Origin: Candidatus Thorarchaeota archaeon
GTDB lineage: Archaea; Asgardarchaeota; Thorarchaeia; Thorarchaeales; Thorarchaeaceae
Assembly (NCBI GenBank): GCA_030593165.1
Contig: JAUVHR010000001.1
Span: 89,025-130,576, forward strand
DNA length: 41,552 nucleotides
Direction: 5' to 3'
Shown here piece by piece: positions 1-41,552 of this stretch (positions are counted from its first letter, which is position 1; every line of letters begins with the position of its first letter). Below the pieces are notes generated by a model. That model searched no databases and was not told where the DNA came from. It saw nothing but the letters and a program-made list of their open reading frames with translations. Both the position numbers and the translations under genes were made by a program.

Positions 1-72
1 TTTCCGGACAAAATTGATTACCGCAACTGGGACAAAATCCGTGAGTGGATGACTGGGCTAGTTTCAGCATAA
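1..72 (+). CDS. C-terminal end of an unidentified CDS (partial, FPDKIDYRNWDKIREWMTGLVSA*)
   Basis: Open frame from base 1 to TAA at 70-72; truncated by the window edge. Confidence 0.5.
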   Translation, partial: FPDKIDYRNWDKIREWMTGLVSA

Positions 73-303
73 TCAGGAGTACTTCACCTGCCTATTGCAT
101 GAGGCACCTAGACTGACAATGGAAAGCAAGAGAATTACCATGATTAAAACATCTTGCCAACCGAATGCACTCTCTATCACGAATGCAGACTGAAACCACA
201 ACACCAAAACCACACCAATCAAACATAAGACAGCAATCCTAAGCGCAGCAATCTGTTCTCCAAGTTGTTTCAGGGGTTTCTTGACATCTTCGCTCAACAT
301 CAT
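73..303 (-). CDS. Small hypothetical protein with two hydrophobic segments
   Basis: 76-aa ORF with two predicted TM stretches by eye. Confidence 0.5.
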   Translation of the reverse strand: MMLSEDVKKPLKQLGEQIAALRIAVLCLIGVVLVLWFQSAFVIESAFGWQDVLIMVILLLSIVSLGASCNRQVKYS

Positions 304-318
304 CTTAGATTCTATCCA

Positions 319-702
319 TCAGTTTCTATCCATACTTGTCACATCTAAGTTATCACCATCTATTGAAATATTCTCCCCGGAAATCACTTCAAGAATCGGA
401 ATCACGTATGTGTAGAGGTTTCCCGTGCTTGGGTCATAGGTGATACTCTTCAAAGTACTTTCCATTGCATTATTCATCGATTCCATTTCGAAGGATTTTG
501 TCAGCAGTATGAGCTGTGCTCCACGATCTGTGATAATAAGCGTGGCAGCCATGAGGCTATGCGAGTGGGTGAGCCGACCAAGACCGTTCATCACATCGTT
601 TGTTAGTTCTACAGCCGTTTTGTAGACAGCATCTTCTCCTGATAGAGTCCTCCTATCGTGAATGATATATGCTGTTGTTTGTGAATCTAAATGGACCCCC
701 AT
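319..702 (-). CDS. Hypothetical protein
   Basis: 127-aa ORF upstream of and co-directional with 73..303; no family recognised. Confidence 0.55.
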   Translation of the reverse strand: MGVHLDSQTTAYIIHDRRTLSGEDAVYKTAVELTNDVMNGLGRLTHSHSLMAATLIITDRGAQLILLTKSFEMESMNNAMESTLKSITYDPSTGNLYTYVIPILEVISGENISIDGDNLDVTSMDRN

Positions 703-891
703 GGTCCTGAGTCAGCGCTTAAGGATTTAAGCCCCGATCAATTTGATAGATTTGGCACTGATATGGTCACTAACATCACGAACTGATTCTGTACAATCTT
801 CTACTCTTGTTGTTCATGCCAACATTACTTCAATAACTGAAGCATTAAAGTGTCTTGACTAAAATAACGAAATGAACTAAGGGAGAAACTA

Positions 892-1263
892 ATGATGGGA
901 ATGAAAGTCGAGAAATCCGATACCATGAGATGTAGACGAGCCCCAACTAGGCCTTGTGATGACAAGTGCATCTACAAGAGATTCCTCTCAATACTGGGAA
1001 AGAAACACACCCTTGACATAATCAGAATACTCATCTACGATCAACCAACTAGATTCACTGCTATTCAGAAGCAGATTCATGGTAGCCCGAAGACTCTCAC
1101 GGACCGCCTTAACGAGTTACGCTCTCTCGGCATAATCAAGCGAGAAGCATTTGCAGAAATACCACCTCGTGTAGAGTACTCGTTGACAGAGAAGGGAATG
1201 ACACTCACTCCTGTAATGAATGCACTCAGAATATGGGCAGAACAATGGGACAATGAAGGGTGA
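892..1263 (+). CDS. HxlR-family winged-helix transcriptional regulator
   Basis: KHTLDIIRILIYDQPTRFTAIQKQIHGSPKTLTDRLNELRSLGIIKRE...PPRVEYSLTEKG pattern typical of HxlR. Confidence 0.85.
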   Translation: MMGMKVEKSDTMRCRRAPTRPCDDKCIYKRFLSILGKKHTLDIIRILIYDQPTRFTAIQKQIHGSPKTLTDRLNELRSLGIIKREAFAEIPPRVEYSLTEKGMTLTPVMNALRIWAEQWDNEG

Positions 1264-1755
1264 TTAGCATGACACGCTGGACCAATTGCACTTATTCTGA
1301 ACATTCTATCGACGGCAGTAGTTCCTGATTTGATGGAGCAATTCATTGGCTGATTAGGCCGCTTTATCAAAGATAATCAAAAAGACACGAATACAGGACC
1401 TGTTTTTGTTAATTTTCTGCAATCAGACCTTAAATTAATCCAAAATCACACATCACTGAATAATCCAAAAGGTGAAAAACATGATTCCGCTATGGCTCCC
1501 TCCAGAAGAACCTTGGTAATCCACTTTGTTTTGGAATCCATGAGATTTCCTAGAAACTCTTCATAAAATCTATGGTGAAGGGTCGTTCCCCTTTCTTTTC
1601 ACATTGAAGTAACCACTTTCCAATATCTTGTGCTCAAATTGCCTGAGAAATCGTATCCTTGTTTCCTGCAAAACAATCTTCATACTGTCTTTTCACAGTT
1701 GGTTAAGTCACCTTGTCGAAACCGTTTTAAGCATCCCACGGGGTGATTGGCCAGT

Positions 1756-1774
1756 CTGTCCTTTCAGAGGACAG
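1756..1774 (+). promoter_or_regulatory. Perfect 7-bp hairpin (CTGTCCT-TTCAG-AGGACAG) in the EF-1A leader
   Basis: Inverted repeat 1756-1762 / 1768-1774; TATA-like TTTTAA at about 1725-1730 upstream. Confidence 0.5.
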
Positions 1775-1803
1775 TGTAAAACCGAATAAGGAGATTCAAT
1801 GCC

Positions 1804-3102
1804 TTGTCCAAGAGAGAAAAAGAGCACCTGAACATGGTCGTCATCGGTCACGTTGACCATGGCAAGTCTACCATGACAGGCCGATTGCTCTACGAAACAG
1901 GCGCTGTTGATGAACGTACTTTCCAACAGCATAAAGCCGAAGCAGAGAAACTTGGGCGACCCAGCTGGGCATGGGCTTTTGCGCTGGACCGCCTAAAAGA
2001 GGAGCGAGAGCGAGGTCTAACTATTGACATCGCATTCTTCAAGTTTTTGACAGATCGTTACTACTACACGATTATCGATGCACCAGGACACAAGGACTTC
2101 ATCAAGAACATGATCACAGGCGCATCACAGGCTGATGTTGGTCTGCTTGTCGTGTCCGCAAAGAAGGGTGAGTTTGAGGCTGGTATTGGCCCCGGTGGTC
2201 AGACCAAAGAGCATGCTTACCTAGCTTTCACACTTGGTGTCCCATCTCTGATTGTCTGTGTCAACAAGATGGACGACGAGAGCGTCAAGTACAGTGAAGA
2301 CAGGTACAATGAAGTCAAGGAGGAGATTGAGGCATTCCTGAAGACCGTTGGTTACAAGACTGCCGGTATTCCGTTCATCCCAACCTCAGCACTTGATGCT
2401 GCTAACCTTAAAGAAAAGACCCCTGACCTTACACCATGGTACAATGGTCCTTGCCTTCTTGAGGCACTTGACTTAGTTGAGCTTCCAGAAAAACCGCTTG
2501 ACAAGCCACTCAGACTACCAATCAATGATGTCTACTCTATCAAGGGAGTTGGTACCGTACCTGTTGGTCGTGTTGAAACCGGAATCATGAAGACCGGAAT
2601 GTCAGTCACTTTCATGCCCCCAAATAAGACCGGAGAGGTCAAGTCCATCGAGATGCACCATGAGATACTTCAACAGGCAATACCTGGTGACAACATCGGA
2701 TTCAACATCCGAGGCATCGAAAGGCAGGATCTTGGTCGTGGTGATGTTGCTGGTCCAACTGACAACCCACCGACAGTTGCTGCTGACTACACTGGCCGTG
2801 TTATGGTTATTCAGCACCCGACTGCTATCACTGTGGGTTATACACCAGTCGTCCACGCTCACACAGCACAGGTCGCTTGCAGGTTCGATGAGATTCTGGA
2901 GAAGTTCGACGAGCGTGGTCAGAAAGTCGCTGAGAATCCTGACTTTGTCAAGAAGGGTGAAAGTATGACTGCCAGACTCGTTCCACTCAAGCCAATGTGT
3001 ATCGAGTCCTTTGCTGAGTTTCCACAACTTGGACGCTTTGCTGTCCGTGACATGGGAATGACCGTGGCTGTTGGTATTGTCCAGAAAGTCACCAAGAGGT
3101 AA
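1804..3102 (+). CDS. tuf: Translation elongation factor 1-alpha (EF-1A/EF-Tu)
   Basis: MSKREKEHLNMVVIGHVDHGKST, DAPGHKDFIKNMITGASQAD, VNKMD; TTG start preceded by AAGGAG. Confidence 0.97.
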   Translation: MSKREKEHLNMVVIGHVDHGKSTMTGRLLYETGAVDERTFQQHKAEAEKLGRPSWAWAFALDRLKEERERGLTIDIAFFKFLTDRYYYTIIDAPGHKDFIKNMITGASQADVGLLVVSAKKGEFEAGIGPGGQTKEHAYLAFTLGVPSLIVCVNKMDDESVKYSEDRYNEVKEEIEAFLKTVGYKTAGIPFIPTSALDAANLKEKTPDLTPWYNGPCLLEALDLVELPEKPLDKPLRLPINDVYSIKGVGTVPVGRVETGIMKTGMSVTFMPPNKTGEVKSIEMHHEILQQAIPGDNIGFNIRGIERQDLGRGDVAGPTDNPPTVAADYTGRVMVIQHPTAITVGYTPVVHAHTAQVACRFDEILEKFDERGQKVAENPDFVKKGESMTARLVPLKPMCIESFAEFPQLGRFAVRDMGMTVAVGIVQKVTKR

Positions 3103-3117
3103 TCTAGTTCACAGAAC

Positions 3118-3151
3118 CGGGTCGCAAGGCCCGCGTTCCTATTCTTTTTTT
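3118..3151 (+). terminator. Hairpin plus T-tract downstream of EF-1A
   Basis: CGGGTC-GCAA-GGCCCG (GNRA loop, one G-U pair) followed by ATTCTTTTTTT. Confidence 0.65.
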
Positions 3152-3333
3152 GAATCAATCTGCTGAAAAGAAGCTGATTTCTTCAGATTCATTGTTCTCA
3201 GATTATCATCAGGTCTAGTCAAAGAAGCCTGTCATCTTGCGGCGACATTACCACACGAATTTCGACATAATTGACAACCTCAACAAAACTGTACCCACAG
3301 AGTTAACGGTCTTAATAGGTACTGCTTGAATTA

Positions 3334-3942
3334 GTGTGCATGACCAATCTTCGATTGCGCTTATTTTCACACACATTTGTCGATTCCGAAAAGGAATCGA
3401 TGTACGTGGGAGTGGAAAGTGTGCGATTATGGGATCTGGTGAGGGACAAATCGGTTCACCTCATTTTGAAGAAACCTGCTCTCAACGAGCTAGCTGACAG
3501 AAGGGATAAGGTCCTCATCCATTTTTGTGAAGACCTGATTCAATCGGAAACCTTTGACGAATGGCTGGTAGGCGTTGAAATACTAAGTGCACTGGGAACA
3601 TCTGCAGCCATTGAGAGGCTGATAACACTCTATACTCAGACGAATCTGACCGATAGAAGACGAGTAACATATGCACTGGCAAAGGTACTCACCGCAGAGT
3701 GCGTTCATCCCTTCGGTATCATGATACGTGAACTCGCTAAATCTGGACAGCTAGATGTGACAGGCTGGACACTGGTGGCAATAGCAACTCTCAAGCATGT
3801 CTGCAAGAGGTTTGGGGTGAAGGTTGACGATAGATCACTGGATTCAACTACGCATTCAGAGTATCTTGGTCTTTTAGACAGAACGCCTACAATGTCTAAA
3901 GGTAGAAGAAAGACAAGACAGAAGATAGTACAACAAACCTAA
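3334..3942 (+). CDS. Hypothetical protein, helical repeat (HEAT-like) character
   Basis: 202-aa ORF; EILSALGTSAAIERLITLYTQTNLTDRRRVTYALAKVL resembles HEAT-type repeats. Confidence 0.5.
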   Translation: MCMTNLRLRLFSHTFVDSEKESMYVGVESVRLWDLVRDKSVHLILKKPALNELADRRDKVLIHFCEDLIQSETFDEWLVGVEILSALGTSAAIERLITLYTQTNLTDRRRVTYALAKVLTAECVHPFGIMIRELAKSGQLDVTGWTLVAIATLKHVCKRFGVKVDDRSLDSTTHSEYLGLLDRTPTMSKGRRKTRQKIVQQT

Positions 3943-3947
3943 GAAGA

Positions 3948-4063
3948 TGGCGCTGAGGGAGGGATTCGAACCCTCGTGTGCTTAGCACACCAACTATCAG
4001 CCCGCCTACATTACGCGCCGGCGATTAGCAGGCTGGCTCCTTACCAGGCTAGGAAACCTCAGC
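3948..4063 (-). tRNA. tRNA-Ser(GCT) with anticodon-loop intron (about 4003-4025) and encoded CCA
   Basis: Acceptor GCTGAGG/CCTCAGC, T-arm GAGGG-TTCGAAT-CCCTC, long variable arm GTGTGC-TAA-GCACAC (type II tRNA), anticodon GCT, discriminator G, CCA at 3948-3950; about 23 extra nt after A37. Confidence 0.88.
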
Positions 4064-4380
4064 TTGAGAATCTGCGGGCCCAAATTTTCTCTTAAACCTT
4101 CTCTTCGTGAATCAATAGAGAAGTAAGGTGCAGCAGCCCTTGGTGCTTTGGGTATCCTCTCCCTAAAGAGCTAAAACATTGCATTTTTCAAAACAGGGAC
4201 TTCCAAGGCTCGTTCATTTGTGGAACAGTACTTCATCGAAGCAATGGAATTGTTCTGTTCACTACATCCAAGACACTAATCCGGATTGATTTTTTGGGTT
4301 GGAAAAGAAGACCTACCAAAGATGAAACGCACATTAACCGATTCCGCAACCCTTAATTCCTATTCACAAGAATGGGTTAG

Positions 4381-4700
4381 ATGCGATGGGTAGGGCTGGA
4401 CCGTTTGCCGCGGTCTGTTACCGGTAATGGCAATAACCGGGGCCAGTAACCGACATCGAGGATGAACCGGAACCTCGGTGGGTCCAGTCGCAAGACTATG
4501 ACAAGCAGTCTCCGAAGTCTGTCACGGCCACAGCAGCAGTTGAAGGATTGCTGTGAGTGTGCTTAAACCTTCGAACCGGGTCAGGTCCTGGCGGGAACAG
4601 CCTTAAGATCGAGTGGTGGAGCCTCGGGGGTCGCTGCTTCGAGGAAGGCACTGATCAGCCTGCCGATTACCGACATGCAGAATGAAGGAGCCATCGCACC
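4381..4700 (+). ncRNA. Signal recognition particle RNA (7S/SRP RNA)
   Basis: Terminal helix GCGATGG (4383-4389)/CCATCGC (4691-4697), GC-rich structured region, S-domain motif GGTCAGGTCCTGGCGGGAACAGCC near 4579-4602. Confidence 0.88.
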
Positions 4701-4766
4701 TCATTACCCGCGAATAGTATCGACAATAATACTGAATCTTCTTATCCTCTAGAAACTCGGCCATTA

Positions 4767-6548
4767 CTAGACAAAAGCCCCTGCTGCTCTCTTGATCTGC
4801 GTGATTTCCTCAACGACTTCCAGTTCAGATGGTGTGAGTTCATCCTTGAACTTGGTCCTGATTGCTATGATGTGTCTGTCAGGAAGATCAGTGTAGAGTA
4901 CATCATCTTTCTTCACCTGACGTCCAATTGTGGGTCCTCGAATGGATATTGCTACTTCCATTCCTTCTGTGGCCTCATCAATTGTCACACCCCTATCCTG
5001 AATCTGGAGAAGCTGGCCAACACGACGGCCTTCCGAATTCATCAAACCAACACGTGTTCTCAGAAAACCATGGACCCGGACTCCCACAACTGCAGGATTC
5101 TTCTGTCTGAAGATGTAATCAGGCATAATCTCAAGTTTGGCTGGTCTGATGATTGACCCGAGTGATTCAGCCCTTGCCTGTTCCCTCTTTACAATCAGCC
5201 AGGCATTATACTCGTCATAGAGTCGGTAAATCACCTCATTGAGGAATACCTCAACTCCCTGTTCCGCAGCCAAGTCCTCAATGTCAGCAGCAAACTTGAC
5301 ATTGAATCCGAGCACGACAGCATTGAGCGGGTCAGTATCACCTGCAGCTTGTGCTTCGACTATATCACGTTTCACAATCGGGCCGACATCAGCAACACGT
5401 ACTGGAATCTGGCGGTCCCTGAGGAATTGAGTCACAGCCTCCAAAGAGCCAAGTGTGTCAGTCTTGAGGACAATTCCGGACTTGTCAGTATGAATTCGAA
5501 TTGCCCCAACTTCCTCCCTAATCTTCTCCTTAGTGGCCTCAATCTCCGTAGGATCTGATACCGCATAGACCGGTGCGCCTGCAACGGCACCCTCAAGGTC
5601 GGGAGCAACAATCTTCACACCTGCCGCCGCATGAACTTCGGAAACGTGAATGAACTTCTCTTTCGGGTCTCGAATCTCGTCCAATTCCTTTGGTAGCAGA
5701 AGAGCTCTAATCTTTGCAACCACCACATCATCAAGACCTCCAACTACGATTGTATCGGTCTTCTTCAGAATACCTTCATAGATTATTGTGTCAAGAGTGA
5801 TTCCGAGACCGGTTTCTTCTCGAACTTCCAGCACGGCCCCCTTTGCAGGACCTGACACAACCTTCAATCTCTCTTTCATGAACTGCTGCGTGAGACCGGA
5901 CAGTACCATCAAAAGTTCTCCAATACCCGTGCCTGTTTTGGCACTTGTCGGAACTATTGCAACCTCTTTCTTGAAGTCCTCCACTCTATCGAATCTCTCG
6001 GACTGTATTCCGTTGGCTGAGAGAGCACCAACCAATTCATAGAGCCGTCTGTCAAATTCAGCCTGAGTTGAGGTGCCCTGGGCTTTGATGGCCTGAATCA
6101 AATCCATTCCCTCTTTCTCCCTCCAGCCTGGCACCTTGTCCATCTTGTTTGCAGCAATCAAGAAAGGGGTCTTACCTGACCTGAGAATCTTGAGGCTCTC
6201 ATAGCTCTGAGTCAGAAATCCCTCGTTGATGTCCACGACCAGTATCGCGAAGTCAGCTATTGCACCTCCTCTTCTACGGAGATTCAGGTATGCCTCATGG
6301 CCCGGGGTGTCTATGAAAAGAAGCCCTTCAATGGCCAAATCACTCTGTACACTCTTCAGAAGGTCGCCGCACAGCTTTTGGATTGTTTCAGTTGGGAAGA
6401 ATGACGCACCAATATGCTGGGTAATCCCTGCAGCTTCGCGTTCCTGAACTGCAGTGCCACGCATCTTATCAAGGAGAGAAGTCTTTCCATGATCTATGTG
6501 CCCCAGCACGGTAACAATCGGTGACCGAAGTTTGGTTTCTTGTGTCAT
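4767..6548 (-). CDS. infB: Translation initiation factor IF-2 (aIF5B)
   Basis: MTQETKLRSPIVTVLGHIDHGKTSLLDKMRGTAVQEREAAGITQHIGA; start chosen downstream of the ORF-track start (6563). Confidence 0.96.
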   Translation of the reverse strand: MTQETKLRSPIVTVLGHIDHGKTSLLDKMRGTAVQEREAAGITQHIGASFFPTETIQKLCGDLLKSVQSDLAIEGLLFIDTPGHEAYLNLRRRGGAIADFAILVVDINEGFLTQSYESLKILRSGKTPFLIAANKMDKVPGWREKEGMDLIQAIKAQGTSTQAEFDRRLYELVGALSANGIQSERFDRVEDFKKEVAIVPTSAKTGTGIGELLMVLSGLTQQFMKERLKVVSGPAKGAVLEVREETGLGITLDTIIYEGILKKTDTIVVGGLDDVVVAKIRALLLPKELDEIRDPKEKFIHVSEVHAAAGVKIVAPDLEGAVAGAPVYAVSDPTEIEATKEKIREEVGAIRIHTDKSGIVLKTDTLGSLEAVTQFLRDRQIPVRVADVGPIVKRDIVEAQAAGDTDPLNAVVLGFNVKFAADIEDLAAEQGVEVFLNEVIYRLYDEYNAWLIVKREQARAESLGSIIRPAKLEIMPDYIFRQKNPAVVGVRVHGFLRTRVGLMNSEGRRVGQLLQIQDRGVTIDEATEGMEVAISIRGPTIGRQVKKDDVLYTDLPDRHIIAIRTKFKDELTPSELEVVEEITQIKRAAGAFV

Positions 6549-6710
6549 TGTTTGGCACCCCACAAAGAGTTGCGATTTGGGGTTTGATGATTCTTATGAA
6601 AGTGTCGTTTGGGGTTTGTTATCCCTAGCCCTCGAATCATATCGGGGCTTTCACAAGCCTAAAATAACAGACCAATTCGACAAGCTGTATCACAGACATC
6701 CAACAGTACG

Positions 6711-7382
6711 GTGAAACCAATGGAACATTCACTTGTTATTATCAAGCCCGATGGGGCCTCACGTAGGAGAGTTGGTGCCCTAGTCTTGAAAGCCTTTCTA
6801 GCAAGGGGGTATGATATCAGAGCATTCAAGGAGATGAAGGTTTCAAGGTATTTGGCTGAGATGCACTATGCAATCCACAAGGAAAAGCCATTCTTCTCAT
6901 GGCTCGTGGATTTCATATCTTCTGCTCCAGTCTTGGTCATGATCTTTGAGGCCGAAAATGTAATTGAGGACATACGTACCGCTCTCGGTGTAACCTTCGT
7001 TCAGAAGGCTAATCCTGACTCACTCAGGGGTAAGTATGGCATCTGGGCTGGTGTCAACATTGCCCACGCATCTGATTCTCCCGAAACCGCTGCAAACGAA
7101 ATTGCCCTCTGGGCCAAGGAAGGCGACGTTGTAGAGTCAGATAACGCAAGAACCGCGGCTGAGGCCTACATTGCGAAGCACATCGCAAGTGGTACTGATT
7201 TCACAATGCAGATTCGAGATGTTGTTAAGAATGCCATTGCGAATCTTGATTCCTCTGACAGTGTACTGAAAACTCTCATTGACCTCTTTGGCAGGGATGC
7301 CGAGGGGATTTCCAAGGATGATACAGTAGCACTTGCTAAAGCAGTCCATGACTTTATTCTTGAGGAAATTGAAAAGAAATAG
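6711..7382 (+). CDS. ndk: Nucleoside diphosphate kinase with about 85-aa C-terminal extension
   Basis: LVIIKPDG, LRGKYGIWAGVNIAHASDSPETAANEIALW (active-site His motif); 223 aa against about 150 aa for a typical NDK. Confidence 0.93.
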   Translation: MKPMEHSLVIIKPDGASRRRVGALVLKAFLARGYDIRAFKEMKVSRYLAEMHYAIHKEKPFFSWLVDFISSAPVLVMIFEAENVIEDIRTALGVTFVQKANPDSLRGKYGIWAGVNIAHASDSPETAANEIALWAKEGDVVESDNARTAAEAYIAKHIASGTDFTMQIRDVVKNAIANLDSSDSVLKTLIDLFGRDAEGISKDDTVALAKAVHDFILEEIEKK

Positions 7383-7393
7383 AATGAGAACGA

Positions 7394-7440
7394 GGTGGCA
7401 CACGATGCCACCCAGCTTCTCAATGACCCAGAACTGGGTC
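7394..7440. terminator. Two hairpins between convergent ndk and rpl24e (possible bidirectional terminator)
   Basis: GGTGGCA-CACGA-TGCCACC (7394-7412) and GACCCA-GAAC-TGGGTC (7425-7440). Confidence 0.5.
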
Positions 7441-7640
7441 TATCTTCTTGTCTTACCACCTTTCTGGTAAGCAGTACTCCACTTGGTGTCCCTTGGCTTC
7501 ATACTCCGCTTGAGTAATGCTACCTTACATTTGTTGGAACAAAACCATAGAACAGATCCATCCTTGGTTTGCACAAAGGCTGAACCTGTACCTGGTTCAA
7601 TATCATTCCCGCAGAAGATACACTTTTGCGTTCCAACCAT
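7440..7640 (-). CDS. rpl24e: Ribosomal protein L24e
   Basis: MVGTQKCIFCGNDIEPGTGSAFVQTKDGSVLWFCSNKCKVALLKRSMKPRDTKWS. Confidence 0.95.
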   Translation of the reverse strand: MVGTQKCIFCGNDIEPGTGSAFVQTKDGSVLWFCSNKCKVALLKRSMKPRDTKWSTAYQKGGKTRR

Positions 7641-7641
7641 G

Positions 7642-7872
7642 CTAGCGCCTCCGCATCTTCCGAGCTTCACGCTCTGTTTCTCGTAGTATCAGAATGTCTC
7701 CTTCCCGGACAGGACCTTTCACATTACGTGTGAGAACGCGTCCCTTGTCCCTACCTTCCAGAATCTTGACCCGTACCTGAGTGATTTCGCCAGTAACACC
7801 TGTACGTCCCAAGAGCTGGATTATTTCTGCAGGGATTTCTGGAGATTCTACTTGGTCATCTTTCTTGCTCAT
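7642..7872 (-). CDS. rps28e: Ribosomal protein S28e
   Basis: [57 protein letters not shown]. Confidence 0.96.
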
Positions 7873-7897
7873 TGAAATCCATCACCTGGATGTCTTA

Positions 7898-8269
7898 CTA
7901 TTTTCGCAGACCACTGATTTTCTCGACAATATCGTCGACTAGGTCCTTTGCTTTTCCATCAACTACGATTGCTACTGCAGCAGTAGGCCGTTCGATACCA
8001 GCTGCATTACCGAGGTCTCTCTTGCTCTTCACGAAGATATAGGGGGCCTTTCTGTCATCGCAGAGGCCTGGCAAGAACATGATTATCTCAGGCGGTTCGA
8101 CATCTTCAGCAATTACCACGAGCTTCGCAATACCACGCTCGATACTCTTTGTCGCTTCGTTGATTCCTTTCTTGATTCGACCCGTGTCCTTGGCGATTTC
8201 AAGTGCCTCAAGGGCCTTCTTCTGCAACTCTTCTGTTGCTTCCCATTCCACGAAAGATGGTTTTGGCAT
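7898..8269 (-). CDS. rpl7ae: Ribosomal protein L7Ae
   Basis: GINEATKSIERGIAKLVVIAEDVEPPEIIMFLPGLCDDRKAPYIFVKSKRDLGNAAG; start at MPKPSF preferred. Confidence 0.95.
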   Translation of the reverse strand: MPKPSFVEWEATEELQKKALEALEIAKDTGRIKKGINEATKSIERGIAKLVVIAEDVEPPEIIMFLPGLCDDRKAPYIFVKSKRDLGNAAGIERPTAAVAIVVDGKAKDLVDDIVEKISGLRK

Positions 8270-8413
8270 TGTTTCTACCTCTGTTCTTACTTCATCGGTA
8301 TTAGTGAATACAGATTGAGATACACCCACTGCTGGGGTGCACTTCTGCGCCCCTTACGGTGCGTTCTTTTAAGGCTGTCGAACTGTGACCGGTTTTCCAA
8401 CCTGAAGAATCAC

Positions 8414-9436
8414 TCAATAGTTCAAATTAATGAGGGCATGACCAATCTCTTGGTCCGAAACATTGGCGTGTTTCAACACAGAGTACCTTCCTCTCTTCTC
8501 CATGATTCTTAGAGCATGATGAATATTCTCTAGGAACAGATTTCGTGGTATACTCATCTCACCCAGCGATGTTGGCATCCCTCTTTTTCTCATGAACTCG
8601 ATTACACTATTTGCGGAGTGCTTGGAGTATCCTACTTCATTGAGGAAGTGCAAACACAAAGGTGTCGTAAAAGCAACTTGAAGTCCATGAAGATCACAAG
8701 CATCTCGATCCATGGCGTGTGATATCGCGTGTTCAGTTCCTGAGCAGGGCCTTGAGCTACCGAACTGGCTCATTGCCTTCCCACAATCAATTTGAGCCCG
8801 AATAAGCGTTTCAAGATTATCGGTATTCAGTACAGAGTCTAGGGCTTTGCTAACAAACGAGAAAATTCCGTCATCGAACGGTTCGTCAAATTTCTCATGG
8901 CCTAGGCGCCACTCAGCTAGACTGGACGTCTTACAGATTATATCGCCTATCCCCGCGAGCCTGAGTCTCGGTGGTGCCTCAGATACGATGGACAAGTCCC
9001 CCACGACTGCAATCGGACTCTTACATTTCTCCGAATATCTATAACCATTATGACTGACCGATGCAACGTCACTTGCAATTCCATCATGCGATGCAGCAGT
9101 GGGTATGGCCATCCAATCAAGCCCGTTATCTCTAGCAAGCAGTTTGGCAATATCGATACTGCGACCACCACCAAACCCAAGGATGATATCGATATCCGGT
9201 TTGATGCCTTTAGAACCAGCATCATACTGCGAAACCATCAGCCATTCGTCTTTGATTCCCAGTAGTTCGTCCACACTTACTCCGTACCTAGAGTATACCT
9301 GCTCATCAGTGACAATCAGAGGATGTCTATACTCTCCTAGCAAGTCCCCGACTCTTACTATCACACCCTCGCCTATGATAACGGTACGGGGATCTGCTGA
9401 TGACATAGTCACTCTACAAAGCGAACTATCTCTCAT
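8414..9436 (-). CDS. egsA: sn-Glycerol-1-phosphate dehydrogenase
   Basis: LGFGGGRSIDIAKLLA, IPTAASHDGIASDVASV, SSRPCSGTEHAISHAMD motifs; start may be internal (about 9406). Confidence 0.92.
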   Translation of the reverse strand: MRDSSLCRVTMSSADPRTVIIGEGVIVRVGDLLGEYRHPLIVTDEQVYSRYGVSVDELLGIKDEWLMVSQYDAGSKGIKPDIDIILGFGGGRSIDIAKLLARDNGLDWMAIPTAASHDGIASDVASVSHNGYRYSEKCKSPIAVVGDLSIVSEAPPRLRLAGIGDIICKTSSLAEWRLGHEKFDEPFDDGIFSFVSKALDSVLNTDNLETLIRAQIDCGKAMSQFGSSRPCSGTEHAISHAMDRDACDLHGLQVAFTTPLCLHFLNEVGYSKHSANSVIEFMRKRGMPTSLGEMSIPRNLFLENIHHALRIMEKRGRYSVLKHANVSDQEIGHALINLNY

Positions 9437-9602
9437 TGTTAAGCTCTTCCATCACGCGTCAAATACGATGATTCTCCCGTTATATTACGTAGATCATATA
9501 ATGAAAATCAACAGTGCGCCGTGTGAGAAGGAGCGAGTGTTTTCTCGGTAACACTAGACCATATACATCCATTCACAAATGACCCGCATGGAGTCGTGTC
9601 AG

Positions 9603-10100
9603 ATGACCCAGTACGTCAAGGTTGCTCTAATGGGGTCCGGTTTCGCTGGTAAATCAACACTAATCAAACTGCTTACTGATAAGATTGACACTCTCAAGAC
9701 GAACTATCAACCCACAGCTGGAATGGACTGTGGTACTATCACCCTTGACAAAATCACGAAAGTCGTCCTTGTGGAGATGGGCGGCCAGACACATTTTGAG
9801 TTCATGTGGCCTGATTTGTTACGGGGAAGCAAAATGGTGGTTGTAGTAACAGAGAGCACCCCAAAGGCTGTTCTCAAGACACGACAGCTTCTCAGCAAGT
9901 ACAAGGACCAGCTTGCAGGCATGCAGATTATTGCAGTCGCAAACAAGCAAGATATTCCTGGATCCATGAGGCCTGCGTCCGTCCAAGATCTTCTAGGTGT
10001 TCCAACCTACGGAATGGTTGCAGTGGACCCCAAACAACGAGTTCACGGCTATCGACTGATTGTGGAAGGGCTAAAGGGAATGGTCCAAATTGCAGGATAG
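9603..10100 (+). CDS. Arf-like small GTPase
   Basis: P-loop GSGFAGKST, G3 VEMGGQTHF, G4 NKQDIPG; Arf-style GGQ; start could be 9579. Confidence 0.85.
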   Translation: MTQYVKVALMGSGFAGKSTLIKLLTDKIDTLKTNYQPTAGMDCGTITLDKITKVVLVEMGGQTHFEFMWPDLLRGSKMVVVVTESTPKAVLKTRQLLSKYKDQLAGMQIIAVANKQDIPGSMRPASVQDLLGVPTYGMVAVDPKQRVHGYRLIVEGLKGMVQIAG

Positions 10101-10161
10101 ATTTTCTACAATTGAAAACTCCCTAATCCGTTCCCAAATCCTTTTATACATACTACAAAAC

Positions 10162-10277
10162 GGCTCATTCACCTAGGACACGGGCGAGTGAGCTGTCAGT
10201 CCACCAGGGCTTTCTGCGAGTCCGTCCGGGAATAGTGTCTTTTAGGTGAGTCAAAGCCTCCCTGGTAAGGTGAAACA
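10162..10277 (+). promoter_or_regulatory. Candidate structured 5' leader of the rpoD operon
   Basis: TATA-like CTTTTATA (10141-10148); GCTCATTC/GAGTGAGC (10163-10170/10186-10193); CACCTA/TAGGTG + GACAC/GTGTC (10170-10181/10235-10248); ACCAGGGCTTT/AAAGCC..CTGGT (10203-10213/10253-10266). Confidence 0.5.
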
Positions 10278-11078
10278 ATGGAAGTCACAATCCTTCACAA
10301 AGATGAGAATGTCATCCATTTCCTGTTGGAAGGTGTTGATGTGGCATTTGCGAACGCACTCAGGAGGACCATGATTAACCGACTGCCTGCAATGGCAATC
10401 GATGAGGTCCTAGTCCTTGAGAACACAAGTGTCATGTTCGACGAAATGCTAGCGCAGCGACTCGGTCTTATCCCCCTGACGACCGACCTAGACTCATACA
10501 ATCTTCCACGAAACTGTGACTGTGAAGGAAAGGGATGCAGCTTATGTCAATGCACACTCACCTTAGAGAAAGAGGCAGACGAAGAAGAAATGATTGTCTA
10601 CTCTGGCGATTTATCATCTCAGGATCCAAAAGTGATTCCTGCGACAGATGGGATTCCCCTAGTGAAGCTTGCTCCTCGTCAGAGCATAATCGTTGAGGCC
10701 TATGCTAGGCTTGGAACCGGTTCAGAGAATGCCAAGTTCCAGCCAGTTGCCACAGTGGCTTACAAGTATGTTCCTGTTGTTAGCGTAGACAAGACAAAGT
10801 GTGATCAATGCGGTGCCTGTGTGGAGGTATGCCCAAAGAATATCCTAATCATTGAGGGCGATACACTGTCTACTCAGAACACTCTGGACTGTAGTCTGTG
10901 TGAAATTTGCGTCAAAGAGTGCGAACCTAGCGCCATCATTATTGACTCCAAGAAGGATAGTTTTCTCTTCAAAGTAGAGTCCTCGGGTGCACTGCCTCCT
11001 GAGGAGATTGCAGAACGGGCAGCAGAGATATTGAAAGAGAGAATCAGAGTGGCACTTGATTTCACAAACTCGCTGTGA
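10278..11078 (+). CDS. rpoD: DNA-directed RNA polymerase subunit D with two 4Fe-4S motifs
   Basis: FALRRTMINRLPAMAIDEV-type alpha-like core; CDQCGACVEVCPKN and CSLCEICVKECEPS ferredoxin motifs. Confidence 0.96.
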   Translation: MEVTILHKDENVIHFLLEGVDVAFANALRRTMINRLPAMAIDEVLVLENTSVMFDEMLAQRLGLIPLTTDLDSYNLPRNCDCEGKGCSLCQCTLTLEKEADEEEMIVYSGDLSSQDPKVIPATDGIPLVKLAPRQSIIVEAYARLGTGSENAKFQPVATVAYKYVPVVSVDKTKCDQCGACVEVCPKNILIIEGDTLSTQNTLDCSLCEICVKECEPSAIIIDSKKDSFLFKVESSGALPPEEIAERAAEILKERIRVALDFTNSL

Positions 11079-11089
11079 GGTGTATCGAC

Positions 11090-11452
11090 ATGGTGCGAGC
11101 TGGACCAACTGATCCCAATACACGCGCACTCATTAACGCGCTTAGAAAGATATCAACGAAGCACAATGTTGGCATATGGAAAAGGGTCGCTGAACTAGTA
11201 GCCCGGCCAGCTAGGAAACGTCCCACTGTAAACGTAGGAAAGATTGCACGACATACCAATGCAGGAGATGTGGTGATTGTACCCGGAAAGGTACTTGCCT
11301 CAGGAACTATAGCCCATAAAGTGACAGTTGCTGCTCTGAATGCATCTGCTGCTGCAAGGTCGGTTATCGTCGATGCTGGGGGTTCACTGATTTCAATCGA
11401 TGAGCTACTCACAAAAACCCCGAAGGGGACTGATGTCACTATTATCACATGA
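11090..11452 (+). CDS. rpl18e: Ribosomal protein L18e
   Basis: GPTDPNTRALINALRKISTKHNVGIWKRVAELVARPARKRPTVNVGKI. Confidence 0.95.
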   Translation: MVRAGPTDPNTRALINALRKISTKHNVGIWKRVAELVARPARKRPTVNVGKIARHTNAGDVVIVPGKVLASGTIAHKVTVAALNASAAARSVIVDAGGSLISIDELLTKTPKGTDVTIIT

Positions 11453-11462
11453 GGTGGTCCCA

Positions 11463-11915
11463 ATGAGTGAAGGAGCGATAAAAGTCTACGATGCAGACAA
11501 CATGGTTATTGGACGACTATCGGCAAAGGTTGCAAAGGCTGCACTCTTAGGTGATAGAGTGGTCATAGTGAACGTTGAGAAGGCAATCATCACAGGTGAC
11601 AGAAAGACCGTCATAAAAGCATACAAGGAAAAGTTCAACATACGGACTTCATACAATCCAAGGAAAGGACCATTCCACCACCGTCGACCGGACAAACTGG
11701 TCCGACGGATTCTACGAGGGATGCTACCTTGGCCCAAGCCCAGAGGCAAGGCTGCCTTTAAACGAATCCACGTGTATATAGGAATTCCCGAGAAATATGC
11801 AAACATGGAGAAGATTATTCTGGAAGGGTCAAAATATCATAGCCTTACTCGTAAGTTCATCACGATAGCTGATTTGAGTCAAGAACTTGGCTGGAGACAT
11901 CCGGAGGTTATGTGA
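11463..11915 (+). CDS. rpl13: Ribosomal protein L13
   Basis: VYDADNMVIGRLSAKVAKAALLGDRVVIVNVEKAIITG...GPFHHRRPDKLVRRILRGMLPWPKPRGKAAFKRIHVYIGIP. Confidence 0.96.
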   Translation: MSEGAIKVYDADNMVIGRLSAKVAKAALLGDRVVIVNVEKAIITGDRKTVIKAYKEKFNIRTSYNPRKGPFHHRRPDKLVRRILRGMLPWPKPRGKAAFKRIHVYIGIPEKYANMEKIILEGSKYHSLTRKFITIADLSQELGWRHPEVM

Positions 11916-11916
11916 G

Positions 11917-12315
11917 ATGCGAGTTGTTGTTTCAACTGGAAAACGAAAGACAAGTCTTGCAAAGGCCACAGTAAAGAACGGATCTGGTAGAATTCGAATT
12001 AACGGAACACCACTTGAAATCCTCCAACCCGAGATTGCACGTCTAAGGGTGACCGAGGCCTTGATCCTATTCGGTGAAGATTGGAAGAGGTATGACATCA
12101 AGGTGAGAGTGCGAGGTGGTGGTTTCATGAGTCAGGCTGACGCTATCAGGATGGCCATTGCTACTGGATTGTTTCGAATGAGTCAGGACTTTGAGGCTCG
12201 CTCAAGGATGCTTGAGCACGACAGAACAATGCTTGTGGGGGACCCACGAAGAACAGAACCGAAGAAGTTCGGAGGCCCCTCAGCAAGATCAAGATTTCAG
12301 AAATCATACAGGTAA
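11917..12315 (+). CDS. rps9: Ribosomal protein S9
   Basis: STGKRKTSLAKATVKNGSGRIRING...DRTMLVGDPRRTEPKKFGGPSARSRFQKSYR. Confidence 0.96.
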   Translation: MRVVVSTGKRKTSLAKATVKNGSGRIRINGTPLEILQPEIARLRVTEALILFGEDWKRYDIKVRVRGGGFMSQADAIRMAIATGLFRMSQDFEARSRMLEHDRTMLVGDPRRTEPKKFGGPSARSRFQKSYR

Positions 12316-12327
12316 GGTGGCGATAGG

Positions 12328-12546
12328 ATGATTGTACCAGTACGATGTTTCACATGCGGAAAAGTCGTGGCAGACAAATATGAAGAGTTTAAGCGTCAAA
12401 TCCGACAGGGCGAGGACCCTGCAGTCGTTCTTGACGGTCTGGGTCTTTCAAGATATTGTTGTCGCAGGATGCTGCTATCACACATTGATGTGATTGATAG
12501 CTTCATGGCCTTTGCTGCCACTAATGTTCCGGAGGGCAACACATGA
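12328..12546 (+). CDS. rpoN: DNA-directed RNA polymerase subunit N
   Basis: [21 protein letters not shown]...[20 protein letters not shown]. Confidence 0.96.
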
Positions 12547-13181
12547 TTAGCGATGGAGAAATGTCAGAGGCTGATCTTCTTGCCCCGATGGATAAGTACC
12601 TCGCGGCGGGTTGTCATATTGGCACACAAGTGAAAACACAGGACATGGAACCATTTGTCTACAGACAGAGGCCCATTGGACTGTACGTTCTTGATGTTCG
12701 AAAGACCGATGAACGAATCAGGACTGCTGGTAAATTCCTTTCGAGGTTTGACCCCAGCAAGGTAGTTGTAGTTTCTGGAAGAGTCTACGGTAAGAAACCC
12801 GTGGAAACCTTTGCATACTACACTGGTGCCCATGCGTTCACAGATAGATTCATTCCCGGAACACTGACAAATCCGAATATCGCTGGTCCTCGTATCTACA
12901 TCGAGCCCGAGCTTGTGATTCTGACAGACCCACGAACTGACCAGCAGGCGCTCTCTGAAGCTGCGAAGATTGGAGTCCCTGTCATTGCTCTCTGTGACAC
13001 TGATAACATGACCACAAATGTGGATTATGTCATACCTTCTAACAATCGAGGTCGGAAGGCTTTAGCCCTGGTCTATTTCCTTCTATCAAGGCAGGTGCTC
13101 AGAGAACGCGGCGACATATCCCCCGATGGTGAAGCTGCATTCACAGCAGAGGACTTTGAACCACAACTCCAACGTTTCTAG
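12543..13181 (+). CDS. rps2: Ribosomal protein S2
   Basis: [25 protein letters not shown]...[40 protein letters not shown]. Confidence 0.95.
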
Positions 13182-13191
13182 ACAACTACTG

Positions 13192-13608
13192 TCAATCAGG
13201 GTGGTCGTATGATTTGCCCTTGATTGACACGATGCCATTATCAGCGTCTACCTCTATCTTCTGACCTGTCTGAATATTACTAATTTCAATTTGGTCTACA
13301 GCGGGGATTTCTGAAATTATACAGCCAACTGCAACAACAGTATCCGTGGATTCGTTCACAATTGCCAGTGGGGCTTTGCCTACTTTCTTGAGTGCATAGA
13401 GCACATAAGACCCAACAGTAGATCCTTTACCTGTCGGAAAGACTAGAATCTTACCTGCAATGGACTTGCCTTCAAGTTCATGCCCCTTCTCAACGATTTC
13501 TCCTGTTTCTGGGTCACATCCCCCAAAGAAGGAAATATCATCACCTGTGACAAGTGCCTCGCCCTCAATCTTCCCCTTGAAAATCCTCCTACCTTTGAAG
13601 CGAGTCAT
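13192..13608 (-). CDS. Aconitase X small (swivel) subunit; probable phosphomevalonate dehydratase small subunit
   Basis: GEALVTGDDISFFGGCDPETGEIVEKGHELEGKSIAGKILVFPTGKGSTVGSYVLYAL; overlaps the large subunit by 4 nt. Confidence 0.9.
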   Translation of the reverse strand: MTRFKGRRIFKGKIEGEALVTGDDISFFGGCDPETGEIVEKGHELEGKSIAGKILVFPTGKGSTVGSYVLYALKKVGKAPLAIVNESTDTVVAVGCIISEIPAVDQIEISNIQTGQKIEVDADNGIVSIKGKSYDHPD

Positions 13609-14792
13609 GTCACTGCCTCCTCAAGGCATTGCTCTATACTTCGTATCTCTGTTTTGAACTTGTTTTTACCACGTGCATAGAAACATGCCTTTGCGGAGTC
13701 CGTCATCAAGCCCTTAAATCGCTCTTTCAATGGGGCCACTGCACAACATGCATCGCTGACTAAGAATGCACCAGCATTTTCGATTGTTTCATAATATCCC
13801 ATCATGATGGCAAGTTCTTTCGTTGGTTTGGCCGTAGTAATCCACACAGTCTTACCCTCTGCGACTCTCTTACCTTCCAATAGCTCAGCCACTCTTGCAA
13901 TCTCTTTGATGCTTGCATGGGGGCATCCTATACTGATAAAATCAATATCAGCTTCATCATCATCGAGAGTCATACGAGCAGCGTCCAAGTCTTCCCGAGT
14001 TACTACCTCAGTCCTATCAGGCACTAATGTTCTGTTGGGAGTAATGTTCTCCATGTGAAACAGTGCCACTCCACCATAAGTTGCAACTGAGGCTGAGAAT
14101 GACTTCAGTTTTTCCATTGTGACACTTACGATTCCAGTAATGTAGGGTATCTCCTTACCGGTGCGCACGCCGATTACATGTCCGAGGAGTCCAAAGTCAT
14201 CGGTGTCCTCAAGTTTGGTTTGAACCTCATACTTGACCTGTGCTATCCTGTTCTCCCGCAAGTGGAGTCCGTATTCTGCTGTTCTCCCTGTGAGGGCTGC
14301 AGCCAATGCACTTGGTCCACCTTCCCTATTGGTCAAAGCTCCAATTACCGAATTAGCAAAACACACTGCAGAGGACTCTGCCCAAGCTATATGTTCTCCA
14401 TAGTGTGGAAGATTTCCTATCAGATAGGGCGTACAAGTGCAGGTCGTCACAACACCCATTCTGTTGAAGATATCGACCACCCTCTGCTGATTTCTAGCAA
14501 AATCGTTATTGATTCCATGCTTTTTCCACTCTACCAAGTCCATACCAGCAGGATTCAGAGTAGTGAGGACCTTTGTTCTCCCATCCTCGGCCATTCCTGC
14601 AAGATACTCGAGACCGGCCTCTCCAAGATTATGGTAGGAAACTCCTGCAATTTGAACGCTGGAAACAGAAATCAGGCGCTCCGCACCATAGATTTCACCT
14701 AGTGTTGTAATAATCTCCATGGACTTCTTGGTTGCTTTCCCATACTTTCCATCCAGCATCTCCTGCTCTTCTCTGGAAAGATCCATTACCAA
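13605..14792 (-). CDS. Aconitase X catalytic subunit; probable phosphomevalonate dehydratase large subunit
   Basis: VQIAGVSYHNLGEAGLEYL, CTCTPYLIGNLPHYGEHIAWAESSAVCFANSVIGALTNREGGPSALAAALTGRTAEYG. Confidence 0.92.
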   Translation of the reverse strand: MVMDLSREEQEMLDGKYGKATKKSMEIITTLGEIYGAERLISVSSVQIAGVSYHNLGEAGLEYLAGMAEDGRTKVLTTLNPAGMDLVEWKKHGINNDFARNQQRVVDIFNRMGVVTTCTCTPYLIGNLPHYGEHIAWAESSAVCFANSVIGALTNREGGPSALAAALTGRTAEYGLHLRENRIAQVKYEVQTKLEDTDDFGLLGHVIGVRTGKEIPYITGIVSVTMEKLKSFSASVATYGGVALFHMENITPNRTLVPDRTEVVTREDLDAARMTLDDDEADIDFISIGCPHASIKEIARVAELLEGKRVAEGKTVWITTAKPTKELAIMMGYYETIENAGAFLVSDACCAVAPLKERFKGLMTDSAKACFYARGKNKFKTEIRSIEQCLEEAVT

Positions 14793-14793
14793 G

Positions 14794-16110
14794 TCACTCT
14801 CCTAGAAACTTCTTCAAGTCAACACTTGGAAACTTGGCTCTTTCATAGCTCTTTCCCTCTGTTTCTAATGGTTTAGTGCAATCGAACCCACACTTGGTAG
14901 TCAACTTAGTTCCACTCTCAGCACTCGGGTCCAAGCTACTTCCTGGCTCCTTGTCTTTGATAAGCAAGTCTACATCAGCTTGAAACCTTGTAGCGAATGC
15001 CCACTCTCTATCGTACCTTGACTGTCTATCATAGATGTCTATGTCTTCATCATATATCCAGACATGTTTGGCACTGTGATGTCCGGCAAACGCGGCTTCG
15101 ATTGCTTTCAGACCGTCATCTTCATACTTCTTACGAATCTTTACGGCTACGTGAAGCCAGCTAGATCCTCCTGGAGTGATGTTCACATCAATTACATCTA
15201 TTCCTAGGTCCTTGACTTTCTTGTAGACGGTTGGTTCTCTGGGCATACCCATGAGAATCTTATGTTCTGCATGTCCAGGAAGAAGTCCTTGCCAAATTGC
15301 ATTCTTTCTGTGTGTAATCTTCTTCACTTCGAAGACTGGCTCTTGTCGAACGACATCAACTGTTTCTGTGAGGTCTATGAATGGGCCTTCGTCGTGCTTC
15401 TCATCCAGAATCACTCTTCCCTCAAGAACAAACTCACATTCAGCTGGTATCAACAAGTCAACTGTTTTTGCTCTTACCACCTTGATTGGCTGGAGCGCAT
15501 TGGCGATTTCTAGCTCATTAATGCCAGTTTCCACACTGGTTGCCGCTGCAATCAACACTTCTGGAGCGTTTCCAATACAGAATGCAACGTCCACCTCTCC
15601 ATTCTTCTCAAGGAATCTATGAAAGTCCCGACCTTGCACTACTCGTGCGACCATGCGATTTTCACCAATCTGCATAGCCCTATGAAAATCAAGATTCTGT
15701 CCATAATCGGGGTCTGCAGCCACAACAACACCCGAGGAGATGTATGGGCCACCATCAATCTCATTATGGACAAGAATTGGCAGCTGACTCAGGTCAACAC
15801 CATCATGTACAACTTCCTGACAAGTGGCTTCTGTGACTTCTTCAGGTACGCTACGATTCTCAATCGCCTTTGTCAAAGTGGGGATTATGTCTTCAGTTCT
15901 GATTCCAAAGTAATCAGCAATCTGACTTTTCGTACAAAAGAGATTTCCAGCAACTCGAAAGTCACTGTCACTTAGGTTCTCAAATAGGACCGGTTTTGGT
16001 TCAATAGCACTGAGAACACCAGCAATCTCTAGGTTCTTGGATATGCTCCTACTAACGACCGTCAGTTTGTTATCTTCACGAAGCTTGTTGATGTATTTTT
16101 CAAGTATCAT
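14794..16110 (-). CDS. UbiD-family decarboxylase; probable trans-anhydromevalonate 5-phosphate decarboxylase
   Basis: Full-length UbiD fold (GMPREPTVYKKVKDLGIDVIDVNITPGGSSWLHVAVKI) in an operon with aconitase X and mevalonate kinase. Confidence 0.88.
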   Translation of the reverse strand: MILEKYINKLREDNKLTVVSRSISKNLEIAGVLSAIEPKPVLFENLSDSDFRVAGNLFCTKSQIADYFGIRTEDIIPTLTKAIENRSVPEEVTEATCQEVVHDGVDLSQLPILVHNEIDGGPYISSGVVVAADPDYGQNLDFHRAMQIGENRMVARVVQGRDFHRFLEKNGEVDVAFCIGNAPEVLIAAATSVETGINELEIANALQPIKVVRAKTVDLLIPAECEFVLEGRVILDEKHDEGPFIDLTETVDVVRQEPVFEVKKITHRKNAIWQGLLPGHAEHKILMGMPREPTVYKKVKDLGIDVIDVNITPGGSSWLHVAVKIRKKYEDDGLKAIEAAFAGHHSAKHVWIYDEDIDIYDRQSRYDREWAFATRFQADVDLLIKDKEPGSSLDPSAESGTKLTTKCGFDCTKPLETEGKSYERAKFPSVDLKKFLGE

Positions 16111-16122
16111 GATTCACACCTA

Positions 16123-17064
16123 CTATATTCCGAATGTTGTCGACTGGACGAAAGCGGCGCCACTCTTCTTGAGGACATCTGCAATCTGTATCATTGTGAC
16201 TTCATCAGGAGCTAATGATATCTGATTTCCGCCCCTTCCCGTCCCTGTCATTTTGGCTCCAATTGCTCCATTGTCACGAGCAATCGTGACCAGATTGTCT
16301 AGCTCATCGCATGAAACAGTGAGACTCTGCAGGAGTTCATGATTTCTGTTCATTTGTTTTCCAACTTCTATGGCATCAAGAGAAAACAGTGCATCCCTAG
16401 CCTTGTGCACAAGAATAGTGTAATCCTTTGCTATCGAGCTAAACCACTCCGGATTTTTCTCCTTCTTAGCTCTGACATCTCCAACCACTTCAGTAGTGCT
16501 TGCTGTTAGTCCCGTAGATGCAATCACCAAATACATGGGCTTCTTCAATCTCAGTGTTTCGAACTTGGGAGGCCCTCCGCTAAGGTCTCTTATGTACCAG
16601 ATGAGACCGCCATAAGTAGAAGCTGTGTTATCCAAACCTGAAGGTGTACCATGATAGCCCCTTTCACCCTCGTAGGCAATTCGGTTTATCTCATCATCGT
16701 TTAGACCAAGTCCGTATTCCTCGTTCATTGCTCTTGCAATTGCAACGCAGCTAGCTGCACTTGCACCGAAACCAGATGCACAAGTAAGGTCACCCTCCAA
16801 TTCGATGTATACTCCATCGGTCGATAGATCCACACAAACATGCTGCATGATGTTATCAATGGACACCCTTTGCTCATTCAGTTTCTTCTCTTTATAGCCC
16901 GGTACTGCAGGTCTTCTATCATCAATAGTCCAACCGGGTGAATCTGTTCGACTCACTTTCGCAATGGTTACAGAAGATATCCCAGCAGCCACTGAAGGCA
17001 TTCCATATACAACAAAATGTTCCCCAAACAAGATTGTCTTACCACGGCCTGAACCAATGCTCAT
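16123..17064 (-). CDS. mvk: Mevalonate kinase (GHMP family)
   Basis: GKTILFGEHFVVYGMPSVAAGI, LTCASGFGASAASCVAIARAMNEEYGL, YHGTPSGLDNTASTYGG, KMTGTGRGG. Confidence 0.92.
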   Translation of the reverse strand: MSIGSGRGKTILFGEHFVVYGMPSVAAGISSVTIAKVSRTDSPGWTIDDRRPAVPGYKEKKLNEQRVSIDNIMQHVCVDLSTDGVYIELEGDLTCASGFGASAASCVAIARAMNEEYGLGLNDDEINRIAYEGERGYHGTPSGLDNTASTYGGLIWYIRDLSGGPPKFETLRLKKPMYLVIASTGLTASTTEVVGDVRAKKEKNPEWFSSIAKDYTILVHKARDALFSLDAIEVGKQMNRNHELLQSLTVSCDELDNLVTIARDNGAIGAKMTGTGRGGNQISLAPDEVTMIQIADVLKKSGAAFVQSTTFGI

Positions 17065-17204
17065 GACTTATTCACACTCAAACCCAGAGTTTGGTTAATG
17101 TCAATAATCCCCACTTTTGAACCTTCTCTTCAACACTAGTAAAACCGTGCTTCTCCACAAGATTCTTCTCTGCTGCTCACTAATCCGGACTACTGTAGTA
17201 ACGT

Positions 17205-18182
17205 TTGGATGAATGTGGTATGAGAATCTTGGACCTGTTTTGTGGCGCTGGTGGCTTTTCATCCGGTTTCATAGGACTGGATGATGAGCATCTTGCCATT
17301 GACAACGATACAAATTCTCTCTCTACGTATACACTCAACTATTCTCGTGCCAGAATCTTGCAGAGGGATATCGGCAGGCTACACGCTATTGAAATCGAGA
17401 GAGCACTTGGTGCCACTCCAGATGTCGTGATAGCTTCACCTCCTTGTGAGGAATTCAGTTGGGCAAACCCCAACAGTAACACCCCCGCAGCTGAGCGTAT
17501 CTACGGTTCCGGGACCGCCCGCCTTCTTCTTGACACGATTCGCTTGATTGGAGACCTTTCTCCAGAGGTTTTCATAATTGAGAACGTTGCAGCACTTCTT
17601 CCGAGAGGAGGCCGCGAGATAGTTGCACGCGAGTTCAATCGTATTGGAGTTGACAACCTTCACTTCAACTTGATAAGGGCCCATCAACATGGAAACCCAT
17701 CCAAACGCCTTCGCGTCTTCATCAGCAATCTAGAACTCAATCTTCCTCGTCACGCACCACCGAAAGTGATGGAAGCAATTGGCGACTTGCCCCCACTTGA
17801 ACAAGGTGCACTGTTCTCCCCCTCTAATGATGTACCAAATCATGAATTACGTATCATAACTGATGATAAACTGAAACAAGTGCGGAAGACACGAGGGGGT
17901 CAGGGGATTCGCTATTTCAGGAGTTCAAAAGACCGGACAAAGCCCAACTGGGTTAGACTCTTCCCTGATCGGGTTGCCACATCCATCATCGGATTATCAC
18001 GTTACATACACCCATATGCGGACCGTCTTCTTACCGTAAGGGAACATGCACGCTTGATGTCATACCTGGATACCTTCATATTCACCGGTCCAATTGATAG
18101 TCAGTACAACCAGATTGGCGAATCTGTTCCACCGCTAATCTCAAGTCTAATTGCTAAGGAGGTTCAGAAACATATTGAGTGA
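17205..18182 (+). CDS. C5-cytosine DNA methyltransferase (solitary)
   Basis: LDLFCGAGGFSSGF (motif I), SPPCEEFSWANP (IV), IIENV (VI), HGNPSKRLRVFIS (VIII), QIGESVPPLIS (X). Confidence 0.92.
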   Translation: MDECGMRILDLFCGAGGFSSGFIGLDDEHLAIDNDTNSLSTYTLNYSRARILQRDIGRLHAIEIERALGATPDVVIASPPCEEFSWANPNSNTPAAERIYGSGTARLLLDTIRLIGDLSPEVFIIENVAALLPRGGREIVAREFNRIGVDNLHFNLIRAHQHGNPSKRLRVFISNLELNLPRHAPPKVMEAIGDLPPLEQGALFSPSNDVPNHELRIITDDKLKQVRKTRGGQGIRYFRSSKDRTKPNWVRLFPDRVATSIIGLSRYIHPYADRLLTVREHARLMSYLDTFIFTGPIDSQYNQIGESVPPLISSLIAKEVQKHIE

Positions 18183-18651
18183 CATCACAAAGAACATCTA
18201 TGTAATACTCCACAATGTACATGCAGTTTCAAAGGTTCTCGAAACCGTACAAGTCGTCTATGGTCTGGGCTTTCAGAACTTTGTCGTTACAAAGGCTGAA
18301 GGTTCCGCTGCACAATCAGGAGTTCCAGATGCAAATCGACTTGCGATAAAAATGAAGAAGAACTTCATGGTCCTTCCTGACCTGAAAGATGCAATAGAGC
18401 TTCTAGAGGTCGAGGAGCCTCTTCTTCTCGTTTCACCAGTCTTAACAAAGGAGCGCGTTGACTTGGGGCAGCTAGTGGAACAGACAAAGACGGGTGAAAA
18501 GCTCGTACTAGTCTTCTCAGCGAGCAATAGTTCATTCTCGAGGAAAGAGATGGACTTGGGCAAGTGTGTGAGCCTACAGTCCAAGATTGACATAGGTCCC
18601 TCAGGTACAGCAGCTGTTATACTCTATGCACTCTCTAATGAAATTGCTTGA
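18175..18651 (+). CDS. SPOUT/SpoU-like RNA methylase-related archaeal protein
   Basis: VILHNVHAVSKVLETVQVVYGLGFQNFVVTKAEGSAAQSGVPDANRL...DIGPSGTAAVILYAL; TTG start overlaps the MTase stop with AAGGAGG upstream. Confidence 0.6.
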   Translation: MSDITKNIYVILHNVHAVSKVLETVQVVYGLGFQNFVVTKAEGSAAQSGVPDANRLAIKMKKNFMVLPDLKDAIELLEVEEPLLLVSPVLTKERVDLGQLVEQTKTGEKLVLVFSASNSSFSRKEMDLGKCVSLQSKIDIGPSGTAAVILYALSNEIA

Positions 18652-18663
18652 AAAATGTTGTAT

Positions 18664-18960
18664 TCAGAAGATATCAGGAATCAGTGCCTTGGATCTATGA
18701 AGTTTAGCAATCAATAGAAACTTGATAGTGGCAGTCTTTGAGGGGATCAGGTCCAATGGACTCACACCCATGAGCTTGCAGAGGGCGGTTGTGGTAGAAG
18801 CAAGTCTGTTGCATGTAGGACTGACAAAGACGTTCTTCTTTCCAAGTTGTTCTACTAAGCGCTCCTGTGTTTCTTCTATTGCACAATCTCCTGCGATAAA
18901 CACTCTACCAGTGATAGAGTCCAGAGTTTCAGGAGTGAAGCCCTTCCCCATAAGGATCAT
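18664..18960 (-). CDS. Conserved-looking hypothetical protein
   Basis: 98-aa ORF with strong SD (GAAGGAGG) directly downstream of the SAM methyltransferase gene. Confidence 0.6.
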   Translation of the reverse strand: MILMGKGFTPETLDSITGRVFIAGDCAIEETQERLVEQLGKKNVFVSPTCNRLASTTTALCKLMGVSPLDLIPSKTATIKFLLIAKLHRSKALIPDIF

Positions 18961-18986
18961 AAAGCCTCCTTCGTCTGGAATCTCTG

Positions 18987-19700
18987 CTACTCCTTCACTC
19001 CCACGAATATCCCAGTTCTCTCCATGAGACCTGGCTCCACATAGTTCACAGTGAATCCGCTTTCTTCCATAGTACTCGTGAATGCACTTCTCGGGAAGAT
19101 ACCCATAGGACTTGGGTCAACCAAGTGCTCGACCTTCTCATCTGTTGCTATGAGAAAGTGAAAGTTGAGATAGAGGACATTTCCCTCCATTTTACTAGCA
19201 TTCACACGGGCGATCTTGATGTCTGGTTGGTCTAGACAGAGGATTCCCGTGAACTTTGGATGAACACTTTCTTCGGTAACAAATGGCTCAATAACAACTA
19301 TACCACCTGATTTGGTGTGTCTTGAGAATGTGTGAATGACCTTCTCTAATTGCTCTTGTGTTGTTAGATGACCAATTGAACCAAAGAGGCTAGTGATGAT
19401 GTCGAATTTCCTATCCAGACTCATGTTGGTCATATTGGCTTGGAAGAACTCAACATCATTGTACTTCTCTCTGGCAACCTTGAGCATTGCTTCACTAAGG
19501 TCCAACCCACTCACTTCATAGTGCAGCCTGAGATACTCAATATGACCACCAGTTCCACATCCGACGTCTAGGAGGGTGACTCCAGCAGAAGTTTTGTACT
19601 TCTGAATAATCTCGTGAATTCTTTGTGACTCTGCCTCATAGTCTTTCCAAGAGTACATTGCGTCGTAATACTTGGCCATTATTTCATAGATGTCGGACAT
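18987..19700 (-). CDS. Class I SAM-dependent methyltransferase
   Basis: YYDAMYSWKDYEAE...VTLLDVGCGTGGHIEYL, SGLDLSEAML. Confidence 0.9.
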   Translation of the reverse strand: MSDIYEIMAKYYDAMYSWKDYEAESQRIHEIIQKYKTSAGVTLLDVGCGTGGHIEYLRLHYEVSGLDLSEAMLKVAREKYNDVEFFQANMTNMSLDRKFDIITSLFGSIGHLTTQEQLEKVIHTFSRHTKSGGIVVIEPFVTEESVHPKFTGILCLDQPDIKIARVNASKMEGNVLYLNFHFLIATDEKVEHLVDPSPMGIFPRSAFTSTMEESGFTVNYVEPGLMERTGIFVGVKE

Positions 19701-19757
19701 ATCTTAACCGTACTACCAACCTTGAGAAAAGTATTTGCTATCTGAGCAGAGGAAAAG

Positions 19758-19834
19758 TGGTGGGCCGGACGAGATTCGAACTCGCGATCCCTTGGATCCG
19801 AACCAAGAATCATACCAAGCTAGACCACCGACCC
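19758..19834 (-). tRNA. tRNA-Pro(CGG), CCA encoded
   Basis: Acceptor GGGTCGG/CCGGCCC, anticodon stem CTTGG/CCAAG with loop TTCGGAT, T-loop TTCGAAT, discriminator A, CCA. Confidence 0.92.
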
Positions 19835-20013
19835 ATTCGAGAGTCACCCTTTCTGCCACTGATTTAATCGTTTCGTTGCAAAATCCTCTCATCATAGTGT
19901 TTCCACAACGCCGTGACTGTTCCCAAGAGCAGACCTCTATCTTCAAAGATGTTCTCTATTACAGAGAACTGACCAACCATACGACATTTTAACACCGCTA
20001 TCAGAATCAAAGA

Positions 20014-20409
20014 TTGAGCACAATGTCACTCAATCCTTACGAGCTGAAGCGTCTTTCAAAAGAACAGCTTGGGCAGAATGATATAGAATTCTTCAGAGAA
20101 CGGTATGGCAAGAGGTTTGTGAGAGCATATCGAGCATTTGAAGAGAGCCGAGTGACCAAGTATGTTTTCCGGCCCAGTGAGTCGGTAAAGTGGACGGTCA
20201 AGGGGCGCAAGAGGCAGTACTTGGTAATTCCTGAAATCTTTTGCACATGCAGGGATTTCTACCAGTCCGTGGTAATAAACGGCGAGGCCAAGATGTGTTA
20301 TCATCTTCTAGCACAGCAAATTGCAGCAATCCGAAAACATCACAACACAATCGATAGCACTGATGTTGAACGGAGAAAGCTGTATTCTGAGTGGCGTAAG
20401 ACCGGTTAA
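20014..20409 (+). CDS. SWIM zinc-finger domain protein
   Basis: CTCRDFYQSVVINGEAKMCYHLLAQ fits CxCxnCxH. Confidence 0.8.
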   Translation: MSTMSLNPYELKRLSKEQLGQNDIEFFRERYGKRFVRAYRAFEESRVTKYVFRPSESVKWTVKGRKRQYLVIPEIFCTCRDFYQSVVINGEAKMCYHLLAQQIAAIRKHHNTIDSTDVERRKLYSEWRKTG

Positions 20410-20500
20410 TCATTGTAGTTCATTGGATTGTATGAAGTAAGGTTTAAAACACAGCCCAGATTTTGGCACGCTGTCTGAGCGAAGAGGTCGGATGTAGTTC

Positions 20501-21610
20501 ATGTTACGTTTCAAGAGAGTACCACAAATTGCTGTTGTCATGATTACACTCATGTTAGTGATGACGTGTTTTCAGGGTGAAGTATCTGCTCAGACTGAAG
20601 ACATTGACCAAGTTGTGGTCCTTTTTGATCAGACTCACTTGAATCAATTCACAGCAGATGATGAAGCGCACGGTCTGAAATTGATGCTTGATATGGTGAA
20701 CACATCGACGAAATACATCGTACGAGTCAACATAGGTGACCCTCTCAATGAAACCATATTGAGCGATGTCGATATCCTAATCATAGCTGAACCGGACAGC
20801 TCAGCTGAATTTCAAGAGGATGAGGTCAGTGCGATTGCCGAGTTCTTGGCAAATGACAGCTCTCTGCTAGTTCTCGGTGGACCGACAATCGCCCAGAACT
20901 CAACTTACTGGATCGAACAACCATTCCGAGACACAGGAGACAACCTCGCTCTGAACAACTTCTTTGATGCAATCAATATGACCAGCGTTCGTTTCAGTGT
21001 GAATGAATCAGCTGACGGGACAATCAGGGCAGACACAATGTTTGACTATGAACACGCATTGAATGCATCAATCCCTTGGGTACTCGAGCTAGATTCCACA
21101 ACATGGGATACAACTCACCCAATCTTCAATGACATCAACTCTCTAATCACAATGGTCGGAACACTGAAACCAATTGATGTACCCAGTGCAGTTGCCACTG
21201 GCTATGACACATCTTTCGCACAATACCGCCGAGGTCCCAACACTTGGGCCAATGCTTCATTTCCAAACATGACTTTGGCGGAGTTCGAGGAGAAACCACT
21301 CTCCTATTCGGCGATAAATGGCACATTCCCGCCGTGGATGGCGGTTTTCGAGTTTGATGAGAGCAGAGTGATTGTAGCAGGCTCGACTATCATGTTCTCG
21401 GGACGGAATCTAGACTTTCCAGAGGCTAATTCCTTGTCTGAGCTTCAGTGGTTCTATCAGGCAGACAATTCACGCCTGTTCATGAATATGTTGAACTGGC
21501 TTTCCCAAGACTTCGTGGAATCACCAAGTGCAATCGTACCGATGGCTATTATATCATCTGCCATACTAATTCTTGGAGTAGCAGTCTACCTATTCAGGAA
21601 GATACGGTGA
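20501..21610 (+). CDS. Exported, C-terminally membrane-anchored protein with GIFT/DUF4350-like (GATase1-like) domain
   Basis: N-terminal signal peptide (ends near VSAQ), ILSDVDILIIAEPDSSAEFQEDEVSAIAEFLANDSSLLVLGGP, C-terminal TM and RKIR tail. Confidence 0.65.
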   Translation: MLRFKRVPQIAVVMITLMLVMTCFQGEVSAQTEDIDQVVVLFDQTHLNQFTADDEAHGLKLMLDMVNTSTKYIVRVNIGDPLNETILSDVDILIIAEPDSSAEFQEDEVSAIAEFLANDSSLLVLGGPTIAQNSTYWIEQPFRDTGDNLALNNFFDAINMTSVRFSVNESADGTIRADTMFDYEHALNASIPWVLELDSTTWDTTHPIFNDINSLITMVGTLKPIDVPSAVATGYDTSFAQYRRGPNTWANASFPNMTLAEFEEKPLSYSAINGTFPPWMAVFEFDESRVIVAGSTIMFSGRNLDFPEANSLSELQWFYQADNSRLFMNMLNWLSQDFVESPSAIVPMAIISSAILILGVAVYLFRKIR

Positions 21611-21615
21611 TTTCC

Positions 21616-22224
21616 TTACCATTGTGGTCTAGGAAGTTTCCGGAGTTCAAGAGTCTTCTCTACAGCCTTTCGCAAATCATCTATTCCATCTCTCTTGCTA
21701 GCTGCAGTTACGATTATTCTCGGTTCAACTCCCGGTACAGCTTTCCTCATTTTCTCCCGCATAAACTCGAGCTCTTTTGGCAAGTCCTTCTTTCGGAGCT
21801 TGTCACTCTTATTTGCTACAATAATGACCTCTGGTGAGATTTCTGAAAGAAAGCTGTAGAACTCAACATCAACTGGTATCTCTCCTCTACTATCCCATCT
21901 CTCGAAAAGAGTGCGAAATAGGGATATATCCGTGATCAAAACGGAGAGGATGATTCGCTCACTCCATTTTTCCAGTTTCTGAATAAGAGATGTCTTCATC
22001 TCCTCGATAGCTGTTTTACTCTGTCCAGCCATGTACCCGAAGCCCGCAAGATCGACGATTACAAATGGACCAACATCAACCAATTGCTCCCATTTTGTAC
22101 TTCCTGGACGTTTGCCTATGCGCACTTTCTTGCCAGTCAGTTCTCTTACAGTACTACTTTTTCCAACATTGCTTCTTCCTGCAAAAACTATGAATGGCTT
22201 GTCTTTGTCAGTCCCCGGATTCAT
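21616..22224 (-). CDS. engB: EngB/YihA-like GTP-binding protein
   Basis: FAGRSNVGKSSTVRELTGKKVRIGKRPGSTKWEQ, VDLAGFGYM, NKSDKL. Confidence 0.88.
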   Translation of the reverse strand: MNPGTDKDKPFIVFAGRSNVGKSSTVRELTGKKVRIGKRPGSTKWEQLVDVGPFVIVDLAGFGYMAGQSKTAIEEMKTSLIQKLEKWSERIILSVLITDISLFRTLFERWDSRGEIPVDVEFYSFLSEISPEVIIVANKSDKLRKKDLPKELEFMREKMRKAVPGVEPRIIVTAASKRDGIDDLRKAVEKTLELRKLPRPQW

Positions 22225-22457
22225 CCGTTGCTCTCCTTCTTCATTACAAGTCTACGTACTTCGTTGACTAAGATCCGAATATCAGTTCTCAAAGTCACTT
22301 CAGCAGTTTCCATCTTGGAAAGAATCGCTTGGATGAATTGCTCGATGGACTCTGTTTCTGTACCCAGTTCTTGTATAAGAACTCTTAACGTTTCCAGATT
22401 AGCTATGTGTGATGCAATATTACCAAAAGCAAGTTGAATAAACGACTCAAGATTCAT
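22221..22457 (-). CDS. Hypothetical coiled-coil-like protein
   Basis: 78-aa ORF overlapping the EngB start by 4 nt; heptad-like Leu/Ile spacing. Confidence 0.55.
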   Translation of the reverse strand: MNLESFIQLAFGNIASHIANLETLRVLIQELGTETESIEQFIQAILSKMETAEVTLRTDIRILVNEVRRLVMKKESNG

Positions 22458-22488
22458 TGAGAGTCTTCTCCCAGAAGACTAATGACTA

Positions 22489-22602
22489 CTACTCCTCTTC
22501 TTCTTCACCATAAATCATGTAGCCCAGAATCAAGAATAGGGCTAGAATACCCAATGTACTAAGGATGATAGGCAGGACATCTACAAGAAAGCTGGGCTGC
22601 AT
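22489..22602 (-). CDS. Putative 37-aa single-TM microprotein (MQPSFLVDVLPIILSTLGILALFLILGYMIYGEEEEE)
   Basis: ATG at 22602 to TAG at 22489; one hydrophobic helix then an acidic tail; below the size cutoff of the supplied ORF track. Confidence 0.5.
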   Translation of the reverse strand: MQPSFLVDVLPIILSTLGILALFLILGYMIYGEEEEE

Positions 22603-22673
22603 ATGAATCTCGCACCCTCGGATGAACTCCGCTTATAATGGTTCCTGATTGTTGGCATTGCTCAACATGCCAA

Positions 22674-22928
22674 CTAGGTGTCCTCTTCCTCTCTGGCCGC
22701 GTAGAACTTGTCTATGAATGCACCGTAGATGTCAACAGATTCGGTAAGAGGGTTGAGATCTTCAATGTTCATTTCAAGATCACAAGATCCACACTTCACT
22801 GTTGCAAACTTTGCGTCACGATGGAGTTCAATCTTGATAGCAGTATTACCACAGTCCGGACAGTCATAGACATCGGGAATTCGTTTCTGTGGTCTGCGTC
22901 GAACCTTCTGGCGTCGTCGTCTTCCCAT
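22674..22928 (-). CDS. elf1: Elf1-like transcription elongation factor
   Basis: MGRRRRQKVRRRPQKRIPDVYDCPDCGNTAIKIELHRDAKFATVKCGSCDLEMN...LTESVDIYGAFIDKFYAA; zinc ribbon and Elf1-type C-terminus. Confidence 0.85.
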   Translation of the reverse strand: MGRRRRQKVRRRPQKRIPDVYDCPDCGNTAIKIELHRDAKFATVKCGSCDLEMNIEDLNPLTESVDIYGAFIDKFYAAREEEDT

Positions 22929-23025
22929 TGTTACTCACCTTAGCCTATTTCACACAATACGAGCAGAGGCCCGAAAGAAACAGACAGGCTCAGCCTCGAC
23001 GGATTTTATTTAAGCGTTTTGTTAA

Positions 23026-23313
23026 GTGACCTCAGTCGTACAGAAGGTTTCTTATGACGAAGAGCTTCGACCCCAATCCATGTCAGACCTATCAAAGAAC
23101 GCACAATGCGTTCTTCGTGCGCTGGAATCGTCAGAATCCCTGACCACATCAGAGATTCTTGAGATTGCTCGAAGACCCGAGTATTCCGACTTGTGTGCTG
23201 ATTGCGCTGGGGGTGACTCCTTTGTGGTCGCAGCAAACCAGCTGGTTGAGAAAGGAATGATCAAGAAGAAGTTCGGTAAAGGCGGATACCGCTGGTCTAT
23301 TGTGAGGGAGTAA
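23026..23313 (+). CDS. Hypothetical protein, probable winged-helix
   Basis: 95-aa ORF just upstream of the desulfurase gene; SESLTTSEILEIARRP...VAANQLVEKGMIKKKFGKGGYRWSI. Confidence 0.6.
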   Translation: MTSVVQKVSYDEELRPQSMSDLSKNAQCVLRALESSESLTTSEILEIARRPEYSDLCADCAGGDSFVVAANQLVEKGMIKKKFGKGGYRWSIVRE

Positions 23314-23314
23314 C

Positions 23315-24556
23315 ATGGTTGATTGGGCAAGGGTGAGAGATGATTTTCCGGTCCTTAGGCGAGTAATCAATGGTCATAGACTTGTTTACCTAGACAGTGC
23401 ATGCATGGCACTCAAACCCCGTCAGGTCATAGATGCCATGAGTGAGTACTATGAACAGTATCCCGCATGTGCAGGAAGGAGCATCCACAAACTTGGCGAG
23501 GAAGCATCAGAGGCTTACTCTGCATCAAGAGGGAAGTTCGCAAAGTTCATCAATGCTGCCGAGCCGGAAGAATGCGTTTGGACCCGAAATGCCACAGAGT
23601 CAATGAACATGGTTGCGAACTGTGTGAAGCTTGACAAAGACGCCAAAATCGTCACAACTACTCTAGAACATCACAGTGGTTCACTGCCCTTCATAGAACG
23701 AGCAAGACGGGACGGTCTCAAAATCGGGTTAGTCGAGGCCAAGGAAGATGGCACTTTTGATATTGAGGACTGGAAGGAGATCATAGACGGCAAGACAAAA
23801 TTGGTTTCTGTAGTACACTCATCCAATGTCACCGGTACTGTTGCTCCAATCAAAGAGATAACCGAGATTGCACATGATCGAGGAGCATTGGTGATGTCTG
23901 ATGATGCTCAATACGCACCCCACCATCCGCTTGATGTGCAAGATATGGACGTGGATTTTTCAGCCATTTCTGCTCACAAGATGGTTGGCCCGACTGGCGT
24001 CGGAGTCCTCTACGGCAAGATGGAACACCTCAAGTCAATGGACATGTTTCTTGTCGGTGGCGATACTGTTGCTGATGTGCGTTATGAGAATGGGAAGATT
24101 ATTCCAGAGTACCTTCCTCCACCAGAAAAGTTCGAGGCAGGTCTTCAGAACTATGCTGGCGCTATAGGCGCAGGAGTCGCAGCCGAGTATCTTACTGGCA
24201 TTGGTCTTCGTGAGATTGAGAAACACGAAAGGGGTCTCTTGGCCACGGCGCTCAATGAACTGAAACAGATGGATCATGTTCGTATCTTTGGTACTGATGA
24301 TGTCAGTATAAAGACGGGTCTAGTCACATTCCTCATTGACACGGTGGACACAGCTCATGACATTGCAACTTTTCTCAATGATGAATACAGTGTGATGGTC
24401 AGGAGTGGTGCACACTGCGTACATCCATTCCACTACCAGCTGGGTATCTCTCCATCAAAGGGAACCGCACGGGCCAGTTTCTATCTATATAACACCCAAG
24501 ACGATGTGTCACGATTCATTGAAGGAATCAGGGTGTTAATTGCGGCGAGCGTCTAG
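23315..24556 (+). CDS. sufS: Cysteine desulfurase/class V aminotransferase (SufS-like)
   Basis: YLDSACMALKPRQVIDAM, TLEHHSGSLPF, SAHKMVGPTGVGVLYGK, RSGAHCVHPFH. Confidence 0.9.
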   Translation: MVDWARVRDDFPVLRRVINGHRLVYLDSACMALKPRQVIDAMSEYYEQYPACAGRSIHKLGEEASEAYSASRGKFAKFINAAEPEECVWTRNATESMNMVANCVKLDKDAKIVTTTLEHHSGSLPFIERARRDGLKIGLVEAKEDGTFDIEDWKEIIDGKTKLVSVVHSSNVTGTVAPIKEITEIAHDRGALVMSDDAQYAPHHPLDVQDMDVDFSAISAHKMVGPTGVGVLYGKMEHLKSMDMFLVGGDTVADVRYENGKIIPEYLPPPEKFEAGLQNYAGAIGAGVAAEYLTGIGLREIEKHERGLLATALNELKQMDHVRIFGTDDVSIKTGLVTFLIDTVDTAHDIATFLNDEYSVMVRSGAHCVHPFHYQLGISPSKGTARASFYLYNTQDDVSRFIEGIRVLIAASV

Positions 24557-26340
24557 TGCTTGTCTAGGTCTTCTCTGGTCAGTTTTGCTGCCTGTTTCAG
24601 GTCAGTTTCTACAAGACGACTGGCAGTAATCTCAATCTCTTCTCTGTACTTGCTCACACGACCCTGAACTGTGACATGTTTTCCGATTATCATGTCTTTA
24701 CTGACATCTATCGGTTCTGTTTCGACCCCAGATTTTTCTATCAGCTCGTGTGCTTCCTGTGCGGTTACTCCCAAAATCTTCTCCCCAACTCTACCGAAGA
24801 GCATAACTTTGATAGAACCTGTACTATCATCATCAGGAGAACCAGTACCATCATCTAGCGTGATCTTGAATGCAACTCTATGTTCAGGCTTCATCTCACT
24901 GTCACATTTTTGACAGAAGTAATCACTACCCTTCTCAGTTAATTTCTTGCCGCACTCTGGACAGGCGGGGTAGATGGGTGATACATTTGAAACTCCAACA
25001 ATAAGCCCAGAAATTTCGACACTTCGGCCTTCTGAGCTCTCATCAATATTCCTAATAATCATCCTCTCAGCAGCAATGAGAGTCTGCTGTCCGGCGTCTG
25101 TTATCTCAAGGTCAGCCAACTCTGTGTTTTCCGGATTGATTTCGATTTCCGACCTGCGACCGACTTGGTACTCTATCCTACCTTCGCGTTCTCTTACGTA
25201 TCCATGCTTGATTCTAATTACGTCACCTACCTGTAGGTCTGCAATCTTGTCCACATCATCATTCCAAAAAGTGATGCGAAGTTCCCCACCAGATTCGTCA
25301 TGAATGAAGATATTCTGAACCCTGCCCTTTCTATCTTCTTTCTCCCATTCATTGGCAGGGAAGAGTCTAGTGACTTTGCCCTCTACATCGACGTCCTTCA
25401 TATCCGGTGTTAATTCGGCTATTGTTTTTCGTCCTAGAGTTTCCGCAAAACTACTTGTTACCTCTGTACCTTCGACATCCTTAAGTTTGCCCTTGATATC
25501 GCGTTCAATTGCCGATGACCTACTACTGTGAACCTCCAAACCTGATTGAGATGTTCTTGTATAGGCTTGTGTGACACGAATTACTTCACCTGGTTGGACA
25601 CCATCCATTTCCTCAGCAAGATTATCCCAAAAGACTACTCGAATGCTGCCGCTCTCATCTGCCCCGATGATACTCAGTACCTTTCCTTCATTACCATCTT
25701 TCTTGCGAGTGAAGGTTGAGAGTCTGAATGCTCGAACTACCTTTACCAAGACAGTGACATCGAACATCCCATCCTGAAGGCCGCCAACTCCTGCGATATC
25801 TGCTTCGGTTACGTCGAAATCAACATCATCCGCCTCGTAGTCTTCGAGGACTCTAATGCCTCCCATACGCCCCAAGTTTAGTTCCAATGCATCTCGAAAT
25901 CCTTTCTTTACATAAGCTCCCCGTACTTGGACGAAAGAGCCTAGTGTGACATGACCATCCGATATTGCTTGTGTCATATCATCCCAAAGCGCCACTCGGA
26001 TTCTACCAGTGTCGTCGGCAATAATGACACTTGCAACCTTGCCTTCAGTACCATCTTTTCTTGTGAATGTACGGACCGTCCCAACTTCGACTACCTTGGC
26101 GGTGAGCGTAACACTTCTTGTTCCTTCAGTAATGTCGTCAATTCTAAAACGCGCTCCGGACGATTCTTGGGAGAGATCGACACCTAATTCGCGTGCAACA
26201 ATCATTGCGGCAGACTCTTCGTTGATTACATCTGCTCCAAGCTCTTCTCGCTTTTCCCGAATCATGACGAGAATGGCCTCCCTATCGTATTGTGGTAGGT
26301 GTTTCAATATTTGTTCAATTGTTTCTTCCAGTGAAAGCAT
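24553..26340 (-). CDS. rpa: Replication factor A-like single-stranded DNA-binding protein (multi-OB fold, zinc finger)
   Basis: Repeated OB modules (RKDGTEGKVASVIIADDTGRIRVALWDD; ESGSIRVVFWDN; ESGGELRITFWND) and CPECGKKLTEKGSDYFCQKCD. Confidence 0.9.
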   Translation of the reverse strand: MLSLEETIEQILKHLPQYDREAILVMIREKREELGADVINEESAAMIVARELGVDLSQESSGARFRIDDITEGTRSVTLTAKVVEVGTVRTFTRKDGTEGKVASVIIADDTGRIRVALWDDMTQAISDGHVTLGSFVQVRGAYVKKGFRDALELNLGRMGGIRVLEDYEADDVDFDVTEADIAGVGGLQDGMFDVTVLVKVVRAFRLSTFTRKKDGNEGKVLSIIGADESGSIRVVFWDNLAEEMDGVQPGEVIRVTQAYTRTSQSGLEVHSSRSSAIERDIKGKLKDVEGTEVTSSFAETLGRKTIAELTPDMKDVDVEGKVTRLFPANEWEKEDRKGRVQNIFIHDESGGELRITFWNDDVDKIADLQVGDVIRIKHGYVREREGRIEYQVGRRSEIEINPENTELADLEITDAGQQTLIAAERMIIRNIDESSEGRSVEISGLIVGVSNVSPIYPACPECGKKLTEKGSDYFCQKCDSEMKPEHRVAFKITLDDGTGSPDDDSTGSIKVMLFGRVGEKILGVTAQEAHELIEKSGVETEPIDVSKDMIIGKHVTVQGRVSKYREEIEITASRLVETDLKQAAKLTREDLDKH

Positions 26341-26531
26341 AATGTCATCATTCCGGTCTTTCCTAGTCCTCTCTCAATTAATCATCCTATGAGACTCCTA
26401 TAAAAGCCCTGCTCGCTTGTTCCGAGCTAACGCCATTCCAGTCCCATTCTTCATACTGTAAAACTGAGCGCGTTTTATCGAGCAGGCCGAAAAGTCAAAT
26501 ACAGAATATGTCAGCAACCACATGACACATT

Positions 26532-29500
26532 GTGAAAGATACTGGTCTAACTCTTCCCAAGCATAGTTTCAACTACGGGATATACTTCGAGGAATTAAAC
26601 TCAGAAATCGAGCGCATCTATGCTATTGCAGAAGCCGCAAGAGCTAAGGGTGTCGATCCATCAACTAGAGTCGAAATCCCACCTGCGCATGACGTAGCAG
26701 GCCGTGTCGAGGCAACTTTAGAAGGTCCTAAAGGCGTAGCAAAAAGAATTCGTGAACTACAGAAAACAAAGCCCCGAGAGGAAGTCGCTTTCGAAGTTGC
26801 GAAGGAGATTGCACTGTCCGAGCTTGGAGGGATAGAAGACAGAGAGAAGGCAGCAGACAAAGCAGTTCGTGTGGCTCTCTCAATTCTTACTGAGAGCATA
26901 ACTGCAGCACCCATAGAAGGCATTGCAAAGGTCCGTATCAGAGGCTCCGGGGCTGATCAGTATCTTGCAATCTACCTCGCTGGTCCAATTCGTGCTGCGG
27001 GTGGAACAGAGGCAGCCATGACAGTTCTGGTTGCAGATTACGTGCGTCAAGTTCTTGATCTACCTTCTTTCAAGGCGACCGAACTTGAGATAGAACGCGC
27101 CTTGGAAGAGGTAGAACTCTATTCGAGAGCAGCGAATCTTCAATACACAGTACATCCAGAATTAATCAAGCTCGCTGCATCGAAGATGCCTATAATGCTA
27201 ACTGGCGAGCCCACGGAAGAGTTCGAAGTATCTGGTAGCAGAGATATCGAACGTATTGAAACTAACCGTGTCAGAGGCGGCGCGGTCTTGGTACTCAACG
27301 ATGGAGTGGTAGGTCGTGCTGCAAAACTGGCCAAAATCGTGGATCGCCTAGAAATGCCCGGGTGGGAGTGGTTGGACACTCTTGTCAAAGCAACGTCCAA
27401 GACGGATACTCCCGAGAGCGATGATCCGTCGAAAAAACTCGAACCAAAATCAGACTATCTGGTTGATGTTATAGGAGGGCGACCTGTATTCTCACACCCC
27501 TCTCGAGTTGGAGGATTTCGACTTAGATATGGGCGATCCAGAAACACTGGACTTGCAGCAGTTGGAGTTCATCCTGCGACCATGTACGTTGTTGAGGAAT
27601 TTCTTGCTCCCGGTACTCACATCCGCACAGAACGACCGGGAAAGGGGTCAATTGTTTCACCTGTTGACACAATCGAGGGTCCAATCATACTCCTGAAGAA
27701 TGGCACTGTGAAACAGATATCATCTGCTGACGATGCACGAAACCTTGAGGGGAAAATAGAACGCATAATCTACTTGGGTGACATTCTTGTTGCACTCGGC
27801 GAATTCCTAGAGAATAATCATCCTCTAGTTCCTTCTGGATACTGTGAAGAATGGTGGTCACATGATTTGGACCAAGCCTGTAATCATCTGAGCAAGACGG
27901 AACTTGAACGCCGCCTTGCTAAGATAGACCTCACACCGGAAGAGCTTGCAGAGTTCATCGAGTCACCTCTATCAATAGTCCCATCGTCAAAGCATGCATT
28001 GAATCTGTCCAAACAATTCAAGGTCCCACTACATCCCCGGTATCTATACAGATGGCGAGTTCTCAACACTGTGGAGTTCTTCAAGTTTCGTTCTTGGTTC
28101 TTATCAAAGTACAGGATAAAGAAAGAACCCGTAGGTGATGTGATTACACTCCCTAATAACGCAAAACAAAAGGCCATCCTCGAAAAGCTAGGGATACCAC
28201 ACACACTCAATGAGAGTGGCAAGCAGCTTCGAATAACAGACGACTCTTTCACTGTACTTGCCCAGCTTGGTAAAGGTGATACTGGAGAAACTAAAACAGA
28301 GGACGTTCTAGCAATACTAAACACAGTAGCTGATGTAGAATTACGCGACAAATTAGGGTTTTCCATTGGAGCCAGAATGGGGCGGCCCGAGAAGGCAGAA
28401 GAACGCAAGATGCATCCGCCAGTCCAAGTGCTTTTTCCAGTTGGTCGTACAAAAGGTAGTGAACGACGACTAGAACACGTGGCAAGAAGTGTTCAAGCAG
28501 TGCAAACACTAGATTCCTTTGATATTGATACCGATGAGGTTTCTAGATCTTCTATGATATCAGGGACATCTCTCGAGCTTGTTTCAAGGACATGTCCAGC
28601 CTGTGGAAACAAGACTTTTGAGTCCAGATGTCCGGAATGCGGATTCCATACTGAGATTGAAAGGTGGTGCTCCCAAGATGACTGTGGACTGCCAATTGAT
28701 GAAACTACTGGAATGTGTCCCAGAAGTCATGATGTCAACCAGATCCGTTCCACTAGGGACATCATTGTTGATATGCAGGATTTGCTTGATAGGACCAAGG
28801 TTGAGGTCAATGAGCCCCAGACCTATAATCCTCGTGGCGTTCTAGGTCTCACCAGTGATTCGAAGATTCCAGAATACCTAGGAAAGGGCATTCTCCGTGC
28901 AAAGCACGGGGTCTATTGCTATCGGGATGGTACAACCAGATTCGATGTGACTGACGCTCCTCTGACACACTTTACACCGAAAGAGATTGGGGTCTCAGTA
29001 GAAAGCCTTGAGGAGATAGGCTATTACTCTGACTATAAGGGAGAACCACTTGTTGACGAGAATCAAATAGTTGAACTCAAGGTCCAAGACATTATAATTC
29101 CCGAGAACGGCGCAGATTACATGATCAGGGTTGGCAAGTTCGTTGATGACTGTTTGGAGAAAATCTATGGGCTTGAGAGATACTACAACTTCTCCGAACC
29201 CAATGATATTGTTGGACAACTAGTGATTGGTCTTGCCCCACATACTTCCGCGGGTATAATCGGACGGATAATCGGTTTCACCAACGCAAGTATATGCTAT
29301 GCCCATCCTTACTGGCATGCTGCAAAACGGAGGAACTGTGATGGTGACGAGGATGCACTCCTACTTGTCTTGGACGCATTGATCAACTTTTCCAAGTCCT
29401 ATCTTCCGGCTGGGAGAGGTGGTTTTATGGACGCTCCTCTTGTTCTGTCAGTTATTCTCAACCCTTCAGAGGTTGATGATGAGGCACACAACATTGAGGT

Positions 29501-30077
29501 CTGTCACAGATACCCGGCTCAGTTCTTCGATATGGTTGCTCACGCACAACACCCCAAGGTTGTAGAAAACTTGGTTGACATTATCGCCTCACGTATAGAT
29601 TCTGAGGCACAGTATGAAGGCTTTGGTTTCACCCATGGCACATCATCATTCGATGCAGGACCCACAAACACGAGATACAAGATTCTAGGCGGTATGGAAG
29701 AAAAGCTCAATGCACAGCTCTTCCTCGCAACCCTTATTGACGCAGTTGACGCACAGGATGTCGCTGAGAGAGTACTCTCACATCATTTTATCAGAGACAT
29801 TAGAGGAAACCTTAGGGCATACTCAACGCAAAAGATACAGTGCAGGACGTGCCACAGAGTCTTTAGAAGGATTCCTCTCTCCGGGAAGTGTGTCTGTGGC
29901 TCAGATTTGTCATTGACGGTGCGAGAGAAGAACATATCCAAGTACATCTCTGTAGCAGAGAGATTGATTGAGGAACATGGTCTCGGACAATACCTACAGG
30001 AACGTCTTCGGCTCGTGAACTCTGCACTTGAGTCGCTGTTTGTGTCTGAACAGACCAGTCTTGAAGACTATTTCTAG
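26532..30077 (+). CDS. polC: DNA polymerase D large subunit DP2
   Basis: Full-length DP2 (FNYGIYFEELNSEIERIYAIAEAARAKGVDP..., AGGTEAAMTVLVADYVR, NCDGDEDALLLVLDALINFSKSYLPAGRGGFMDAPLVLS); GTG start; no intein. Confidence 0.97.
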   Translation: MKDTGLTLPKHSFNYGIYFEELNSEIERIYAIAEAARAKGVDPSTRVEIPPAHDVAGRVEATLEGPKGVAKRIRELQKTKPREEVAFEVAKEIALSELGGIEDREKAADKAVRVALSILTESITAAPIEGIAKVRIRGSGADQYLAIYLAGPIRAAGGTEAAMTVLVADYVRQVLDLPSFKATELEIERALEEVELYSRAANLQYTVHPELIKLAASKMPIMLTGEPTEEFEVSGSRDIERIETNRVRGGAVLVLNDGVVGRAAKLAKIVDRLEMPGWEWLDTLVKATSKTDTPESDDPSKKLEPKSDYLVDVIGGRPVFSHPSRVGGFRLRYGRSRNTGLAAVGVHPATMYVVEEFLAPGTHIRTERPGKGSIVSPVDTIEGPIILLKNGTVKQISSADDARNLEGKIERIIYLGDILVALGEFLENNHPLVPSGYCEEWWSHDLDQACNHLSKTELERRLAKIDLTPEELAEFIESPLSIVPSSKHALNLSKQFKVPLHPRYLYRWRVLNTVEFFKFRSWFLSKYRIKKEPVGDVITLPNNAKQKAILEKLGIPHTLNESGKQLRITDDSFTVLAQLGKGDTGETKTEDVLAILNTVADVELRDKLGFSIGARMGRPEKAEERKMHPPVQVLFPVGRTKGSERRLEHVARSVQAVQTLDSFDIDTDEVSRSSMISGTSLELVSRTCPACGNKTFESRCPECGFHTEIERWCSQDDCGLPIDETTGMCPRSHDVNQIRSTRDIIVDMQDLLDRTKVEVNEPQTYNPRGVLGLTSDSKIPEYLGKGILRAKHGVYCYRDGTTRFDVTDAPLTHFTPKEIGVSVESLEEIGYYSDYKGEPLVDENQIVELKVQDIIIPENGADYMIRVGKFVDDCLEKIYGLERYYNFSEPNDIVGQLVIGLAPHTSAGIIGRIIGFTNASICYAHPYWHAAKRRNCDGDEDALLLVLDALINFSKSYLPAGRGGFMDAPLVLSVILNPSEVDDEAHNIEVCHRYPAQFFDMVAHAQHPKVVENLVDIIASRIDSEAQYEGFGFTHGTSSFDAGPTNTRYKILGGMEEKLNAQLFLATLIDAVDAQDVAERVLSHHFIRDIRGNLRAYSTQKIQCRTCHRVFRRIPLSGKCVCGSDLSLTVREKNISKYISVAERLIEEHGLGQYLQERLRLVNSALESLFVSEQTSLEDYF

Positions 30078-30082
30078 GCGAC

Positions 30083-30946
30083 TCATTTTGTCGATTCAGC
30101 AGCTAACTTGAGTAAATCACGGTCTTCAATCATACCGATGAGGCTGCCTGATGCAGATAGAACCGGGGCTTGATCAATGTCATTCTTCCTCAAGATTCTC
30201 ACAACATCAGCAACAGAGGAAACCTCAGTGACGTTGATGATGGTTTTAGTCATCACATCTCTAACCGGTACAGGAGGTAGCTTAAGCAATCTCTTTGTCA
30301 CAACGAGGAAATCCTTGGAGGTCCATCCCCATTCAACACCGGATTCCGTACCAGTATGTGTTTTGGATATATTGTCCTCGACGGTAACTTCGGATAATCG
30401 AATATAGTCACTGACCGATATCATTCCAGTAGCTCCTCCTTCTTCATTGACTATGAAAAGAGCATTTTTGCCTGCCATCTCCATTATCATGTAAGAGAGG
30501 GGGAGTGGAGTTTCAGTCCAAACCGCAATGACCTGAATATTCACAAAATCCTTGATTGGCATCTTCTGGAACTTTTCATCGTTCTCGAGGATTGCTCCCA
30601 GAATGTCTGGAATCGATAAGAGTCCAACCAATTCATCATTATCAACCACTGGAATTCTCCTGAAGTTTTTCTCCAACATGAGCTTGATTGCAGTTCTAAC
30701 TGCAGATCTGGGAGTTACCGTGGCGGGGTCTCTCATCATGAGCATAGCAATCTGGTTTTCGTCTGGATTACGAAGAAGGTCACTCCTTGTAATCATCCCA
30801 ACTAATGTCTTTGTACCCTTTTTGCAGACTGGGAATCCATTGATCTGCTTTTCTGCCATTTTCAGTAAGACGTCTTCTCTGGTGCCCGGTACTGAAACGT
30901 ATACTACGTCGGACTGCATGCATTCCGCTACTTTCACATTAATCAC
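30083..30946 (-). CDS. Four-CBS-domain protein
   Basis: Repeated CBS motifs (NGFPVCKKGTKTLVGMITRSDLL; RRIPVVDNDELVGLLSIPDIL; ...APVLSASGSLIGMIEDRDLL). Confidence 0.88.
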   Translation of the reverse strand: MINVKVAECMQSDVVYVSVPGTREDVLLKMAEKQINGFPVCKKGTKTLVGMITRSDLLRNPDENQIAMLMMRDPATVTPRSAVRTAIKLMLEKNFRRIPVVDNDELVGLLSIPDILGAILENDEKFQKMPIKDFVNIQVIAVWTETPLPLSYMIMEMAGKNALFIVNEEGGATGMISVSDYIRLSEVTVEDNISKTHTGTESGVEWGWTSKDFLVVTKRLLKLPPVPVRDVMTKTIINVTEVSSVADVVRILRKNDIDQAPVLSASGSLIGMIEDRDLLKLAAESTK

Positions 30947-31174
30947 TTTCCAATTTGGAGTAGAGTATCCACGGCGCCTATGCTATTTCTAGAAGAAATG
31001 ATTGATACCTTCATTGTTGAATAGACTCCGGTATTACATAAAATTTGTCACATCTAAACACGCGACTCTTGTCTGAATTCCATCCATCTAGCGATTAACA
31101 CCAGAACACGATAAGAGCCCTTTCTTGCCTTTTATGGTTTTCCTAGCAACAATTCAGAACCTTGACCCGAAGAG

Positions 31175-31735
31175 TCACCAAGGGTTCTTCTTCACTCCAA
31201 TTAGATAACCAAGAGTATTGCTAAGTAAATGAATCCCAAAGGTGACGATGATTAACACAGCCGGATAAAACGAATTTGGGTCGAGGAACGGAGCTGCAAA
31301 AATCAGGGCCATCAGAACAAAGCCGAGCTGGTCAAGGACAGGAGATGGGGCACCACTACGCAACCCGACTCTTCTTTTCAGAAAGGACCCCACCAAGTCG
31401 CCAGTCAAGGCTCCAACTGACAGCATGAATCCCACCAAAAGGGGCATGTTGAGAATCACATCCATATCTGGGGTCACTGTTAGATAGTTGACCATCCCAC
31501 TTCTCACATAAGGTGCAGCATAGACTAAGATTGCTCCAGTTAGAGTCCCCCAGAAAACGCCTGCGACAAATCCCCTGATGGTCTTACCATCTCCCAACAG
31601 TCTACCACCGTTTCGGAACATCTTGCCGCCGTCGATAGGCCGGCCGCCGCCGAAGATTACTGGGGTTGAGTTGGCAATCCATGCGGGAAGTCCCAACCAG
31701 AGAGCAAGTCCGATGAGAGCAAGTTCCGCATACAT
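31175..31735 (-). CDS. carS: CDP-archaeol synthase (CarS/DUF46)
   Basis: IANSTPVIFGGGRPIDGGKMFRNGGRLLGDGKTIRGFVAGVFWGTLTGAILV, LDQLGFVLMALIF; start MYAEL preferred over 31921. Confidence 0.92.
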   Translation of the reverse strand: MYAELALIGLALWLGLPAWIANSTPVIFGGGRPIDGGKMFRNGGRLLGDGKTIRGFVAGVFWGTLTGAILVYAAPYVRSGMVNYLTVTPDMDVILNMPLLVGFMLSVGALTGDLVGSFLKRRVGLRSGAPSPVLDQLGFVLMALIFAAPFLDPNSFYPAVLIIVTFGIHLLSNTLGYLIGVKKNPW

Positions 31736-31740
31736 CTGTG

Positions 31741-32475
31741 TTACTCCTCGGTAGATTCGCCTAGTTCCTGCAAACCTTCTTGCAGATTTCGTTCTGTTAC
31801 AAATCCAGTCTGAGCAAGATACAAAGTTTCTCCCCTTGGAGATTCCTCCGGCATCAACCTTTCTACAATCCGCTCGCCCTTGCTTTTTCCCTTCCTCAGA
31901 CGGATTACAGAATCGGACCAATACGCAAGAATGTTACCAGCAACCGGTTCGAAATCATGACCCTTTTTCATGCTACCCCTTACTTGATTGAGTACCAAAA
32001 CCGCAATATCTCTATGTCTGGCAAGTCCCTTCAGTATTCCAGCTTGAGTGTTCAACTCCCTATGGGCTGCATAGTTCACACTCTTGTCTTCTAAGGCTGC
32101 TCGATACAGTTTCGTAAGTGTATCAATGACAATCAGTTTTGTGTTATGTTTCGCATAGAATTCGAGATCATCAATGACCGCGCCCTGTTCAATGAAGCTC
32201 TTGGGCGAGATTATACGTACGAGGTCTTCGATGTCTACAAACTCCTTTCCTGTGATTTGCTTCAATCGTTCTAGTGGGGATGACATCTCGGAATTGATGA
32301 AGGTGATACAGACTCCTAGTCCACATGCAGCATTTACAAACTGAAGTGCCAATGTAGTCTTGCCTGAACCTGCCTCTCCGTAGACATGTGTGAATCGCCC
32401 TGTATGAAGGCCTCCATCAAGAACCCGATCCAGCAGAGATACACCTGACGAAAGAATCAAATCATGGACCACCAT
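31741..32475 (-). CDS. radB: RadB-like RecA-family ATPase
   Basis: GVSLLDRVLDGGLHTGRFTHVYGEAGSGKTTLALQFVNAA, LIVIDTLTKLYRA; RecA core without an N-terminal extension. Confidence 0.85.
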   Translation of the reverse strand: MVVHDLILSSGVSLLDRVLDGGLHTGRFTHVYGEAGSGKTTLALQFVNAACGLGVCITFINSEMSSPLERLKQITGKEFVDIEDLVRIISPKSFIEQGAVIDDLEFYAKHNTKLIVIDTLTKLYRAALEDKSVNYAAHRELNTQAGILKGLARHRDIAVLVLNQVRGSMKKGHDFEPVAGNILAYWSDSVIRLRKGKSKGERIVERLMPEESPRGETLYLAQTGFVTERNLQEGLQELGESTEE

Positions 32476-32527
32476 CAAAATGTCGCGCTCTCCGAAAGAT
32501 AAACCTATTCTCAGAAGGTCAGATTTG

Positions 32528-33301
32528 ATGTCTCTATACGAAGTTGCCATTGCTACTCGTAATCCGAAGACGCTCTATCTGACAATCGAGCTTCTTGAGA
32601 ATCTGGGCATACACTTTGTCATTCGTGCACCAGATGATATTGAAGATGGCCTCGCAGGTGTAATTATGACAACTCTCGCAGATATGTCCAAGCTATCACA
32701 CATAGTGGAATCCAAAATTATGTTGATTGAAGACACAATGGACCCTGATGAAACAACAATCCGGCTCATGTTTGACCTGCTTGACATATCCTTGCCGTCA
32801 CTTTGTGTAGTTGGTGTTGATCCTGGAATGCGGTTTGGTATAGCCCTTGTTGAAAACGGACAAAGGTTGCATTCTAAGACCTGTTCCACCCCACATGAGG
32901 CTGTTCGTTCTACTCTCAGATGGTCTCTCTTCATTTCGCGAATATATCCCGACTGTTCAATAGTCACCCGAATTGGCACTGGTTCAAGACTATACGAGGT
33001 TCTATATCTTCGTGGCCTACGCGATACTGACTACCCCTTTTTCGTTGAGCTCGTTGATGAACGCAATACGACAGTTAGGGGTAAATCCGACCAATCATCA
33101 GCTGTCATAATTGCGAGTCGCAGAGGCCGTAGATCTGTAGAGTCTGACTACCACCTAGATGTGAAGGATGGGTATATTCGTTCACTAGTACAACTTGTTT
33201 CCAGAATCAGTGACGGGCGACTCTCTCTGACAAAGGATGAAGCAAGGTCTGTGCTGCTTGACAATGTAACATTAGAGGCGCTTCTCAGTGAGAAGTCTTA
33301 G
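32528..33301 (+). CDS. RNase H-fold protein resembling YqgF/RuvX or RuvC resolvases
   Basis: GVDPGMRFGIALVENGQ, FFVELVDERNTT, SDQSSAVIIASRRG, in the order seen in YqgF/RuvX. Confidence 0.6.
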   Translation: MSLYEVAIATRNPKTLYLTIELLENLGIHFVIRAPDDIEDGLAGVIMTTLADMSKLSHIVESKIMLIEDTMDPDETTIRLMFDLLDISLPSLCVVGVDPGMRFGIALVENGQRLHSKTCSTPHEAVRSTLRWSLFISRIYPDCSIVTRIGTGSRLYEVLYLRGLRDTDYPFFVELVDERNTTVRGKSDQSSAVIIASRRGRRSVESDYHLDVKDGYIRSLVQLVSRISDGRLSLTKDEARSVLLDNVTLEALLSEKS

Positions 33302-35226
33302 CTGGAAAAGAATCTGTGCAGTTGATCAGAAACAAGTACTGGATCATTGGGTACAACTTGAATGACATCACGTAACCAAATGGGGAAGAATCTTCGAAGA
33401 TAAGGTGTTCCGAACCGTTGATCAAGGAGGATTATTGCTCCCTTGTCATCTGACTTACGTACTGGTCTGCCCGCTGCTTGAATGGCCCTTGTCATTGCAG
33501 GCATAACGTATGCGTAATCTCTTCCTTTACCATTGAATTTCTTATTGTAGTATTCTATCAATGCCTCAGTTCTAAGAGTGGGTTTTGCATAGGGCACACC
33601 CACAACAATCACACTGTCCATTTCAGGTCCAGGAAAATCGCCGCCCTCAGAATTGCGACCCCCTTGAACCCCCAAGAGTACTGCTCCACCATTCACTCCA
33701 AACTCCTTGAATTCGCTAATCATTCTATCGTTTTCCGAGCTCTTCATTCTTGGTTTCTCAGTGAATAGCTTGCATCTTAGTCTACTTTCAAGGCCTGCGT
33801 GGTTGATGGCCTTCGCAACTGAATAGCTTGGTGCAAAGATACCTGTGTTTCCGGGTGTTGCATGAGCAACTGCAACACAATGATGTACGATTTCCTCGAA
33901 CAGAGAATCAGTCCGATTCCTATACGAGGTGTCAAGATCTTCAATAATCATCCCAAGTCTATTGCTTGTGACAAATGGATTCTGGAATGTTGCTGTTATT
34001 GCTTCCGAACTCAGACCCAGCATCTCTGAATATGCATCGAGTGGTGAGATGGTACCTGAAATTGCAATGGTGCTGTGAACCATTTGAAGTATCGGCCGGG
34101 TGACTGCAGTGGGGTCCAGAGCCACCAAGTCAAGAGAAGCCTTGACACTGCCTTGTCCCTCAGCTCCTGTATTCAGAATATGCATGTAGTCTTCACGTTC
34201 GGCAGTTCTAAGCCACATACTCATGAAGTCCCCTAGTCGGAATATGCTGGAACGGGGAAACTTGCCACTCTTCAAAAGGGCTCTTCGAATACTGGCACCC
34301 TGAGTAAGCAAATGTGCAATGAGATCATCCTCATCTTCGAATTCACTCCCAATCAGTGCCACACCAAGAATTTCTCTGGGATTGACCTTCTTCTCGCTCC
34401 CCTGTTTCATCTTGCCGAGGAAATCAAGAACCAAGCTAATCAGTTCACGACAGAAATTCTTTGATTTCGAATCATTGTAGGTTGTCGCCTCGCGCATTGC
34501 CTGCCGCATCGTACCTACCGTCAATGAATCACTTGCAGAGTTCAATGCAGTCGATGGAACATTATGGGCCTCATCCTCTACTAGGACTATTCGTGATGTG
34601 GGTGTTTCAAGCTCGGGGATGAACGTTTCAAGAATGAAAGGATCAAAGACATAGAGATAGGAGAGTGCAACCACATCAACTACCTTTGCAAGCTGTTTGG
34701 CCAGCTCGTAGGGGCAATAGCTTCTGATTTTAGCAATCTTCACGATATCCGGTGCTTTCAAAACCTTGAATGGCATTTCTTCAAGCAATTCTTCGGGTCC
34801 TCCTGCTTTTCGGATATACTCGTAATAGACACATTTGCGTTCTGCCTTCAGATGTCTACAAACTTCACTGACGGGAGCGATGACGCCTGCATTTTCTACC
34901 ACAAAGCTGTTCAGGCACATGTGGTTTCTTCCCCGGAAAGAAACTCCGGTAACAGGCTGATGCTCAGAAATCCCCTCCAGCTCTTCCATAACCCGATCCA
35001 GTTGCCTGTGTGTTCTTGCACAATAGAGAATTTTTCCACGGTTCTCCGTAATCCATGGCAGGACGCCACACAGCGTGGCCACGGTCTTTCCGAATCCATT
35101 CGGAGCTTCAATGCAAGACTGGGCTCCCCTTTTCACCGTCGCCTCTATCTTCTTCATCATGTCATCTTGTCCCTTTCGGGATTTGGTGTAAGGAAAGAAG
35201 TCTGAGAAAGAAATTTGCCCGGACAT
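33298..35226 (-). CDS. Rad3/XPD-like superfamily 2 helicase
   Basis: EAPNGFGKTVATLCGVLPW (Walker A), VLVEDEAHN (DEAH), cysteines in HMCLN, VCRHLK, KCVYYEY, SYCPYE compatible with a 4Fe-4S domain; start may be further upstream. Confidence 0.9.
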   Translation of the reverse strand: MSGQISFSDFFPYTKSRKGQDDMMKKIEATVKRGAQSCIEAPNGFGKTVATLCGVLPWITENRGKILYCARTHRQLDRVMEELEGISEHQPVTGVSFRGRNHMCLNSFVVENAGVIAPVSEVCRHLKAERKCVYYEYIRKAGGPEELLEEMPFKVLKAPDIVKIAKIRSYCPYELAKQLAKVVDVVALSYLYVFDPFILETFIPELETPTSRIVLVEDEAHNVPSTALNSASDSLTVGTMRQAMREATTYNDSKSKNFCRELISLVLDFLGKMKQGSEKKVNPREILGVALIGSEFEDEDDLIAHLLTQGASIRRALLKSGKFPRSSIFRLGDFMSMWLRTAEREDYMHILNTGAEGQGSVKASLDLVALDPTAVTRPILQMVHSTIAISGTISPLDAYSEMLGLSSEAITATFQNPFVTSNRLGMIIEDLDTSYRNRTDSLFEEIVHHCVAVAHATPGNTGIFAPSYSVAKAINHAGLESRLRCKLFTEKPRMKSSENDRMISEFKEFGVNGGAVLLGVQGGRNSEGGDFPGPEMDSVIVVGVPYAKPTLRTEALIEYYNKKFNGKGRDYAYVMPAMTRAIQAAGRPVRKSDDKGAIILLDQRFGTPYLRRFFPIWLRDVIQVVPNDPVLVSDQLHRFFSS

Positions 35227-35247
35227 ATGAACCTCAGAATGAAGTGA

Positions 35248-35643
35248 ATGCATACCATTGATAACCATGTTGCTTTCTACAATGACTCAGTGAGCAAATT
35301 GAAGTCTGATGATATTACTGAGTTCATTTCCGAAACATCTCAGGGAAAACTCAAGGTCCGAGTGATGAGTTTGGATAACGGGCTTCTCATTCTCGTTTCT
35401 GACAGGGACAGCTTCAAATTCGGTATATCCGCCTTCGCAATCCCCCCTGCTCAGGGGCGGAGTGAACCGTCTTCTGCTGGCCTCTTCACTGTGGGGGCTG
35501 AGAACACATATGTACGTACTATTGCAGAGAGAATTGCAGTATGGACCACCAAGACCTGCATGTTGATTGTAGGAGTGAAAAATCTGGACCAGAGATGGAT
35601 GATGGAGATTCTATCTACCTTGAAGACGAATCTCTTAACATGA
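35248..35643 (+). CDS. Hypothetical protein
   Basis: 131-aa ORF divergent from the helicase gene. Confidence 0.6.
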   Translation: MHTIDNHVAFYNDSVSKLKSDDITEFISETSQGKLKVRVMSLDNGLLILVSDRDSFKFGISAFAIPPAQGRSEPSSAGLFTVGAENTYVRTIAERIAVWTTKTCMLIVGVKNLDQRWMMEILSTLKTNLLT

Positions 35644-35836
35644 GATGAGTAATGACATCCCGCACCCATACTCCTAGTTCTTCTGTTGCCAGTAATGATA
35701 CAAGATACTCCTTCCATTCGATTTCGAGTGCATTCCGCCACACATCGAATGCAGTCTGTAGATTCTGAGAGGCCGCCTGATGATAGGAACAGTACTCTGC
35801 TTCGGTTTCCCGTTCACAAATCTCACACTTATTCAT
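35615..35836 (-). CDS. Small zinc-ribbon-like hypothetical protein
   Basis: MNKCEICERETEAEYCSYHQ; start overlaps the topoisomerase stop (ATGAATAA). Confidence 0.6.
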   Translation of the reverse strand: MNKCEICERETEAEYCSYHQAASQNLQTAFDVWRNALEIEWKEYLVSLLATEELGVWVRDVITHLMLRDSSSR

Positions 35837-37937
35837 CGGAATCCACCTCCTCTGCCATCTTGCCCCGTCGTTTTTCCAAGGCCTTCAGGTCTTCGCGTCT
35901 GCCAGGACACTCACTCCAGTTGATGCACGTTTCCCATGCTCTTTTCCTAGATACAACCCTGATTATCTGGAAGCCACAGTCAGGACATTGCTTGTCCAGT
36001 GGTACAATCTCCCCTTTTTGTGGAAGTGGAAATGTCACTTCACAATTCCCATCTCTGTAATTCGAACAACCAAGGAACCTCTTTCCACTCTTCGGAGACC
36101 TGACTACGATCAATGTTCCGTTATCGCAGCTAGGACATGGACCAATCTCCTGCTTGGCTTTCCAGTATCTCTGGAGTCCTGCAACCAGCTCTTGACCAAT
36201 CAGTTCCTCCTGTTCTCTAATGCTTTCCAATAGTGTGAGGAGTTCTTCTTTTGCTTTCTTGAGCACCGCCCCCCTACTGTTCTTTCTCTCCTGAATCTGG
36301 GCCATCTCAGCTTCCAGTTGACGTGTTAGGTCGACGGAGAGCATCTTAGGCACGTACCGGTTCAGTGTTTCGAACGTCGCATATCCCAAAGTGGACAGCT
36401 CGAAACGCTCGCTCAGTGTGTACCCTCTAGACTTGACCGAGTCAACAATCGAAGCACGTGTTGACTTGGTGCCGAGGTTCTCGACCTCTAGTTTCTTCAA
36501 CAGACTGGACGGATTGAACCGAGGGGGTGGGGCGGTGTATCTCCAGTCCGCAGCAACAGAAGTAAGTCTGATCAAATCACCTGTGTCTAGTGAAGGCAGT
36601 ACTCTCTCTGAGGTTACCACATATGGTTCATAGAAAGACATCCACCCCTCTTTCAGGACCCGGAGTCCACGCAAGTACAGCTTGTGTTCATCATGAATAA
36701 CGTCTACCCTAAGGCTTTCTTTCACCGCAGGTTCTCCGAACAGCGACAGAAATCTACGAACTATGAGATCGTAGACCTTTTTCTGACTAGGTGTCAGTCT
36801 GCGTTCAGGTTTCTTGCCGGTTGGATGGATTGCTGGATGTGCTGGATCGTCCATCTTTCCTTGAATAGGAACGAGTTCACCTTGAAGGACCTGTTTTGCC
36901 AGGGCAGAATATGTCTTGTTTGTACTCAGTCCGTCAAGTATCAGCTTAACATTGATGCTCTTTGGTATCTTCTGGCTACTTGTCCGAGGATACGAGATGA
37001 GTGCGTCCAGATACAGCTTCTGCGCGATGGCTAGCGTCCGACTTGGTTTGAAACCAAAGTGTCTGTACGCCTCCGATTGAAGCCCGCTGAGATTGAACGG
37101 AACCGGCGGTGATTGTGATACCACTCTGCGGTTCACTGAGTCCACGATGGCAGTCTTACCCGACAGTTCGTCGACTATGGTATCCGCTTGCTGTTTGTTC
37201 TGTACTCGTTTCCTGAAGTATTCAAGCTCTACCTCTCCTCCATCGTACTCTCCTGTCGTCTGTATAACCCAAAAGGGAGTGGGTACGAATACATTAATCT
37301 CCCTCTCCCGCTCAGCAACGTATGCCAAGGCCGGTCCTTGTACCCGACCTGTAGAAACTATTTTGAACCAACCGGACACCCTCTTGATGGCAAGAGTCAA
37401 GGCTCGTGTCAAGTTGATCCCCCAAAGCCAGTCAATTTCATGTCGTACACAACCTGCTTCTATCATGGGGAATTCCAATTGAGGTTCCAGTCCTTGATAG
37501 GCGGCTTCTAAGTCGGTTTTAGTGAGTGCCGAGAAGTACATTCTCTTCGCACTTTTCGGGTCTGCCTTGCATGCATATCTGAGTGTGAGATAGCCAATCA
37601 AACTGCCTTCAATGTCATAATCAGTTGCCACGACGAAGCTATCAACATCTTTCGATAGTCGCTTGATCAGATTGATGATGTACTTGGTTTCTGCTGCCTT
37701 CTTCACAATTTCGTGTTTTGGTGCCCACTCCATGTCTAAACGAGGATAAGTCCAACCCTTCACGGTCTGTCGTAAATCATACAGATGGCCTAGGGCATAT
37801 ACAACAAGGAGAGTGTCCCGCCCTCTCTTGCATTCAAAGTAAGATGCCTTCCGTTTCTTAATCTCAACAGGGGATGATGTATCATCAAGGGCTTCGGCTA
37901 TTCTTCTTGCAGCTGTTGGCTTCTCAGAGATTATCAA
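35829..37937 (-). CDS. topA: DNA topoisomerase type IA with C-terminal zinc fingers
   Basis: IISEKPTAARRIAEALDD, DYDIEGSLIGY, ISYPRTSSQKIP, CPSCDNG...CSNYRDGNC and CPDCGFQII...CINWSECPG; TTG start. Confidence 0.95.
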   Translation of the reverse strand: MIISEKPTAARRIAEALDDTSSPVEIKKRKASYFECKRGRDTLLVVYALGHLYDLRQTVKGWTYPRLDMEWAPKHEIVKKAAETKYIINLIKRLSKDVDSFVVATDYDIEGSLIGYLTLRYACKADPKSAKRMYFSALTKTDLEAAYQGLEPQLEFPMIEAGCVRHEIDWLWGINLTRALTLAIKRVSGWFKIVSTGRVQGPALAYVAEREREINVFVPTPFWVIQTTGEYDGGEVELEYFRKRVQNKQQADTIVDELSGKTAIVDSVNRRVVSQSPPVPFNLSGLQSEAYRHFGFKPSRTLAIAQKLYLDALISYPRTSSQKIPKSINVKLILDGLSTNKTYSALAKQVLQGELVPIQGKMDDPAHPAIHPTGKKPERRLTPSQKKVYDLIVRRFLSLFGEPAVKESLRVDVIHDEHKLYLRGLRVLKEGWMSFYEPYVVTSERVLPSLDTGDLIRLTSVAADWRYTAPPPRFNPSSLLKKLEVENLGTKSTRASIVDSVKSRGYTLSERFELSTLGYATFETLNRYVPKMLSVDLTRQLEAEMAQIQERKNSRGAVLKKAKEELLTLLESIREQEELIGQELVAGLQRYWKAKQEIGPCPSCDNGTLIVVRSPKSGKRFLGCSNYRDGNCEVTFPLPQKGEIVPLDKQCPDCGFQIIRVVSRKRAWETCINWSECPGRREDLKALEKRRGKMAEEVDSDE

Positions 37938-38099
37938 GATTCGCGACAGATTGAATCAACGCTCCCTTCGGTGATTTGGACAGACTTCTGCGACGCTTAA
38001 ATGCTGCCCGCAGAGCAACAATCATCCTAGTACAACTCTTGTTTCCGCGATAGTCTTAAAAGCAGACCCCAGAACGAGTCGGCTCGAGGTCAATAACGA

Positions 38100-38528
38100 T
38101 TGAAACCTTGGTGGCCGAGCATCATAATTAGACCCAGAGTACGACTCACGAGGCCGAGATTTGGGATGCCAACCCGACCTCCCGACCTCATTGTATTTGG
38201 AGTCATTATGGCAGTTGTTCTCTTTGTATTAGGTGGCAATATCTACACTCTGGTACGAACTCCTCCGGCCATAGCAGGGGGTGCAAACGAAATCCCCATT
38301 CTGATTGCACCAGGACTTGACCTCCAACTTGGTTTGGAAGGCATCGTAGCCTCAGTTACAATCATGATCGGCACGCTTGGATTAGGACTCCTATACTATG
38401 CATCCAAGTACGTTTTCCAACCTGGTTATGCTACACGCCTGATGACTCTTGGCATGATTCTAGCAGGTGTTGCGTTTCTCATAATCACGTACATGTTCGG
38501 AATTAAGACAGCGCAATACTACGGTTAG
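38100..38528 (+). CDS. Polytopic membrane protein, possibly OST3/OST6-like
   Basis: Three or four hydrophobic helices; LGLEGIVASVTIMIGTLGLGLLYYASK...GIKTAQYYG weakly recalls the C-terminal half of OST3/6; start could be 38166. Confidence 0.4.
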   Translation: MKPWWPSIIIRPRVRLTRPRFGMPTRPPDLIVFGVIMAVVLFVLGGNIYTLVRTPPAIAGGANEIPILIAPGLDLQLGLEGIVASVTIMIGTLGLGLLYYASKYVFQPGYATRLMTLGMILAGVAFLIITYMFGIKTAQYYG

Positions 38529-38531
38529 TAA

Positions 38532-38555
38532 ATCCTGCCACATACTTGGCAGGAT
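38532..38555. terminator. Perfect 8-bp hairpin between convergent genes
   Basis: ATCCTGCC-ACATACTT-GGCAGGAT. Confidence 0.5.
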
Positions 38556-38576
38556 CTAGCTTTCTATACTGAGAAC

Positions 38577-39290
38577 TCAGTTCCATATGATGAACTCGGG
38601 TTCTCCTCTTTCTCTCAATAGCGCAATCATTTCCTGTGCTATCTCAAGTTTCACACGTTTTCTTTCACTAGCAAGGAAATCAGAGTCATGACTCGATTTG
38701 GACCAGCGTCCTACTATTGTTCCAAAATCCATCCCAGCCAATATCACACGTTCAGGTCCATAATGCGTGACGATAAAACACGCTCTGTCACCATCTGTGA
38801 ATCCACCCCAGAGATGTATATTCCCTTTGGGTTCTACTTGAGTGCTGCCCAGTACAGGACCCAACATGGGAACCACAGGTTCTACCACATCCATATTATC
38901 TCCGTGTGCATGTACAATCCCCAAGGCGCCTTGATCTATTAGCGCACGAATGTGGTTGATGTCTCCATCTAAGTCTGTTACTACTATCTCGCAATGATGG
39001 GCTGCATGTACAAATGCAGTGGATGCTCCATCTACTGCCACAAAAACCGCGTTATCATACTCTGCATATTCCTGAATTTCGTTCAAATGGCGTTCTAACG
39101 ATGGTCCAGCACCACAAACAACCACGATATTCTCCCTGATTATTGCATCTAGTTTGGTGAGCAAAGAGGCTGTGTCCACATTGGTTAGCAGAGATGAAAG
39201 GAGTTTCGTGGCAGCACGATCATCATCAGGACTCAGGTTCAACCGTTCAACGATGTTCCAATAGAAACCCTGCCAATCATCCCATTTCAA
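38577..39290 (-). CDS. mptE: 6-hydroxymethyl-7,8-dihydropterin pyrophosphokinase, MptE-like (DUF115)
   Basis: VVVCGAGPSLERHLNEI, VAVDGASTAFVHAAHHCEIVVTDLDGD, VHAHGDNMD, GFTDGDRACFIVTHYG. Confidence 0.9.
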   Translation of the reverse strand: MKWDDWQGFYWNIVERLNLSPDDDRAATKLLSSLLTNVDTASLLTKLDAIIRENIVVVCGAGPSLERHLNEIQEYAEYDNAVFVAVDGASTAFVHAAHHCEIVVTDLDGDINHIRALIDQGALGIVHAHGDNMDVVEPVVPMLGPVLGSTQVEPKGNIHLWGGFTDGDRACFIVTHYGPERVILAGMDFGTIVGRWSKSSHDSDFLASERKRVKLEIAQEMIALLRERGEPEFIIWN

Positions 39291-40129
39291 GGACCATCAC
39301 CCGATTGTCGAAGAGATTCTCCCACCCTAGCAGCTAATCGCGCTTCTGTCACATCATGAGCACGAATAATGTCCGCACCATTTGCTACAGCTATTGAAGT
39401 GGCTGCAATTGTTCCTGTTAGACGGTCAGTCGGGTCAGGCTGCTCCAGAAGTGCTCCTATGAATGCCTTTCTTGAAACCCCTACACAAAGAGGTTGTCCC
39501 AGTGACAGGAACTGTCCTAGTCCACGTATCAATGCAAAATCAACCTCAGGTAGTTTTCCAAAGCCGATTCCTGGATCAACTATGATATACTCCTCGTCAA
39601 TTCCCGCCTTCTTTGCGATAGTGATGCTTCTCTTCAATGATTCAACAGCATCCTTCAGGGATCTACATGGCGCACCACAGTTCGCCATAAGTATGACGGG
39701 CACCTGCTTGGCAGCCACAATCTCAGCCATTTGACTATCATTTTGCAGTCCTGAGATATCGTTCACAATCGAAACTCCAAGGCCAATTGCCCTTTCCGCA
39801 ACAGGGGCGTGTACAGTGTCAATTGAGATAGGTAGACTAGTCAGTTTACGAATCTTGGGTATTGCTACACCGATGCGTTCAAGCTCCTCTTCTACCGAGA
39901 TTTCTGACGTTCCATATACTCTTGCAGGTGCTGTTGACGCGCCTCCAACATCGATTAAATCTGCACCATCTTCATCTACCTGTAAGACTACTTTCTCCAG
40001 TTCTGCAGGGTCCCCAACAATGGATCCTCTAAAAAAGGACTCATCCGAGAGATTAATCACTCCCATTACCCGGACTGGATAATCCTTGCCCACTTTGAGT
40101 CTATCCAATCTGACGAAACGAGCACCCAA
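39287..40129 (-). CDS. folP: Dihydropteroate synthase-like protein
   Basis: VMGVINLSDESFF, DGADLIDVGGASTAP, PISIDTVHAPVAERAIGLGVSIVNDISG, IVDPGIGFGK. Confidence 0.92.
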   Translation of the reverse strand: MGARFVRLDRLKVGKDYPVRVMGVINLSDESFFRGSIVGDPAELEKVVLQVDEDGADLIDVGGASTAPARVYGTSEISVEEELERIGVAIPKIRKLTSLPISIDTVHAPVAERAIGLGVSIVNDISGLQNDSQMAEIVAAKQVPVILMANCGAPCRSLKDAVESLKRSITIAKKAGIDEEYIIVDPGIGFGKLPEVDFALIRGLGQFLSLGQPLCVGVSRKAFIGALLEQPDPTDRLTGTIAATSIAVANGADIIRAHDVTEARLAARVGESLRQSGDGP

Positions 40130-40206
40130 TCTGACTACTCCTTAACTGTTGGTAGCAATTGACAATACAGAAGGAAATAAAACCTTAGCATCGCCGCGCC
40201 AAGGTC

Positions 40207-41364
40207 GTGTCCATCATGAATAAACCGCTTGAACGAACTCATCTATATGCTTGGCACAAAGAACATGGTGATATTGTACCCTTTGCAGGGTGGGAAATGC
40301 CAGTTCGATTCACAGATATCAGAGAAGAACATCTCGCTGTAAGGAATACGGTGGGCATTTTCGACACCACCAATATGTATCGCTTCTGGATTACAGGCCC
40401 ACAGGCTTGCGAATACCTCCAGACGCTCACTACGAACAACGTGAGCAAGCTGAAAATTGGTGATGGCCATTACTCGACCTGCCTTAACAAACGTGGAGGA
40501 ACTCATGATGACCTTATGTTATACAGGATTGCTGAGGACGAGTACATATGGGTGACCAATGCAGACAACGGTCCCAAGATAAGGAACCATCTTCTGAAGA
40601 ATGCTGAGAAGTTTGACATCAAAGTGGAGGATCGATCCAAGGATGTGGCCATGATTGCAGTTCAAGGCCCAAAGGCACTATCCCTTCTTACAAAGATGGC
40701 CGGAGAGGATGTTCATGAGTTCGGACGGTTCAGCTGCACTCCTGTCAAGCTCGCAGGATACGATACTTACCTGTGTCGTACAGGCTACACCGGTGAGAGT
40801 GGTGGCGAAATACTAGTTCTGAACACACCATTTGATTCCGAGGGCATAAAGAGAGCCATATCATTCTGGGAAGAGATTCTCAAACAGGGTGAAGAGTTTG
40901 GTGTGAAACCTTGTGGTCTCGGAGCTAGGGACTCTCTAAGACTTGAGGCTGGTTTCGTTCTATATGGTCACGAATTAGATGAGGACACCTCCCCAATAGA
41001 GGCCAGAATCTCATATGCTGTGAAGTTCAAGGTTGACCCCCACTACTATGGCTATGATGTAGTCAGAAGTCATAAGAAAGAGAAGACAATCAGGAAGACA
41101 AGAATCGGTCTGATTATGATTGATAGAGGAATACCTCGTGAGCATTATCCAGTCTTTTTCGAAGGCACTCAAATCGGCGAAATCACAAGTGGTGGTATAT
41201 CACCTATCACGAAAGAGGGAATTGGACTGGCGTATGTGACTCCGGGTAGCATTAGTAATGATGATATTGTTGAGATTGATATCAAGGGTCGAATGAGGAC
41301 GGCGCGAGTCACATCATGGCCATTCTACGACCCCAAGAAGTACGGTGAGGGTCGTGTTGGTTGA
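40207..41364 (+). CDS. gcvT: Glycine cleavage system T protein (aminomethyltransferase)
   Basis: RTHLYAWHKEHGDIVPFAGWEMPVRFTDIREEHLAVRN, GYTGESGGEILV, GLGARDSLRLEAGFVLYGHELDEDTSPIEA. Confidence 0.95.
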   Translation: MSIMNKPLERTHLYAWHKEHGDIVPFAGWEMPVRFTDIREEHLAVRNTVGIFDTTNMYRFWITGPQACEYLQTLTTNNVSKLKIGDGHYSTCLNKRGGTHDDLMLYRIAEDEYIWVTNADNGPKIRNHLLKNAEKFDIKVEDRSKDVAMIAVQGPKALSLLTKMAGEDVHEFGRFSCTPVKLAGYDTYLCRTGYTGESGGEILVLNTPFDSEGIKRAISFWEEILKQGEEFGVKPCGLGARDSLRLEAGFVLYGHELDEDTSPIEARISYAVKFKVDPHYYGYDVVRSHKKEKTIRKTRIGLIMIDRGIPREHYPVFFEGTQIGEITSGGISPITKEGIGLAYVTPGSISNDDIVEIDIKGRMRTARVTSWPFYDPKKYGEGRVG

Positions 41365-41418
41365 ATTGCCCAAAGTGATTTATAGTACCTGCATTCCAGA
41401 ACCGAGTTGGTGACACTG

Positions 41419-41552
41419 ATGACCGACGGGACTAAGGTCTTAGACGATAGACTATACAGTGAAGGACACGAGTGGACAAAGGTTGCTGACGACCTTGTGA
41501 TTATTGGAATCACTGACTTCGCTCAGCACTCACTCCATGAAATCACATTCAT
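41419..41552 (+). CDS. gcvH: Glycine cleavage system H protein (partial, runs off the window)
   Basis: MTDGTKVLDDRLYSEGHEWTKVADDLVIIGITDFAQHSLHEITF. Confidence 0.88.
   Translation, partial: MTDGTKVLDDRLYSEGHEWTKVADDLVIIGITDFAQHSLHEITF

Follow-up and report, generated by a model that had tools for sequence, protein, structure and literature searches.

A conserved structured leader RNA upstream of the rpoD-ribosomal protein operon in Thorarchaeia

Described operon leaders and the rpoD locus

To our knowledge, few cis-regulatory RNAs have been described in archaea. In bacteria, the L13 leader (Rfam RF00555) belongs to the L13-S9 operon. The leader of the bacterial alpha operon mediates feedback by the ribosomal protein S4, itself encoded in the operon, which binds a pseudoknot that includes the ribosome site of the first gene (PMC10931766). 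In archaea, feedback by L7Ae through k-turns in 5'-UTRs is established (PMC5539422, PMC6298567); in these leaders the Shine-Dalgarno sequence of the l7ae gene lies in or beside a helix of the k-turn, which is usually defined with a 3-nt bulge (PMC6298567).

The window, the whole 41,552-nt stretch of DNA analysed here, is part of contig C288 in a draft genome from the Thorarchaeia (Asgard archaea). Its RpoD finds its closest named relatives almost throughout in Thorarchaeota MAGs, at 70-82% amino-acid identity, and Pfam assigns the operon the genes rpoD, L18e, L13, S9, RpoN and S2. The features of the locus are:

10141-10148, + strand: TATA box CTTTTATA of the rpoD operon promoter, with A-rich BRE-like bases just upstream (TTTTA spacing in 43/43 homologues; A-rich at -34/-33)
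10171, + strand: inferred transcription start, the first base of stem P1 (fixed TATA spacing; purine at +1, pyrimidine at -1)
10171-10247, + strand: conserved structured leader RNA core, ca. 77 bases (model R1; 43 distinct homologues; 90.1 bits, E 1.8e-24, single copy in its own genome)
10267-10272, + strand: Shine-Dalgarno sequence AAGGTG of rpoD (read from the sequence; the usual form in relatives is AGGTGA)
10278-11078, + strand: rpoD, RNA polymerase subunit Rpo3 with 4Fe-4S motifs (Pfam RNA_pol_L, RNA_pol_A_bac, Fer4)
11075-13181, + strand: remainder of the operon, L18e, L13, S9, RpoN and S2 (Pfam; gene order in relatives)

The gene content recalls both bacterial systems, as it combines the gene for RNA polymerase alpha/Rpo3 with ribosomal proteins and includes L13 and S9; unlike in the alpha operon, S4 is not among the genes. 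As in autogenously controlled ribosomal protein operons, ribosomal proteins are encoded in the operon and the leader is fixed in cis. The order from rpoD to S2 is the same in 11 of 12 regions from relatives, while in L131 only L18e is visible past rpoD. For the genes shown, the order common to the 12 regions is L7Ae, G1PDH, Arf-like GTPase, leader, rpoD, L18e, L13, S9, rpoN, S2, AcnX and UbiD; the L127 region shows no L7Ae, and the L131 region ends after L18e. The gene preceding rpoD in Thorarchaeia encodes the Arf-like GTPase; in L127 it is more distant, with the leader still adjoining rpoD. In three other Asgard families (among 20 genomes inspected) S11 ends directly before rpoD; in Thorarchaeia S11 is located elsewhere in the genome, and rpoD is preceded by a promoter and a leader of its own.

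Three further observations concern the surroundings. Within RpoD, window positions 10770-10930 encode a ferredoxin-like domain with two 4Fe-4S cysteine motifs. The minus strand at 13192-16110 encodes aconitase-X subunits and, after them, a UbiD-family decarboxylase; wherever the regions of relatives extend this far, they keep this order. We take this pair to resemble the phosphomevalonate dehydratase and anhydromevalonate phosphate decarboxylase of the archaeal modified mevalonate pathway. A 113-nt tRNA match at 3951-4063 (minus strand) suggests an intron-containing tRNA gene.

Conservation and fold of the leader core

An earlier note on this DNA had correctly quoted the TATA box and the Shine-Dalgarno sequence and had proposed a structured leader between promoter and operon, a proposal borne out by conservation and covariation in 43 homologues. 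When 232 bases around the rpoD start were compared across 39 named relatives, a conserved block was found directly 3' of the TATA box. After removal of duplicates, alignment A1 held 43 distinct sequences of 71-82 nt with 27 invariant columns, in which the near-invariant stretches CAYGGGCGANNGAGC and GCGAGUCCRUCCGGGA flank a variable hairpin. The mean identity of the core among the 43 homologues is 0.89 (minimum 0.71). Third codon positions of rpoD average 0.42, and the DNA 5' of the promoter averages 0.27, which is the random level. Among the quarter of pairs that are most distant, the core remains at 0.89 vs 0.36 for third codon positions. The variable part of the leader is 40% identical. Since the core lies so far above third positions and upstream DNA, the alignment indicates strong purifying selection on the non-coding leader. 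The folding energy of the window sequence alone is mildly unusual (z -2.0), and the comparison of relatives, not the single-sequence folding energy, is the decisive evidence.

A fold of P1, a 3'-side bulge, P2, a tandem-GA internal loop and a variable hairpin, together with the near-invariant core, emerges from this comparison of sequences, with the following elements in the window:

10171-10181, + strand: 5' strand of P1, ACCUAGGACAC (96% of cells paired; columns 3-82, 4-81 and 11-72 covary)
10182-10185, + strand: 5' strand of P2, GGGC, invariant (partner GUCC at 10220-10223 in register a or 10224-10227 in register b)
10186-10191, + strand: 4-nt loop GAGU, then GA, the bulged strand of the k-turn-like element (G10190 and A10191 invariant)
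10192-10217, + strand: stem GC/GC and variable apical hairpin, unconserved in sequence with pairing mostly kept (columns 24-50, 25-49 and 30-32/42-44 covary)
10218-10219, + strand: GA of the non-bulged strand (invariant in the alignment of 43)
10220-10234, + strand: GUCCGUCCGGGAAUA, with the repeat that provides the 3' strand of P2 and the conserved bulge on the 3' side (near-invariant as far as GGGA across the 43 sequences)
10235-10247, + strand: 3' strand of P1, GUGUCUUUUAGGU, with a UU bulge (alignment and covariation)

P1 follows the consensus R-CCYARGRCAY with RUGUCUUUURGGU and comprises 11 pairs and a 2-nt bulge, with 96% of cells paired. The ACCUA/UAGGU of the window is a compensatory variant of CCCA/UGGG, and column pair 11-72 is C-G in 19 sequences, U-A in 16 and U-G in 4. 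Likewise, the variable hairpin contains many double changes that keep the pairing. The covariation score of 0.284 was reached by none of 500 shuffles (0.179 +/- 0.008); four of five covariation measures lie beyond all 500 shuffles, while the fifth was reached by 17. When the partners were slid by 1-3 columns, the paired fraction fell to 24-49%, and the real pairing lies above all slid controls. The position of the leader directly 3' of the promoter would also suit conservation at the DNA level, as a regulator binding site or a downstream element of the core promoter. The paired columns, however, co-vary, and pairing outlasts sequence change both in P1 (C-G to U-A) and in the variable hairpin, so that we regard this explanation as most improbable.

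The conserved GUCCGUCC repeat gives P2 two possible registers. Register a pairs in 100% of cells and register b in 94.8%, with nine mismatches; RNAalifold chooses register a, extended by columns 10-60 and 11-59, while thermodynamics alone favours register b. In register a the GA dinucleotides of both strands, invariant in 43 of 43 sequences, are opposed as tandem G.A pairs, and a loop of 4 nt (GANN) is left on one strand in all sequences; register b is symmetric. The arrangement in register a corresponds, at the level of a sequence test, to the tandem G.A/A.G pairs between two helices of a standard k-turn, the helices here being the GC stem and GGGC/GUCC. The element thus resembles a k-turn, but we do not class it as one because its loop has 4 nt instead of the usual 3-nt bulge.

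The probable 5' end of the transcript and the three stems first proposed

In 37 of the 43 sequences, P1 starts 29 nt downstream of the first base of the TTTTA in the TATA box; the distance is 28 nt in two and 30 nt in four. P1 opens with a purine in all 43 and is preceded by a pyrimidine in 38. From this fixed spacing, the Y(-1)R(+1) pattern and the usual archaeal promoter geometry, P1 probably forms the 5' end of the mRNA, with transcription starting at 10171. At the other end, 23-33 nt separate the structure from the rpoD start codon in every homologue. A stem that starts at the predicted first nucleotide would leave the 5' end paired, which invites a simpler reading, in which a ligand-free structure blocks 5'-to-3' decay or fixes a constant translation rate. 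A protective stem alone, however, needs no 27 invariant columns, some of them unpaired, and we consider this account rather improbable.

The earlier note had derived a pseudoknot or mutually exclusive folds from three complementarities, namely stem 1 (10163-10170/10186-10193), stem 2 (10170-10181/10235-10248) and stem 3 (10203-10213/10253-10266). All three are present in the sequence, yet only stem 2, which is P1, is conserved, with 9-11 of 11 pairs in 15 relatives. Stem 1 retains only 2-6 of 8 pairs in relatives, and with a start at 10171 its 5' arm (10163-10170) lies outside the transcript. Only in L032, the nearest relative, does stem 3 keep 9 of 11 pairs and show two compensatory changes; elsewhere 1-7 of 11 pairs are kept, and the stem is missing in other genera. 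A permutation test on 21 clusters detected no general pairing of the apical hairpin with the region before the Shine-Dalgarno sequence (p = 0.74), nor was a universally conserved helix sequestering the Shine-Dalgarno sequence found among the relatives. Many but not all relatives have a small hairpin just before the Shine-Dalgarno sequence, and in many but not all ACCU can pair with GGGU of P1 or with the Shine-Dalgarno sequence. Despite the compensatory changes in L032, a three-stem switch as first proposed therefore deserves very little credence, given the unconserved stem 1 before the inferred start and the negative permutation test. Stem 3 is possibly a lineage-specific extra pairing near the Shine-Dalgarno sequence, and because it is lost outside the nearest relative and the general pairing test was negative, the window-specific pseudoknot is at most a decoration common to close relatives.

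Distribution, comparison with known RNAs and proposed function

The leader is universal among the Thorarchaeia examined. Model R1, a covariance model searched in genomes of the family and of other Asgard archaea, matches in 46 of 47 family genomes (E 1e-13 to 1e-24); in the sole genome without the leader, G025, a full rpoD is also absent from the bin. Exactly one copy, just before rpoD, was found in 45 of the 46 positive genomes. The second match in G036 (contig C69, 18.5 bits) is attributed to chance, as it lies inside an apparent protein-coding region. The filtered search, which diverged copies could escape, gave no match in the other Asgard genomes searched, and in 20 genomes from other Asgard families, direct reading of the sequence before rpoD revealed no homologue of the leader. 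Separately, an exact 16-mer has 19 matches in viral contigs, which are likely due to chance; the model gives those contigs at most 15.5 bits. Single copy and strict linkage to rpoD are thus apparent from the genome comparison. The earlier note had also considered an independent ncRNA, and a compact folded unit with its own promoter could indeed be processed to, or double as, a trans-acting small RNA. This is very unlikely, since the element is found once per genome, always in cis, at a distance of 23-33 nt from the start codon of rpoD in 43 of 43 sequences and never elsewhere, and the promoter is that of the mRNA itself.

Rfam gave no match to the leader at the gathering threshold in the window; the earlier note had likewise recognised no known family. 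Permissive scans of the window and two relatives returned weak and inconsistent matches with E values of 0.42 or worse. The best of them, a 14.8-bit alignment of CACCAGGGC...GCCUCCC to the Moco riboswitch (RF01055), occurs in the window only; it is far below the 36-bit cut-off, rests on the lineage-specific stem 3 and is absent in the two relatives, which gave different chance matches of their own. The bacterial L13 leader, from another lineage, was likewise without a match in the Rfam scans. A small-molecule riboswitch, in which the core and the 3' bulge bind a metabolite or an ion and control the operon, would be in keeping with the very high, aptamer-like conservation of unpaired positions (GA and the GGGAA bulge). 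Against it stand the single genomic context with one copy per genome and the Rfam scans without a riboswitch at the cut-off, and we judge it unlikely.

The best-fitting reading, which we hold to be moderately probable from the sequence comparison, is that of a cis-acting, protein-bound feedback leader at the 5' end of the rpoD-L18e-L13-S9-rpoN-S2 mRNA, because of the single copy, the strict operon linkage, the conserved unpaired residues and the nearby Shine-Dalgarno sequence. Protein-mediated control is also more economical than the riboswitch reading. Transcription would start at the first base of P1, and the core would form a putative binding site for a ribosomal protein of the operon, or for L7Ae on the k-turn-like GA element. 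Binding would alter access to the rpoD Shine-Dalgarno sequence ca. 20 nt downstream, and by tuning translation, the feedback would adjust the synthesis of RNA polymerase and ribosomal proteins together. In this proposed feedback the leader would resemble the S4-bound alpha-operon leader; it differs from it in having no conserved pseudoknot (p = 0.74) and in that its conserved fold stops 23-33 nt before rpoD rather than including the ribosome site. Local alignment and an unfiltered model search found no sequence likeness beyond chance to the 16S and 23S rRNA of the relative G017 (the assembly containing the window yielded no rRNA genes), and rRNA mimicry at the sequence level therefore points to no particular ribosomal protein.

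L7Ae is a plausible candidate ligand by analogy, because k-turns in the 5'-UTR place other archaeal mRNAs under its control (PMC5539422). The rpoD leader shares with the known L7Ae leaders (PMC5539422, PMC6298567) the location in a 5'-UTR, tandem G.A pairs beside a short asymmetric loop and a ribosomal protein-related gene. In contrast to their 3-nt loop, its loop has 4 nt and is embedded in a long conserved structure, and the regulated gene would be rpoD instead of l7ae, with the Shine-Dalgarno sequence beyond the structure rather than inside or beside a k-turn helix. The 4-nt loop and the need for register a speak against the k-turn reading, and together with the distance to the Shine-Dalgarno sequence they set the leader apart from the L7Ae family. 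The L7Ae gene lies ca. 2 kb from the leader.

As a separate observation, the L7Ae gene (8269 down to 7898) has a leader of its own at 8267-8300 (minus strand) with a canonical k-turn, ACC-GAU-GA-AGUAAGAACA-GA-GGU, whose C-helix contains the Shine-Dalgarno sequence. Forms like ACCRAUGAAGUGAGAACAGAGGU occur upstream of L7Ae in most of nine relatives, and this Asgard k-turn fits the known archaeal L7Ae feedback loop (PMC5539422).

More tentatively, and with considerable doubt, the leader may represent a new archaeal regulatory class, a 5'-terminal k-turn-like RNA born when the ancestral S11-rpoD gene string split. It would sense a ribosomal protein or L7Ae and thereby link the synthesis of RNA polymerase to that of ribosomes, with the two GUCCGUCC registers as the switch.

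A literature search on Thorarchaeota and riboswitches found nothing comparable. With the rpoD leader, a known kind of RNA gains a new, uncatalogued family. Judging from its conservation, the leader very probably serves as a control element, not described before, for genes of the transcription and translation machinery. Direct tests are possible with synthetic RNA and recombinant proteins and do not require cultivation of the organism. If the proposal is true, the leader controls an operon that encodes four ribosomal proteins along with two subunits of RNA polymerase, and it would offer a handle on the balance of transcription and translation in these relatives of eukaryotes.
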